From contig JAFWSN010000004.1 in the NCBI GenBank assembly GCA_017519305.1, positions 1 through 51,548 on the forward strand: 51,548 nucleotides of DNA. Reading direction: 5' to 3'. Positions 1 through 51,548 of this stretch are shown here, piece by piece. This DNA comes from Candidatus Saccharimonadota bacterium (GTDB lineage: Bacteria; Patescibacteriota; Saccharimonadia; Saccharimonadales; Saccharimonadaceae). Numbering within the stretch: position 1 is the first letter of the stretch; each line of letters opens with the position of its first letter. The notes below the pieces were generated by a model. It made no database searches. It was not told the origin of the DNA and worked only from the letters and a program-made list of their open reading frames with translations. A program made the translations under genes and the position numbers.

Positions 1-141
1 ATAACCCCAACGGCCTTTAACGCGCTCTACGGCCATTTCTACCGTCTTATGTTTGAAAAATGCCCGCTCTATCCTCTCGGACTGCGCGGGCAAAGCACTA
101 TATTACAGAAAACACTAATCATTAAAACTTTCTTTTCAGAT
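1..141. repeat. Terminal duplication, left copy
   Basis: These 141 bases are identical to 51408-51548 at the other end of the window. An exact overlap of this size is what a short-read assembler leaves when it closes a circle, so I read it as one copy of the sequence in a circular genome of about 51,407 bp. A true terminal repeat of the virion DNA is possible but less likely. The copy holds the tail end of the lipoprotein gene and part of a small possible ORF that crosses the junction. Confidence 0.9.
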
Positions 142-706
142 ACAGGAACAAAAGCCAAAGCAAAGCCGCAATGCAGCATAGCCCGCCAATCTTTGCTAAG
201 ATAGTCTGATACCAAACGGGCTTTTCTGTCTTTGTCTCTTTTTCTGTGTGGCTCGCGTGGCTCTCGTTATTGGTTATTCCGTTTTGCGTATCGGTATGCG
301 TCTGCGTTACTTCGTTGGTCTGACTGATTCCGTTTTGTTGGTTGGTGTTCGTTGTCAGGTTTCCCGTAATGCTCTGCACCCCGGTTAGCGTAATGTTACC
401 TGCGCTGTCAATACTTACCGTGCCGCCACCGTCCACAAAGTTTATTGTCGTGTTCTGCTCTGTGGTGGTTGTGGTCTGCGTCGTATCGGTAAACGTCTGC
501 GTGGCTGTCAGGCTGTCCGTTTCCACTTGGGTAGTATCTACAATAGATACCGTGCTGCTTTCGTCTGTAACGGTCTTGTGCGTTCTGCACCCGGCTACTA
601 CCAGGCACAACAGGGCAAAGGCCATCAGGAACAAATACGTACTGCAACCGTTGCTATTGTTTTGCCTGAATTGGTGATACCAATACCTGTTATACTCGTT
701 TCTCAT
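122..706 (-). CDS. Lipoprotein with C-terminal membrane segment, candidate unimolecular spanin
   Basis: This 194-residue protein has a hydrophobic N-terminal stretch ending in a lipobox (LVVAGC, Cys at about 40), a long Thr/Ser/Gln-rich middle, and a second hydrophobic helix near the C-terminus (about 170-188) followed by a basic tail (LKRKF). An outer-membrane lipid anchor joined to an inner-membrane helix is the plan of unimolecular spanins, which fuse the two membranes in the last step of lysis of Gram-negative hosts. Its start codon overlaps the endolysin stop codon (ATGA), so the two are translated together. The spanin role is inferred from architecture and position; no sequence family was recognised. 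Confidence 0.6.
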   Translation of the reverse strand: MRNEYNRYWYHQFRQNNSNGCSTYLFLMAFALLCLVVAGCRTHKTVTDESSTVSIVDTTQVETDSLTATQTFTDTTQTTTTTEQNTTINFVDGGGTVSIDSAGNITLTGVQSITGNLTTNTNQQNGISQTNEVTQTHTDTQNGITNNESHASHTEKETKTEKPVWYQTILAKIGGLCCIAALLWLLFLYLKRKF

Positions 707-1281
707 ACGCCCGAAAATTTGATGTCGTTAAGACGATTAAGCCACCCGGTACGATACTTATAGTTCTTTGGCCGGGCTTTGCAAATGCGCTCAATGTAGG
801 CCAAACGCTCTTTCTTCAACAGGTCGAAAAGTTGGCGGGGGTCGCGGGCGTTAATGGCTGCTAACGTCTTGGGGCCTACTACGCCGTCGGCTGTCACGCC
901 TATAGCCTTTTGCGGTACGGTTATCCCGTAGTTACCGCTCGCCCAAACGAAATCGACAAGCATCAAGGCAATAGAGGCGTTAGTAATCTGGTCGGCTTTC
1001 CACCTATCCCAAAACATCGTTTTAAGGATTGCAAGCCAATCGGCGTACTTAATGGCCTTTAGTCTTTCGACGGTAGGCTTTGGGTAGCCTTTCTTACGGC
1101 AATATTCCGTATAGGTTGCCAACGTAACGCCGCACATCGTAGCCCCTCCCAAATCGTCGGGGTCGTTTGCAAATCCGCGTTTCTTCGCTTTCTCAAAAAG
1201 CTGCTCGTTTGTCAGGGTTGCCCCTGTCGTGCCGGTTTCCCATTTCAGGATAAAAGGCACAATGCTTTCTACTTTAGCCAT
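703..1281 (-). CDS. GH108-type endolysin (N-acetylmuramidase)
   Basis: The product (192 residues from the ATG at 1281) resembles phage glycoside hydrolase family 108 lysozymes. It has an N-terminal KWETG segment with the expected catalytic Glu, then NDPDDLGGATMCGVTL, which matches the family block NDPDD-GGAT-GIT, and a C-terminal peptidoglycan-binding-like part (TADGVVGPKTLAAIN). It should cut the glycan backbone of the host wall. No signal peptide is visible, so export would need a holin. The frame is open further upstream, but that extension runs into the preceding gene, and ATG 1281 leaves a 23-base gap. The neighbours are the coiled-coil membrane protein upstream and the spanin candidate downstream, forming a lysis cassette. 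Confidence 0.9.
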   Translation of the reverse strand: MAKVESIVPFILKWETGTTGATLTNEQLFEKAKKRGFANDPDDLGGATMCGVTLATYTEYCRKKGYPKPTVERLKAIKYADWLAILKTMFWDRWKADQITNASIALMLVDFVWASGNYGITVPQKAIGVTADGVVGPKTLAAINARDPRQLFDLLKKERLAYIERICKARPKNYKYRTGWLNRLNDIKFSGV

Positions 1282-1304
1282 AATCTGCGTTTTAGGGGTT
1301 AATA

Positions 1305-1667
1305 TCAATATCCGTTTTGCGGTTCTCTCTGTGCGCACTTAGGGCGCACACATCGAAAACGCTGCAATTCCAAATCGGTTTTCGCCTTTTCTTGCATCAA
1401 GTTAAAATACTTGTCTTGGACTTCGCGTAGCCGGTCGGTCTGATTAGCAAACCGTTCCTCTTTCTCCTTTAACTGCTGCTGCAAAAACTCTACCGTCTCG
1501 CGTAATACGCCAAACTCTGCTCCGTTGGCCTCTGCCTCTGCTTTATCTGCTTCGGCTCTCTCCTTACGTTTGTTGCTGCGGATATTAAGCACATACTTAA
1601 TTAACTCCCAACCGCCAACGGCTGCGCCCATCGACGCAATAATACCGAAAATTTCCGTGTACTCCAT
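1305..1667 (-). CDS. Membrane-anchored coiled-coil protein of the lysis cassette
   Basis: This 120-residue protein begins with a hydrophobic helix (residues about 5-27, IFGIIASMGAAVGGWELIKY), followed by a long charged coiled coil (about 35-105, rich in E, K, Q and R) and ends in a short Cys-containing tail (RCVRPKCAQ). A gene of this shape commonly sits just before the endolysin in Bacteroidetes phages. It could be a holin-like or inner-membrane spanin-like protein; with one membrane helix it does not match a classic holin. The function is not settled by sequence alone. Confidence 0.7.
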   Translation of the reverse strand: MEYTEIFGIIASMGAAVGGWELIKYVLNIRSNKRKERAEADKAEAEANGAEFGVLRETVEFLQQQLKEKEERFANQTDRLREVQDKYFNLMQEKAKTDLELQRFRCVRPKCAQREPQNGY

Positions 1668-1671
1668 TTTT

Positions 1672-1821
1672 CTATTTCTTGTATAGTTCCATCTGTATTT
1701 CGTTATCGCGCTGCTCGATAATCACCACGTAGCGGGTTTCTAACAGGTGCAAAAGGCCCATGTCGATTACGTCAGCGCGTAGCGTAACCGGGTCTTTGGG
1801 TTTAACTTCAATAATCGCCAT
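1672..1821 (-). CDS. Small hypothetical protein after the reverse transcriptase
   Basis: This 49-residue ORF begins MAIIEVKPKD and ends MELYKK. It overlaps the last 14 bases of the reverse transcriptase gene and fills the gap before the lysis cassette, with a typical phage start-stop overlap. It is acidic to neutral with no membrane segment. No family was recognised. A link to the retroelement is possible only by position. Confidence 0.6.
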   Translation of the reverse strand: MAIIEVKPKDPVTLRADVIDMGLLHLLETRYVVIIEQRDNEIQMELYKK

Positions 1822-2998
1822 CTCTAATACGTTTATAGGTCTGTAATCTCTTTTTGTACTTATTCTTTAGGGCTACCACCTCGTAGCGGCCTTTTATGTA
1901 GATATATTCGTATGCAGGTCGCTCTATCATGCCTAAGACTTTCTTACGCGTACCGTATTCGTTGTGGTGTCGTAGCAAGCCCAAATAACTGTTTATAGAG
2001 CAAACGGCGTGCTCAACCTGCCGTAATGTCTTGGCGTTGTTTAACCGCCTGACGGCTGCAATAAAGTTGGTTATTGTGCGGTTGCAACAATACGATGCTT
2101 TGGGTTTTACGACGGCCCCGGTAAACTCTACGCCCTTGGTGTAGTGCTGAAAGTAGAATTTCTTAGGATTCAGGGTTAGGCCAAATTCGGCCAACTTATC
2201 CCGTATCAATGGCACGGCGTTAAGTAGTACGGCCTTATCTTGGTGTATGCAATAGAAATCATCTACGTAGCGGCCATGATACTTAATGCCTATTTCTTCC
2301 AAAAACCAATCAAATTCGTTTAACAGGAAATTGGCGAATAGTTGCGCAAACAGGTTGCCGATAGCAACGCCTTTGCCCTCGCCGTTAGTGAATAGCGATT
2401 TATTGGCGGGTAGGTAATCCCAATAATGCGCCGGGCTGTGCCTCTCGCAATTCTTTTCGGGGCAATGCAAAACGACTATCTGGCAAAGGTAGCGCAAATC
2501 GTCTATGTCGCTGCCGGTATAGTATTGAGTAATAAAGCAGTCTATCAGGTCGGCTAACAGGGCTTTGTCGATGCTCATAAAAAAGCCCTGTAGGTCTAAT
2601 TTCATAATCCAACAAGTCCGGGTGTAGTTCTCGCTGCAATCCCTAATATCCTGCTTTAGAATATTGATACCGTAAAGCTGCCCTTTCTCCTTACGGCAAT
2701 TAAAAGTACGCTGGCTAAATACCAACTCAAAAAGCGGCTCTAACCGTAGGGCTATATAGTGGTGTACTATTCTATCTTCAAAGGAGGCGGCAAACACTTC
2801 ACGATACCGGGGCCGCGTTACGACAAAGCAAATAGACTTTCCGGGCTGATAGACGCGGTTGTTAATCCTATCGCGTAAGGCGATAAGTTTAGTTTCGTAG
2901 TCCATTTCATAGACTATCGCGCTTGCCGTGCGACGCTTGCGCCGTCGGCAATCGTAATACGCTTCTAAAAGTCCATCTGTCGTTACCATATCTGACAA
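1808..2998 (-). CDS. Reverse transcriptase of a diversity-generating retroelement
   Basis: This 396-residue protein has the reverse transcriptase signature: LDLQGFF (residues 134-140) holds the first catalytic Asp, and YVDD (244-247) the metal-binding pair. The segment IGNLFAQ (213-219) replaces the QGxxxSP of retroviral and group II intron enzymes, and an IGxxxSQ-like motif here is the mark of DGR reverse transcriptases. With Avd it should copy the RNA of the template repeat with errors at adenines and lead to replacement of variable repeats. The template repeat lies 34 bases upstream of the start codon, the avd gene before that, and a target gene before avd, which is the classic DGR order. 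The gene looks intact. Confidence 0.97.
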   Translation of the reverse strand: MSDMVTTDGLLEAYYDCRRRKRRTASAIVYEMDYETKLIALRDRINNRVYQPGKSICFVVTRPRYREVFAASFEDRIVHHYIALRLEPLFELVFSQRTFNCRKEKGQLYGINILKQDIRDCSENYTRTCWIMKLDLQGFFMSIDKALLADLIDCFITQYYTGSDIDDLRYLCQIVVLHCPEKNCERHSPAHYWDYLPANKSLFTNGEGKGVAIGNLFAQLFANFLLNEFDWFLEEIGIKYHGRYVDDFYCIHQDKAVLLNAVPLIRDKLAEFGLTLNPKKFYFQHYTKGVEFTGAVVKPKASYCCNRTITNFIAAVRRLNNAKTLRQVEHAVCSINSYLGLLRHHNEYGTRKKVLGMIERPAYEYIYIKGRYEVVALKNKYKKRLQTYKRIRDGDY

Positions 2999-3032
2999 TG
3001 TTTATATACTACGTTTCTGCTTCCGTAAGAAG

Positions 3033-3139
3033 TGCTGAGACGGGCCGAACGTGATTCGTGTTCGATGCCTTAGTGTTGTTGTTGGCGTTGCCGTTGTTGA
3101 GGTTCAGATTCCAGGCGTTGGTCGCGCTGTACTCGGTAG
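3033..3139 (-). repeat. DGR template repeat (TR)
   Basis: This 107-bp non-coding segment between avd and the reverse transcriptase gene matches two segments inside coding genes, 3695-3801 and 40460-40566. Read on the minus strand it is rich in AAC and AAT triplets, as expected for a template built so that adenine mutagenesis spreads codons widely. It differs from the first copy at 16 sites and from the second at 12, and at every one the template has A on the minus strand. About 35 such adenines are present. The 3' end (TGAGACGGGCC as read on the plus strand) is unchanged in all three. Confidence 0.96.
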
Positions 3140-3152
3140 GCTCGCAATCTGT

Positions 3153-3194
3153 GGCCTATTAACTTGCTCTTAACCGTAAATGACGGTATAGGCC
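3153..3194 (-). ncRNA. Nested inverted repeats upstream of the template repeat
   Basis: Two nested inverted repeats lie in the spacer between avd and the template repeat: an outer pair of 7 bp (GGCCTAT at 3153-3159, ATAGGCC at 3188-3194) and an inner 5-bp hairpin (ACCGT at 3173-3177, ACGGT at 3183-3187). In DGRs the template transcript includes sequence on both sides of the repeat, and Avd and the reverse transcriptase bind it. This element may be part of that RNA fold. The pairing is visible; the role is inferred. Confidence 0.4.
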
Positions 3195-3229
3195 CCATTT
3201 ATTACGGAAACTTGCACTCTCGGTTAGTC

Positions 3230-3619
3230 TTAACTTTCCGATTCCGGCTTACTCGCTTTTGTAAGTGAGTTTTTCCACGCTGTACTTTGCTTTCCTATTG
3301 CGTCCATCAGTTCAATGATATGTGCGTGCCGCCCTATTCCCTTAATCCAACGTCTTTCGCCCGCTACCCTGATTAGGGTTTTAAGCGTCTCGAATTCGGC
3401 TTTGAAACTCATTAAGTTTTGTACCCTGCCCGCCTTATCCATGTAGGCCGCTGCGTCTAACTCTATCAGGCTAACGGATAGTCTTTGCATTTCTGCGCCG
3501 ATAGTAAACTTATAGTCACGCGGAAAGTTGGGCGTAACGTCTAATATCTCATTGAGTAACGCCCTACAATCTAAGTATAGTTGTGTAGTAGATACTAACT
3601 TAATCGGTTTGTCTGCCAT
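3230..3619 (-). CDS. avd: DGR accessory variability determinant (Avd)
   Basis: This 129-residue protein reads as a helical bundle, and the segment FPRDYKFTIGAEMQ (about 32-45) is characteristic of Avd and related four-helix-bundle proteins. Avd forms a basic barrel that binds the reverse transcriptase and the template RNA and is required for mutagenic reverse transcription. The gene lies between the first variable-protein gene and the template repeat, the usual position. Its leader carries a GC-rich hairpin (3641-3662) and an A-rich stretch before the ATG. The C-terminus ends in a polar tail (KASKPESES). Confidence 0.9.
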   Translation of the reverse strand: MADKPIKLVSTTQLYLDCRALLNEILDVTPNFPRDYKFTIGAEMQRLSVSLIELDAAAYMDKAGRVQNLMSFKAEFETLKTLIRVAGERRWIKGIGRHAHIIELMDAIGKQSTAWKNSLTKASKPESES

Positions 3620-3640
3620 TTTTGAAAATTTCGTTGTAAT

Positions 3641-3662
3641 GTTCCCGGCTTTCGCCGGGAAC
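3641..3662 (-). promoter_or_regulatory. Hairpin downstream of variable repeat 1
   Basis: A perfect 9-bp stem (GTTCCCGGC and GCCGGGAAC) encloses TTTC, which is GAAA on the coding strand. It starts 32 bp beyond the 3' edge of variable repeat 1. In the Bordetella phage BPP-1 DGR, a GC-rich hairpin with a GRNA tetraloop beyond the variable repeat marks the target for retrohoming. The second variable repeat has a matching hairpin, and none is seen beyond the template repeat. It also fits a series of leader hairpins elsewhere in this genome, so it may have a second role for avd expression. Confidence 0.65.
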
Positions 3663-3682
3663 TAAAGGTTAAAGAGTAAGAA

Positions 3683-4450
3683 TTAAGCAATAAATGCTGA
3701 GACGGGCCGAACGTGAAACGTGAGCGACGCCTTAGTGCCGTTGCTGGCGTTGCCGGTGACGAGGTTCAGAAGCCAGGCGAAGGTCGCGCTGAACTCGGTA
3801 GAAGTCCAATAAGCGGCTTCGGCCAACTGCGTTGCACCACTAATCAGCGAAAGCGCGTAGTTAATCTTTGTCATATTGGCGTAAATCATCATCATTTCGC
3901 CCAATGACGGTAGCCACCACTTACCTGCTGTCAAGCCCTTAGAATTGGCATTTACGCGGCTGTAGTTCGCACAATATCCGGGGGCGTAGGCGTTGCTACT
4001 ACATTCGGCGTGCGTAATCTGCGCCGCCGTGTTGTTCTTACCGGCCCAATCGTTCAAAGCCGTAACGCGGTCTGACGTGGTTACGCCGCCACCACTAACG
4101 GCTGCGCTACTCCATGTCATAGACGATTCGGTAGGTGCTACGACTAAGATTTTGCCGCCCTCTACGACTACTACGCCGTCGGCGATTTGCCCGGCACTCT
4201 GTAGGCTTGGCCACTTGTGGGGCTTAACCATTCGGGGCGCGTCGTTGCTGTTGTCATGGTACATAATGAAAACGCCGTCCATCTGTACGTTTTGGTCTAC
4301 GCCTCCCATCATAGCCGCTTTCAGGTTTGCAAGCGAAATGGGGATTAACTTACCGCTGCTATCCCGCATAAGGATTCGGTCGGTGCTGTTGACGGTCGTA
4401 ACGTCTGTTACGCTGCTGTCATTCAATTTTTTTGTTTGCTTAACTGCCAT
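3683..4450 (-). CDS. DGR variable protein 1, tail-adjacent
   Basis: The 255-residue product ends in a C-type-lectin/formylglycine-enzyme-like fold of the DUF1566 kind. The blocks KWWLPSLGEM (about 178-187) and YWTSTEFSA are typical, and the variable region follows at residues about 217-252. Compared with the sequence encoded by the template, residues about 220, 224, 227, 231, 232, 236, 238, 243 and 245 are changed, most from Asn. The N-terminal part (about 1-50) is probably the attachment domain. Position directly after the tail fibre and a small membrane protein suggests a virion receptor-binding protein, which is inferred. Confidence 0.92.
   Translation of the reverse strand: MAVKQTKKLNDSSVTDVTTVNSTDRILMRDSSGKLIPISLANLKAAMMGGVDQNVQMDGVFIMYHDNSNDAPRMVKPHKWPSLQSAGQIADGVVVVEGGKILVVAPTESSMTWSSAAVSGGGVTTSDRVTALNDWAGKNNTAAQITHAECSSNAYAPGYCANYSRVNANSKGLTAGKWWLPSLGEMMMIYANMTKINYALSLISGATQLAEAAYWTSTEFSATFAWLLNLVTGNASNGTKASLTFHVRPVSAFIA
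3695..3801 (-). repeat. DGR variable repeat 1 (VR1)
   Basis: This 107-bp segment at the 3' end of variable protein 1 aligns without gaps to the template repeat at 3033-3139. There are 16 substitutions, all at template adenines on the minus strand. The substitutions are A to T, C or G, as expected for adenine-directed mutagenic retrohoming. Homology to the template stops sharply at 3801, while VR1 and VR2 share a further run (GAAGTCCAATA) that the template lacks. Confidence 0.96.
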
Positions 4451-4474
4451 AATACTAAAAATTTAATGGGGTTA

Positions 4475-4879
4475 TTAAATGTGTAAATACTTAATCCATG
4501 CGAAACGCCTACGGTTGGTAAGGTAGGTTAAATCCTTTTCGTTGGCGTAGGCTTCCCGCTCAAAGGAAATGTTACGGTACGCCTTTTTAGTGTTTCGGTA
4601 TTGGCAAATCCTAAACAGCCATTCAAGGATATACCACCAAAAGAAAACGAATAGCATCAGGATAGCCCAAAGGCCAATCAGGGGAAACAGGGCAATAGCA
4701 AGGATAACGCCTACCAATAGCATTTCCTTTTGCTGCCCTGCGTGTATGTGTTCGTGGTTGTTGGCCACTACGTTGTACCGACTTGCCGCCTGATTCCTTA
4801 CGAATATAAACGGCCATACGGTCATAGCGATAAATCCGCTAAATGGGATTGTGTCGTTAAAGATTACTTTTGTTTTCAT
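4475..4879 (-). CDS. Small membrane protein with HExxH metallopeptidase-like motif
   Basis: This 134-residue protein has NHEHIHAGQQ at 41-50, which contains a HExxH motif, then two hydrophobic stretches (about 53-92), then FEREAYANE (about 108-116), where a downstream Glu could be the third zinc ligand, as in gluzincin peptidases. It may be a membrane zinc peptidase, or a protein that keeps only the fold. It lies between the tail fibre gene and the DGR target gene with little spacing. A role in host entry, lysis or protein processing cannot be chosen from sequence. Confidence 0.65.
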   Translation of the reverse strand: MKTKVIFNDTIPFSGFIAMTVWPFIFVRNQAASRYNVVANNHEHIHAGQQKEMLLVGVILAIALFPLIGLWAILMLFVFFWWYILEWLFRICQYRNTKKAYRNISFEREAYANEKDLTYLTNRRRFAWIKYLHI

Positions 4880-4890
4880 AACTCATGTAT

Positions 4891-7299
4891 TTAACTGTTT
4901 CCGGGGTCATAGATGCTTGCTGTAACCCACCATTTACCTACTACATCGCCAAAGGAATTTGTGTGCTTGACGTACTTAAATGAGGCGTACCCGCTATATT
5001 TCGCGATAGCAAACGACGCATCACCCTGCCCCCACAATATACTTTCAACGTAAGCCTCTTGGTTCGATGAATTTACAATAGTTATTTCAGCCCCTAAATA
5101 TTCGTCGCCGGTCGGAAAGTCAATAAGAATTACGCCGCTCGCCGAAAAATCAAGCTGTATGTTAAGCCCTGTCTTTTTGAGGTCTATAATATATACGTTG
5201 TTGCTATTTTTAGGCGCGTAGGTCGCATAGTTACTATTGTTAATAACAAACGGTGGCCTGTAGATATTACCTTTAATGTGCGCGTCGTTTTCATATACCT
5301 TGCCGCTTCGTAGATTCAGGGCGTATTTCGGTGCAAAACATTTTTCTACTATCTTACAACTTGTTAGCGTACCCGTGTAGCCGGTATCGTGGTATAGCTG
5401 AATATAGTAGTTACCCGTTTGTACAATATGGGCGTACCCGTATCGTTCTACAGACGATGCGCTATTTAGATTTATGGGCGTAACGTAAACGCCGCTGTTA
5501 TCTGTCTTAACAAGTCGTACATATACCGGGTGGTTTGCGTTTGACGTATAGCCAACGCAATTTATTTTATATACCTTACCGGCTTGCAAAGAAACGGTGT
5601 CTTTATTCTTTGTCGCCTCGGAACTTGAAATAGTCGTAGTAGATGTGTTGTTATACTTCGATATATCAACACCTAAAGGGCTATCAGCGTTAAATAAGTC
5701 GTAGGCTAATTCGCCGTTGAATGTTTGGCCCTTTGTGTAGTCGGTAGTGTCGATAGTACCGTTAGCAGAAATCAGCCATTGACCACTAATAATAGCGTCG
5801 CCAAAAAATCCGTGCTCTGCAAACATCACATTGGCCGCAATCATTTCTACTTTATCCGAAAGCTGCCAAAGATTATTATTGGTGTCGTAGGTGCTGCCCG
5901 GATAGTTGGTAGTCGTTTTAGTATGCGACTTTATGCAGGTGTAGTAATTACCGTTATAAAGCACTATGTCTTTGTACGGCTCACCCTCTGCGCCTTTATA
6001 GAGCTGGTAGCCTGTATCTAAATCGCTCCATGCCTGGGGGCCTCGTAACGCGGGGCCTCTGCTGCCTTGACTTCCGGGGCCTCCCCTTTGCCCAATCATG
6101 GTATAGCGTGTTGTAGTAGTGCCGTTAGTCCATGTGATTACCTCCTTTTTCCACATATAGGGGTACGTGTCGGTTAGTGTGGGCTGTGCTGTAGTCCAAC
6201 TGCCATCTATTGACGGGGCGGTAGTGTCATTTGTCGTTGTCGCCACACTTGACCGAGCGTAAGAAGTCGTTACGCTTTGTATTCCCTTGCCTGTGCTTCC
6301 TTGCTCTCCATACTTGTTAATTTGTATGCTTTCACGGGCTACCTCTGCACTATCAATCGTCAATACCGCCACAAATACCGTTTCATCAGCCCACCCGGTT
6401 TCGTTGTAATACTTAGTCGCAAACGTGTTACCACTAACCGTAAAGCCTCCTGTTAGGCTGTTGGTATTGGGTATTGAATCCATTGTACCATCACTTTTCA
6501 GGAAATAGAGACTAAGTTCTGAACGGCTTAGATTAGTATAAGGTGACGTAGTGCCACCTACCGTTTTGTAAACTTTACCCTTTATGTCTACGTACATTTC
6601 ATCACCTTGGCTATTGGGGTCGTAGGCAAAAATACTATCTGCAAGTGATATGCTGTACCCTATTGCCGCGTCGCCGTAAACACCTATTATAACCGGGTCT
6701 GTGTCCTGTGTTGTGCCATCGGTATAGGTGACGGTCTCGTAGTTCCAAAGGTACTTGTTGGTATTGGTTACGGTCTGAATACGCGTAGTCCATCCCGACG
6801 TAGAACGTGTAACGCCTGACGATGCCGACGTAGCTAAGTAGTGTTCGGTAATAGACGTAATTCCTACGCCCTTATCGCCATACGTGCCAATGATTACGGG
6901 CGTAGTCGTGGTAGTAGTCCCATCCGTGTAAGTCACTACTTCGTAATTCCAAAGATACTTGTTAGTAGCCGTAACACTTTGAACGGCCTTAGTCCATCCC
7001 TGCGTAGCCGTTGTTACGCCTGACGATGCCGACGTAGCAAGGTAATATTCTTCAATCTTGGAAATACCCTTACCGCCTAAAAGACAAACCGGGTTACTAT
7101 AACCGTCTGTGCCGTCGGTATAGATAAACCTTACCCGCTGCCAAATGTAATGCCCGTTTTGCCATGCCGGGGCGTTTGTAGTCCATCCCGACGTAGGGGC
7201 TACGGAATTACTCGTACTATCTGCGTACTCCACATCGGTACGGGAAATTCCCGTACCTTTGCGGATAAACTTAACTACTCGTGTTACTGCTACTCCCAT
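4891..7299 (-). CDS. Large tail fibre or tail tip protein with internal repeats
   Basis: This 802-residue protein starts with three imperfect repeats of about 65-70 residues (roughly 10-75, 77-140, 143-205), each with a pattern like SGWTT...YLWNYE...YTDGTT..P...G.YGDKG. A related unit occurs near 340-405 and runs into a short collagen-like stretch (GGPGSQGSRGPALRGP). The C-terminal half contains beta-rich, Asn/Thr/Tyr-rich segments likely to form a fibre or lectin-like domain. Position at the end of the tail operon, just before the DGR target, supports a host-recognition fibre. The exact family was not identified. Confidence 0.75.
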   Translation of the reverse strand: MGVAVTRVVKFIRKGTGISRTDVEYADSTSNSVAPTSGWTTNAPAWQNGHYIWQRVRFIYTDGTDGYSNPVCLLGGKGISKIEEYYLATSASSGVTTATQGWTKAVQSVTATNKYLWNYEVVTYTDGTTTTTTPVIIGTYGDKGVGITSITEHYLATSASSGVTRSTSGWTTRIQTVTNTNKYLWNYETVTYTDGTTQDTDPVIIGVYGDAAIGYSISLADSIFAYDPNSQGDEMYVDIKGKVYKTVGGTTSPYTNLSRSELSLYFLKSDGTMDSIPNTNSLTGGFTVSGNTFATKYYNETGWADETVFVAVLTIDSAEVARESIQINKYGEQGSTGKGIQSVTTSYARSSVATTTNDTTAPSIDGSWTTAQPTLTDTYPYMWKKEVITWTNGTTTTRYTMIGQRGGPGSQGSRGPALRGPQAWSDLDTGYQLYKGAEGEPYKDIVLYNGNYYTCIKSHTKTTTNYPGSTYDTNNNLWQLSDKVEMIAANVMFAEHGFFGDAIISGQWLISANGTIDTTDYTKGQTFNGELAYDLFNADSPLGVDISKYNNTSTTTISSSEATKNKDTVSLQAGKVYKINCVGYTSNANHPVYVRLVKTDNSGVYVTPINLNSASSVERYGYAHIVQTGNYYIQLYHDTGYTGTLTSCKIVEKCFAPKYALNLRSGKVYENDAHIKGNIYRPPFVINNSNYATYAPKNSNNVYIIDLKKTGLNIQLDFSASGVILIDFPTGDEYLGAEITIVNSSNQEAYVESILWGQGDASFAIAKYSGYASFKYVKHTNSFGDVVGKWWVTASIYDPGNS

Positions 7300-7315
7300 A
7301 GTGCTAAACGATTTT

Positions 7316-8464
7316 TTAACTTGCTGCCTGAATGGTTATTGAAATGTCACCGCCTCCGGCTTGGCATTGCTCACGGGTAACGGTGTACGATGCCATCGCG
7401 TTAGTTGAAAGTTCCATCGGGTCGCTACCGTTTACGGCGGCGTTACCGTCTCTGTACTTATTCAACACAACGCCCGCCGCGTCTCTCACTAAGAAATAGT
7501 AGAGGGGGTTAGGCGAAACGGCTGTGCCGCCTCTCGTAACCAATACCGGCGTATAAGTCACATGGTCGCGGCTGCTGCTCGTATCTTCGTCTATCGTTTC
7601 ATCTTCGGGGCTGGGGTGCGGGTCAATGTCGTAAGGGTCTGACTTATCGACAACGCCCTGCACGTCCATACCGTAGAATGAGCCGTTACGTTTAACGGTT
7701 AGCCTGAACTCGCCGTAGGTGTCTATCATGCTTTCCGTTACGGTAAGGGTTGCGGAATTACCAAAGCCCTCGTTATCCGAACTGCCTAACAACTTCCAAC
7801 CGTCCACGTTTCCGGCTGCTGACGGGTCGAACTGCTCCCACTTGTAGGTAAGGCCAACGGATAACGCGCCCTCGTTGCTGTAGGCTTTAGCCTGCAAAAT
7901 ACAACTGTCGCCCTTACTGCTAATAACGAAACTCTTGTTATCGCCCGCAACGATAGTAACCTTACCGGCAAACTGCGCCTTTTGCTGAATGGGTATAGTG
8001 TAGTCGGCTGAAATGCTATCCTCCTGTGTACCGTAGTAGATAGTGGCTACCATCTTGATAGTAACGGGTAGGTAACTTGCAAGGGCCGCGATATTCTTCA
8101 ATATCTGCAAACCGGGGTACAGATTCGTACTACCGTCGGCGGCGTACTTCTTAAAGTAACTGCCGTTGGCCGTGCCGTCACCAAACAGGCCGGTACTATA
8201 GCCGCTTGCGTTAAACGTAATCTCTGTGCCGCCGAAATAGTAGCGCATAGAGGCAATAGTTGCTATGCCCTCGGCTACGCGGCTCGACGTGCAAATGAAA
8301 TTCAACTTAGGTTGCATCGTGGCAAAATTGGGGAAAACGGTTTGGTCTGCCCCTGTGCCATCCCAATACTGGAACAAATCGCCGTCCGGGCACATGATAG
8401 TAGCCATGTACGTACCGGCTTTGCTTATGAACTTAATAGTTCTGGTTGTTGATGCGCTACTCAT
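7316..8464 (-). CDS. Tail or baseplate protein with Ig-like domain
   Basis: This 382-residue protein lies between an acidic low-complexity protein and the tail fibre. Its middle (about 165-270) reads as an Ig-like beta-sandwich (SCILQAKAYSNEG...YKWEQF...ATLTVTESMIDTYGEFRLTV). The C-terminal part ends SITIQAAS. It is probably a structural protein of the distal tail. No enzyme motif is visible. The gene is closely spaced with both neighbours. Confidence 0.65.
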   Translation of the reverse strand: MSSASTTRTIKFISKAGTYMATIMCPDGDLFQYWDGTGADQTVFPNFATMQPKLNFICTSSRVAEGIATIASMRYYFGGTEITFNASGYSTGLFGDGTANGSYFKKYAADGSTNLYPGLQILKNIAALASYLPVTIKMVATIYYGTQEDSISADYTIPIQQKAQFAGKVTIVAGDNKSFVISSKGDSCILQAKAYSNEGALSVGLTYKWEQFDPSAAGNVDGWKLLGSSDNEGFGNSATLTVTESMIDTYGEFRLTVKRNGSFYGMDVQGVVDKSDPYDIDPHPSPEDETIDEDTSSSRDHVTYTPVLVTRGGTAVSPNPLYYFLVRDAAGVVLNKYRDGNAAVNGSDPMELSTNAMASYTVTREQCQAGGGDISITIQAAS

Positions 8465-8467
8465 AGT

Positions 8468-9037
8468 TTATTCCTCCTCATTGTTAGGGTTCAACACATC
8501 TTCTACGTCGCCAACGTCGCCGCTGTCGATGCTTTCCGTTTCCTCGTTAGATTCCTCGGTTTCCTCTCCGGTGGTCTCGGTCTCGCCGTTGGTAGGCGTT
8601 TCCGTTTCACCCTCTCCGGGTTGGTCGCCGTTGGTAGGCGTTTCCGTTTCGCCTGTACCCTCGCCTGGTTCCTCTGCGGGTGTCTCGCTCTCGCTTGTAC
8701 CCTCGCCGCCTGTCGGGGTCTCTGTCTCACCGTTGCCGTCGCCTGATTCCCCGGCGGGTGTCTCGGTTTCGGCCTCCGGCTCTTCTATGATAAATTCCGG
8801 GTCGGTGGCTACAGGTAGCGGGCGCGTAGATATACCGTACTGCTCTTCGCGGGCTTCGTGGGGCAAAAGCGCAATAGCACCGATACGCTGTAGGGTATCG
8901 GCCAAACGCGGTAGCGGGCCAAAGGCCATCATGTCTTGCAACCAAAGAATATAGTTGCCATCCTTTAACTTGTTTCTGTCGTTTTCCAAATGCAGATAAC
9001 TAACTACTTTTGGATTTGCTTTAATGTAACGTGCCAT
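8468..9037 (-). CDS. Tail-region protein with acidic Glu/Thr/Gly repeats
   Basis: The first 95 or so of the 189 residues look folded (MARYIKANPKVVSYLHLEND...). The rest is a low-complexity acidic tail built from units such as GETETPTNG and EEPGEGTGE. Part of the tail is encoded by a 26-bp exact direct repeat (8583-8608 and 8625-8650). The tail is probably disordered. Its place between structural genes suggests a minor virion protein. The function is unknown. Confidence 0.6.
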   Translation of the reverse strand: MARYIKANPKVVSYLHLENDRNKLKDGNYILWLQDMMAFGPLPRLADTLQRIGAIALLPHEAREEQYGISTRPLPVATDPEFIIEEPEAETETPAGESGDGNGETETPTGGEGTSESETPAEEPGEGTGETETPTNGDQPGEGETETPTNGETETTGEETEESNEETESIDSGDVGDVEDVLNPNNEEE

Positions 9038-9054
9038 AATCGAAAGTTTTAATG

Positions 9055-10212
9055 TTATTTGAATAATAATATTTTTCCGTCGCTGTCGGTAAATACCTTG
9101 CCGTCGCTATCTTCCATAGCGCACATAGGGCCGCAATCCTTAACGTCTAAGCCAAATACTGCGCCGTACTGCTGGCTCATAGCCTTGGTAGGCAAAACAG
9201 GGCTTACGCCGTGTCCTACCTGCGTGTACGATAAGCTGCCCGATGCCTTGTTGGTAGCAACGTACCAAAGCGGCAATAGTTCCCTTTCGGGGTTGTCAAT
9301 GGGGCCGTTTACATCCCATATTGAGGCGTTGGGCGCAATCGAAACTATTTCGGGGATATTGGTAGGTACGCCCGCAATATCAAACTCAAATTTCGGGATT
9401 CTACGGATAAACGAAATAACCTTTGAGGGGCTACCGTCTGTCAGGGTAACGCTTGCCGGGTCGCCGTAAACGTCGTACTTAGCCCTGCAACGTAGGTACA
9501 ACTCGCTACCCATCTTGCTACGGTCTACGGTAACGCTCAAACCGTCGTTTGCTACGGTAACGTCGTAGTCCAAAGTTTCGTCCGTGCCTACCTGCGTCCA
9601 TGAGCCATCACTACGGTACTTTTCCCACACAAAGATACGACGCTCTGCCAACACCTCATTACCGCCCAATTTCAGGCTCGCTTTCACTATCTGCGTATCT
9701 TCATGCACAAGCGGGTTATACAGGGTTTGGTCGGCTGCATCTAAGAACAATTCAGGAAAACCAACCGTCGCGTTATCGCAATAGACGGGATAGGTTTTTT
9801 GTATCGTGTGTATCTGATTAGTACGGGGGTCTACGTACTGCGCGTTAAACTCCAACGTAAGCACGGTGTTTACGGCGGCGTTGCGCTTTACCTTGATACG
9901 CCCGGCGTTGCTGCCGCTCGTAGTCAATTCGTAATTTTCGTTAGCGGCTGCAATCAGGGTGCGCGTGCCATTGTCAATCTCGTACCATGCTATATTAGTC
10001 AAACTTTGGTTTACGCGCCCGGCTTGCAGCACTTCGTCTTTGTCTATTACGCTAACTTCGGGTTGGATAATAAGCGGCGTAAGCGTAAAATCGGGCGTGT
10101 ACTCTCCCGTTGCCGCGTCGTAGTTCTGCCTGTTGGGTATGCTTCCCGACGTAGTAAAACTTATGTCTACTTGCAGCGGTCGAAAATTGAAATCAAATCT
10201 TTTAATCTTCAT
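9055..10212 (-). CDS. Distal tail structural protein
   Basis: The product is 385 residues from the ATG at 10212 (MKIKRFDFNF). A further upstream start would need TTG and would overlap the preceding gene. The protein is beta-rich with segments resembling Ig-like or fibre modules (VSVIDKDEVLQAG, YDVTVANDGLSVTVDRS). It ends in a short duplicated motif (DSDGKVFTDSDGKILLF), a C-terminal ending I associate with Bacteroidetes phage tail proteins. The role in the baseplate or fibre is inferred from the neighbours. Confidence 0.65.
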   Translation of the reverse strand: MKIKRFDFNFRPLQVDISFTTSGSIPNRQNYDAATGEYTPDFTLTPLIIQPEVSVIDKDEVLQAGRVNQSLTNIAWYEIDNGTRTLIAAANENYELTTSGSNAGRIKVKRNAAVNTVLTLEFNAQYVDPRTNQIHTIQKTYPVYCDNATVGFPELFLDAADQTLYNPLVHEDTQIVKASLKLGGNEVLAERRIFVWEKYRSDGSWTQVGTDETLDYDVTVANDGLSVTVDRSKMGSELYLRCRAKYDVYGDPASVTLTDGSPSKVISFIRRIPKFEFDIAGVPTNIPEIVSIAPNASIWDVNGPIDNPERELLPLWYVATNKASGSLSYTQVGHGVSPVLPTKAMSQQYGAVFGLDVKDCGPMCAMEDSDGKVFTDSDGKILLFK

Positions 10213-10231
10213 TGCCTTTGTCGTTTTATTG

Positions 10232-11965
10232 TTAATACTCAAATACTGCGCTGTCCTGCGCGGCGGCGTTGTTCATACCGTCGCGTAGTGTCACGGTGGC
10301 CGTAAAGCGTACCACTTTAGGCACGTAGCCGTTAAAATCTATGTCCTCGGCTGTCAGGTGTATAGACTTGCCCGCGTTGCCCCTACGTATAGCCCATGCG
10401 TTATCGCTTGCCACTCGCTCTACGCCGTTTGCGTCCTCGCTGTAGCGCGTCCAAACTACATCTTGGGCCAATATGTCGGCGGTCACGTCCTGATTATAGA
10501 TTTTGGCTATAATCTGCAAAGTAAGGTCGAAACGGTCGGGGTCGAAAAGCACGTCCGTATCGTTAAACTCCACCGTAAAGCCGGGGTTGCCCTCCAACAT
10601 AGCCCAATGGGTATTGTTCCAACGTGGGGCCGTCGTAGTCAAGTTGTGACAACAACGCCACTTGCAACCGCAATACCATACGTCGGAAATCTCGTAAACG
10701 CCTGTAGCCGGGTTTAGGGCCTCAAAGTAATACAGGCCGTCGGGTTGCCATTCTCCCCGGTCTACGTACTCGCAAATAGGCTTCATAGTCCATTTGTTGA
10801 GGCGTATAATATCCATCGTGACTATACCGGGAATATACATATAGTCCAAACCCTCGCGGATAGGTAACAGGTTGCCGTCATCATCCGTTAGCGTCCTTAC
10901 GAAATCGGGTAGGCTTCCAAAGGTTGCACCGTAATTTGTCGCGTCAATAATAGGCTTAGTAACGCCCGTTAGTTTGACAATCCGGCCCTCTGTACTCGAT
11001 AGGTAGATGCAGCTTTGGCGCGTGGTGTCTGTCTGATTACCCCAACGGGCAATCTTCATCAACTCGCACGGCGGGAAATTATGCCCGGCGGGTGTATCTT
11101 CGTCGGGGTACATCGTAACTTCTATAGTGTTATTGGCGGGGTTTACGCTGTTTACCCGCATCCAACTTGTGTACATAGCGGCGTTAGTTCCGGGGCTTGT
11201 ATAGCCTAAAGCCGTTGCGCCTAAGTTGTTAATGATACCCTTTAAGACGTTATTCTGTGCCTGTGCGGTAAAATAGCCCTCCCACTTGCTATGCAGTTTC
11301 AGGCGGTAGCAATTATCGCCTATGTCGGTAACGCTTTCTATGGTGTCGGCCTCTGTAAGTAGTTGGTCGCCCTCGATAGCCGATAGGCGGTTAATAATCA
11401 ACTCTACGGCCTCAAAGTATGTGCGTACCCTGACGCTTTCAAACTCGGCATTACCTAAGTTGTCAATACCTGCACCACTACCGGCGTAGAGTGACTTAAC
11501 GAAAGTACCAAACTGCGCCTCACCTCCGAAATGAGCGATACCCAAAACGTGTATAGCCTGTTGGAAAGTGATATTACCGGCTGCAACGTCGTTATAGAGG
11601 CGGCTAAGAAACTGATTACGTACCGGGCTGTTAGGGTCTAAGTCGTAAGCCATATCAGCGTAACCGGCTTTGACCTTTTCCGTTACTTTCTGATACGCCG
11701 TAACCTCTTCGCCTGTTTCGGGGTCTGTAGTTACTACCTCTTTAAGATAAGTCAGATACTCGTAACCTTGGCTGTCCGTTGTAATCTGGTCTAACGCGGC
11801 TTTGTTGGCGTGGGTGTGGCCGTCGCCGGGCGAAACGCTGCTGCCTCCCGTGTCGGCGTTCAAAACTACGACGCTATTTGCGCTACCAATACCCTGCTCA
11901 CGTAGTCTTTTACTACGCGGGCGTGGTGTCCTGTTGGTAACTACTGACGTATAATGTTTATCCAT
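10232..11965 (-). CDS. Tail protein (baseplate or fibre base)
   Basis: This 577-residue protein starts with a basic N-terminus (MDKHYTSVVTNRTPRPRSKR) and a DGHTHANKAALDQI segment. That segment, HTH followed by NK and a short helix, is common near the N-terminus of phage tail fibre and baseplate proteins. The rest is mixed alpha/beta without a recognised catalytic motif. It follows the large tail-associated protein and precedes beta-rich tail proteins, so it is probably part of the distal tail. Confidence 0.7.
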   Translation of the reverse strand: MDKHYTSVVTNRTPRPRSKRLREQGIGSANSVVVLNADTGGSSVSPGDGHTHANKAALDQITTDSQGYEYLTYLKEVVTTDPETGEEVTAYQKVTEKVKAGYADMAYDLDPNSPVRNQFLSRLYNDVAAGNITFQQAIHVLGIAHFGGEAQFGTFVKSLYAGSGAGIDNLGNAEFESVRVRTYFEAVELIINRLSAIEGDQLLTEADTIESVTDIGDNCYRLKLHSKWEGYFTAQAQNNVLKGIINNLGATALGYTSPGTNAAMYTSWMRVNSVNPANNTIEVTMYPDEDTPAGHNFPPCELMKIARWGNQTDTTRQSCIYLSSTEGRIVKLTGVTKPIIDATNYGATFGSLPDFVRTLTDDDGNLLPIREGLDYMYIPGIVTMDIIRLNKWTMKPICEYVDRGEWQPDGLYYFEALNPATGVYEISDVWYCGCKWRCCHNLTTTAPRWNNTHWAMLEGNPGFTVEFNDTDVLFDPDRFDLTLQIIAKIYNQDVTADILAQDVVWTRYSEDANGVERVASDNAWAIRRGNAGKSIHLTAEDIDFNGYVPKVVRFTATVTLRDGMNNAAAQDSAVFEY

Positions 11966-11969
11966 ACCC

Positions 11970-14231
11970 TTAACTATTAACCTCTTCTATTGCGTCGTAT
12001 TCGTCGGCGTTGAACTCTGTATAAAGCGCGTCGGCGGTGTCCATAATTACGTTTTGTTGTTCGCTGCTCATCATAAAGACTTTGCCCGCCTGGTTCCTTT
12101 CGGTGTAAACGCAAAGGTCGCCGGGGTCTAATACGGCTTCACCTGATAGCGTGGTTTTGCGGGCTGCAAACTGGCTGTAGAGCGTACCGATAAGCAACTT
12201 TTCCGGGTGGTCTGTAACGCCCGCCCTTTTTAGTTTTTGGATTTGCAGACTATCGGATGCCCGGCAATAGATACCCTTTGCCGTCGGGCAAGTCGTGTTA
12301 GCCGTACCGCACGTAGTATCTATGCTTATTTCCTCTTTGGCGTGCTTGTTTATATAGCCCGAATACTCTACATCGTCTAACTCGGCTGCATCGAATATCA
12401 GGTTATTTTTCACCAATTCCACTTTAGGGGCCTTGTATAACAGCCATCGGACTTGGTTATAGCGATTATCGTCTACCCAATATTTCGGGTCGTTCCATGC
12501 TGTTTGTTGGGGGATTAAACCGTTTAACCTGTATTCGTCCATATCAAAGCATTGCACCCCGGCGTAAACGGTTACTTCCAAATAACCGCCCTGCGTTGGG
12601 TAAGGCATATATTGGCCGTCGGCCATCTGCTTAAAACTATCGTAAATCATTACGTCTACGTTGCCTTTACCCGGTCTGCCTATACAATGGCGGTTTTTCT
12701 TCCATCCCAATATACCGGCACTTTCCCAAAGGTCGCTTGGGTCGTAGTATTCCAAATAGGCACTACCAAAGCCGCCTGCACCCGATACCCAACTGCCTTT
12801 GCAATATGCCAAATGGCCTTTCGTGCCTCCCTTGGCTATACTGCTATTGTCATAGTGGCAAACGGCGTTACCGTTGCTGTCGTACATATTGATAGCAACA
12901 GGCACAAAGGCGTAGCCGGTACGGGTTTTCATGCGGTCGTAGTTACCGCCCTCGTTACCGTCGTTACCCTCTGTAAACGGGTTGTATCTTGCATCCAACA
13001 GCATTTCAAGCGTAAGGCGTACATAATACGACTTTTGGCCCTCTGACGTTAGCGTAGGTAAGAATACTTTGTGCGTCTGCATCACCTGCATACCGCTTTC
13101 TTGGGTAACGCTGTTAAGTATGCGTTTCGGCCATCCCGTATCTAACCCGCCGTGTCCTCCTGAATGAAACGCCCATGCTATCGCGGTACATTCTGACGGC
13201 CCGCCTACCAATGGCAATATATGGCAATATCTCGCATTGGGATTCAGGTAGCGTAAGCCCTTACCCTGCGTGCTGATAAAGATAGTAAAGTTAATTAGGT
13301 TGTAATCCCAATTACCGCCCTGCCGGTGGTCTTCGCTATAGTCAGGATAATAAGAGTAATACGACGCTCCGGGGTCGGCTACCAAATTAACCTGTTCTAC
13401 GGAATATTCGCCGCCGTATTCCAATTCACCGTTAAGCAACTCTGCCGACGAATAGGGCGAAAAGTTTACTTTCACGTTGTTTGCTACCTTATCTACGCCC
13501 ATCGTCTGGCTGTCACCATCCCACGTTATAGCCCTACGCGCTGCGCTGTGCAAGCCGTTCAAATCGAATACGTAGACTTTACCGTTACGCTGTATCATCT
13601 TCAACGCCAACGGCTGCAAAATACCCTCTATCGTTTCTTTTAGCGTACTTGGCTCTGCATCTTCATCAAAGAAATTTTCGCTACGCACGGCCAACGCCGC
13701 CGGGTTCGCCTTGGTGTTCGTACCCTCGAAATAGGTAGTGCAATAGGTGTCAGCATCTAAGTAGGCGTAGTTAATGGTGCTACGCTGCAAAGCATTAAGC
13801 AAAATGGATTGTAGCGTTTGCATACCCGATAAGTTGTACTTTAGCCTATCCAATATACCAAAGTCGCTAAACGTAAGCGTAACGACGTACTTACGGGCTT
13901 TCTCGTAAGGCTCTTCGTAAAACTCCGGGTCTAACGCGCCACTCCAATAGAGGGCGTTATTACGATAAACGTCCATCCTAATACGGCCTACCTCGATTGT
14001 GTATAAATCTTCGTAGGTTCTATCGCCTGGGCTTTCTAACTTCAACGTGGCTTCGCTGCCGCAAATCACCTCTTCTTTGTCGGCGTGCTTCCAATCAATT
14101 ACTAATGCTTCGTCGGCCTCAAAGTCCAATACGCCCACGTTGCCGCTGTAGCCCTCTTGCAGTATCTCAACGCGCCAAACCACGTTTGCGCGGCTAAGAA
14201 ACTCGCCCATGTATCTTAATACCTTTGCCAT
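11970..14231 (-). CDS. Large distal-tail or baseplate hub protein
   Basis: This 753-residue protein directly follows the tape measure ORFs, the position of the tail hub in long-tailed phages. The N-terminal 120 residues (VWRVEILQEGY...LTLTFSDFGILDRLKY) look like a receptor-tail or hub domain. A later segment (TLKETIEGILQPLALKMIQRNGKVYVFD) resembles the region linking hub domains. No peptidase or lysozyme motif is visible. The assignment rests mainly on position and length. Confidence 0.7.
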   Translation of the reverse strand: MAKVLRYMGEFLSRANVVWRVEILQEGYSGNVGVLDFEADEALVIDWKHADKEEVICGSEATLKLESPGDRTYEDLYTIEVGRIRMDVYRNNALYWSGALDPEFYEEPYEKARKYVVTLTFSDFGILDRLKYNLSGMQTLQSILLNALQRSTINYAYLDADTYCTTYFEGTNTKANPAALAVRSENFFDEDAEPSTLKETIEGILQPLALKMIQRNGKVYVFDLNGLHSAARRAITWDGDSQTMGVDKVANNVKVNFSPYSSAELLNGELEYGGEYSVEQVNLVADPGASYYSYYPDYSEDHRQGGNWDYNLINFTIFISTQGKGLRYLNPNARYCHILPLVGGPSECTAIAWAFHSGGHGGLDTGWPKRILNSVTQESGMQVMQTHKVFLPTLTSEGQKSYYVRLTLEMLLDARYNPFTEGNDGNEGGNYDRMKTRTGYAFVPVAINMYDSNGNAVCHYDNSSIAKGGTKGHLAYCKGSWVSGAGGFGSAYLEYYDPSDLWESAGILGWKKNRHCIGRPGKGNVDVMIYDSFKQMADGQYMPYPTQGGYLEVTVYAGVQCFDMDEYRLNGLIPQQTAWNDPKYWVDDNRYNQVRWLLYKAPKVELVKNNLIFDAAELDDVEYSGYINKHAKEEISIDTTCGTANTTCPTAKGIYCRASDSLQIQKLKRAGVTDHPEKLLIGTLYSQFAARKTTLSGEAVLDPGDLCVYTERNQAGKVFMMSSEQQNVIMDTADALYTEFNADEYDAIEEVNS

Positions 14232-14233
14232 AC

Positions 14234-14642
14234 TTAACTACGCTTTTTGTGGTTGTACTCTCTTTCGATAACTCCTACCAACTTCCGGCCCTCCAACTCA
14301 AAGCGGACTTTGCCGAAAATCTCACCTTGCGGCTCTATCATATCGCGCAACTTATCCAACGGGGCCACTACTTCCGGGTTGTTAGTTGCCCCGGCGTACT
14401 CGCCAATAAGTGCCATCGTGGGGCCTGAAACAACGCCACCCTCTGCAAACGGCATTAAGCCAATGGCCTGTACCATTGCAACGGCGGCGGCTGAAAAACC
14501 TGCACCGATACCAAAACCTGCAAACGGTATGTAGGCGTGTGCGGCCATATACATAGCGGATGCAAGTTGTACGTAACTTGCGGTCAAAGCCTTGTTTGCA
14601 ATAATAGTCGGAATTGCGGCGGCGGCTGCAACTGAGGTAGCG
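14234..14642 (-). pseudogene. C-terminal part of the tape measure protein in a shifted frame
   Basis: This frame has no good start but continues the tape measure protein: it reads SVAAAAAIPTIIANKALTAS, then a glycine-rich hydrophobic segment and a typical tape-measure C-terminus (FAEGGVVSGPTMALIGEYAG, then NNPEVVAPL). The preceding ORF ends in a non-family tail after AAAL. A -1 shift near 14640 would join the two smoothly. No strong slippery heptamer is visible there, so I favour a one-base deletion in this genome or assembly over programmed shifting. The two reading frames overlap from about 14584 to 14642. Confidence 0.75.
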
Positions 14643-17600
14643 CTGCGGCCTCAACGCCCTGTGTCGTAGTGGCCGTTACAATGGCTGCACTCTCTGCGCC
14701 CTTGGCTATGGTGTGCGCTGTGGTGGCCGTCGTAAGCATATCTATAATACCTATTACGGTATTGATACCCTCGACTATCTGTATAAAGCCATCTACGAAA
14801 GCCGTAACTTTCTGCCATGCGTTACCGTTACCCTCTAAGGCGTTGCTTATGCTCTCGATACCGCTACCGATACCCTTAACACCGCTCCAACCATCCTTAA
14901 ACGCGCCAAATGTCGAAACGGATTGTTTACGCCATTTCTCATAGACGGCAATCATACCCTCTATATCTTTGCGCTGGCTGTCTGTTACCGGGTTTTCGGT
15001 GTCGGCCAAAACCTTTTGCAAATCGCGGATTTTCTTAGTAAGTTCCTCAAAGCCAAAGCCCTTAATTCTTACTTTGTAATCACGCCCGCTAAGTGCGTTT
15101 ACCTCGGCTATCTCGCGTTGCATATCGGGTATATCTATACCCATCTGCAAAGACTTCTTTTTTCTTTCTAACGCCGCGATAGTCTGCTGTATGCCCTGTA
15201 TTTCTTGGGCGGTTGCCGTCTTTTGCTTTTCCTGTAAGAATGAAATCGCGTCGGTTATCTCTTTCAGGGTGCTAACTTTCCTAACGTCGGTTTCTACGGT
15301 TGCGGCTTTGTCGGCTAACTCCCATTGCTGACGTATCTTTTCAAGGTCGGCAATATGACGTAGTAACTCCGGGCGGCTTGCGGCTGTAGCGTTCTTTAGT
15401 TGGTCTTGGTAGTATTGTACTTTGATAGCCAACTGGTCATAAGTCTTTAACGCGCTATCATCCATACGGATAACACCCGCGTTTTCTGCGTGCTTTTTCA
15501 GCGTTTCAAGCCGGTTAATAATATCGTCTATTTGGCCCTGTTGCTCGGCGGCTACCGTCTTACGCAAAGCGCGTTGGTATTCCAATTCCTTATCAATGGC
15601 CTGTAGCGTTTCAAGCGGCGACAAATCGACGCTCCCCTGCTCTACGTTCACCCTGATTGTTTCGTCGTTAGTCGGTATCTCCGGCAAATTAACGTCGCCC
15701 TGCTCTACGTTTACCCTGATTGTTTCGTCGTTAGTGTTCCCTAACAACGATTTCAATACGCCCGCGTCGGGTCTCTGTAATTCAGCCTGTCGTAACTCTA
15801 CGGTGGCTATCTGTGAGTCAATGTCGGAAAGTTCCTTTTTCGTAGTGGCTACTTGTTTCAGGGCGTTAAGATACTCGATAACGGTCTTTACGTCCGTTTC
15901 GGTCTGTATCTTGGTAGTGTCTACCTTGCCCGCTTCGTCAATGGCCCCAACAGGCATAGCGGCTTTCTTCTGCGAAAGTTCTATAGCGTTGGCCTTTTTC
16001 TGCCACAACTTTATTTGTTCGCGCAACTGCCTTTGTTCGGCTGTGTCCGCGTCTGTCAGTTTCTTTTTAGTCAGGTCTATATTTGTCCGCAACTCTTCAA
16101 GTGTCTTTGGGTCGGCTACGATAGTCCGCTTTCCGCTGTTGCCTGACTTATCTAAACCATACTTTTTACCCAAAGCCTTGTAGCGGGCTTCCATTTCGTG
16201 CAATTTCTTAGCCTCGGTTTTGGCCTCCGATTCCTTGCCGGTTATACCTGCAAGTGCGCTAACCTTATTCTTTTGTTTTTCTATAGCCTCTCCTAAAGCG
16301 GCGTAGGACATAGTAAGATAATTAACGCCGTTTGCAGCACCTCCCGCCTCTTCGCCGGTTTTCTTCATCTGCTTGCGGTGTTTCTCTGCGGCGGTATTGG
16401 CTATATCAAATTCCTTTTGTAACTCTGCAACGCCTCCCATTAGTTCGGTTTCCTGCTGCATCAGGGCTTTATACTCGCTCGTATAATCTTCATAGTCATA
16501 AGTAACCGCCGTGCCTGCGCTCGTTGTTCCTACGGTCTTTGATACCCGTGTACGGTGTTCGCCTGATTCCTCTAAACGGCGTTTCTTTTCGGCAATCATC
16601 ATCAACTCGGCGTTTTTCTCGAAAATCTTACGCCTAATTGTGTCGGTTTTTGCCTCTATTGCAAGTTGTTGGCAATATTCATCAGACTTATCTTTTAAGG
16701 TAGTCAGCCACTCGGCCCCGGTCGAATAAGTACCCAATAACTCACCGTACTTTTCGTTAAGGGTCTTAACCGCTGCCGTAGTGTCGGCCTTGGTGTCGAT
16801 AAGCTGCTGCAACTTCTTAATATCGGCCTCGATAGCCATCTTACTATCTGCCAAAGTTCGCGTAAACGCTTCCTCGGCTTCCTGTAGTTCCTGACTTGAC
16901 TTTGCAGCCTCTTCGGATTTATCGTTAAACAACGTCAATACCTCCGTAAGCACTACCCATGCCGCCGTAATACCGCCAACGATTAGTAAGCCCTCTATTG
17001 CAAGTCTAAGCGTCCGTGCGCTTACGGCTGCACCCTTGAAACTTGCGGCCATTACCTGCGTAACGGCGTTCATGCGTACCGCCGTAGCCGTCCAAAGCAA
17101 CTTAACAGCCCTGCCCGCTGCGGTCGCCTGGGTTAGTCTACCCATACCCGCCCACAACATAACAGCGGATTTGCGCAAACTCTCAAAGGTCATTGCAACC
17201 AAACCCAACGTAGCCGTAAAGTTAATTATCGGCATTACGTTACCAAAGACGCTTGCAACCATATCACGGTATTTGCCTAATTGGTTTTCAAGCATCTTTA
17301 ATTTGGCTGCGCCGGTACTACTCATTTGCTCAAAAGCACCGTCCATCGTTCCGGCACTATTGGTCATTTCGCCGATATTCTGCGTAAACTTATCGGCTTG
17401 CTCCCCGGTTAATGAGGTCAACAAGCGTAAGGCTCTTGCACTACCAAACAAAGTACCGTAAATCGTTTCGCTAAGTTCGCCTGTCCGTGCGCTGTATTCG
17501 TTAATAGCCTTATCTAAGGATTTCAGGAAATTGTCTAATCCCCCGGCCTCCTTAATGGCTGCTGCATCAAACTTAATGCCCATTTGCTCGGCGGCTTTTG

Positions 17601-18360
17601 CTGCCTCTGTACTGGGCTTAATAAGGGCTTTCAGGACTGCGCCCAACTGCGTAGATACTTCGGCGGTATTGCCGGTTACACCCGTACAGGTGGCAAATAT
17701 CGCCATCAGTTCTTCAATGGTAATGCCTAATTGGGCGGCACTACCTGCAACACTTGGCAAGGCGTCGGCCAACTGCTCAAACGACGTAACACCGTTTTTT
17801 GCGGTAAGCTGTATTTTGTCTTGAATTTCCCCGGCGGCTTCCCATTCTAAACCGTAGTTCTTGATAATGGTAGACGTAACGGTTACGACTTTCTGCAAGT
17901 CGGCCAAACCGCCAACTGACGCTTTAGCGGACTTTTCCAAATAGTTAATCCAATTATCTTCGGGTACGCCATTGGATATAACCATATACAAGCCGTTAGC
18001 CAATTCGTCGCGGGCTATAGGTATCTGCTTGGCCAACTCTGTAACATCATCTGTCAGGGCCTCAAATCCTGCTGCATCCTTGCCCGCCATCGTGTTAGCG
18101 GCTCGCATAGCCTTACTATAGGCGAAACTATCGCCCGTAAGTGTCTGCATTGCGCCGCTAAGTTGCGTTAGTGACTGCTGTATAGACTGAATGGCTATAA
18201 CGCTCTGGCTCCACTTAATAAACGCTTTGTCTGCTGCCGTTACCCTATCATGCACTATGCCTAATTTGTCGGCCAAATTCTGCACGTTGGTAGAGGCTTG
18301 CACGACAACATCTTTGCCGTCAACGCTAAGTTTGATGTTAAATTTTACATCTTTAGCCAT
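14584..18360 (-). CDS. Tape measure protein, main part
   Basis: This 1258-residue protein is the longest in the window and lies just after the tail assembly chaperone genes, as expected for the ruler of tail length. The first 300 residues match the TP901-type tape measure core (AMRAANTMAGKDAAGFEALT, GVTSFEQLADALPSVAGSA). There are hydrophobic segments about 370-480 and long coiled coils about 500-1150. A short imperfect repeat (NDETIRVNVEQG) occurs twice near 880-920. The last about 19 residues are out of the family frame, and the true C-terminus continues in the adjacent frame. Confidence 0.93.
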   Translation of the reverse strand: MAKDVKFNIKLSVDGKDVVVQASTNVQNLADKLGIVHDRVTAADKAFIKWSQSVIAIQSIQQSLTQLSGAMQTLTGDSFAYSKAMRAANTMAGKDAAGFEALTDDVTELAKQIPIARDELANGLYMVISNGVPEDNWINYLEKSAKASVGGLADLQKVVTVTSTIIKNYGLEWEAAGEIQDKIQLTAKNGVTSFEQLADALPSVAGSAAQLGITIEELMAIFATCTGVTGNTAEVSTQLGAVLKALIKPSTEAAKAAEQMGIKFDAAAIKEAGGLDNFLKSLDKAINEYSARTGELSETIYGTLFGSARALRLLTSLTGEQADKFTQNIGEMTNSAGTMDGAFEQMSSTGAAKLKMLENQLGKYRDMVASVFGNVMPIINFTATLGLVAMTFESLRKSAVMLWAGMGRLTQATAAGRAVKLLWTATAVRMNAVTQVMAASFKGAAVSARTLRLAIEGLLIVGGITAAWVVLTEVLTLFNDKSEEAAKSSQELQEAEEAFTRTLADSKMAIEADIKKLQQLIDTKADTTAAVKTLNEKYGELLGTYSTGAEWLTTLKDKSDEYCQQLAIEAKTDTIRRKIFEKNAELMMIAEKKRRLEESGEHRTRVSKTVGTTSAGTAVTYDYEDYTSEYKALMQQETELMGGVAELQKEFDIANTAAEKHRKQMKKTGEEAGGAANGVNYLTMSYAALGEAIEKQKNKVSALAGITGKESEAKTEAKKLHEMEARYKALGKKYGLDKSGNSGKRTIVADPKTLEELRTNIDLTKKKLTDADTAEQRQLREQIKLWQKKANAIELSQKKAAMPVGAIDEAGKVDTTKIQTETDVKTVIEYLNALKQVATTKKELSDIDSQIATVELRQAELQRPDAGVLKSLLGNTNDETIRVNVEQGDVNLPEIPTNDETIRVNVEQGSVDLSPLETLQAIDKELEYQRALRKTVAAEQQGQIDDIINRLETLKKHAENAGVIRMDDSALKTYDQLAIKVQYYQDQLKNATAASRPELLRHIADLEKIRQQWELADKAATVETDVRKVSTLKEITDAISFLQEKQKTATAQEIQGIQQTIAALERKKKSLQMGIDIPDMQREIAEVNALSGRDYKVRIKGFGFEELTKKIRDLQKVLADTENPVTDSQRKDIEGMIAVYEKWRKQSVSTFGAFKDGWSGVKGIGSGIESISNALEGNGNAWQKVTAFVDGFIQIVEGINTVIGIIDMLTTATTAHTIAKGAESAAIVTATTTQGVEAAALPQLQPPPQFRLLLQTRL

Positions 18361-18365
18361 TTTGT

Positions 18366-18668
18366 CTATTCATCTTTTAGTCTTTCAATTAACGCTTCAA
18401 ATCTCTTTTTGCTTTCCTCTGCCGTTAGCGGCTTCGGCTTTTTTCGTGGGGCTTGCGTTTTTTTATCCCACGGTAACGGATAGACTTTTTGCGCTGTTGG
18501 CCGTCCTTTCAAGTGTGGCCGTAAGGTAGCAACAATTATAGCCCTTGCGCGTTCCCATCCGTCTTTATAATCGGCTTCGCGTTGGTCGTGATACGCCTTG
18601 CTGATACTCGCAAATTCCTTTGGGGTACACCTGCAAAAATCGTCAAACGATAGGTGTATGCAACCCAA
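18366..18668 (-). CDS. Tail assembly chaperone, downstream frame
   Basis: This ORF (up to 100 residues, GCIHLSFDDFCRCTPKEF at its start) has no ATG and lies in the -1 frame relative to the preceding ORF. A run of nine A residues on the coding strand just before that ORF's stop (18702-18710) allows a -1 shift that would read through into this frame. This is the G/GT arrangement of tail chaperones just before the tape measure gene in long-tailed phages. The product should assist tail assembly and be absent from the virion. The frameshift is inferred from sequence and context. Confidence 0.8.
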   Translation of the reverse strand: MGCIHLSFDDFCRCTPKEFASISKAYHDQREADYKDGWERARAIIVATLRPHLKGRPTAQKVYPLPWDKKTQAPRKKPKPLTAEESKKRFEALIERLKDE

Positions 18669-18694
18669 CGCAAAGCCTAAGTAGTCATAAATCC

Positions 18695-19015
18695 CTAAGT
18701 TTTTTTTTCTTCGGGTGTCTCGCTGTTTTCTGTACTCTCACCGTCTGCCGGTTCTTGGCTCGCCTCGGCCCATGCCGTAGCGATTTCGGGCGTAATGTTA
18801 TCGGCAAAGTCCAAAAGCGACATATTAAATTCTATGCCGTCGGCCTTAGATGCTGACTTAACACAACACCAAAAGAATGTGCAAAGTTCGGTGAAATTGC
18901 TTGGGTCAAGTTCCGTAATCTCCTTGCCCGTTTCCTGTTTGAAACGTAGCATAGCCCCCATAGTCTGCCTACAGGGGTATGCTACGCCATTGATAGTAAT
19001 TTCTACTTTCGCCAT
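18695..19015 (-). CDS. Tail assembly chaperone, upstream frame
   Basis: This 106-residue protein (MAKVEITINGVAYPCRQTMG) follows the tail tube gene and ends in a Glu/Lys-rich tail encoded by a run of nine A residues. It corresponds to the first product of the G/GT chaperone pair that coats the tape measure protein during tail assembly. Its N-terminal beta strands and the helical middle part fit the family of small phage tail chaperones. The extended form would arise by -1 slippage. Confidence 0.8.
   Translation of the reverse strand: MAKVEITINGVAYPCRQTMGAMLRFKQETGKEITELDPSNFTELCTFFWCCVKSASKADGIEFNMSLLDFADNITPEIATAWAEASQEPADGESTENSETPEEKKT
18702..18710 (-). promoter_or_regulatory. Probable -1 frameshift site of the tail chaperone
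   Basis: The coding strand reads GAAG, nine A, CTTAG. In the zero frame the codons are GAA GAA AAA AAA ACT TAG, so the heptamer A AAA AAA lies just before the stop. Slippage back by one base gives E-E-K-K-N-L-G-I and continues without a stop into the ORF ending at 18366. Confidence 0.8.
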
Positions 19016-19026
19016 GATTGTAGGAA

Positions 19027-19485
19027 TTATTCGTTACCTGTTGCCTTACCGGGATAGGTAGTAGGCTCGCCGTCGCTCTCCAGACTGATAGAGAAAGTCG
19101 CATCGTCCTGCGCGGGGCTTGTTTCCTCCAAAGAGGTGATAACAAAGTTACCCTGCACGTAGGGGTTAGCGTCGCCCTCACGTTGGAAAGCCTTAACCTG
19201 AATAGAAGCACCTGCGCCCCACAAAGCGGACAACTCGGCATAGCCGTTTTCTGCTTCGCCGTAGTAACGCAAGCCCTCGGCACTAATTGAGATACTAAGG
19301 CCGGTAACGCCTTTGCCTTTCCACAAACCGGCTGAATAGCCTTGGTCTGCGGCGGGCTTTACGGCTCTGTCCTTGGTCTCGCTGTTGAAAGTAATCGTGT
19401 GGGTAGTGCAATGGCCAATAGCCTTGCCGCCAACGCTCAACAGAATGTCGCTACCGTTAATGTAGCCTGAACTTGGTACTGCCAT
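19027..19485 (-). CDS. Major tail (tube) protein
   Basis: This 152-residue protein starts MAVPSSGYINGSDILLSVGG and contains TITFNSETKDRAVKPAADQG, a pattern of phage tail tube proteins of the TP901-1 type. The beta-rich fold and length fit a protein that polymerises into the tail tube around the tape measure. Neighbours are the tail terminator-like protein upstream and tail chaperones downstream, the usual order. Confidence 0.9.
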   Translation of the reverse strand: MAVPSSGYINGSDILLSVGGKAIGHCTTHTITFNSETKDRAVKPAADQGYSAGLWKGKGVTGLSISISAEGLRYYGEAENGYAELSALWGAGASIQVKAFQREGDANPYVQGNFVITSLEETSPAQDDATFSISLESDGEPTTYPGKATGNE

Positions 19486-19500
19486 AATTCTAATTGTTTA

Positions 19501-19887
19501 TTAAATTTGTACTTGAAAAGTTAGACATTGTACGTAGGCATCATCTTCGTAGATTTCTTCGCCGTCTACCAAAGTGCAACTGCGCATTACCAAACCGTCT
19601 TTCTCACCCTGCACGTAGTCCAAAGCGGCGCGTACCGCCTCGGCTAACTCTATGCTCTTTTCGTAAGTGGCGGCATAGCAATTTATATCAATCTGCACCG
19701 TGTCCGCTCCGGGGTTCTTAGCCTTGGTAGGGTTATGCTCCAGGCGTGAACGTCGGTAGGCGACGTAAGGCAATTCGGCTTTATCGGTAACAACCGGGAA
19801 AACCTTTTTTGCTATTCGCATAACGTCGGTGTCTGCTATCAGAATACCGCGTATAACTGCCCCTGCGCTTAATGATGTCTTTGCCAT
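19501..19887 (-). CDS. Tail completion or terminator protein (DUF3168-like)
   Basis: This 128-residue protein has the pattern of DUF3168 tail completion proteins, including LPYVAYRRS near residue 40 and a conserved central block (IDINCYAATYEKSIELAEAV). Such proteins cap the tail and join it to the head. It lies between an HK97 gp10-like protein and the tail tube gene, as expected. Confidence 0.8.
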   Translation of the reverse strand: MAKTSLSAGAVIRGILIADTDVMRIAKKVFPVVTDKAELPYVAYRRSRLEHNPTKAKNPGADTVQIDINCYAATYEKSIELAEAVRAALDYVQGEKDGLVMRSCTLVDGEEIYEDDAYVQCLTFQVQI

Positions 19888-19899
19888 GATTCTTTGTTA

Positions 19900-20484
19900 T
19901 TATATAAATCCGCATTTCTTAGCCACTTTCTCAACTGCTGCGCCAACTTCTACGGTCAAATCACTTTCGACGGTTTGGAACATTTCGGGTGTTGCCTTAT
20001 CAAGAAATCCGTAAGCACTCATTTGGCCGGTCGGTATTCCATCCTTACGTATGGTTTCCGTCCAATATTGCGTTTTGCCGCTTCGGTGTGTGCCATAGAT
20101 ACCGTGCTTTATACGTATTTTCTTGCCGCCTCTCTGACGTGGTTTTGTACCCTCTTCAGCCCACATAAGTACGGGTTTCTTAAAGCCCTTGCGGTTTTCG
20201 TGCATCGACTTTTCGCCCTCCCCTTTCAGGTTTGCCCGGTGGGCCTTGACGGTAATCATAAAGCCACCGCCCCGGCTGTAAATGTGACTACGTATGCCCT
20301 TATCCCAATCGCGCTTGTTTCCCTGTACTTGCAGCTTACTTGCGTGTAGATGTCGGCGGGCTATACCTAACGCCTTTTTTGCTTCGGCGCGGTATGAGCG
20401 TTTCAGGGCGTTACGTAGTTGCCTTGGGTTTAATTCCTTGGTCAACTCCTGCCACTCTTTGCCGTCGTACTGATTTGGTTGCAT
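19900..20484 (-). CDS. HK97 gp10-like head-tail or tail completion protein
   Basis: This 194-residue basic protein contains YRAEAKKALGIARRHLHAS, and later WAEEGTKPRQRGGKKIRI, a block seen in HK97 gp10-like proteins where EEGTK-R is followed by a basic stretch. The C-terminal helix (VESDLTVEVGAAVEKVAKK) also fits. It would act in joining head and tail. It lies just downstream of an unusual secreted-type protein gene. Confidence 0.75.
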   Translation of the reverse strand: MQPNQYDGKEWQELTKELNPRQLRNALKRSYRAEAKKALGIARRHLHASKLQVQGNKRDWDKGIRSHIYSRGGGFMITVKAHRANLKGEGEKSMHENRKGFKKPVLMWAEEGTKPRQRGGKKIRIKHGIYGTHRSGKTQYWTETIRKDGIPTGQMSAYGFLDKATPEMFQTVESDLTVEVGAAVEKVAKKCGFI

Positions 20485-20506
20485 ACGCTGTGCGGTTTAT
20501 TCGTTG

Positions 20507-20962
20507 TTACTTTCGCTGTGCCATAACCCATCGTTTCCACTTGCCGGGTGCGTACATCTGATTAGCGGTACTTTTGGCTTGGTCGGATAGTCGTAGGTAG
20601 CATCTTCGATTGTCGGGAAATAAGTAGGTGTTAGTCTGCCTAAATCGTTGGTGCGCCTGTGCGAAAGTCATTACATCTTTGCAAGCATCGGCAAAGCCTG
20701 ATAACGTAAGGTTGTACGTATCGGCTACAAAGTCGGTGCGTAGTGTTACCTGATTAACAGGCATAACGAAATCTACGCCCTGTACTACGTCGTAGGTGGT
20801 AATCATGTACTCACCGGGTACGTCGAAAATAGGCTGCTGGGCCTTTTCGGTTACTACTACGTCGCCGTAGGTAGGCGGCTGCTCTACCGTTCCACCGGCA
20901 AACGCGCAAAGCGAAACACTAAAGATTAGTGCCAACGCTGATAAAATAATTTTGGATTTCAT
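20507..20962 (-). CDS. Predicted exported protein inside the head-tail gene cluster
   Basis: The first residues (MKSKIILSALALIFSVSLCA) form a clear signal peptide with a basic N-region, hydrophobic core and probable cleavage after AFA. The mature part is about 128 residues without a recognised family. A secreted protein is out of place between head closure and tail completion genes. It may be a cargo gene altering the host envelope, for example for superinfection exclusion, or a virion protein that crosses the membrane. No lipobox is seen; the Cys at about 19 is followed by AFAGG. Confidence 0.75.
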   Translation of the reverse strand: MKSKIILSALALIFSVSLCAFAGGTVEQPPTYGDVVVTEKAQQPIFDVPGEYMITTYDVVQGVDFVMPVNQVTLRTDFVADTYNLTLSGFADACKDVMTFAQAHQRFRQTNTYLFPDNRRCYLRLSDQAKSTANQMYAPGKWKRWVMAQRK

Positions 20963-20984
20963 ACCTTTTTTGTTTTTGGGGTTG

Positions 20985-21305
20985 TTACTCGTTTACTCTC
21001 TCACAAATCAGGGTCTTATAGCCTCTATCAATATTCGGCTCAATGGCTACAACGGTATAGAGATACCCGCCCAACTGCTGTACGCGCCAATTCTCGGCTA
21101 CCGTGTGCGCGTCGCGGATATTCCACGAAACGCGATAATCCGGGAAATGCTCGCCTACCTCTTCGCTACGGTTGCCCGTATGCTTTACGCGCTCGGCGTG
21201 TACGGTTACGGTGTCGGTATAGGTCGTAACCTCTTCGCCAAAGTCGTTAGTGGTCTGCGTAGGCTCTAACAGCGTAAGTTTGTATTTCATCCGTCCGGCT
21301 ATCAT
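20985..21305 (-). CDS. Head-tail joining (head closure) protein
   Basis: This 106-residue protein shows the pattern of small phage head-tail joining proteins of the SPP1 gp16/HK97 closure type: MKYKLTLLEPTQTTNDFGEEV near the start, a central conserved HFPDYRVSWNIRD block and a C-terminal strand (YTVVAIEPNIDRGYKTLICE). The start codon overlaps the stop of the preceding connector gene (ATGA), which supports the choice of start. Confidence 0.85.
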   Translation of the reverse strand: MIAGRMKYKLTLLEPTQTTNDFGEEVTTYTDTVTVHAERVKHTGNRSEEVGEHFPDYRVSWNIRDAHTVAENWRVQQLGGYLYTVVAIEPNIDRGYKTLICERVNE

Positions 21306-21613
21306 CTTGCCAACTTTCTAAAGGGTTTCATTAAGGCTAATAGTGCGTTTGGAACACTATGGTACTGCACTTGTGCGTCGCTCTCACGTTGGTTATACCA
21401 ATGTGCGCCAATGAGTAAGACGGCCTGTTTCAGTTCGTCGGGGAAATTCCCGGATTCGTCCATTTCGGCCAATTCCTCACGGGTACGACGGGTATAGCGG
21501 ATAACGTGCTTTTCTGCTGCGTCCAAATACTGCTGCAAAAGCGTATCGTCTGCCGTAAACTCGTCGGCGTTGCACTGCTTCTTAAAGAGTTCCAAACTCA
21601 CTACATTAGCCAT
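21302..21613 (-). CDS. Head-tail connector protein (HK97 gp6-like)
   Basis: This 103-residue helical protein resembles the gp6-type connector: an N-terminal LELFKKQCN segment, LQQYLDAAEKHVIRYT, and the conserved ELKQAVLLIGAHWYNQRE block. It should form a ring beneath the portal. It lies between the major capsid gene and the head closure gene, which is the standard position. Confidence 0.9.
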   Translation of the reverse strand: MANVVSLELFKKQCNADEFTADDTLLQQYLDAAEKHVIRYTRRTREELAEMDESGNFPDELKQAVLLIGAHWYNQRESDAQVQYHSVPNALLALMKPFRKLAR

Positions 21614-21648
21614 AACTTAAAGCACTCCTGATTAGTTACACAATCCGT

Positions 21649-23049
21649 TTAGCCTGCGGCCTGAACGGTCACGGCGCAAGTTGCGGTGTAGGTCTGACCG
21701 CCAAACGTGAACGATGCGGTTACGTTAGACGTACCGGCTGCAACGGCTGTTACCTTACCATTTGCGACGGTGGCCTTTGCGGTTGCGCTACTTGCCCACG
21801 TAACGGCTGTGCCTACGGGGAATACGGTAGCCGTCAGGTCGTAGGTGTCGCCAACGGTCAAAGTCAACTCGGACTTATCAAGGAAAACGCCAATCTGCGA
21901 AAGAACGGCGAAAGCCTCCTGACGCAATACGCTAATAGCGTAGTCCACGTTAAGCACAAAGTCGATAGCATTCTTTCGTGCCTGGCTGTAGGGGTCTACA
22001 ATAAACACCATGTCACCAAACAGGCCCTGCGGTGCGTACTTAAACGCGCCGACGAAAATCTGGCCGTCGGGTACTTCGTTGGTGGTGAATACGGGTACAC
22101 CGTTAATCTTACCGTTTTCGTCAACGATAGCAGAGTTTGCGCCCTGCCACTTTGGGGTAGCCTCCAAATTGCCCTTAGTTACGTCGCTCATAACGTAGCA
22201 AAGGCCCTCGCCCTTGATGTTGTGCGAAAGGATAGCAGACTTAACGCCTACAAGTTCCATCAGGGTAGGAGTTGCGCCGGTGTAGGTCTTTTTGTTCTTA
22301 GCCACCATATTGGCGGGAATGAACGGGCCTACAAGGTCGGTAGAGCCGTTTACCTTGGTCTGACTGAACATAATCTTGTTCATCAGTTCGGCAATGGCTA
22401 CCGGCATATACTGCGTGGCCACCAACTGCACAAGGTTGTCGGTCTCATTCAGGGCCTCACGGGTGATAGGCACGGCGATACCCAAACGCTCCGGCTTCGC
22501 AATGAGTTTGTTAATAGGTATCTTGGTGTCGCCCAACTCTGCGCCCTCATCGTTAATTGTGGCATGGAAAGCCTCAACGATAGGCCACTGGTGATTACCT
22601 TTCAGGCCGGTAAGCAACGGTGCGCCAATGGCCGAAAGAATAGTCTTGTTATAAAGTGGCTCTACGATGTCGTGCGTAGTCAGCCCGGCGGGGTTCGTAC
22701 CTGCAAGGCCGCTGGCGTAAGTAGAGGTGTTGCCGCCGAAAGACTGTGCTACGGCGCGGCTAATCTTCAACTCGAAACGCTGGCCCTTGTCTAAGCACTC
22801 GCGTACCTTGGCGTTTGCGTAGGGTATATCTTCCTCGCGCATTACCTCGATAGTCGGGGTGTTGGCCTTAATCTTCATTTCGAGAATATCCAACTCGCGG
22901 GAAAGCTGCTTAATTTCGCCCTGCTCGGCCTCGGTGTATGCTTCGCGCTCCTTATCACTTTCGAGATTCTCCGCCATCTCGTTAAGGCGGCCTTTGATTT
23001 GACTAATCCGCTCGTAGGCTTCGCGGAAATTGAACTTTGGCTTACTCAT
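21649..23049 (-). CDS. Major capsid protein, HK97 fold with C-terminal Ig-like domain
   Basis: The product is 466 residues from the ATG at 23049 (MSKPKFNFREAYERIS); the longer frame uses a start inside the leader. Residues about 1-85 are a charged coiled coil, the delta or scaffold domain removed by the prohead protease. Residues about 100-390 match the HK97-type shell domain, including FHATINDEGAELGDTKIP and IAVPITREALNETDNLV. A bacterial Ig-like Big_2 domain (about 392-466, SELTLTVGDTYDLTATVFP) is added at the C-terminus. Such domains often decorate virions and may bind mucus or cell-surface glycans. Confidence 0.95.
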   Translation of the reverse strand: MSKPKFNFREAYERISQIKGRLNEMAENLESDKEREAYTEAEQGEIKQLSRELDILEMKIKANTPTIEVMREEDIPYANAKVRECLDKGQRFELKISRAVAQSFGGNTSTYASGLAGTNPAGLTTHDIVEPLYNKTILSAIGAPLLTGLKGNHQWPIVEAFHATINDEGAELGDTKIPINKLIAKPERLGIAVPITREALNETDNLVQLVATQYMPVAIAELMNKIMFSQTKVNGSTDLVGPFIPANMVAKNKKTYTGATPTLMELVGVKSAILSHNIKGEGLCYVMSDVTKGNLEATPKWQGANSAIVDENGKINGVPVFTTNEVPDGQIFVGAFKYAPQGLFGDMVFIVDPYSQARKNAIDFVLNVDYAISVLRQEAFAVLSQIGVFLDKSELTLTVGDTYDLTATVFPVGTAVTWASSATAKATVANGKVTAVAAGTSNVTASFTFGGQTYTATCAVTVQAAG

Positions 23050-23089
23050 AACTTTTTTTGCCTTGGTTAAATTAAACAATATGCGCCGC

Positions 23090-23782
23090 CTAAACGGTGC
23101 GGTTTATTCTCTCTTTCAATACCCGGATAGCCTCGCGTTTCTTTGCAAGGTCTATTGTCTTGGGCTGCTCAACCGTCGTAGTTTTCGGTTTGTCGAATAC
23201 TACACCGGCTTCCTCGACTTCGCGCTTACTTACCGTTGTCTGCTCGTAAGCGGGCTTTGGTGTAATCGTAAAGTCGTACACCTTATCAATACGCTTAACG
23301 TGGCGCAACAGAATATCGTCGCCGTCCTCTGTCTTTTCGCCTGACAACTCGTAACTAACGGCGTTCTCGCTATCCCGTTCATCGGTAGAGTAGATAAACG
23401 AGCATCCCGATATGTCGCCGCGTGAAATCAGTTCCAACGCCTTATCGCCGTCGGCTGTCTTGGGTACTTCACACCAAAACTTAACACCTATTTCGTCGAT
23501 TTCGTAGTGCAACGTGCCAACGCCCATCTTACTACGGCCTAAGATAAGTTGGCGGTCGTGGAACATCGTAAGCATGATGTCGCAAGCGTCCAACGTCTCA
23601 CGGGTAATACAACCGGGTTCTAATACCTCGTAGTAGTTTTCCCACCAATCGCACAAAAGACGGCTGCGCACACCGAATTTAAGCGCGTAGCCCTCAATTA
23701 TACGGCTCTCGCCGCCCTCGGCGGCTTCCCGGATTTGTAGCCTAACGTCAAATCCGATACTCCTTTTGTTAATCTTCGTCAT
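23090..23782 (-). CDS. HK97-family prohead protease
   Basis: This 230-residue protein begins with the family pattern RIIEGYALKFGVRS, followed by MFHDR (active-site His) and GDISGCSFIYS (active-site Ser). It should cleave the scaffold domain from the capsid protein during head maturation. The C-terminal 60 residues are charged and helical and may be removed by self-cleavage. It overlaps the portal gene by 14 bases and precedes the capsid gene. Confidence 0.92.
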   Translation of the reverse strand: MTKINKRSIGFDVRLQIREAAEGGESRIIEGYALKFGVRSRLLCDWWENYYEVLEPGCITRETLDACDIMLTMFHDRQLILGRSKMGVGTLHYEIDEIGVKFWCEVPKTADGDKALELISRGDISGCSFIYSTDERDSENAVSYELSGEKTEDGDDILLRHVKRIDKVYDFTITPKPAYEQTTVSKREVEEAGVVFDKPKTTTVEQPKTIDLAKKREAIRVLKERINRTV

Positions 23783-25058
23783 CTTCTTCGCTTGGTTTTG
23801 TTTCTTCTATATTCGTTGTGCCGCCTCCGGGCTTGAACTTATCGCCGTTCAACGGTATAAGATTTGCAGATACTAACGTAATATCGCCGCCCTCGACTGC
23901 GGGCTGATTCTCTATGTGTCTCCAATCGTTTACGGTGTAGATGCCGCTTGCAATGGTCATTGTCTGGTACTTCGCCAACGAAAGCAAATCAAGGCTGTAG
24001 ATGCCTTTACGGTCAAACTTGAAAATACGTTTGCAGCAAAGCGACTGCGGTATAAGTTTGCGTGTAAACTCGGCCTCAATACGTTTCAGGATAGGGTCTA
24101 ACGAAAACGACAAATACGTTATATTGGCCATTTCAGCCGATTTGTAGTTATTGCTCGTATCGTCAAACACAAACGACGGGTGTACGCCAAAGAAACGGCA
24201 AAGTTCCCGGACGGTAAACTTACGGGTTTCCAAAAACTGCATATCAGTAGAGGAAAGCGAAATTTGCTTAAAGTCGGACTGACCGGGCAAACTTACGATA
24301 TGCTCACCGTTCATAAACCTTTCGTCTAAGTTGGCGGCTGTCTTTTCCAACTCTTCATCTGCATACTCGCCAAAGCCTATTACCGATTTGTCGTTGCTGA
24401 CAATACCCCGGACGTTACCGCCATTGATAAAGCGGTTTGCCGTCTCAACGTCGCCCGCCTGTGCAATAGTAAGAGTATTGCGGGCGTGGCTTAGTACGCT
24501 CTCGCCTGTACGCCCATCTGACGAATGTAAATACAGGTGGATAACTTCGGATTCCTTAAACGTACCGTAAACGCCGTTATATGCGTCGCAAATGGTGTAC
24601 GTGCCATTCAAAGCGTCGTGGCCTACCGTGTTGCGCCCGCAAAGCACTAAGTCGGTAATCTCTCCCCTGACTTTGCGCGGGTAGATGTAGGCGTTACCAT
24701 CTAAAAGCATCATCTTAACGGCCATACTCCAAAAGTCGAAAATTGACATTTCGGGTTGAGGTTGTACGGTAAGTAAATAATGTAGGTCGTTGTTTTTGTC
24801 CTCTTGGTAGCGGTCGCCCTTTAACTTCATGTACTGCAAATGCAAACCGGCTACGCTATCACTAAGCAACTGCACACAACGGTAAACGGTGGCTACGGCT
24901 GTCGCGGTGTCAGTAGAGGCGTAGAAAAATTGCAGCCCTGCACCTGTGCGCGGGGTTGTACGTTGCGTGGTTTTGGCTTGCGGCGCGGGTGCGGCCTGTT
25001 GCTCTACCACTTCATCGCGTTGTTTCCAAATACGGGAAATATCCCACCATTTAGCCAT
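23769..25058 (-). CDS. Portal protein (HK97 family)
   Basis: The product is 429 residues from the ATG at 25058 (MAKWWDISRIWKQRDE). A longer frame would start inside the promoter. The family pattern is clear: TAVATVYRCVQLLSDSVAGL near residue 50, YIYPRKVRGEITDLV in the middle, FFGVHPSFVFD and YKSAEMANITYLSFSLDPIL in the clip and stem regions. It forms the ring through which DNA enters and leaves the head. It is the first gene after the strong promoter at 25081-25111. Confidence 0.95.
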   Translation of the reverse strand: MAKWWDISRIWKQRDEVVEQQAAPAPQAKTTQRTTPRTGAGLQFFYASTDTATAVATVYRCVQLLSDSVAGLHLQYMKLKGDRYQEDKNNDLHYLLTVQPQPEMSIFDFWSMAVKMMLLDGNAYIYPRKVRGEITDLVLCGRNTVGHDALNGTYTICDAYNGVYGTFKESEVIHLYLHSSDGRTGESVLSHARNTLTIAQAGDVETANRFINGGNVRGIVSNDKSVIGFGEYADEELEKTAANLDERFMNGEHIVSLPGQSDFKQISLSSTDMQFLETRKFTVRELCRFFGVHPSFVFDDTSNNYKSAEMANITYLSFSLDPILKRIEAEFTRKLIPQSLCCKRIFKFDRKGIYSLDLLSLAKYQTMTIASGIYTVNDWRHIENQPAVEGGDITLVSANLIPLNGDKFKPGGGTTNIEETKPSEEDDED

Positions 25059-25064
25059 AAAAAT

Positions 25065-25088
25065 AGATATATCTTTTCGGCAAAGATA
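25065..25088 (-). promoter_or_regulatory. Inverted repeat at the structural-gene promoter
   Basis: TATCTTT and AAAGATA form an inverted repeat spaced by five bases, and the second arm is part of the -7 element of the structural-gene promoter. It lies at the expected transcript start. It could be an operator or a hairpin at the 5' end of the mRNA. Confidence 0.4.
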
Positions 25089-25111
25089 CACCTATTTTAT
25101 GGGCGTTCAAA
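25081..25111 (-). promoter_or_regulatory. Bacteroidetes-type promoter for the head and tail genes
   Basis: On the minus strand the site reads TTTG, 19 bases, TATCTTTG, a perfect match to the Bacteroidetes -33/-7 consensus. The transcript should start about 25073, just before the portal ATG at 25058. This would drive the whole late structural operon. Confidence 0.75.
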
Positions 25112-25123
25112 ATCGGCTAAGGT

Positions 25124-25154
25124 GCATCGTGGTACACCTTGGCGCAACGTGGTA
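25124..25154 (-). promoter_or_regulatory. Direct repeats upstream of the structural-gene promoter
   Basis: GCATCGTGGTA (25124-25134) and GCAACGTGGTA (25144-25154) form a direct repeat with a 20-bp period, placed just upstream of the -33 box. Equal spacing of two turns of the helix suits an activator site. AAGGTG and CACCTT also pair around the first copy. The role is inferred. Confidence 0.4.
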
Positions 25155-25176
25155 AAATTTTGAGTTTGTTAAGAAT

Positions 25177-25557
25177 TTAATTTTTTCCGGCGGTCACAAT
25201 TTCGTTAATTTTCTCTGCAAATGCTATCGTAAAATCTGCGCTCGTACCGTCGTAGTCGAAATCGTAAGGCACGTCGGCACTACCTATCTGTCCTTTGTCG
25301 TTTAGTGTCAGGATAGAGCAAACGCAATTCGTGGCCCAAAAATCGTCGGCGTTATCGTAGAACTCCACAATAAAGAACTTTACCGTATCTTCGTCTACGC
25401 CGTAATCGTCGTAGTCGCTCTTAGGTATTGCCCGGCTCGTAACCCTGACTTTCAGGCCCCGGACTTTGAACTTTTCCGTACCAAAGTCTACGGTCTTATT
25501 CAGGTAAGCGGCTTTCGCCTGGTCGCTGATTACCCGCTTAATCTCGTTCTCGTTCAT
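25177..25557 (-). CDS. Hypothetical acidic protein of the accessory module
   Basis: This 126-residue acidic protein (MNENEIKRVISDQAKAAY) has no recognised family, membrane segment or signal peptide. It has several DY and DD clusters (KSDYDDYGVDEDTVKFF). It is the last gene of a four-gene minus-strand set that runs from 26630 to 25177, set apart from the structural genes by its own promoter. Roles such as anti-defence or host takeover are possible from position alone. Confidence 0.65.
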   Translation of the reverse strand: MNENEIKRVISDQAKAAYLNKTVDFGTEKFKVRGLKVRVTSRAIPKSDYDDYGVDEDTVKFFIVEFYDNADDFWATNCVCSILTLNDKGQIGSADVPYDFDYDGTSADFTIAFAEKINEIVTAGKN

Positions 25558-25561
25558 AACC

Positions 25562-25801
25562 CTAAACCTTACTTTTGATTAACTCTACTAAATCTTTCCG
25601 GGTGTACTCGACTAACGTAGCATCATAGCCCTTTAAGTTAGCCACCCAATACCCGCGTACTAACAGATTCCCGCTTTTATCGCGTCTGCCGCCGTTCTCG
25701 GCCCATACGTCTTTGTAGTGCCATGTGCCTACGACGCGGGGGCAAAATGCCCCTACCTTAACTTCTATATCGCCATTCTGCTTTAGCGTTACCTTTGCCA
25801 T
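25562..25801 (-). CDS. Hypothetical protein of the accessory module
   Basis: This 79-residue protein contains FCPRVVGTWHYKDVWAENGG and ends with EYTRKDLVELIKSKV. The ending is similar to that of the next protein upstream (NTKKEVIALIKSIG), suggesting a shared C-terminal helix or common origin. Its leader has a GC-rich hairpin at 25818-25837. No function is known to me. Confidence 0.65.
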   Translation of the reverse strand: MAKVTLKQNGDIEVKVGAFCPRVVGTWHYKDVWAENGGRRDKSGNLLVRGYWVANLKGYDATLVEYTRKDLVELIKSKV

Positions 25802-25817
25802 AATGTTACGTTTTTGT

Positions 25818-25837
25818 GGCGGGGCTTACACCCCGCC
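25818..25837 (-). promoter_or_regulatory. GC-rich hairpin in gene leader
   Basis: GGCGGGG pairs with CCCCGCC around a loop of six bases. It lies about 17 bases before the ATG of the downstream gene and is followed by an A-rich stretch on the coding strand (ACAAAAACG). There is no U-run after it in the direction of transcription, so it is not a standard terminator. Confidence 0.55.
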
Positions 25838-25847
25838 GGGTTAATAC

Positions 25848-26234
25848 TCAAATCTTGAAAATGCCAATACTCTTAATCAGGGCTATAACCTCTTTCTTAG
25901 TGTTGAGGCTCTTAGGTATCTCCGTACCGTTGGCACTCTTACCGTATTGCTTACCGTTGCAAAGTTCGTAAGCCTTGCCGCCCAATGGGTCTTTTCTTAC
26001 CGCCCATTGTACGGCCCCGTACCTGATAGTCCAATACGTACCGCCTCCAAATGGCATAGCGTGGCCCTTATCGTCGCTCCATGACTTGCAGCACCTCGCG
26101 GCCTCAATGTAGCGCGTACCGTCTGCGTTGTATAACTCTACCCGGTAGGCGGTGTTAATGCGCTTACCTGCTAACTCTGCCCTCTGTTGGGCTAACTGCT
26201 GCTGTACCTCTGCGGGTAATTCTTCAAACTTCAT
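25848..26234 (-). CDS. Hypothetical protein of the accessory module
   Basis: This 128-residue protein (MKFEELPAEVQQQLAQQRAE) has a helical N-terminus and a compact middle with YWTIRYGAVQWAVRKDPLGG. The C-terminal NTKKEVIALIKSIGIFKI resembles the end of the 79-residue protein downstream. No catalytic motif is visible. Its leader also carries a strong GC-rich hairpin. Confidence 0.65.
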   Translation of the reverse strand: MKFEELPAEVQQQLAQQRAELAGKRINTAYRVELYNADGTRYIEAARCCKSWSDDKGHAMPFGGGTYWTIRYGAVQWAVRKDPLGGKAYELCNGKQYGKSANGTEIPKSLNTKKEVIALIKSIGIFKI

Positions 26235-26249
26235 ATCTCTTTGGGTTTT

Positions 26250-26272
26250 GTGGCCGGGGTACAGGCCCCGGC
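26250..26272 (-). promoter_or_regulatory. GC-rich hairpin in gene leader
   Basis: GGCCGGGG and CCCCGGCC form an 8-bp stem with a loop of about six bases. On the coding strand it precedes ACAAAACCCAAAGAGAT and then the ATG at 26234. It belongs to a series of similar leader hairpins in this genome. Confidence 0.55.
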
Positions 26273-26279
26273 CCGGTTA

Positions 26280-26630
26280 CTACTTGGATAACTCCTTAGC
26301 TAACTCTATATTCTTTTCAAGGTCTGCGTATATCTTGGCAAAGTACGCGGTTGCCTCTACTACTTTAAGTATCACAACGTCGCCCCGGCCATTCCTGTAC
26401 GTACCGTTATTGGCTTCGTACTTCGCGGCTTTCTCGGTGTCGAATATTACAGGGTTGCCGCTTACAGGTGTCAGGGCTGCACCCTGAAAACCCTTACCCT
26501 CACCGACAAAAGCGTAGTAGGTATCGCCGCCGTAACCGGCCACTACGTAACCTTTGCTGCCTAACTTCTCGCCGATAGCGGCCTTTGCGCTCTCTAACTG
26601 CTCAACGATTGAGGTTCTTTTCTCTGTCAT
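26280..26630 (-). CDS. Hypothetical protein, first gene of the accessory module
   Basis: This 116-residue protein (MTEKRTSIVEQLESAKAAIG) has amphipathic helices at both ends and a glycine/tyrosine-rich middle (GYVVAGYGGDTYYAFVGEG). It is read from the minus-strand promoter at 26681-26712, divergently from an HTH regulator. No family was recognised. As the first gene of a separately controlled set it is a candidate for early or lysogenic expression. Confidence 0.65.
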   Translation of the reverse strand: MTEKRTSIVEQLESAKAAIGEKLGSKGYVVAGYGGDTYYAFVGEGKGFQGAALTPVSGNPVIFDTEKAAKYEANNGTYRNGRGDVVILKVVEATAYFAKIYADLEKNIELAKELSK

Positions 26631-26680
26631 ATCTACCGGCTTAACCGTGTTGCCGTAGGGCTTAATTGTTTAATCTGCTG

Positions 26681-26712
26681 CAAAGGTATAGTTTTTTCTG
26701 TACTCTACCAAA
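26681..26712 (-). promoter_or_regulatory. Promoter for the leftward accessory genes
   Basis: On the minus strand the site reads TTTG, 20 bases, TACCTTTG, fitting the Bacteroidetes consensus. It points to the gene starting at 26630. It lies back to back with the rightward promoter of the HTH gene. Confidence 0.65.
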
Positions 26713-26749
26713 CTTTTAAGTAAGAAAATACTATCTATTAACATTATTT

Positions 26750-26769
26750 AGTATAGAAAACACTATACT
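26750..26769. promoter_or_regulatory. Palindromic operator candidate between divergent promoters
   Basis: AGTATAG and CTATACT form a perfect 7-bp inverted repeat spaced by six bases. It overlaps the expected -33 region of the rightward promoter and lies upstream of the leftward one. It is a natural binding site for the HTH protein encoded at 26820, which would make the module self-regulated. Confidence 0.5.
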
Positions 26770-26784
26770 TTAAGAAAAAAGCCG

Positions 26785-26792
26785 TATTTTTG
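26785..26792 (+). promoter_or_regulatory. -7 element of the rightward HTH gene promoter
   Basis: TATTTTTG matches the Bacteroidetes -7 consensus TAnnTTTG, 27 bases before the ATG at 26820. A clear TTTG box at -33 is missing; that region overlaps the palindrome at 26750-26769. This promoter position argues for the ATG at 26820 rather than the TTG further upstream. Confidence 0.5.
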
Positions 26793-26819
26793 CACCAAAA
26801 TTCAAAAATTCGTAGATTT

Positions 26820-27077
26820 ATGAGGATAAAAGCCGTATTGAAAGAAAAGCACCTGAAACAACAGGACTTGGCCGACAAAATGGGCGTAAGCCTGTCAGCG
26901 GTTAAACAAATGCTTAAAGCCGATTCCCTGACTACCGTAACGCTCGAAAAAATGGCGGTAGCCTTGGACGTACCCGTTTGGCAATTACTCGTTAGCCCTG
27001 CTGACGTTATACCGGCTACGGGCGTTACTATAAGCTGCCCGCATTGTGGCAAACCACTTAAAATTACAGGCGTATGA
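26820..27077 (+). CDS. Cro/CI-type helix-turn-helix regulator
   Basis: From the ATG at 26820 the product is 85 residues. It contains a HTH of the XRE/Cro type: LKQQDLADKMGVSLSAVKQM (about 12-31), then LTTVTLEKMAVALDVPVWQL. The C-terminus holds a CPHCGKPL zinc-ribbon-like CxxC. It probably represses or balances the divergent promoters. It is the first gene of a three-gene plus-strand operon embedded in minus-strand late genes. An upstream TTG would place the start inside the promoter and is rejected. Confidence 0.88.
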   Translation: MRIKAVLKEKHLKQQDLADKMGVSLSAVKQMLKADSLTTVTLEKMAVALDVPVWQLLVSPADVIPATGVTISCPHCGKPLKITGV

Positions 27078-27220
27078 AAAGGATAGACGAATTAAGGCAA
27101 AGATTGGATGCCGTGTTAGACGAATTTAGCGACGTACCTTTAGAGGAAATCGCCGACGAATTAGACTACCGGGCTTCGGAATATCAGCGCAAAGCAAATC
27201 TTAGCGACTGCCAACAATAA
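27074..27220 (+). CDS. Small hypothetical protein of the regulatory operon
   Basis: This 48-residue acidic helical protein (MKRIDELRQRLDAVLDEFSD) starts inside the stop codon of the HTH gene (ATGA overlap) and ends six bases before the next gene. The tight coupling supports real translation. No family was recognised. It may partner one of the DNA-binding proteins beside it. Confidence 0.7.
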   Translation: MKRIDELRQRLDAVLDEFSDVPLEEIADELDYRASEYQRKANLSDCQQ

Positions 27221-27226
27221 GCGCGT

Positions 27227-27472
27227 ATGAGTAGTGAATTACTGCAATATCGTTACGACGTGCTGGCCTCCCTGTATTGGATTCCCTGCACCCTGAAAGA
27301 ATTAGCGGAAAGGGATTTTTGTAAGAACTTGCCAACTTGGTATATTGACCAAATACTACTAAAGTTGGAAAGCCTCGGACTTGTCGTTAAACGCAAAGAC
27401 GGCGTTTATAAGGCCATCAAGGGCAAAGCCAAAAAGGTACTAAACCAACGGGGCTACGAAATAGACGATTAA
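27227..27472 (+). CDS. Winged-helix-like DNA-binding protein
   Basis: This 81-residue protein (MSSELLQYRYDVLASLYWIP) has a helix-turn-helix plus wing pattern: LKELAERDFCKNLPTWYIDQILLKLESLGLVVKRKDGVYK. The last part, LE-LGLV-K-DGVYK, is typical of winged helix wings. It is probably a transcription factor of the module. It ends just before a strong bidirectional hairpin terminator. Confidence 0.7.
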   Translation: MSSELLQYRYDVLASLYWIPCTLKELAERDFCKNLPTWYIDQILLKLESLGLVVKRKDGVYKAIKGKAKKVLNQRGYEIDD

Positions 27473-27474
27473 AG

Positions 27475-27497
27475 ACGGCGGGTTAGATGCCCGCCGT
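27475..27497. terminator. Convergent hairpin terminator
   Basis: ACGGCGGG (27475-27482) pairs with CCCGCCGT (27490-27497) around a 7-base loop. It lies between the end of the plus-strand regulatory operon (27472) and the end of the minus-strand terminase gene (27503), where transcripts meet. The flanking T content is modest, so efficiency is uncertain. Confidence 0.65.
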
Positions 27498-27502
27498 TCC
27501 TG

Positions 27503-29248
27503 TTATCGCTCGTAAGAATAGAGTTGCCCTAAAGTCATTAGCATAGTTATTGTACCGTCTATTTTGCGATACTGCGAAATCTTCAAAGGCTTTTTGTTTT
27601 CCAACCTATCTTCGTCTATAACGCAATTAGTCAGGCAATAGACGTTAATAGGGTTATTGTTAAAGACTATCTGCGCCGGTTCTGCGTAGGCTAACATTTC
27701 AAACGATTCTACAGGTAGGTTGAAATTGCCGTAGGTCTGGCCGTAAGGTATCAACACCCCGGACGCTCCGGCGGTAGATAGGATATTAACTAAGTCCTTT
27801 GCCTTATACCCGTCGTAGCCTATGCGGATAATCTTAACCAACTTAGTACGCCGTATAATATCGTCGGCAATTCGTCTAACGTCTATGCGCTTTCCCTTGG
27901 TAAATATCAGGTGGCCCGCTTCGTGCCAAATACGGTATAGTTGTTCGTTGGGATGCCCCTTTAACGCGCCAATGGGAAAATAGTAGTCTGTGTGGCAATA
28001 GAAACGCTTTGTTTCCTTGGAATAGACGGTATAAGATACTGCGCTGAAATCATCATGCACGGATAGGTCAAAGGCTACGGCGCAATCAGGATGCCCGGTT
28101 ACGTGGTCTATATCAAAGTCGCCCAACAGGTCGTTAGCATCTTCAAAGCCAAACCACGTTTTGACCTCGTTAATGGTAAATATGTTAAGTAACTTGGTAC
28201 GGAAAACCAACATATTTTCGGCTGATAGTTGGGCGTTCTTCCATTCTATTTCGTAGTAATCATCTTGCACCGTAATACCCAAATGGGGCTGCACCTTTGA
28301 CCATGTGGCCGGGTCGCCCTCTTCATCGTCTACGTCAGGCATAAACAAATCGGCAAACATATAATCGTTTTCGCCCTCGCCCTCCAATATCTTCTTAACG
28401 CCCTCCAATTCATTGTAGCACGGCCCCTCTATTACGTCGCTGGCCGTTGTAATGATAACCGTTAGCGGGTTACGGCGTGGCCCCATAGAGGACGTAAGCG
28501 TATTCTTTAAGTCTGCGCCTGACTTGTTGGCCGTGTCTCTCGCCTGTGAATATTCATCTATAATGGCCAACGATGCAAACAGGCCGTCTTTGGTCTGCGC
28601 GTTGGACGTAAGGCACTGTGCTAAACTCTCCCGGCCCCGGTCTCTGAACGTCACCGTTTCACGGTTAATTCTGAAATGCCTTTGGCGCGGGTCTAAGTCA
28701 AACATTATATGCCTGACTTCGTTAAAGCATTTTTTCGCCTGGTCGTAAGAATTGGCCCCTACGTAGGCTTCTGCGTTATAGTCACCAAACAGCATATCGT
28801 CAACGGCCAAAAACGCCGCAAAGGTCGTTTTACTGAACTTTCGCGGTACGAATATGTAGACGGTACGGATAAGCCTACGACCATCAGGACGGGCAAAGCC
28901 GAAAATATTAGCCATCTGAAAGACTTGCACCGGCGTTAGTTTGTAACGCCTACGCCCGGACGTTCCACTAAATTTCAATTTCTCGTAAAGCCTGATTTTC
29001 TTCTTTACGCGCTTGGGCTTCCAAACCCACTTATCGAGCATTTGGAAAAACCGGCGTATCTTCAATAACTCGTAGAGGTTATGGCCGTCGGGATTATCTA
29101 TAACGCTCAAAACGTAGTCTGTCATACGCTTGTCGGTCTCTGTAAGCGCATAACTATAGCGGGTAAGGTAATTGTCGCGGTTAGCCTGTAACTCGGCGGC
29201 TACTTCGTCTTTTAATTGCCTTTTCTTGGCTTTCTCTTCCTGTGTCAT
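27503..29248 (-). CDS. Terminase large subunit
   Basis: This 581-residue protein has both domains of a phage packaging motor. The ATPase part has VPRKFSKTT (134-142) at the Walker A position and IIDE (229-232) as Walker B, followed by the coupling motif TTASD. The nuclease part has FDLSVHDDFSAV near 390-402 and RIGYDGYKAKDLV later. It cuts and pumps DNA into proheads. It is of the HK97/Terminase_1 kind. The gene is separated from the portal by the accessory module, which is unusual. Confidence 0.95.
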   Translation of the reverse strand: MTQEEKAKKRQLKDEVAAELQANRDNYLTRYSYALTETDKRMTDYVLSVIDNPDGHNLYELLKIRRFFQMLDKWVWKPKRVKKKIRLYEKLKFSGTSGRRRYKLTPVQVFQMANIFGFARPDGRRLIRTVYIFVPRKFSKTTFAAFLAVDDMLFGDYNAEAYVGANSYDQAKKCFNEVRHIMFDLDPRQRHFRINRETVTFRDRGRESLAQCLTSNAQTKDGLFASLAIIDEYSQARDTANKSGADLKNTLTSSMGPRRNPLTVIITTASDVIEGPCYNELEGVKKILEGEGENDYMFADLFMPDVDDEEGDPATWSKVQPHLGITVQDDYYEIEWKNAQLSAENMLVFRTKLLNIFTINEVKTWFGFEDANDLLGDFDIDHVTGHPDCAVAFDLSVHDDFSAVSYTVYSKETKRFYCHTDYYFPIGALKGHPNEQLYRIWHEAGHLIFTKGKRIDVRRIADDIIRRTKLVKIIRIGYDGYKAKDLVNILSTAGASGVLIPYGQTYGNFNLPVESFEMLAYAEPAQIVFNNNPINVYCLTNCVIDEDRLENKKPLKISQYRKIDGTITMLMTLGQLYSYER

Positions 29249-29252
29249 ACTC

Positions 29253-29660
29253 TTATTTTATTTCAGGTCTTGGTATATCAGGCGCAATTATTTTGCTCTT
29301 TTCGCGCCGGGCTATCCACTTAGCCATTTTCAGGTCTACCGGCTTACGCTCCTTTTCTGTCAGGCGGTAAACGCCAATATGCCATGCAAAGAAACTTTCG
29401 ATAGTTGCGCCTTTGCTGTCTTTCCAACCGGGCAAAAGGTAGATGTAATCACAACGGGAAAGCTGCCAAAGGTCGTAGCATAATGCGACGTTGTAACCTA
29501 CCAACCTGTAGAGCCATTGCCAACGGCAAACCAAAAACTTACAGGGATTCACTACCCGGTAGCCGTTATCGGCCAACAGGCTTTCGGCCTTGGCAAACCG
29601 TGCCAAATACTCGATGCGGTCTAATCCGCTAATCGGGCCGCTGATATATATTTTCTTCAT
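29253..29660 (-). CDS. DUF4406 protein (nucleoside deoxyribosyltransferase-like)
   Basis: This 135-residue protein begins KKIYISGPISGLD, the signature of DUF4406, and continues with AESLLADNGYRVVNPCK and CDYIYLLPGWKDSKGATIE. The family resembles nucleoside 2-deoxyribosyltransferases and is common in phages, where it may act on nucleotide pools or derivatives. The gene sits between the two terminase subunits. Confidence 0.85.
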   Translation of the reverse strand: MKKIYISGPISGLDRIEYLARFAKAESLLADNGYRVVNPCKFLVCRWQWLYRLVGYNVALCYDLWQLSRCDYIYLLPGWKDSKGATIESFFAWHIGVYRLTEKERKPVDLKMAKWIARREKSKIIAPDIPRPEIK

Positions 29661-29662
29661 AT

Positions 29663-30454
29663 TTAATCGTCGTTATCGTTAGAAAATTCTTCCATGAGTT
29701 TAGTAAGGCCGTCGCTTTCCGTTGGCTTACGGTCTTTGCTATCGGTATTCATACCTAAAGCCCTCAACGCCTTTTGTGTCTGCGTTGTCAGGTCTAAGTA
29801 TAGTTTTTCCTTGGGGCTGATACTCTCGCGGTTGTTACCCTCGCGGGAAATCTCTACGTTTACGGCTCTGTGGCCACAACTAAAAATTTCCTCTGCAAGT
29901 ATTTCAGTCCTTACCATGAGTTGCGCCGTAATGGTGGCTTGCAAAGCCATTTCAGACGTGTATTTGCCTTGCTTTTTGAGCAACTTAACAATATACTGCT
30001 TTTTGTACCCGATACGCTTCTGTATAGCCGCCGTAGCCTCTGCCGTTCCGCTGTCGTAGGCCAAATCTACGCTGCCGCTTTCCTTGGCCCTGTTTTGCTC
30101 TGAACGGTTGTTTATGCGGTCTACCATCTTATCCACCGTCGTAGTACGCCCGGCGTTCATATCGGCTACCATTGCGCGGGCGTAGGTCTTTACAAACATC
30201 GGTACTTCGGCGTTGCTCTCTAAGTCTTTCAGCTCGTCAATATTCAGGGCTAACAGGGTTTCGTACCACGAAAAATATTCATCGCGGCTAATACCCTGAA
30301 ACGCCTTGGCCTTATCAGGCCCCATAAGTTTTTCCCGGTATTCAGGTACGCGGTTTCGGGGTCTGCCTTTCGGGTTGGTAATCTGGCCTTTCTGAAAAGG
30401 CTTGCGCTTTTCCAAATTTGCCAAACTATTAGGGTTCATCTTACGTTTCGCCAT
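29663..30454 (-). CDS. Terminase small subunit (probable)
   Basis: This 263-residue protein starts KRKMNPNSLANLEKRKPFQ, followed by KGQITNPKGRPRN, a pattern seen at the N-terminus of small terminase-like phage proteins. The middle is helical, with a basic stretch (IGYKKQYIVKLLKKQGKY) that may be part of DNA binding. It lies one gene upstream of the large subunit. It would recognise the packaging site. The call rests on the N-terminal pattern and context. Confidence 0.75.
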   Translation of the reverse strand: MAKRKMNPNSLANLEKRKPFQKGQITNPKGRPRNRVPEYREKLMGPDKAKAFQGISRDEYFSWYETLLALNIDELKDLESNAEVPMFVKTYARAMVADMNAGRTTTVDKMVDRINNRSEQNRAKESGSVDLAYDSGTAEATAAIQKRIGYKKQYIVKLLKKQGKYTSEMALQATITAQLMVRTEILAEEIFSCGHRAVNVEISREGNNRESISPKEKLYLDLTTQTQKALRALGMNTDSKDRKPTESDGLTKLMEEFSNDNDD

Positions 30455-30492
30455 ATCAATTATATTTTGCTACTTATTCAACTATTAAGGGT

Positions 30493-30511
30493 GCGGGCGT
30501 ATTAGGCCCGC
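30493..30511 (-). promoter_or_regulatory. GC-rich hairpin in terminase leader
   Basis: GCGGGC and GCCCGC pair around a 7-base loop. On the coding strand it is followed by an A/T-rich leader and the ATG at 30454. It also lies just after the stop of the small SSB-tail-like ORF. Confidence 0.5.
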
Positions 30512-30519
30512 TCCCCGGA

Positions 30520-30645
30520 TTAAAACGGCACGTCTGCGCCTCCACCTGACGGCGCGGCAAACGGCATATCGTCGTAACGATTTGACGCTGCGCTGCCGCC
30601 ACTCCCACCGCTGCCGGTGTGTCCGTTTCCTGCTTGGTTGCTCAT
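30520..30645 (-). CDS. Short Gly/Ser-rich ORF ending in SSB-like C-terminal tip
   Basis: This ORF encodes 41 residues: a Gly/Ser-rich linker (GHTGSGGSGGSAAS), then RYDDMPFAAP and a final GGGADVPF. An acidic stretch ending in Pro-Phe is the hallmark of the C-terminal tip of single-strand DNA-binding proteins, which recruits repair and replication enzymes. No OB-fold precedes it. Its ATG lies five bases after the stop of the PLD-like gene, and an A8 run before that stop would fuse the two by a -1 shift. It is either a free peptide or the tail of a fusion protein. Confidence 0.6.
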   Translation of the reverse strand: MSNQAGNGHTGSGGSGGSAASNRYDDMPFAAPSGGGADVPF

Positions 30646-30650
30646 AGCGT

Positions 30651-31439
30651 TTACGGATTTTTTTTGTTAGACTTTTCGCCTCCTATCTCCTGCCAAAGTT
30701 CCCGGCGATTAGAAACTTTATTAACGGTGGCATACCGCTCTATTATACCGTCGTAGATGCCTACGTAGAAATCGTATAACTCCGGGTTTTCTTCGATGGT
30801 GAAAGCCTCCACGTTACCGCTACTGCGCAAATTCGCGCTACCGTGTATCACTATCTTACGGCCTCCGCGTGTCTCAAAGGCTATCACCTTGGTATGAACG
30901 AAAGCAACGGCCATTTGAAATTTATCGTCTATATCCAAACGCTTGTAGACGTAGGGTATTAACTTGTATCTTTCGTGGCTATAGAAATAGTGGCTAATTA
31001 CTAAGTCTAACCGCTCTATCCAACCTTTAGCCATCAGGTTATGAAAACTATCGACGTTGTTTTCTGATAGCGAAAGCGTAGATACTATCATACGTTTGCA
31101 GACGGCTTTTTGTGCTATCAAATAGGCTTCTATAAAGTCGCCAAAAATGAAACTGCCATTAACCACTACGTCGGCACGCTCTCCAAAGTCTAACCGCAAT
31201 TCACGGGCAAGTTTGACCGCATTTTCGTAGGCGTAAAACCCTTTGGGCTTAACGTACACTTTCGGTTTCAGGTAGCGGGTTTCCTCTGAATACTTTTGTT
31301 TCCCGTTCACATCAAAGAAATTTAGGTTAAGGTCTTTCAACTCTAACCCAACGTCGCCAAAGTCCAGGCTTTGCAGTTGTATTTCTTCAACGGCCATAAC
31401 CGAAACGTCGGCCTTGCTTTTTCTACGTCTTTTTTCCAT
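30651..31439 (-). CDS. Phospholipase D-like (HKD-type) protein
   Basis: This 262-residue protein contains AFVHTKVIAFETRGGRKIV, then IHGSANLRSSGNVEAFTIEE, which fits a single HxK...GSxN...E motif of the PLD superfamily (about residues 180-218). Members include nucleases and lipases, and a phage copy near the packaging genes is more likely a nuclease. PLD enzymes usually work as pairs of HKD motifs, so it would act as a dimer. The gene ends in an A8 run (30656-30666 region), where slippage would extend it by an SSB-like tail. Confidence 0.75.
   Translation of the reverse strand: MEKRRRKSKADVSVMAVEEIQLQSLDFGDVGLELKDLNLNFFDVNGKQKYSEETRYLKPKVYVKPKGFYAYENAVKLARELRLDFGERADVVVNGSFIFGDFIEAYLIAQKAVCKRMIVSTLSLSENNVDSFHNLMAKGWIERLDLVISHYFYSHERYKLIPYVYKRLDIDDKFQMAVAFVHTKVIAFETRGGRKIVIHGSANLRSSGNVEAFTIEENPELYDFYVGIYDGIIERYATVNKVSNRRELWQEIGGEKSNKKNP
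30659..30666 (-). promoter_or_regulatory. Candidate -1 frameshift site (A8 run)
   Basis: Near its stop the PLD-like gene reads AAC AAA AAA AAT CCG TAA on the coding strand. The heptamer A AAA AAT fits the X XXY YYZ pattern for -1 slippage. A shift by -1 reads through the stop and enters the SSB-tail ORF in frame. A short GC-rich pairing (CACCG with CGGTG) lies about 35 bases downstream. Confidence 0.45.
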
Positions 31440-31542
31440 AATTCAAAATCGTACTAACTAAAACCGGCTTACCCCCACGGCCCCAAAAAACCACTCACGC
31501 ACGGAGAAAGGGATGGGCGAGGTTCAACCGGGGTAGGGAGTG
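31440..31542. other. Non-coding segment near packaging genes, candidate cos site
   Basis: This 103-bp gap between the HNH gene and the PLD-like gene holds runs such as CCCCCACGGCCCC and GAAAGGGATGGGCGAGG and no ORF of note. HNH proteins next to terminases are linked with cos packaging, and cohesive-end sites often lie nearby. I see no defined nick site, so this is only a candidate. Confidence 0.25.
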
Positions 31543-31917
31543 TTAAAAAATGACCGCCCCCTTTAACATTTTTAACAATATTAAACAAATGAGGAATTTT
31601 TTACAAAAACGCGCCATCTGTTCGGATGCCCGGCGTTTCGCGTGTGCCTTACCGCTACGGCCCATTTCAGTATGAGTAAGTACGTGGCAATCGTGGCACA
31701 AACTCCGCAAATTGTGAATATCGTACATAAGCGTTTCTTTCTCTCGCTGTGTCAATCCATCTTCTACGGGCGTTACGTGGTGTACTTCGGTAGCCTCTTT
31801 GGTTATGCCGTTTTCCTTGCACCTCTCGCAAAGCGGGTCACTCGTAAGTTTGGCCTTACGCAATCGTAGCCACCTGTTTTTGTGTATCATGCTAACGTAG
31901 TCTTTATCTTTTGCCAT
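31543..31917 (-). CDS. HNH endonuclease
   Basis: This 124-residue protein has the HNH pattern: CERCKENG and CHDCH as the two zinc-binding pairs, EVHHVTPV with the catalytic His pair, and DIHNLRSLCHDCH with the Asn and last His. Free-standing HNH proteins beside terminase genes help the large subunit in DNA cutting during packaging in many cos phages. The C-terminus carries a short hydrophobic stretch (FLICLILLKMLKG), which is odd for this family. Confidence 0.88.
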   Translation of the reverse strand: MAKDKDYVSMIHKNRWLRLRKAKLTSDPLCERCKENGITKEATEVHHVTPVEDGLTQREKETLMYDIHNLRSLCHDCHVLTHTEMGRSGKAHAKRRASEQMARFCKKFLICLILLKMLKGAVIF

Positions 31918-31937
31918 CGTCGTATATTGTTTAGTTG

Positions 31938-33323
31938 TTACTTAACTGCTGCACTATGCTTTCTTATCAGGTAATTAAGACTATCCAACAAACTTTGTTG
32001 TACGCCTTTCTTAGTCTCCAAAGCGGCTACGGCTCTTTCGTCTACGGTATTGGCGCAAACCAACTTGTAGACTTGTACCGGGTACTGCTGGCCCTGACGG
32101 TGTAGGCGGGCGTTGGCCTGTTGGAATAACTCTAAGTTCCAACCTGTGCCGTACCAAACTATATAGTGGCCACCGGCTTGCATATTCAGGCCAAAGGCCG
32201 TAGATGCCGGGTGCGCTAATAGTACGTCAATCTTTCCCGCGTTCCATTCCTTTAACTCCGATTCGTCTTTGTAGACTTTCACGGTATAGCCTTTCAGTTT
32301 CTTAACGATGCGGTCTACGTCGTGTTTGAACTGATAGAAAACCAATACGCTGTTACCGTTGGCCGCTTCTATTATCTCGGCTAACCTGTCTAACTTTTCG
32401 TCGTGTACTTCATGCACGTTTCTATCTTCGTCGTATATTGCACCGTTGGCAAACTGACTTAACTTATTCATCAAGCCCGCTGCGCTGTTGGCTAAGATGT
32501 TTGCGGATTCCCCGGCGTGTTCGTCTTGAAACTCCAAAACCTTTTCCCGTTCAAACTTCGTGTACGCTGTCATAACAGACGGCGAAAGCTGCACCCGGAT
32601 AGTATGCACTAACAGGTCGGGTAATTGCAGATAGTCTTTGGCCTGCATCGACAAACATATATCGGCAATCTTACGCCGTATAATATCGTCGCAACCTTTC
32701 TTAATGTCGCAACGTAGGATAATGCCGTTGCGGTTATAGGTATCAAAGTAGGTTTCCCGGTACTTAGTTACTGACTTACCCAAACGCTCGCCCATATCCA
32801 AACAATACATCTGCGCCCAAAGGTCTATCAGGCCGTTAGGTGCTGGCGTACCTGTCAGTCCGATAACGCGGCTAACGGTAGGCGTGGCCATGCGCATAGC
32901 CTTAAAGCGATTCGACTTACTGCTTTTGAAACTCGTAAGTTCGTCTATAACCAAAACGTCAAAGGGTAGATTACCACCGTAGAGGCCAACCAACCAAACG
33001 AAACTATCACGGCCAATTACGTAAACGTCTGCCTTGGATGCCAACGCCATCTTACGTTGTTTCTCTGTACCCATCACCTTTGCAACCGTTAAGCCTTTCA
33101 GGTGTTCCCATTTCTCGGCCTCTGTAGTCCATGTAGTTTCGGCTACTTTCTTCGGTGCTACGACTAAGGTACGGCTAATCTCGCAATCGTCTATAAGTTC
33201 CTGAATAGCGGTTAGGGTGCTAACCGTCTTACCCAAACCCATATCAAGGAATAGGCCGCAACGCGGATTCTTCAAAATCCACTTTATCGCCGTTTGCTGA
33301 TATTCGTAAGGTCTGAAAATCAT
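31938..33323 (-). CDS. SNF2-family DNA helicase/translocase
   Basis: The product is 461 residues from the ATG at 33323 (MIFRPYEYQQTAIKWIL). The motifs are DMGLGKT (Walker A, about 27-33), VIDELTSFKSS (motif II), GLTGTPAPNGLIDLW (motif III), and NARLHRQGQ (motif VI). It is an ATP-driven DNA translocase of the type found in phage replication modules. The start lies four bases after the VRR-NUC stop. It may work with that nuclease in processing replication intermediates. Confidence 0.92.
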   Translation of the reverse strand: MIFRPYEYQQTAIKWILKNPRCGLFLDMGLGKTVSTLTAIQELIDDCEISRTLVVAPKKVAETTWTTEAEKWEHLKGLTVAKVMGTEKQRKMALASKADVYVIGRDSFVWLVGLYGGNLPFDVLVIDELTSFKSSKSNRFKAMRMATPTVSRVIGLTGTPAPNGLIDLWAQMYCLDMGERLGKSVTKYRETYFDTYNRNGIILRCDIKKGCDDIIRRKIADICLSMQAKDYLQLPDLLVHTIRVQLSPSVMTAYTKFEREKVLEFQDEHAGESANILANSAAGLMNKLSQFANGAIYDEDRNVHEVHDEKLDRLAEIIEAANGNSVLVFYQFKHDVDRIVKKLKGYTVKVYKDESELKEWNAGKIDVLLAHPASTAFGLNMQAGGHYIVWYGTGWNLELFQQANARLHRQGQQYPVQVYKLVCANTVDERAVAALETKKGVQQSLLDSLNYLIRKHSAAVK

Positions 33324-33327
33324 AACT

Positions 33328-33708
33328 CTAATTTTGGGTTTGTATTTTTTTTGTCTCGTACTTTTCAAACTCGGCCTCGTTGTCGGCTAACCACTTCTTT
33401 AGTTCCTCTGCCAATTCATCGACTAAGGGCTTATTATCAATCACCCAAACAACGTGCTTTAGTTTCTGCAACTCTGCTATACGTAGTTCCTGAACTTTAG
33501 ACGGCTTACGCCCTTTGCTCTTTAACTCTACCCACATACATTGTGAGGCCGGTAACACTATCACCCTGTCCGGGTAGCCGGTTTCATTCGGGTTTGAATA
33601 TTTGAGGCATAGCAAACCAATTTCTTTCATTCGCTTGCACAAATATTTCTCTATCTCCTTTTCCGATACTTCGGAATGTCTGACTATGTTTTCAATACCT
33701 TTTTTCAT
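33328..33708 (-). CDS. VRR-NUC domain nuclease
   Basis: This 126-residue protein is of the compact phage VRR-NUC type, a branch of PD-(D/E)XK nucleases. The motif residues are GYPDRVIVLP (catalytic Asp) and WVELKSKGRKPS (Glu-x-Lys). The family often acts on DNA junctions together with an SNF2 helicase, and here the two genes are adjacent. It is intact and starts MKKGIENIVRH. Confidence 0.9.
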   Translation of the reverse strand: MKKGIENIVRHSEVSEKEIEKYLCKRMKEIGLLCLKYSNPNETGYPDRVIVLPASQCMWVELKSKGRKPSKVQELRIAELQKLKHVVWVIDNKPLVDELAEELKKWLADNEAEFEKYETKKIQTQN

Positions 33709-33738
33709 ATTCTCTATTTTTGTTAGTTCAACTTTCCC

Positions 33739-34053
33739 GGTAAACCAAATCCTCGCGTGTACGCGGGTAACATTTTGCGCGAAATGAGTTTGGATTCCTG
33801 CGCGTGTACGTGTGCGCTCGCGTTATTGCTCGTTATACTACTATTTTTATATGTAACTATTAAACTATACATTTTTATAATATTTTTGGTTTACTTGGTT
33901 TACCTTTGCCGAAATCCCTTTGTTTATCGGGGTTTTGCGGTAAACTAAAACGATTTTGTTTGTTTACCTTTTGTTTACTTGGTTTACCTCCCTAATTGTT
34001 AAAAAATGTAGTTTGGTTTACCTTGTTTACCGTTTTCGGCTGTTTGGTTTACC
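33739..34053. repeat. Iteron-like array, candidate replication origin
   Basis: Eight direct copies of a 9-10-bp unit, TTGGTTTAC(C) or TTGTTTAC(C), start at 33886, 33895, 33960, 33971, 33979, 34013, 34023 and 34044, with inverted copies at 33739 and 33939. Several are back to back with about 9-10 bp spacing. The 356-bp intergenic stretch is AT-rich and holds no gene. It lies just after the primase-helicase gene. The pattern fits iterons bound by an initiator, but binding sites for a regulator are possible. Confidence 0.6.
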
Positions 34054-34064
34054 TCGTTTTGTCT

Positions 34065-36506
34065 CTAAATATCTTCATCGTCGCCATCGTTATATACTCG
34101 CCTGAATGACTTTTGCACCCCGTAGACGGCTTGCGCGTGTTTCGATATACCCATGCGCTCCCAACCTGGTAAATCGTCCATGAGACGGCCAACCTTACGG
34201 GCTAAGTATTTGTATTCCTTATCGCCCATATCGCGGCCTAACCTCTCGCAAATGAACTCTGCGGCGCAAACTCTGGTACGTTCTTCCGTGCCGGTTTGGT
34301 CTAACGGGTCGGGGTCGGTAATATAGGCGCGTCGGCGTTTCAAATCCCACGTTTGCCACTCTCCCGGTAACTTCATATCAAGGTAGGCCAAAAGCATATC
34401 CTTAACCGGGTCGTCTGCATCGTCGTTATACTCGGCTTGCCTGTGCCTTGCCTCCGTTTCCATGTCGGCGGGTAGGTAGAGTTTTTCGCCCTCTTTCCAA
34501 CGCTCTACGGCCTCGGCCCAAACTTGGTCACGCTCTGCCATCAGGTCGGCTTTAACGTCGTTATGCTTACGCCTGTCAGCATCAGCGGCCATAACCCAAA
34601 AGCGGCGGTTTCCCGTGTCACCTTTCAGAAAATACGTTTCGTTGGTCGTACCGCAAAATATACATTGGCGCGGGTGCTTTTCCGTTACCGTACCGTAGGC
34701 GGGCCGGTAGGTATCATCCTGACGGCTTATATAGGCTTTCACCTGCTCTACGTCGCTTCGTTTGATACTACCCAATTCGGGCAACTCTATTACCCAACCG
34801 CCTCGCGCTTGTTCCATACCGCTTTTACCCTCCATCGTTACCAGGCTGTCGTTAAACCACTCACCGCCCATCACGCTAAACAGGGTAGATTTGCCTATGC
34901 CCTCGGCCCCGGTAACAATCAGGCAATAGTCGTACTTACAACCGGGATTCATAACGCGGGCTACGGCGGCGGTAAAGTGCTTTCGGGTCATAGCCCTGTT
35001 AAGCGCGGTATCTTCAACGCCTAAGTAGTCTACTATAAGCGTATCAAGGCGCGGCGTGCCATCCCACGTTAGGCTATTCAGGTAGTCGCGTATCGGATGC
35101 ACCCGGCGGCGGGTAAATACCGCGTCCTTTGCATCCTTAATCTTATCTTTGCCGGTTACGCCGTAGTTCTCTTCTAAGTAGATGCGTAAGTTAGCATCGT
35201 CGCGGTTTCCCCATTGGGTCGCTTTCTTATCCCACGGCAAACCGCCCTTAACCAAATCAAAGCCGCTAAACAGGTCGTGCCAAAGATGCCCTTTCAGGCG
35301 TGGGTCATTCTCGATAATGCAGATAATGTTTTTGGCCGTAGACTTAATCGCGCCCTTACGGTCGTACTCTAAATCTGCCATCCAATCCGTGTTAGCCTCT
35401 TCCGGGTTTTCCGCTTCGTCTAAATCCACGTCGGCAAAATCGCTTTCAGCATCGGCGCGGCGTTCCTTGGTAAGCAATACGCGCACGGTCTTATCTTTGG
35501 CCGCGAAATCCTGCATTTTCAGGTACGACGGCAAACGGGTTATGTCAGTTACCCGGCTACCCTCGTCGTGTACGCCGAAAAGGTGAATACGGCAAAGGTC
35601 GAAAGCGTTGCAAAGCTGCATACTCGCCGGGTCTGTCTCGTGGTGGCTGTAGGCAAACTTTCCCTCGTAGCAAACCAAACCGGCGGCAACGCTACCCAAC
35701 TTATACGTATAGCGGCCATCTGTACCCGTCTTAACGTAAGCATCTTGCAGAAACGTATCTATAGCATCTTCTATGGTGTAGGCCCTGCAAAACGCGCCGA
35801 TAAGTCCGGGCTTTTCCAACGGGTCGCCCGCCTTGCGTAGTTCGTGGGCTACGGCTTCGGTCTCACGGCTACCCATCGGCCATTCTGATACGTCAAACGG
35901 GTTTACGTAGGTCTTTAGTATCGCGTCCACGTCGCAAGCGGGGCCGTCCTGATACTCAAATATAAACTCTCCGTCTCGGCTCGTACTCGGCCAATAGAAT
36001 AGGCGCGGTAACTGATACGTCGTAATGTCGAATAGGTCTATACCCAACGTGTCGGCTATCTTTCTGCAAAGCGGCTCGTATTCGTTTGGCTTTACGTTCC
36101 GGGATAGAGGAAACACCAACCTTAGACGCGGCTTTTCCGGGGTGTGCTTGTGTGTGCTGTATAGCATAGCGGCAAAGCCAAACTGCATCGTGAAATCATC
36201 CCAAACGCTGGCCGTGCCGTAGTCTATATCAAGCGTGGCCACACTACGCCACATCACGTTAGCCGTTTTACGTGTACCGCCTGAAAGATAGCCGCCCACA
36301 AAGCCGCCCACGTCTTTAATGTCGGCTTGTTCCTGTTTGGTCATTTTCAGGTATTCACCTACGCTTTCGTCGGTGCGCTTCGTCTGGCTACATCGGCGTA
36401 CTAACTCGCTCCATTGCCACTTTTTGTTTTTCCACTTTTTAGATAAGCGGCTGTGCGCTGTCGCTATATCCAAAGCGAAATCGTGGCTAAGTTCAATCGT
36501 ACCCAT
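34065..36506 (-). CDS. Primase-helicase with VapE/VirE domain
   Basis: From the ATG at 36506 the product is 813 residues. The first third matches the BT4734-like and primase-like domains (ATLDIDYGTASVWDDF, FPLSRNVKPNEYEPLCRK). The C-terminal half is a VirE/VapE ATPase, with GAEGIGKST (about 531-539) as Walker A and GWVIELPELG as Walker B, followed by FCGTTNETYFLKGDTGNRRF. Such proteins prime and unwind phage DNA. An upstream in-frame start would overlap the next gene. The candidate origin lies just downstream of its stop codon. Confidence 0.92.
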   Translation of the reverse strand: MGTIELSHDFALDIATAHSRLSKKWKNKKWQWSELVRRCSQTKRTDESVGEYLKMTKQEQADIKDVGGFVGGYLSGGTRKTANVMWRSVATLDIDYGTASVWDDFTMQFGFAAMLYSTHKHTPEKPRLRLVFPLSRNVKPNEYEPLCRKIADTLGIDLFDITTYQLPRLFYWPSTSRDGEFIFEYQDGPACDVDAILKTYVNPFDVSEWPMGSRETEAVAHELRKAGDPLEKPGLIGAFCRAYTIEDAIDTFLQDAYVKTGTDGRYTYKLGSVAAGLVCYEGKFAYSHHETDPASMQLCNAFDLCRIHLFGVHDEGSRVTDITRLPSYLKMQDFAAKDKTVRVLLTKERRADAESDFADVDLDEAENPEEANTDWMADLEYDRKGAIKSTAKNIICIIENDPRLKGHLWHDLFSGFDLVKGGLPWDKKATQWGNRDDANLRIYLEENYGVTGKDKIKDAKDAVFTRRRVHPIRDYLNSLTWDGTPRLDTLIVDYLGVEDTALNRAMTRKHFTAAVARVMNPGCKYDYCLIVTGAEGIGKSTLFSVMGGEWFNDSLVTMEGKSGMEQARGGWVIELPELGSIKRSDVEQVKAYISRQDDTYRPAYGTVTEKHPRQCIFCGTTNETYFLKGDTGNRRFWVMAADADRRKHNDVKADLMAERDQVWAEAVERWKEGEKLYLPADMETEARHRQAEYNDDADDPVKDMLLAYLDMKLPGEWQTWDLKRRRAYITDPDPLDQTGTEERTRVCAAEFICERLGRDMGDKEYKYLARKVGRLMDDLPGWERMGISKHAQAVYGVQKSFRRVYNDGDDEDI

Positions 36507-36709
36507 TACGCTAACTCCTTTAACAAGTTCCTGAAATGTTGGTAGTTCTCGCCGTCGGTGTATATTTCCACTTCCCAAATACCGCTTATTATTCTGCGCA
36601 TACGCATTTCAAACGGCCTTTCTTCGTTCATCAACTTATCTTGCAGTATTTTGACAAAACCGCTATTCATTGATTCACTTATTTTGTGACTAAAAACTAT
36701 CTCTTTCAT
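36506..36709 (-). CDS. Small hypothetical early protein
   Basis: This 67-residue protein (MKEIVFSHKISESMNSGFVK) shares its stop-start junction with the primase-helicase gene. It has no recognised domain. A central segment, RMRRIISGIWEVEIYTDGENY, suggests a small alpha/beta fold. It probably belongs to the replication operon. Confidence 0.65.
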   Translation of the reverse strand: MKEIVFSHKISESMNSGFVKILQDKLMNEERPFEMRMRRIISGIWEVEIYTDGENYQHFRNLLKELA

Positions 36710-36715
36710 AAGCCA

Positions 36716-37366
36716 TCACTTTTTTAGGTTTTCAGGTAGAAACGAAAGTATATGCTTTATAACCTCAACCGTCCAACCGTTACCTAACATTTTGTATTGC
36801 TGTGTCTCGGAAACTTCCCATTTGTACCAATCCGGGATAGTCTGCAATCGCGCACATTCCGTAGGGGTTAGCCGTCTTATGACTGCTTCGGTTGCATCCC
36901 CCCCCACTAATACGTTAATGGTTCTGCCGCCATGGCCCTCCATCAACGCCGGGGCCTGCCCGTCTGCATCATATACGCGGTTTTGCTGCCGGGGCTGTGT
37001 ACCTCCACTTTCCCGGCTTGGGTTTATCTGCTTTACACTTTCTTCTTTCATCTGCACCACTAAATTATTTTGTTCCCATGCGTTAGCGGATAACGTCGGC
37101 GATTTGTCTACGTGTAAGCCGCCTTTGTTCGCTCCGCGTGGCCGTTGTAATATCAGGTTGTCTTTCGCTACCGTCGTAAGGCAATTCGTCTTACCGGGTT
37201 GGGTACTGGGTATAAAGTGCGCGGGTTCGCCTCTGTACTCATGTCCTCTTTGGGCTACACAAATCAAATCCATGTCGCTATGATAGTTCTTAGTCGATAG
37301 GCAATTTGCTTTGTCCTGATTCGGTGAAACTCTGCCTTTGTAGTCCATCTTTACAAACGCTTTCAT
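36716..37366 (-). CDS. Cytosine-5 DNA methyltransferase, C-terminal half
   Basis: This 216-residue ORF holds the last motifs of a C5 methyltransferase: RRLTPTECARLQTIPDWYKW (motif IX) and YKMLGNGWTVEVIKHIL (motif X). The part before these is probably the target recognition domain (KTNCLTTVAKDNLILQRPRG and similar TLSANAW repeats). A G8 run on the coding strand lies inside it at 36898-36905. The first half of the enzyme is in the ORF just upstream. In-frame stops separate the two, so they would have to work as two subunits or be joined by frame changes. Confidence 0.82.
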   Translation of the reverse strand: MKAFVKMDYKGRVSPNQDKANCLSTKNYHSDMDLICVAQRGHEYRGEPAHFIPSTQPGKTNCLTTVAKDNLILQRPRGANKGGLHVDKSPTLSANAWEQNNLVVQMKEESVKQINPSRESGGTQPRQQNRVYDADGQAPALMEGHGGRTINVLVGGDATEAVIRRLTPTECARLQTIPDWYKWEVSETQQYKMLGNGWTVEVIKHILSFLPENLKK

Positions 37367-37417
37367 GTTCAACTAATACTAAGTCGTAAACACATCTGCC
37401 GCCAACTCTAAGAGCGT

Positions 37418-38170
37418 TCATTTTCTCCCCCCCCCGCGTGGCTTCATACCAAAGCCGTTACCGGCCTCTTTGTTCCTCTCGCTGTGGGCTATGAGTTTCT
37501 GCACTACTTCGGGTTTCAGGTAGTAGCGTTGCGGTACGTCTGTTTCTAAGATGTCCTTTAGCAAAATACCCCTGTCCTTTGGTTGAGGTATCGCGCTGTC
37601 AGGCGGTACAAACATCGTACTTTGGAATGTACGTATATTAGTCCAATAGATGCGCTTTCTTACCTGTGCCGATACTAACGCGCTGTTAATGTGTACGCCT
37701 CTAACGCCTATCGCTTCGTCTATGACGCTTTCCCACCGTTTACCCATTTCCACGTTTTCGAGCATGAAGAAAACGCCGGGGTTGGTTTGCCTGACTTGCT
37801 GTAGGATTCTGATATATTCCCAAAACAGGTAACTTTGGCCCTCAAACTCAAAGCCTTGTTTCTTTAACTCCAGGTATCTGTCTAAAGTCAGTATCTTTTC
37901 GTTAGTCTTGGTACTCATACCGGCGCGTTTCCCGGCAAAGGAAAAACTTTGGCACGGGCTACCGCCTATCAGTAAGTCGATATGTCCTAACGCCGTAGCG
38001 TCAATATCTCGCACGTCGCCTAACTGCACCGTGTCGGGAAAGTTGGCCATCGTGTTAGCAATAGCAAACTTATCTACCTCGCTTGCGTAGTATTTTTCTA
38101 TCGTAACGCCCAATTCGCGCAAAGCGATTTGTCCGCAACTCATACCGTCGAATAAACTAAGTACAATCAT
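37418..38170 (-). CDS. Cytosine-5 DNA methyltransferase, N-terminal half
   Basis: This 250-residue ORF carries the catalytic core: LSLFDGMSCGQIAL (motif I, SAM binding), IGGSPCQSFSFAGKR (motif IV with the catalytic Cys) and FFMLENVEMG (motif VI, ENV). QVRKRIYWTNI is motif VIII-like. It ends in KPRGGGRK, where a G9 run (37427-37435) precedes the stop. The product could methylate cytosine to protect phage DNA from restriction. The second half is in the next ORF. Its start overlaps the stop of the upstream gene. Confidence 0.88.
   Translation of the reverse strand: MIVLSLFDGMSCGQIALRELGVTIEKYYASEVDKFAIANTMANFPDTVQLGDVRDIDATALGHIDLLIGGSPCQSFSFAGKRAGMSTKTNEKILTLDRYLELKKQGFEFEGQSYLFWEYIRILQQVRQTNPGVFFMLENVEMGKRWESVIDEAIGVRGVHINSALVSAQVRKRIYWTNIRTFQSTMFVPPDSAIPQPKDRGILLKDILETDVPQRYYLKPEVVQKLIAHSERNKEAGNGFGMKPRGGGRK
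37427..37435 (-). other. G9 run at the methyltransferase break
   Basis: Nine G in a row on the coding strand lie six bases before the stop codon of the N-terminal methyltransferase ORF. A -1 reading would extend the ORF by about 48 residues (EKMNALRVGGRCVYD onward) and overlap the second ORF. Runs of this length are prone to slippage in replication, transcription and sequencing. Confidence 0.6.
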
Positions 38171-38445
38171 CTTTCGTTATAGGGATAAGGGTAAATCTTC
38201 TTAATTTCTTCCATCTGCTCCGCTGCTGTCATAGCCGCCCAACGCGGCGTTAGGTACATATAGCCTACCGTGCCGTGTAATATGCCGTTTACCTTTAGTT
38301 CGTTTGTCAAAGATTCCCAACCAATACCAAATCTTTCTTCAAGGGCTTTCCATGTAATATGGCCCCGGCCATCGTTCTTACGGCCTATCGTTACGCAATA
38401 TATCGCGCAACTCCTGTAACGGCGGTTTATATCTACTCTACGCAT
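38167..38445 (-). CDS. Small hypothetical early protein
   Basis: This 92-residue protein (MRRVDINRRYRSCAIYCVTI) precedes the methyltransferase with a 4-base ATGA overlap. It has a helical middle (TWKALEERFGIGWESLTNEL), perhaps DNA binding. No family was recognised. Co-translation with the methyltransferase is likely. Confidence 0.65.
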   Translation of the reverse strand: MRRVDINRRYRSCAIYCVTIGRKNDGRGHITWKALEERFGIGWESLTNELKVNGILHGTVGYMYLTPRWAAMTAAEQMEEIKKIYPYPYNER

Positions 38446-38457
38446 ACGCTCCGGGGA

Positions 38458-39654
38458 TTAGTCTCTAATTAACATTGGCATTATCAGCATGGTTATTTCT
38501 TCGCTCAACGGCTGCACTCCCGGCTCAATGATAATCGCCCGGCTTTGGTCTACGATTCTAAACGTAACCTCTGTAGCCGCAACTATGCTTTTTAGCATCT
38601 TGATTAAACGGAAATCCTGCAAACCAAATTTGAACGGGTCGCCGTAGTAACTACAGGGCAAAACCTCGGTAGCCGAAAGCGAAAAATCGTAGTCGGCTGC
38701 ATCCATCTTTACGCTGCCATTATTCAGGTGTATAGTTATTAGCCCTGAATTGTTCGTGAATTGGCTAAGTCGCTCTAACGACTTTATCAGGGCTACGCGG
38801 TCGGTAGTAAAACCTTTGCTAAATTGCGTAGGTATCACGCTGTCGTAGTTAGGGTAGCGGCCTTCTATTGGTCGGCCTACAATGGTTAAACCGTCTACGA
38901 TTATCTGATATACCGGGGCGGGCTGTGGCTCTTTGCTGTCGGTTGGCCAATTCACATCGAAAGCGTTAAAGTCCATTTCGACAAAGCCGGTAGTCGGTAG
39001 TACCTTTTGCAGAATACCGATAATACGGCGCGGCAAAACAACGTCTGCCGGTTTCTCTGTCGTAATAGACTGCTTACGGATTTTCGCTAATACGTGGCCG
39101 TCGGATGCTACGAAATCGGTATGCTCCTTTTTCATGCTGATAACTACGCCATTCATTACCGGGCGTAAATCATCGTCGGCCATTGCAAACGCAAGGCGAT
39201 TCAGGATAGAGCGTAACCCCGGTGCTTCTATTTCGATATGCTGCGCCGTGTCGTAGTTAATGGCCGGTTTTCTTCTCGCGCTGTAGTCCTCGATGCCCTC
39301 AAATATAGGCAAAGCAAAACTACCTATTGAGTGCCTGACGATAACCTGATATTCCAATACGTCAAACTCTAAACTCTGGCCGTCTAACGACTTAATGGCC
39401 GATATAAGTTGTTTGGCATTAACGGCAAACGTCTTTTTATCCGCTGTCGGGTTTCCTATGTTTACCGTCTCGCGCATATAAATTTCGCTGTTGCTCGTTT
39501 CTATAGTGAGTTGGTCGCAATCAGCCGTAAATATGTAGCACTTAAACACATCAAACCAACCGCCTTGCTTATAGGTCTCGCGGTATGTGATTACGGCGTT
39601 ACGTGTCCGTTCTAACGCTCGTAATAGTGTATTCCTGTCTATCTGAAAATTCAT
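38458..39654 (-). CDS. DNA polymerase III beta subunit-like sliding clamp
   Basis: This 398-residue protein has the three-domain length of a beta clamp. The pattern includes KTFAVNAKQLISAIKSLDG, then FALPIFEGIEDYSARRKP (equivalent of LP--PAEDFP), VASDGHVLAKIRKQ (equivalent of ATDGHRLA), and EGRYPNYDSVIP, where bacterial clamps have FPDY--V. The C-terminus ends in MPMLIRD instead of the usual MPMRL. It should hold the phage polymerase on DNA. It overlaps the upstream small gene by four bases. Confidence 0.92.
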   Translation of the reverse strand: MNFQIDRNTLLRALERTRNAVITYRETYKQGGWFDVFKCYIFTADCDQLTIETSNSEIYMRETVNIGNPTADKKTFAVNAKQLISAIKSLDGQSLEFDVLEYQVIVRHSIGSFALPIFEGIEDYSARRKPAINYDTAQHIEIEAPGLRSILNRLAFAMADDDLRPVMNGVVISMKKEHTDFVASDGHVLAKIRKQSITTEKPADVVLPRRIIGILQKVLPTTGFVEMDFNAFDVNWPTDSKEPQPAPVYQIIVDGLTIVGRPIEGRYPNYDSVIPTQFSKGFTTDRVALIKSLERLSQFTNNSGLITIHLNNGSVKMDAADYDFSLSATEVLPCSYYGDPFKFGLQDFRLIKMLKSIVAATEVTFRIVDQSRAIIIEPGVQPLSEEITMLIMPMLIRD

Positions 39655-39860
39655 AAATCTAACTGCTTTGTAAATAAATTAAGTTGTTTCGGGTACTCTA
39701 CCGTTAGCGGGTAGGTGTAGGGTCTCTTTCCCGGCTTAGTGGCCATCATACGGGCGCGGATAGCATCGGCGTTTTCCTTGCTACAGGCCCCGGATATGAT
39801 TTCACGTTGGCCGGTTAGTCTGTTAATTGCCGTTACGCAATACTTTTTGTTCTCGTTCAT
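39651..39860 (-). CDS. Small hypothetical early protein
   Basis: This 69-residue basic protein (MNENKKYCVTAINRLTGQRE) ends in QLNLFTKQLDL. QLxLF-type endings resemble clamp-binding peptides (QLSLF class), so it might bind the sliding clamp encoded next to it, which is inferred. Its stop codon overlaps the start of the clamp gene (ATGA). Confidence 0.65.
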   Translation of the reverse strand: MNENKKYCVTAINRLTGQREIISGACSKENADAIRARMMATKPGKRPYTYPLTVEYPKQLNLFTKQLDL

Positions 39861-40002
39861 AGTCAGGCCCTCCGTTACGCCAATCTATGCAACTTTGTTG
39901 GCACTCGCATACCTGACAACCTGATATTATGCACTCTCCTACGCCGGTTCTTGCCTTATCCGGCTCGTAAGATAAGCAAGTGCCGCAAAGTTCATTATCC
40001 AT
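39823..40002 (-). CDS. Small Cys-rich protein
   Basis: This 59-residue ORF (MDNELCGTCLSYEPDKARTG) has Cys at about 6, 9, 24, 29, 32, 34 and 38, suggesting a zinc-binding knuckle. It overlaps the next gene by about 38 bases. It belongs to the early operon. No family was recognised. Confidence 0.6.
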   Translation of the reverse strand: MDNELCGTCLSYEPDKARTGVGECIISGCQVCECQQSCIDWRNGGPDYEREQKVLRNGN

Positions 40003-40023
40003 TGGCTGTTTTACTTTTGTTGG

Positions 40024-40113
40024 TTACTGACTGCTTCCCCCCCCCTGTGAGGCTTTCATTTCGGGGAATAATTCTAACTGCACCCACTCCGGGCGTTTCT
40101 TCTGCTTATCCAT
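40024..40113 (-). CDS. Very short ORF with G9 run
   Basis: This 29-residue ORF (MDKQKKRPEWVQLELFPEMK) overlaps the gene upstream and ends after a G9 run (40037-40045) that encodes its last residues. Loss of one G would end it just before the next gene instead. QLELF resembles a clamp-binding peptide. It is small and only weakly supported. Confidence 0.45.
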   Translation of the reverse strand: MDKQKKRPEWVQLELFPEMKASQGGGSSQ

Positions 40114-40384
40114 GTTCTTTGCCCTCCAAAATTCTGTGCAATCGGTTTGCACGTTTAACAATGTGTGGCCGCGTGTCGCCGTCGGTTATGTCGCAACTTT
40201 CAGCCCATACCGTAACCCAAACAAACACTACCTTTACCTGAACTTTCACGGTTAAGTAAACCGGGTAGTCCGTATCTGTCTGCGGTACGTGGTATTCGGC
40301 TTCCTGTGCTGCCTGCAAATACCGGGTGTCGCAAACTTCCTCTACGATACGAGCTTTTCTTCTGAATTGGTTTATTATGTTCAT
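40106..40384 (-). CDS. Hypothetical early protein
   Basis: This 92-residue protein (MNIINQFRRKARIVEEVCDT) has a helix-rich N-terminus and a beta-rich middle (VYLTVKVQVKVVFVWVTVW). It follows the second DGR target gene, and its leader has the GAAA-loop hairpin at 40404-40421. No function was recognised. Confidence 0.65.
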   Translation of the reverse strand: MNIINQFRRKARIVEEVCDTRYLQAAQEAEYHVPQTDTDYPVYLTVKVQVKVVFVWVTVWAESCDITDGDTRPHIVKRANRLHRILEGKEHG

Positions 40385-40403
40385 ACGATTTTGCTTTTTA
40401 GTG

Positions 40404-40421
40404 GCCCGGCTTTCGCCGGGC
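40404..40421 (-). promoter_or_regulatory. Hairpin downstream of variable repeat 2
   Basis: GCCCGGC and GCCGGGC form a perfect 7-bp stem with TTTC in the loop, GAAA on the coding strand. It lies 38 bp beyond the 3' edge of variable repeat 2. The same loop and core stem follow variable repeat 1. This is what BPP-1-type DGR target recognition would need. It is also the leader hairpin of the next gene. Confidence 0.65.
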
Positions 40422-40447
40422 TAAGATTAAAGTGTAACAATTAAGAA

Positions 40448-41167
40448 CTAACTAATAAATGCTGAGACGGGCCGAACGTGATGCGTGCCCGATGCCTTAG
40501 GGTTGGTGTTGGCGTAGCCGCCGCTGAGGTACAGAGTCCAGGCGCTGGTCGCGCTGTACTCGGTAGAAGTCCAATACCAATCGTCTTTAATCGGGTCGCT
40601 TCCTATCAGTTCCAAAGCCTGATTAAGTGCCTTACGATTCAGATAGATAAGGTACATTTCGCCCAAACTTGGGATATACTCGCCGTCGGCCAAAACGATT
40701 TCCTTGTTAAGTCCAATGGCTTTCAGGTGTTCGGTGTTGGCCTTGCCGTTCCAATCGGCTACCGCGTCCAAATAGTTGTCTTTGTAACCGTCGTATTTGG
40801 TTATGTCCTTACCTGACGTTAGCGTAATCTCTTCGCCATTCGCTGCGTCGTGCAAAGCCACTTTGAGGCTACGGCTGCCCCACTTAATACCTACGTATCT
40901 TACTTGGCTACCGTCTAAGCTGCCATCTACGCCCATATCGGGAATGAACGGTACTACGCCGCCGTCGGCCAAAACGTAGTAGATGCCATCGGCCATTGTA
41001 TTAGCCGTTTCGTCGATAAGCGGCTTAACGTCTCCGATACAACCAACTCTAATTTCATCCTCTTTCAGAAACTCGAAAGCGGCCTTACAAAAGTCTACCG
41101 TTTCCGGCTTTTCAATGTTTGCGAACTTATCCAAAAGTTGCATCTTTAATTCTTGGTTCTCTGTCAT
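40448..41167 (-). CDS. DGR variable protein 2, in the early region
   Basis: This 239-residue protein ends in the same fold as variable protein 1: YIPSLGEMYLIYLNRKALNQ, YWTSTEYSA and the variable region (about 201-236, ending HVRPVSAFIS). At least ten residues differ from those encoded by the template, most from Asn. The N-terminal 60 residues (ELKMQLLDKFANIEKPETVD) differ from those of variable protein 1 and show no signal peptide or tail-attachment pattern. The gene sits among replication genes, not tail genes. Its target is unknown; an intracellular or late-assembled binding protein are both possible. Confidence 0.9.
   Translation of the reverse strand: MTENQELKMQLLDKFANIEKPETVDFCKAAFEFLKEDEIRVGCIGDVKPLIDETANTMADGIYYVLADGGVVPFIPDMGVDGSLDGSQVRYVGIKWGSRSLKVALHDAANGEEITLTSGKDITKYDGYKDNYLDAVADWNGKANTEHLKAIGLNKEIVLADGEYIPSLGEMYLIYLNRKALNQALELIGSDPIKDDWYWTSTEYSATSAWTLYLSGGYANTNPKASGTHHVRPVSAFIS
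40460..40566 (-). repeat. DGR variable repeat 2 (VR2)
   Basis: This 107-bp segment aligns without gaps to the template repeat at 3033-3139, with 12 substitutions, all at template adenines on the minus strand. The pattern of changed sites differs from that of variable repeat 1, so it was diversified on its own. Around the circle it lies about 14 kb from the template. Confidence 0.95.
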
Positions 41168-41179
41168 AATGCTAAAATA

Positions 41180-41482
41180 TTAAATCGCTGAAAAATCACT
41201 TTCCGAAAGATGCCTTACGGCCTTGCTTGGTGTGCCATCGTTCTTAACCGGGTGGCAAAAGATAACCACGTAGCCGTAAGCGTCTATGCCGAAACTATCA
41301 TAGTAGTACGCTTCGCCTTTCTTGGTTTGGATTCTGTCGCCTGACTTAACGCCGTGCTGTGCCTCAAACTCTACCTGCTTGGCCTCTTTGAGTTGGCGCA
41401 ACAGGTCTGCTTTTTTGCCTCGCAAATCGTTAATCTGCTTGTTTGTCTGCTCAATTTGAGCCTCAATTTCCTTTGCTTCCAT
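41180..41482 (-). CDS. Hypothetical protein with N-terminal coiled coil
   Basis: Residues 1-40 of this 100-residue protein form a coiled coil (IEAQIEQTNKQINDLRGKKA). A compact C-terminal domain follows (VKSGDRIQTKKGEAYYYDSF). It lies just upstream of the second DGR target gene and could be co-expressed with it. No family was recognised. Confidence 0.65.
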   Translation of the reverse strand: MEAKEIEAQIEQTNKQINDLRGKKADLLRQLKEAKQVEFEAQHGVKSGDRIQTKKGEAYYYDSFGIDAYGYVVIFCHPVKNDGTPSKAVRHLSESDFSAI

Positions 41483-41528
41483 TCTTTCAGGGTGTTTAAT
41501 TGTTAATATTTCGTTAAATTCTCGCTCT

Positions 41529-41612
41529 AAGCGCGTTTCTCGCGTCGGGTGTATAGTTTATCACCTTGCGGCTTTTCTCGCGTCCTACGTCGTTTCTACC
41601 GTTTTACGTCTA
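41529..41612. repeat. Dispersed imperfect repeat, copy A
   Basis: This segment matches the genome junction region (51379-51407 continued in 1-54). Over the first 29 bases 28 are identical, and similarity then weakens to about three quarters with single-base gaps. Copy A sits in the non-coding gap between the 42-residue membrane protein and the next gene. In copy B the same bases could be read as a small ORF, while copy A has frame breaks and could be a decayed copy. Confidence 0.6.
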
Positions 41613-41738
41613 CAAATTCCAAAGCCATATAGCGGACTTGATACCCAAAACGATTAAGTCTACGACTATCAGGGTAGCGATAATAACGCCGAAACAGCCT
41701 AAACTACAACCGGCCAAATCTTTTGCATCTTCTTTCAT
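41610..41738 (-). CDS. Small single-span membrane protein
   Basis: This 42-residue ORF (MKEDAKDLAGCSLGCFGVII) has a charged N-terminus and a hydrophobic helix (about 13-40, GCFGVIIATLIVVDLIVLG). It lies directly after the DNA polymerase gene in reading order. It is too short for a confident family but the membrane helix and A-rich leader support a real gene. Confidence 0.6.
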   Translation of the reverse strand: MKEDAKDLAGCSLGCFGVIIATLIVVDLIVLGIKSAIWLWNL

Positions 41739-41757
41739 ATTTCCTAAGTTTTAATTG

Positions 41758-43713
41758 TTAGTCTTTGAGATAGTACGGCGTAGTGTACCCTGCACCTTTC
41801 AGGGGTAGGTCTCTGCACCATTCAATCGGTTTGCTAAACAGGGCCTCAACGTCGGCCAAAGTTTGGTCGGGCGTGGCCTCTACTATTATTTCATCGTGAA
41901 TGTGGAAAACCACGTTAAGCCATGCGGCCTTGGCGCGTAGTATTACGATGCCTAAGATGTCACGGGCTACGGCTTGTACTATGTTCTCGGTAAGTTTACC
42001 GCCGTAGGTACGTACCTTGCCCCATTTCTTCGTAGTCTGGTTAAGGCCCTCGTACTCTATTATTTCGTGGTCGCCTCGCCATCCATCGTTATACTCTGTG
42101 CCTATTTCGGCGCGTGGGTAACAGATAGTGCGCCCTGACGGTAGCGTAATAGTAAGCATACCCCAACGCTTGCCGATAACGATATTACGATACACCGTTA
42201 CGCTCTCGCCGGTCTTAATGGCCGTCAAAGCCGCCCTTTCTATAACGCTCCACATCTTGACTATACGCGGGTTGCTGTCACGCCAAAGGGCTACAATCTG
42301 TTTTTCTTCGGCTTCGGTAAGTCCTAACCGGCTACCGCCCATTGCCTCCAAAGCCGAAACGCCGCCACCGTAGCCCAACGCCAAAGTAGCAATCTTTCCC
42401 TTTTGGCGTAGTTCCGCGTTTTGTCCGTGCTTCTCTACGGGTACTTTGAACATCTTAGAGGCGTTGGCGCAATAGATGTCGCCGTTAGTCCTGAATACGT
42501 CCAATACCCATTCTTCACCGGCCAACCATGCAATAACCCTGCACTCGATAGCCGAAAAGTCGCAAACGTGGAAAGTGTGGCCGGGCGCGGCAATAAACGC
42601 CGTGCGTATCAACTCGCTAAGTACGAAAGTGACGTTACCGTAGTTTAGTTCAAACTCTTCTAAGTCGCCCTGACGTACCAAACTGCGGGCGTAGTCCAAA
42701 CTCTCCAAATGGTTTTGCGGTAGGTTCTGCACCTGTACCAACCTACCGGCCCATCGGCCTGTACGTGCTGCGCCGCAAAACTGCAAAAGTCCATGTATTC
42801 GGCCATCGTTGCAGACGCATTTCTGCATAGCCTCGTATTTCTTGTTAGAGGTCTTACCCATTTCCCGGCGTATAGCCAAAACCTGCTGCGCCTTGGGCCA
42901 ATAGATAAGTTTCTTATCCAAATCGTCTAAGTTGGCTTTGTTGAGACTTGCAACGGTAATGCCCGTTACCTTGTGTAGCCAATCCTTAATCTGTGCCGGG
43001 CTGTTGGGATTATCCATGCCGGTAAGCTGCTGCGCCTGTTTCAGTAGTTCGGCCTTATACTCTTCGTCAAACCGGGCGGCTGCATCTACCAAAACGCGGT
43101 CTATCATCACGCCCCGGTCGTTAATTTCTTGGTCGGCTACGTACAAATCTTCGTCAAAGGCGGCGGGCTTTAGACGCTGTACCTTTTTCTTAATGGCTTG
43201 TTCTACCTCAACGTCTCTAATATTGTACTCTTTGAATACCTGCCATTTGTCGGGCGCGTCGCTTGGTAGATGCCGTTTGCCTGTCTTTGGCGCGGGTACG
43301 CTAAAGTATCTAATCAGGGCCTTACCCTCTGTCATTTTGCCCTCTGCCAAACGTAGCACCTCGCCGCATTGCCCCAACGAAAGCGGTAAGCCCATCCGGG
43401 CGGCTAATACCATCGTGCAACGCCATTGCGCCGGGTCTAAGAGTTTACCCCCAAAGAAATAGACGCTAATACAGATTCTTTCAAAGGCGGCGTTAAACGC
43501 GGTCTTGATAACGTCCGGGTCTGTCAGGGCTGCAAATACATCGTCGGGCAATTTCTCGCCCTGTGCTAAGTCAACGCAAAGCACCGGCCCGCCGTCAACG
43601 CTATACGCGAAAAGCAATATAGTAAAGTCCGGGGCCTCAACGTACTTGTAAACGCCGCAATTAACCAAATCGTTACTGCTGTACGTTTCTATGTCTATTC
43701 CTAATTCTCGCAT
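41758..43713 (-). CDS. Family A DNA polymerase
   Basis: This 651-residue protein has an N-terminal 3'-5' exonuclease start (LGIDIETYSSNDL) and the polymerase motifs RTGRWAGRLVQVQNLPQN, DFSAIECRV (motif A, about 384), LALGYGGGVSALEAMG (motif B, about 448) and FHIHDEIIVEA (motif C, about 607). It replicates phage DNA, probably with the phage sliding clamp. The start overlaps the preceding stop by one base. Confidence 0.95.
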   Translation of the reverse strand: MRELGIDIETYSSNDLVNCGVYKYVEAPDFTILLFAYSVDGGPVLCVDLAQGEKLPDDVFAALTDPDVIKTAFNAAFERICISVYFFGGKLLDPAQWRCTMVLAARMGLPLSLGQCGEVLRLAEGKMTEGKALIRYFSVPAPKTGKRHLPSDAPDKWQVFKEYNIRDVEVEQAIKKKVQRLKPAAFDEDLYVADQEINDRGVMIDRVLVDAAARFDEEYKAELLKQAQQLTGMDNPNSPAQIKDWLHKVTGITVASLNKANLDDLDKKLIYWPKAQQVLAIRREMGKTSNKKYEAMQKCVCNDGRIHGLLQFCGAARTGRWAGRLVQVQNLPQNHLESLDYARSLVRQGDLEEFELNYGNVTFVLSELIRTAFIAAPGHTFHVCDFSAIECRVIAWLAGEEWVLDVFRTNGDIYCANASKMFKVPVEKHGQNAELRQKGKIATLALGYGGGVSALEAMGGSRLGLTEAEEKQIVALWRDSNPRIVKMWSVIERAALTAIKTGESVTVYRNIVIGKRWGMLTITLPSGRTICYPRAEIGTEYNDGWRGDHEIIEYEGLNQTTKKWGKVRTYGGKLTENIVQAVARDILGIVILRAKAAWLNVVFHIHDEIIVEATPDQTLADVEALFSKPIEWCRDLPLKGAGYTTPYYLKD

Positions 43714-44114
43714 TACTTCTTTGCTTTAGGGGTTGCTTTCTTGGTTCTCTTTTTCTTTTGGATTCCGGGCTTAACCTCTCCGGCCTGTCTCGCTTCGTCA
43801 ATCTTACGGGCAAAGACGGTACGCATAGCCGTTTCTACGATGCTGCAAATAACCTCTCTTTCGGATGCCGACAAACGCGATTCCCGGTTTTGGATTCTTT
43901 GATATTCGTCGTACATCGTCTTAGGGTCTAAGTAGCCCTTTTCCTCGATAGCCTCAAAGGGTGTGCGCTTTAGCCTACGGCCTTTCTCCAGTTTGTCGGA
44001 TGCCGCCTTACGCTCCTTTTTCCATAACTCGACGGTAACGCCTATTTCCGCTTCTACGGCTTCGGTCGCAACGTCTATAGTCAACGGCTCGTTATTGTCT
44101 GTTTTCTGTGTCAT
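43713..44114 (-). CDS. Hypothetical early protein with basic tail
   Basis: This 133-residue helical protein (DIVATEAVEAEIG-like start after NEPLT) ends in a strongly basic tail (KKKRTKKATPKAKK), suggesting nucleic acid binding. It lies directly upstream of the DNA polymerase gene. No family was recognised. Confidence 0.65.
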   Translation of the reverse strand: MTQKTDNNEPLTIDVATEAVEAEIGVTVELWKKERKAASDKLEKGRRLKRTPFEAIEEKGYLDPKTMYDEYQRIQNRESRLSASEREVICSIVETAMRTVFARKIDEARQAGEVKPGIQKKKRTKKATPKAKK

Positions 44115-44120
44115 AATGCC

Positions 44121-44453
44121 TTATTTGTAAATGATGCCGTTAGCGTCCAATACTTTCTTATTGTAGTAGAAATGGGGCCTATTATTGCCGTTTTCGTCTA
44201 TATCAATGTAACCGTTAAAGATTACCTGATTATCGTAGATAACTTCAATGTCTGCGCCCTCTGTCTGTACTAAGTCCATGACGATATTAACCGCCTTGAT
44301 AAAGTTCTGCTGCGTAAGCCTGGTAATAATATACCGGCTTGTCAGTTCGTCGCCCTTGGGCTTCGTGTCCTTTACGGGCTGCTGCTTTTGCATTACTACG
44401 GTAACAAGTGCAACCGATAACAGGATAATGATACTTAATAGTACGATAGTCAT
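44121..44453 (-). CDS. Membrane-anchored hypothetical protein
   Basis: The first 22 residues (MTIVLLSIIILLSVALVTVV) form a membrane anchor, followed by a polar domain of about 85 residues (RYIITRLTQQNFIKAVNIVM). It lies between the ssDNA-binding protein and the polymerase-upstream gene. Its leader has an 11-bp GC-rich hairpin. Function unknown. Confidence 0.7.
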   Translation of the reverse strand: MTIVLLSIIILLSVALVTVVMQKQQPVKDTKPKGDELTSRYIITRLTQQNFIKAVNIVMDLVQTEGADIEVIYDNQVIFNGYIDIDENGNNRPHFYYNKKVLDANGIIYK

Positions 44454-44472
44454 ACGCTTTGCTTTTTTACTA

Positions 44473-44504
44473 CCCCGGCTACCACATCTTCCCGGTAGCC
44501 GGGG
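44473..44504 (-). promoter_or_regulatory. Strong GC-rich hairpin in gene leader
   Basis: CCCCGGCTACC and GGTAGCCGGGG form a perfect 11-bp stem with a 10-base loop. On the coding strand it is followed by TAGTAAAAAAGC and the ATG at 44453. The absence of a U-run after it argues against a simple terminator. Confidence 0.6.
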
Positions 44505-44547
44505 CGCGTCCTAAAATCTAAACCTTATGGCAAACAACTAAAAAGGC

Positions 44548-45108
44548 TTACAAATCTTCGTCGTCCTCGTTGTCTAACTCTACGTCGCCAAAGTCGCTTT
44601 CGGCTGAAACTCTGCCGCCAAAGTGTTCATCGTCCTTAAACTTCATAATGTTGTTAAGGCCGCAAGCAACGCCCTTGTTACCGTTCTTGTCATAGCCAAA
44701 GAACGTAACGGAAACGATAGCCCAAACGCCGCTGTAAACTTCTTCTTCGTCTACGATAGGCACTTTCTTACGGTCAACGATGCCGGGGCGCGTGTTGCTC
44801 TTCGCATTGACGAAAAGCATACCGTCGTAGTTTTCATCGTCTTTTTCGTCGCCGTCGCGCAAAGGCATATCAAGTTTCTTTGGCTCTTTGCCTCCCCACT
44901 TGGAAACGATAGCGGCTTTCTTGGCCTCTTCAATAGCCTTTTTAATGGCCTCGATAGTTTCTTTTTCCCCCTTGGGGATTAAGACGTTTGTCATAAACTT
45001 ACCCTCTTCCTGCGGGCCATCAGGGTTATACCTGTTGAAAACGTGAGTGTAGGAAAGACGGCACGGGCCGAAAATAACCTTACTCTCTTTAACTTGTGGT
45101 GTAATCAT
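44548..45108 (-). CDS. DUF2815 phage ssDNA-binding protein
   Basis: This 186-residue protein matches DUF2815: VIFGPCRLSYTHVFNRYNPD, KFMTNVLIPKGEKETIEAIK, then VSVTFFGYDKNGNKGVACGL. The last residues are very acidic (DVELDNEDDEDL), as in phage ssDNA-binding proteins of the gp2.5 kind. It should coat ssDNA during replication and recombination. It sits beside the DUF4494 and DUF2800 genes. Confidence 0.88.
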   Translation of the reverse strand: MITPQVKESKVIFGPCRLSYTHVFNRYNPDGPQEEGKFMTNVLIPKGEKETIEAIKKAIEEAKKAAIVSKWGGKEPKKLDMPLRDGDEKDDENYDGMLFVNAKSNTRPGIVDRKKVPIVDEEEVYSGVWAIVSVTFFGYDKNGNKGVACGLNNIMKFKDDEHFGGRVSAESDFGDVELDNEDDEDL

Positions 45109-45159
45109 AATTACTTTGTTTTTGAATGTGAATAACTATTGTTAATACTCTCTTAGTGC

Positions 45160-45630
45160 TTACTCGCTCGTTTCCGATTCGTCTTTGCTGACGTACTCGT
45201 AAACGTCCATAATCTTAGTTTCTTCAATCTTAGCCGTAACGTAGTCTATCATCGTACCGCCCATAACCTCGTTTACGCTTTTCAGGGCGTTGTCGAAAGT
45301 ACCGGCCTGAACTAAGTACGTTACTGCGCTGCGCTTTTCCTTTTCGGTCTTTTCGTCAATGGTGATAAACTCCAACTTAGCGTTATACCATCTGTCGGCG
45401 GTCTCTTCGTCGCTAAAGAAAATTTCCTTAAAGGCGGCGCGGCTAATATCCTGCACCTCAAATTCGCCGTTAATGTACGCGGCCATATATTCCGTTATCC
45501 GGGTTTCGGCCTCTCCGAAACTAACAGCATCTACTACGTAGATTTCCGTTACTTTTTTCTGTAGCCCATCCTCTCCCGTTTTCTCGTAACGGATTTTGAC
45601 GATAAACCAATTTGCTGTCTTACTTCTCAT
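45160..45630 (-). CDS. DUF4494 protein
   Basis: This 156-residue protein starts KTANWFIVKIRYEKTGEDG and contains VVDAVSFGEAETRITEYM, the pattern of DUF4494, a family widespread in Bacteroidetes phages and mobile elements. Its role is not known. The conserved position in the replication region suggests DNA metabolism. Confidence 0.85.
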   Translation of the reverse strand: MRSKTANWFIVKIRYEKTGEDGLQKKVTEIYVVDAVSFGEAETRITEYMAAYINGEFEVQDISRAAFKEIFFSDEETADRWYNAKLEFITIDEKTEKEKRSAVTYLVQAGTFDNALKSVNEVMGGTMIDYVTAKIEETKIMDVYEYVSKDESETSE

Positions 45631-45639
45631 ATTACTTGT

Positions 45640-45789
45640 TTATAAGGGTTTTACTTTTCTTAGTATCTGGCGTAAGTCGTTGGTCGGTATGTCTGAAAGC
45701 ATTTGGGCCAACGCCTCCGGCTCAACCTGTAGCGTGTAGTTATTGCAAACTACCTGCTCTACCTTACTAACTCGTAGCCTGACAATCAT
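45640..45789 (-). CDS. Small hypothetical early protein
   Basis: This 49-residue ORF (MIVRLRVSKVEQVVCNNYTL) starts inside the stop codon of the DUF2800 gene (ATGA overlap) and ends nine bases before the DUF4494 gene. The tight fit supports it as real. No family was recognised. Confidence 0.6.
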   Translation of the reverse strand: MIVRLRVSKVEQVVCNNYTLQVEPEALAQMLSDIPTNDLRQILRKVKPL

Positions 45790-46943
45790 ACATCAATACT
45801 GCTAAAATCGTCTGCCGCTGCATTGAAAGCCGGGCGTTTGTCGCTCTCCGGGGCTAACGTCGGTTTGCCCTGTGGCTTCTCTATGTAGTCGTTACACAAC
45901 TCGCCAAAGCGTTTCTTACCAATCAACTTTTCAAGGTCGGTAATAGTACGTAGTTCCGTTGGCTTTACAAAGGTATCGCGGGCAAAACCGTTATCCTCTA
46001 AAAGTTTCATCACGGCTTCGGGGTCGGTAATCTTACGAATACTGCGCCCGGCCACAATCTTATAGCCCGGATAGTTCGTACCGTCTAAGGCTTGCTGTAG
46101 TGCGTATTCCTCGATACCTGTTAGCCATGTCTTAATAGTGGCTATCTGTGGCAAAATGATAGTAGCCATTTCCTCGATGCTGACTAACTTAGGGTCGGGG
46201 TGTTCGGTGGCTGTCTTGATACAGGTAGCGGCCAACGCCTTGCATTGTGCCTTAACCTTGCAGAATTGACACCATTCGCCGGGTAACTGCTTACCGTCGG
46301 GGCCAAAGGCTTCTTTCGCCTTGGGCGCAAGTTCGTTGGTAGCCCATGCCTCCAAATCTGCTACGGATAGTTCAAACTCTGAAAGATTATCTATACGCGG
46401 CTGTACGATAGTCATTTTAACCCGGTCTATGTTATATTCAAAGTTGTACGCCTCGTATGCTCCCAAAGCGTAAATCTTCATTTGCGGGTTTTCGACTGCG
46501 CTAACCTTAACGCCTTTGCCGTATTTGAAATCTATAATTTCCAAACAGCCATCGGCAATAATCATAGCGTCGCCTGTGCCAAAGCCGTCGGGGATATACT
46601 TAGAAAAGTCCAAACGTACCTCTACCAATAACTGCGCGTCGCGGGTCTTTTGGCGGGCTGCATTGTACTTTTCCATGACGATAGTAAAGTACGTATCTGT
46701 GTACTCGTCCATTTCGCCGGTATGGTACTTCTCGTTAAGTTCGTCTATTTCGGCGTGTTCGCCTGACGTATCGCGGCCCAAAAACTCTTTCAGTTTCAGG
46801 GCGCAATAGGCGTGCGCTAACGTACCCTCTTCGGCGTAGGTGCTGCCCTTATCCTCGGCCTTTTCTTCCAACCGGGGCGCGGCGGTGCAATTCATCCACC
46901 TGTGGGCTGCACTTGGGCTTAATATAGCGTGTACTCCGGGCAT
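45786..46943 (-). CDS. DUF2800 nuclease (PD-(D/E)XK superfamily)
   Basis: This 385-residue protein begins HAILSPSAAHRWMNCTAAPR and has YAEEGTLAHAYCALKL, both typical of DUF2800. The nuclease motif is GFGTGDAMIIADGCLEIIDF followed by KYGKG (Asp, Glu-Ile-Asp, Lys). Cys residues near 222-231 (WCQFCKVKAQC) may hold an Fe-S cluster as in Cas4-like relatives. It probably trims DNA ends for recombination. Confidence 0.88.
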   Translation of the reverse strand: MPGVHAILSPSAAHRWMNCTAAPRLEEKAEDKGSTYAEEGTLAHAYCALKLKEFLGRDTSGEHAEIDELNEKYHTGEMDEYTDTYFTIVMEKYNAARQKTRDAQLLVEVRLDFSKYIPDGFGTGDAMIIADGCLEIIDFKYGKGVKVSAVENPQMKIYALGAYEAYNFEYNIDRVKMTIVQPRIDNLSEFELSVADLEAWATNELAPKAKEAFGPDGKQLPGEWCQFCKVKAQCKALAATCIKTATEHPDPKLVSIEEMATIILPQIATIKTWLTGIEEYALQQALDGTNYPGYKIVAGRSIRKITDPEAVMKLLEDNGFARDTFVKPTELRTITDLEKLIGKKRFGELCNDYIEKPQGKPTLAPESDKRPAFNAAADDFSSIDV

Positions 46944-46944
46944 A

Positions 46945-47517
46945 TCAGTACGGTACTTTAGTGGTTATTTCTCCGTTCTCTACTATCAGTTCGTCGCATT
47001 GCTTAATGAACGATGCGCGTTGCTCGGCGGGTAGGGTGCTGGGCTTATCGCTACCTAACAGGGCGGCGATATTCTTAAACGTGGCCGTAAGTTGTTTGTG
47101 ATACTTCTTATAGCCCTCGCCGTCGGTGTTGTTCTTGTAGTCCTCGCCCTCGATGCGTCGGCGCGTCTTATCCATTGCGGCCCTTACGTCCTCTTCGGTA
47201 AGTTCTTTGCCCTCTGCCTGTGCTTCGGGTTGCGGCTCTTCGGTTTCCGGGGCTGCATCGGTGGCGGGTGCGGCCTCCTGTGCCTGTGCTGATTCCCCGG
47301 CGGGTGCTTCGGGCGCGTCGGCGGTCTTAGCCTTACCGCGTCCTTTCTTCGCCGGTGCGGGCGTTGGGGCCTCGGCTTCGGGCTGTGGTTGTTCACTTGA
47401 CGGGGCCGGTATTACTACCGCCGTCGGTTGCTTGGTCAGGATAGCCGTAACAAGCTGCACGACTTCGGGCGTTACTCCGATATTGACCTGTACGCTAATA
47501 CAAAAATCTGTTTTCAT
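46945..47517 (-). CDS. Protein with Pro/Ala/Glu-rich linker
   Basis: The 190 residues split into a short N-terminal part (about 1-35, VNIGVTPEVVQLVTAILTKQ), a low-complexity Pro/Ala/Glu linker (about 38-105) with a basic patch KKGRGKAK, and a helical C-terminal domain (about 108-190). It lies directly upstream of the DUF2800 nuclease. The linker joins two domains. The function is unknown; nucleic acid binding is a guess from context. Confidence 0.65.
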   Translation of the reverse strand: MKTDFCISVQVNIGVTPEVVQLVTAILTKQPTAVVIPAPSSEQPQPEAEAPTPAPAKKGRGKAKTADAPEAPAGESAQAQEAAPATDAAPETEEPQPEAQAEGKELTEEDVRAAMDKTRRRIEGEDYKNNTDGEGYKKYHKQLTATFKNIAALLGSDKPSTLPAEQRASFIKQCDELIVENGEITTKVPY

Positions 47518-47536
47518 AACTAATAGTGCTTAAAAG

Positions 47537-47752
47537 TTATCTAATACGTTTGCAAATTCCCTCTTTAACCAAACCGCGTAAAGCCTCAACGCATATTTCA
47601 TCGAATTTCTCTACGGGTAGTTTGTACAAACAGGCGTGTATCTGCCTTTTCTCGCATACCTTTTTGTAGGTATCGGGGTAAATCTTGGCCATGCGCTGCA
47701 ACGCCATTGCCTGACTACCTAACCTTTCCGTATTGGGGTCATACCTTGCCAT
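47537..47752 (-). CDS. Small hypothetical early protein
   Basis: This 71-residue protein (MARYDPNTERLGSQAMALQR) is helical and basic, with EKRQIHACLYKLPVEKFDEI in the middle. It overlaps a short membrane protein upstream. No family was recognised. Confidence 0.65.
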   Translation of the reverse strand: MARYDPNTERLGSQAMALQRMAKIYPDTYKKVCEKRQIHACLYKLPVEKFDEICVEALRGLVKEGICKRIR

Positions 47753-47865
47753 ATTACTTTACTCCCCCCCATTTCTTCGGCAATCGCCTTAATGTCTTTT
47801 GCCACTATGATAAGCGAAACGATGCAAAGCGCGGATAGCGCAACGGTAATTACAATCTGTGCCAT
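47719..47865 (-). CDS. Short membrane protein with G7 run
   Basis: This 48-residue ORF begins with a hydrophobic helix (MAQIVITVALSALCIVSLII). A run of seven G (47764-47770) follows AEEM. With one G fewer the frame would end right before the ATG at 47752, as neighbouring genes do; in the given frame it overlaps that gene by 34 bases. The run may vary in length or have been miscounted. Confidence 0.5.
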   Translation of the reverse strand: MAQIVITVALSALCIVSLIIVAKDIKAIAEEMGGSKVIWQGMTPIRKG

Positions 47866-47873
47866 AATCTTAG

Positions 47874-48080
47874 TTATTTAATTGTGTACATTCCTTGCCA
47901 ACACCTGATAATATCGGCCCCGGTAGTAACCTTTGCCTTACCTGCCTTACGGATGCGAAACTTAATAATTCCGTCGGCCTCGTAACGGGCTACGGTGTGC
48001 CGGTCTATGTGCAGAGCGGCGGCGGTCTGTTTTTGGTTATACAGGCCATCAGGGTTTACTATCGGTTTGTCTATTATCAT
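47874..48080 (-). CDS. Helix-turn-helix protein (MerR/excisionase-like)
   Basis: This 68-residue protein contains YNQKQTAAALHIDRHTVARY and then EADGIIKFRIRKAGKAKV. This is the pattern of small winged-helix regulators and excisionases, with a recognition helix and a basic wing. It could control integrase direction or early transcription. It overlaps the upstream gene by four bases (ATGA). Confidence 0.75.
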   Translation of the reverse strand: MIIDKPIVNPDGLYNQKQTAAALHIDRHTVARYEADGIIKFRIRKAGKAKVTTGADIIRCWQGMYTIK

Positions 48081-48277
48081 AAAGCGTTCTTAGTGATAGT
48101 GAGTTTGTTTGCGGTGTAGTCAGTCGTTACACTAAACTTGCACCCCAAAAGATTCTGCATTTGGTAGGCAACGGACTTACCGTTGTCGCAAGCCTGGGCG
48201 TTTGGTAGTTCAAACGTCCGGCTCTCTCCCATTTCCATACTGCGCAATTCCTCGCGTGTTACCTTTTCTGTTTTCAT
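48077..48277 (-). CDS. Small hypothetical early protein
   Basis: This 66-residue protein (MKTEKVTREELRSMEMGESR) has an N-terminal helix and a beta-rich C-terminal half (CKFSVTTDYTANKLTITKNA). Proteins of this type occur in Bacteroidetes phages. Function unknown. It overlaps the HTH gene by four bases. Confidence 0.65.
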   Translation of the reverse strand: MKTEKVTREELRSMEMGESRTFELPNAQACDNGKSVAYQMQNLLGCKFSVTTDYTANKLTITKNAL

Positions 48278-48307
48278 TTGTGCTACTTGTTATTTTTGGG
48301 TGAATAA

Positions 48308-48571
48308 TCAACGTGGAAAGAAAACTACCTGCATACCCTTACCTGCGCCCATGCTGAAACGTGGTGCGGTCTCTTTGCTGCTTAACGCTTTCTTGGCGTA
48401 GTGTTCGGCGTGTAGGTCGCCGATTATGAGGCAAAGGCGCGTAAAGCCTACCAACTGACTTTTACCCTCTTTGGGCTGTAGTCTAATCAGGAACTCCCGG
48501 TTAATCTTTGCGCGTAAGGCGGGTAACTCCTTGACTGCATATTTTCCGTTTTTGATGCTCTTTTGTGCCAT
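48308..48571 (-). CDS. First early gene, hypothetical
   Basis: From the ATG at 48571 the product is 87 residues (MAQKSIKNGKYAVKELPALR), basic with a C-terminal GAGKGMQVVFFPR. An upstream TTG is in frame but less likely. It is the first gene read from the leftward promoter at 48733-48764. No family was recognised. Confidence 0.65.
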   Translation of the reverse strand: MAQKSIKNGKYAVKELPALRAKINREFLIRLQPKEGKSQLVGFTRLCLIIGDLHAEHYAKKALSSKETAPRFSMGAGKGMQVVFFPR

Positions 48572-48593
48572 AATCGACAAATTTTAGTTAAAA

Positions 48594-48725
48594 TTACTTA
48601 TTTACTTACTTATACCTTTGGCGGAAAAGAAAAACTGCCGTATCTTTGCAGTTGGTTATTATTCGATAGTTGGGCTTAGATGTCCGACAGCCTTTCTTGT
48701 ACCGCTACTTAGTTACTTACTTATA
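48594..48725. promoter_or_regulatory. Operator-like direct repeats at the genetic switch
   Basis: Two 21-bp direct repeats, 48594-48614 and 48705-48725, match at 19 positions and share TTACTTACTTATA. The first abuts the -33 box of the rightward promoter; the second lies at the start of the leftward transcript. This suits a repressor that controls both promoters, perhaps the HTH protein at 48823. Confidence 0.55.
48617..48648 (+). promoter_or_regulatory. Rightward promoter of the lysogeny genes
   Basis: TTTG (48617-48620), 20 bases, then TATCTTTG (48641-48648) fits the Bacteroidetes consensus. Transcription would start near 48655 and give a leader of about 170 bases before the repressor ATG at 48823. 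It runs against the leftward promoter. Confidence 0.75.
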
Positions 48726-48732
48726 TCGGGTG

Positions 48733-48764
48733 CAAAGATAGACGTTTTCGGGTAGACTACCAAA
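48733..48764 (-). promoter_or_regulatory. Leftward early promoter
   Basis: On the minus strand the site reads TTTG, 20 bases, TATCTTTG. It points to the early genes starting at 48571, with a start near 48726. It faces the rightward promoter, so the first about 70 bases of both transcripts overlap. Confidence 0.75.
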
Positions 48765-48785
48765 CATTTTAGGCGAAAACGTCTA
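48739..48785. promoter_or_regulatory. Long inverted repeat at the leftward promoter
   Basis: TAGACGTTTTCG (48739-48750) and CGAAAACGTCTA (48774-48785) are perfect 12-bp arms 23 bp apart. They frame the -33 box and touch the -7 box of the leftward promoter. Two operator half-sites or a pair of operators are likely. Confidence 0.55.
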
Positions 48786-48822
48786 ATCTTTAACTTTTTA
48801 TAACAATTAAGGGTATTAGGTT

Positions 48823-49197
48823 ATGCAGACAGAAAACGACGTAAGACAAAGAATTTCAGCGGTTTTTGCTGAATTTGCGGAAACGGAAAACGGTTTGGCC
48901 AACGGTGATAAGGCTACCCAAAAACGTCTAAACCGGCAAATCTCCCACGACGGCGCGATAACGGTAGATACCTTGTTGCTGATTCTTAACGCCCATACCG
49001 ACGTATCGGCTGAATGGCTGTTGCGTGGCGTTGGGGATATGCGCGTATTACCTGACGGGATGGATAGCCCGGAAGATGTCGAAATAGCCAAACTTGAAAC
49101 TACTATTGAAACCCTGTTGGATAGAATAGTAAAGTACAAAGCCCGTATCTCTGAACTTGAAAGGCTATTGCCTGAACAAAAAAGAAATGTCGGATAG
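48823..49197 (+). CDS. HTH repressor-like protein with coiled-coil tail
   Basis: This 124-residue protein has an N-terminal HTH region (about 5-70; RLNRQISHDGAITVDTLLLI, then NAHTDVSAEWLLRGVGDM), where the ending SAEWLL-G-G is typical of Bacteroidetes XRE-type regulators. A coiled coil (about 85-118) would allow dimers. It lacks a LexA/CI-type peptidase domain. It is the likely lysogeny repressor, placed beside the two-promoter switch and upstream of the integrase. Confidence 0.8.
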   Translation: MQTENDVRQRISAVFAEFAETENGLANGDKATQKRLNRQISHDGAITVDTLLLILNAHTDVSAEWLLRGVGDMRVLPDGMDSPEDVEIAKLETTIETLLDRIVKYKARISELERLLPEQKRNVG

Positions 49198-49222
49198 TGG
49201 CGTTAATTCCTGATTACTAACT

Positions 49223-49651
49223 ATGAAAAGGTACTTATTTTGGCTTACAGGGCTTTTGTTACTCGCCGGGTGTTCATCTGACGGTGACGATAAGGAAAGT
49301 ACGCCTACAGGCCATTATATAGCCTCAACGGGTACGGTAACGCTAAGTGTAGAGGTAGCCAACGGCAAATGTTGGCGGGTAACGGCCTTTGATGCCGGTA
49401 GCCTCGTTAGCCAACTAACGGAAATCTCGACTACAGGGCAATACCCAAACTACACCTATCAGGGCGACGGCCTGACGCTTACCTGTGCTTTCGTAGATGC
49501 TAACCGATTCGACGCTACGGCTACGGGTAGACTGCAAAGGCGGTTTTCGGGCGACGGCTACGTAGATATATCAGGCCGCTATCAGTTTGCCCGCTACGAT
49601 GGCGTGTTAGATGCCAACGGCGACGGGATATTAGATACCTATAATAAATAA
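49223..49651 (+). CDS. Lipoprotein, candidate lysogenic conversion gene
   Basis: The start MKRYLFWLTGLLLLAGCSSD has a clear lipobox (LLAGC). After the Cys come SSDGDDKE residues. The mature part is a beta-rich domain of about 120 residues and ends DANGDGILDTYNK, a Ca-binding loop-like motif. It lies between repressor and integrase on the same strand, so it is probably expressed in the lysogen. Superinfection exclusion or another surface effect is inferred. No family was recognised. Confidence 0.75.
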   Translation: MKRYLFWLTGLLLLAGCSSDGDDKESTPTGHYIASTGTVTLSVEVANGKCWRVTAFDAGSLVSQLTEISTTGQYPNYTYQGDGLTLTCAFVDANRFDATATGRLQRRFSGDGYVDISGRYQFARYDGVLDANGDGILDTYNK

Positions 49652-49660
49652 CGTGTGCGT

Positions 49661-49774
49661 ATGAAAAGACTTTGCTTTATCTTGGTGTTTGGTCTGGCTT
49701 ATCTGACGGCCAACGCCCAAAACTACATTTTCGGTTTAGACGAATTGGAGTTGTTAGGCACTTGGAATGGATAG
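49661..49774 (+). CDS. Short secreted peptide, maybe a gene remnant
   Basis: This 37-residue ORF starts with a signal peptide (MKRLCFILVFGLAYLTANAQ) and ends after only about 17 mature residues (LDELELLGTWNG). LLGTW resembles the start of lipocalin-like secreted proteins, so it could be what is left of a longer gene. It is also possible that the peptide is functional as it is. Confidence 0.45.
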   Translation: MKRLCFILVFGLAYLTANAQNYIFGLDELELLGTWNG

Positions 49775-49807
49775 TAATACGGGATGGCCGCAAGGTAGTA
49801 CAATAAT

Positions 49808-50032
49808 GCAAATTTTCAGCAAATCAAATTCACGAATATATAACTAAATGAAAATCAATAAAGTATGAACACAACAAAATTATTAGAAGGAAATAGCGGC
49901 CTAACCACTCAAACCCCGCGTATTCAGGCGGTTTGCGCTATTCCTGACGTTTCCCAAACCCTCAAAAAGCGGGCAAAATAGGGCACGAAATGGCGTTATA
50001 TGGTACATAATTCAGCAAATTTTCAGCAAATC
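49808..50032 (+). repeat. 18-bp direct repeats upstream of the integrase gene
   Basis: GCAAATTTTCAGCAAATC occurs at 49808-49825 and 50015-50032. The second copy is part of a tandem of TTCAGCAAAT with an 11-bp period and ends two bases before the integrase ATG. Sites of this kind could be arm-type binding sites for integrase or excisionase, or an operator. Confidence 0.5.
49865..49981 (+). CDS. Very short ORF before the integrase
   Basis: This 38-residue ORF (MNTTKLLEGNSGLTTQTPRI) lies between the 18-bp repeats, in a region otherwise without genes. It ends in a basic tail (TLKKRAK). It may be a leader peptide or a chance ORF. Support is weak. Confidence 0.3.
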   Translation: MNTTKLLEGNSGLTTQTPRIQAVCAIPDVSQTLKKRAK

Positions 50033-50034
50033 TT

Positions 50035-51246
50035 ATGGCAAAATCTACCTTACGACTTGATACCCGCCGCCCTTTGAAAGATGGTACTTACCCGGTGCAA
50101 ATCGTTGTCGGCTACGGTACAAACATCTATCTTAGCACCGGGATATACGTAGCCCCTGACGAATGGGATAGCGTTACGAAACGCTGCACCGGCAAAGGCG
50201 CAAAGAAACTTAACGACGTGCTTACTACCCTGCTAACGTCTGTTGGTAGCCGTATTTTTGACTTGATGGAAAACGGGCAATGGCGTAAACTCACGCGCCC
50301 ACAAATTAAGGAAATGCTTACCAACTTGGACTTAGATAAGCCCACTATTGGCATACCGTCTATCTACGACCTTATACAGAAAACCTTAGAGGGCCGGGCA
50401 AGCGGTACAAAGTACATAGCCAAAACCGCTATTATCAGGCTTAACAAATTCTGTGGGGATTCCACGAAACTATACTGCGAACAAATAACCCCGGTGTGGA
50501 TAGACGATTATTATACGTCGCTTTCTGACTTGGCCGTTAATACCCGTGCCGCATATATCAAAGTCCTACGCCGGGCGTTTAACTATGCTCTTGACCATGA
50601 TATTACGACTAATAACCCATTCAGGCACTACAAAGTCAAAACAGAAGAAACGCGGATGCGCGTATTACCTGTAGAGAAAATGCGCCAACTCGTAAACCTC
50701 GAAACACGCTACCATTATACGGAATACCGCGATTTGTTCATGCTGTCTTTCTATCTTATCGGTATCAACTTGGCCGATTTGTCGAAACTCACCCCGGAAA
50801 GCATCGTAAACGGGCGCATAGAGTACCGGCGGGCAAAGACGGGCAAACTCTACAGCATTAAGATAGAGCCGGAAGCGCAAGCCATTTTGGATAAGTACAA
50901 AGGCGAAAAGTATCTGCTAAGTATGTTTGACCGCTGCACCAACGCCAAAGCATATCAGGGTACGTTAGACAATGCGCTGGCGCGTATCGGGCCACCGATA
51001 GACGAAAAGCATAAGAACGGCCAACCGAAACTAAAGCCGATAGACAAGAAACTAAGTTGGTATTGGGCGCGTTATTCGTGGGCCACCTATGCCGCTGAAT
51101 TGGATATACCAAAGGACACCATAAGCGAAGCGTTAGGCCACTCTCACGGTGCAAAGGTAACGGGTATCTACATTAAGTACAACCGGGATAAGGTAGACGC
51201 GGCAAACCGCAAAGTCATAGACTACGTGTTAGGAAATGGCAAATAA
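50035..51246 (+). CDS. Tyrosine recombinase integrase
   Basis: This 403-residue protein has the three-part plan of Bacteroidetes integrases: an N-terminal arm-binding domain (RLDTRRPLKDGTYPVQIVVG), a SAM-like core-binding domain (about 105-205) and a catalytic domain. Visible active-site residues are K268 (RAKTGK), R346 (YWARYSWAT), H369 (LGHSHG) and Y379 (GIYIKY). The first catalytic Arg is not in its usual place; the segment reads FYLIGINLADL (239-249 or so). It should insert and excise the prophage. Confidence 0.93.
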   Translation: MAKSTLRLDTRRPLKDGTYPVQIVVGYGTNIYLSTGIYVAPDEWDSVTKRCTGKGAKKLNDVLTTLLTSVGSRIFDLMENGQWRKLTRPQIKEMLTNLDLDKPTIGIPSIYDLIQKTLEGRASGTKYIAKTAIIRLNKFCGDSTKLYCEQITPVWIDDYYTSLSDLAVNTRAAYIKVLRRAFNYALDHDITTNNPFRHYKVKTEETRMRVLPVEKMRQLVNLETRYHYTEYRDLFMLSFYLIGINLADLSKLTPESIVNGRIEYRRAKTGKLYSIKIEPEAQAILDKYKGEKYLLSMFDRCTNAKAYQGTLDNALARIGPPIDEKHKNGQPKLKPIDKKLSWYWARYSWATYAAELDIPKDTISEALGHSHGAKVTGIYIKYNRDKVDAANRKVIDYVLGNGK

Positions 51247-51407
51247 CTTACCGTGTCCTGATAACGTGTTAAGAAATCGCGTTTTTCTTGTTATATTTGG
51301 CCGTCGGCGGCAAAAACGGGCGTTTATCGCCGATTTAGGCGTTACTAAGTGTTAAAATTTCGCCGAAAATCGTTTTTAAGCGTGTTTCTCGCGTCGGGTG
51401 TATAGTT
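51247..51407. other. Intergenic region after the integrase
   Basis: This stretch continues through the circle junction to base 121. It contains a TATATTTG -7-like sequence near 51292 without a clear -33 box, a small GC hairpin (GCCG-TCGG-CGGC near 51300) and copy B of the dispersed repeat. Phage attachment sites are often beside the integrase gene, so attP may lie here or in the region at 49.8-50.0 kb. No core sequence can be named without a host junction. Confidence 0.4.
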
Positions 51408-51443
51408 ATAACCCCAACGGCCTTTAACGCGCTCTACGGCCAT
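51345..51443 (-). CDS. Possible small ORF crossing the circle junction
   Basis: On the minus strand the bases encode 32 residues from an ATG at 51441-51443 (MAVERVKGRWGYNYTPDARN), or about 51 residues from an upstream TTG. The ORF follows the spanin candidate in reading order. The repeat at 41529-41612 holds a broken version with the same peptide core (NYTPDARN). It may be a real small gene with a decayed copy, or a non-coding element. Confidence 0.35.
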   Translation of the reverse strand: MAVERVKGRWGYNYTPDARNTLKNDFRRNFNT

Positions 51444-51461
51444 TTCTACCGTCTTATGTTT
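51379..51461. repeat. Dispersed imperfect repeat, copy B
   Basis: This is the second copy of the repeat at 41529-41612. The best-conserved part shares GTTTCTCGCGTCGGGTGTAT and neighbours (28 of 29 bases). Past that the match continues with gaps through CTACGG and TTTCTACCGT. Confidence 0.6.
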
Positions 51462-51548
51462 GAAAAATGCCCGCTCTATCCTCTCGGACTGCGCGGGCAA
51501 AGCACTATATTACAGAAAACACTAATCATTAAAACTTTCTTTTCAGAT
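51408..51548. repeat. Terminal duplication, right copy
   Basis: These 141 bases repeat bases 1-141 exactly. They mark closure of the circle and should be removed once when the genome is used as a circular unit. Confidence 0.9.

Follow-up and report, generated by a model that had tools for sequence, protein, structure and literature searches.

A remote second DGR target with a C-type-lectin-like domain in the replication region of a phage genome and its relatives

One diversity-generating retroelement (DGR) serving two targets, one of them distant, is already reported, as is a DGR target outside the structural genes. The first case comes from the 'Bacuni' phages F1, F2 and F4 of Bacteroides uniformis, in which ORF 43 was identified in 2021 as a distant second target; the accessible part of that paper names both targets as putative fimbrial tip proteins for adhesion (PMC8143477). 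The second is Quimbyvirus, described in the same year, whose second C-lectin target (ORF 80/84) lies outside the structural genes on the other strand, and for which a part in the conflict between phage and host, not in the virion, was proposed (PMC8008677). In the two-target DGRs of nd4 and nd12 one template repeat (TR) serves two C-lectin targets; the same paper proposes for tentaclins a binding of intestinal or immune cells, and calls the role of the second target unclear (PMC10743442). The same verdict on second targets in phage DGRs is found elsewhere (PMC8008677), and a large DGR survey was unable to detect remote targets (PMC8144416).

The phage genome and its DGR

The stretch of DNA analysed here (the window, 51,548 nucleotides) is a phage genome with a 141-nt terminal repeat (terminal redundancy), giving a circle of 51,407 bases, and nearly all long genes are carried on its minus strand. 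It belongs to a 786-kb bin in which no 16S was found. The nearest database copies are in MAGs labelled Saccharibacteria and Elusimicrobia, and the isolate matches are Prevotella and other Bacteroidales. Probably the phage contig was misbinned and its actual host is a Bacteroidales bacterium.

The DGR cassette has the order T1-Avd-TR-RT (4450-1808), with T1 adjoining tail genes. The second target, T2, is located in the replication region. The features concerned are:

1808-2998, minus strand: DGR reverse transcriptase, RT (RVT_1 E 1.9e-16; phrog_1423 E 1.4e-74)
3032-3139, minus strand: TR with its IMH* end, between Avd and RT
3230-3619, minus strand: Avd accessory protein (bAvd PF22296 E 2.9e-25; phrog_3206)
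3641-3662, minus strand: hairpin with GAAA loop and 9-bp stem behind VR1
3683-4450, minus strand: T1, cassette-adjacent tail-side target with C-terminal C-lectin domain (Lcl_C E 5.4e-8, just under cut-off)
3694-3801, minus strand: variable repeat VR1 within T1 (16/16 differences from TR at template A, 107 nt)
38458-39654, minus strand: sliding clamp of DnaN type with three DNA_pol3_beta domains, downstream of T2
40404-40421, minus strand: hairpin GCCCGGC-GAAA-GCCGGGC behind VR2, a DGR target-site hairpin/cruciform element (7-bp stem, GRNA loop)
40448-41167, minus strand: T2, remote DGR target gene, 239 aa (ORF, family search, dN/dS)
40459-40566, minus strand: variable repeat VR2 at the 3' end of T2 (12/12 differences from TR at template A, 107 nt)
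41180-41482, minus strand: 100-aa ORF separating the polymerase from T2 (ORF call), kept in near relatives
41758-43713, minus strand: DNA polymerase A (PF00476, phrog_17), upstream of T2
48733-48764, minus strand: promoter-like site of Bacteroidetes type heading the early genes of this strand, divergent with 48617-48648 (plus strand)

VR2 lies about 14 kb around the circle from the cassette, as an earlier reading from the sequence alone had placed it. That reading also put T2 between the polymerase and sliding clamp genes, which is right for the region; T2 is, however, directly beside neither, since the 100-aa ORF intervenes on one side and small ORFs on the other.

The TR holds 35 A, and over its first 107 nt the restriction of all VR2 differences to template adenines has a probability of 3.4e-7. 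Seven changed adenines are common to both repeats, nine are changed in VR1 only and five in VR2 only. The adenine-only pattern and the separate sets of changed positions, both claimed from the sequence beforehand, are therewith borne out. The sole non-A differences (C>T, then C>A) are common to VR1 and VR2 and fall past the repeat, within the IMH/IMH* end. As expected of a DGR target, the IMH at the VR end is distinct from the IMH* at the TR end, and a DGR-type RT, Avd and TR are all present in the same genome as T2. The hairpin behind VR2 starts 23 nt past the T2 stop codon and agrees with the rule for DGR hairpins, by which a GC stem of 7-10 bp with a GRNA loop follows the VR after a flexible spacer of 4-34 bp (PMC3240598). 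Its core occurs just twice in the window, behind VR1 and behind VR2, compared to 0.06 expected occurrences. The hairpin is intact in most relatives of the window backbone; in BS-TP1-like relatives the loop reads TTTTT, and the hairpin is missing from some relatives.

Bacteroidetes-type promoter-like sites were matched five times in the window (1.5 expected), which is weak evidence for them. The divergent pair at 48617-48648 (plus) and 48733-48764 (minus), together with an integrase gene (50035-51246, plus), resembles a lysogeny switch. Two copies of a 62-nt intergenic repeat, 77% identical, are located in the gap between the polymerase and the T2 block (41528-41589) and at the integrase end (51377-51438).

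Diversification and selection at T2

A comparison of VR2 between samples had been proposed along with the earlier reading. The comparison here covers the window and two near-identical database copies (L126 and L202), whose polymerases are 98.5-99% identical. Within this trio, 22-24 of about 115 VR2 positions differ, as against 8-10 of 420 in the middle of T2 and 4 of 330 in the downstream flank. Of the B. uniformis isolates, F1 and F2 are told apart by 16 SNPs in the T2 repeat, a single SNP in the T1 repeat and an insertion in the RT; F1 and F4 have identical T2 and differ by 18 SNPs in T1 and a few more elsewhere. These counts agree with the account given in the paper on these phages (PMC8143477).

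In 22 phages with both targets, each compared with its own TR, 295 of 317 template-to-T2 differences are at A; for T1 the value is 301 of 318 (21 phages), with A making up 33% of the repeats in those phages. The share of template adenines changed is the same for both targets (0.38 in T2 vs 0.40 in T1, p 0.27), and T1 and T2 repeats each track the TR of their own phage. The TR of the remote cassette was found for BS-TP1, G024, G035, G031, G034, G028 and G029, and VR2 differences from it are adenine-only or nearly so. In BS-TP1 the TR matching T2 lies inside the annotated start of the RT gp25 (L121:26168-27649). Since this annotated start reads through the TR (HWSSTENSAHNSWNVNFNNGNSNNNNKYNANVVRPAVA), the start codon has probably been set too far upstream.

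Outside the VR, dN/dS is mostly about 0.1 (0.09-0.15 between the window and close relatives, up to 0.31 for other pairs), by which measure the constant part of T2 is under purifying selection. Taken together, the repeat comparisons show at the sequence level that the phage's single DGR actively serves T2 as a second target, and they all but demonstrate retrohoming in trans into two genes from one TR.

The earlier reading had itself reckoned with T2 being a fossil copy invariable among related phages, or one that had recently moved from a tail operon. The first of these is contradicted by VR2 variation among near-identical phages and by the selection on the constant part. We found no point in favour of a fossil or a recently displaced copy of the tail target, and the A-biased changes relative to each phage's own TR (295/317 in 22 phages), the intact hairpins in most backbone relatives, the old synteny and the low dN/dS make it hardly conceivable.

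VR2 might also serve mainly as a reservoir of variants that recombine into VR1, the T2 protein itself being of little importance. The TR-derived flanks common to VR1 and VR2 could indeed recombine. We nevertheless regard this as very improbable, given the purifying selection on the constant part, the independent changes in F1, F2 and F4 with no exchange between the repeats, and the fact that T1 and T2 residues in one phage mostly differ (15% common non-N residues vs 11% expected under an imperfect null). This slight excess is also all that we detected when looking for matching T1 and T2 loops in one phage, as might reflect a common receptor. A different residue make-up of the randomised codons was considered as well and rejected, since T2 and T1 have the same amino-acid make-up at these positions. 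The loop composition therefore gives no hint of another kind of ligand.

The T2 family, its protein and its proposed role

The search for homologues and their gene neighbours, likewise proposed beforehand, yielded 85 full-length ORFs, redundancy included (T2 profile search). Relatives of the window backbone have T2 behind DNA polymerase A in all cases where the flank is included, and this synteny extends to the B. uniformis phages, where T2 is 44% identical. In BS-TP1-like phages (102-112 kb) and in phages of 75-90 kb, which share a related early block, T2 is found near a UG27 reverse transcriptase. Further neighbours are RecE/RecT (G028), a replication initiator and ParB-like proteins (G029), a Mu-like transposase with an ATPase (L147) and a dUTPase (L212); polymerase A, clamp and VapE are also among the early-module neighbours. 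A template match was confirmed in at least four early-module types, namely the polymerase A type, the UG27-block type, G028 and G029. The cassette of BS-TP1 lies about 50 kb from T2 on the other strand, and in BS-TP1 and its relatives T2 is encoded on the strand opposite the tail genes. Among the loci examined, no T2 homologue was located in a tail operon. Synteny with the polymerase down to 44% T2 identity and homologues in the early modules of other backbones indicate that T2 is no recent departure from a tail operon, which disposes of the second reservation of the earlier reading. The remote placing of T2 is therefore old, conserved and still active, and several unrelated phage types have it in common.

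In L183 (1285-3948) the Avd-TR-RT cassette itself belongs to the replication region, where it immediately follows T2 and the polymerase; T2 is the adjacent target there, its VR containing a 3-nt insertion. The 54.7-kb phage G003 (L113, L114, L115, L281) shares the DGR RT (98%) and T1 (89%) with the window, and in the stretches read of G003 and of G012 we detected no homologues of the early genes present in the window. It follows from G003 that cassette and tail end move between phage backbones. We rejected the interpretation of G003 and G012 as cases of T2 loss, because they possess another early module and share just the DGR/tail end. A T2-like protein of crAssE-Sib was rejected as a DGR target, since the TR of this phage gives no match.

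The RT near T2 in BS-TP1, gp79 (L027:11476-12738), is annotated as a tail protein and belongs to the UG27 class (PADLOC DRT class; RT_UG27 E 4e-228). In the BS-TP1-like phages and those of 75-90 kb (also L019, L174, L190 and L214-L220), an RT of this class, 63-90% identical to gp79, follows T2 at a distance of 1.3-8 kb. A phage-borne RT of a class listed under defence here adjoins a hypermutated protein. We considered gp79 as a second, dedicated DGR RT and rejected this, as it matches RT_UG27 and the TR matching T2 is about 50 kb away.

The ColabFold model of T2 (54-sequence alignment, pLDDT 88.6) divides the protein into three parts:

40451-40996, minus strand: C-type-lectin-like domain, T2 codons 58-239 (pLDDT mostly >90)
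41003-41056, minus strand: disordered linker, T2 codons 38-55 (pLDDT <50)
41060-41161, minus strand: predicted N-terminal helical hairpin, T2 codons 3-36 (helices 3-15 and 22-36)

T2 is accordingly predicted to be a small protein in which a flexible linker joins the helical hairpin to a C-type-lectin domain with a randomised variable face. This agrees with the earlier expectation of a C-terminal lectin-like fold behind another N-terminus, and the N-termini of T2 and T1 show no resemblance. Confidence for the hairpin is good through residue 30 (block pLDDT 84-88), and the T1 model is of low confidence (pLDDT 63.5). Among solved structures, surface or adhesion proteins come closest: the lectin domain aligned (VIA-align) with BACOVA_04982 (4eps; Z 15.5, rmsd 2.9, 174 aligned) and the C-terminal domain of Lcl (8q4e; Z 11.3, rmsd 3.0, 117 aligned), and with Mtd (1yu2) at Z 5.7. 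The Pfam Lcl_C match to T2 remained under the cut-off. No known fold was matched by the hairpin in a structure search whose results were filled by the lectin domain. On reading the sequence by eye, the start of T2 (MTENQELKMQLLDKF...) contains no hydrophobic N-terminal stretch suggesting a signal peptide.

The N-terminal part including the linker (41003-41110) is present as another, block-swapped allele in the near-identical phages. Between the window and L126/L202 it aligns over 163 nt with 34 mismatches and a further 37 gap columns, with flanking genes about 99% identical. The linker allele of L126 and L202 recurs in the more distant L128.

We lean towards the view that T2 is a diversified protein which binds a variable host factor inside the cell, its variation being supplied in trans by the tail-linked DGR. 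This reading is favoured by the early position in several backbones, by the lack of an export signal and by the hosts of F1, F2 and F4. According to the established DGR mechanism, the RT-Avd complex would copy TR RNA and introduce errors at A. The cDNA would then replace VR2 in trans, about 14 kb away in the window and up to about 50 kb away and on the other strand in relatives, VR2 bringing its own IMH end and GAAA-loop hairpin. T2 might be produced early together with the replication proteins. Its hairpin would dock to a partner from phage or host, and the randomised face would bind the variable host factor, e.g. a defence or takeover target. The DGR would in this way follow host variation twice, at the surface via T1 and in the cell interior via T2. 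Of the earlier reading, the real, active remote target in the replication region has strong support; its proposal of a diversification serving something other than adsorption, already made for Quimbyvirus (PMC8008677), is consistent with the data.

In the main rival reading, T2 would be another virion or receptor-binding protein that happens to be expressed from an odd locus, its hairpin docking to tail or capsid and its diversification serving adsorption to a second ligand. It shares fold family and randomised-residue make-up with the tail target, its closest solved structure is a fimbrial tip protein, and both targets are termed putative fimbrial tip adhesion proteins in the paper on F1, F2 and F4 (PMC8143477). 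That paper gives F1 and F2 the same host and F1 and F4 different hosts (PMC8143477), so that among these three isolates the change of host from F1 to F4 accompanies T1 and not T2. Together with the early-module position kept in several unrelated backbones, the strand opposite the tail genes in BS-TP1 and relatives and an N-terminus unlike that of T1, this renders a virion role rather unlikely in our estimate. Gene position by itself is weak evidence for a non-virion role. Virion genes can occur outside the tail operon.

A soluble lectin freed at lysis, which would mask receptors on debris or competitors or bind mucus or host glycans, would suit the C-lectin fold, the gut and rumen setting and the related tentaclin proposal (PMC10743442), and release by lysis requires no signal peptide. 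The early-module position speaks against such a late, lysis-timed product, and we consider it improbable.

A recognisable protein family, kept in at least four early-module types that have a confirmed template match and diversified no less strongly than the tail target, argues for a second selected use of hypermutation in phages. It is possible, and we suggest it with more reserve than the role of T2 itself, that many Bacteroidales phages possess a dedicated, conserved family of early intracellular binders hypermutated in trans by a tail-linked DGR. If true, a single antibody-like diversifier would be used for entry as well as for an arms race inside the cell, directed at host defence or takeover targets. 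F1 and F2, which have the same host and differ almost solely in the T2 repeat, make the question directly testable.

Comparison with known systems

New here are the T2 family, its breadth, its architecture and its early position. In a literature search covering mainly open-access papers, we found no description of the family, of the hairpin-linker-lectin architecture, of the early position across backbones or of a diversification equal to that of the tail target. Early position, N-terminus, hairpin and wider family are likewise not treated in the accessible part of the F1/F2/F4 paper (PMC8143477).

ORF 43 of these phages is nevertheless a T2 homologue, 44% identical and located at the same spot behind DNA polymerase A. 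The cassette layout, the VR at the 3' end, the use of one TR for two targets and the variation between isolates are the same, too. The window phage belongs to a different species, is larger (51.4 kb) and has a clamp gene. The Quimbyvirus target resembles T2 in being a second C-lectin target away from the structural genes, and the hits from the collections searched included no record of ORF 80/84. The Quimbyvirus RT is read in three frames, whereas the RTs of the window and of G031 are single ORFs. Tentaclins have an N-terminal C-lectin domain followed by Ig domains. In T2, the C-lectin domain is C-terminal (residues 58-239) behind a helical hairpin, with no further domain. Fimbrial tip proteins of the BACOVA_04982 type are exported with a lipoprotein or signal sequence, which T2 lacks as judged by eye. 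With Mtd of Bordetella phage BPP-1, T2 shares the DGR mechanism, the IMH, the GAAA hairpin and the C-lectin fold, but Mtd is a cassette-adjacent tail-fibre tip, whereas T2 is remote and outside the tail operon.
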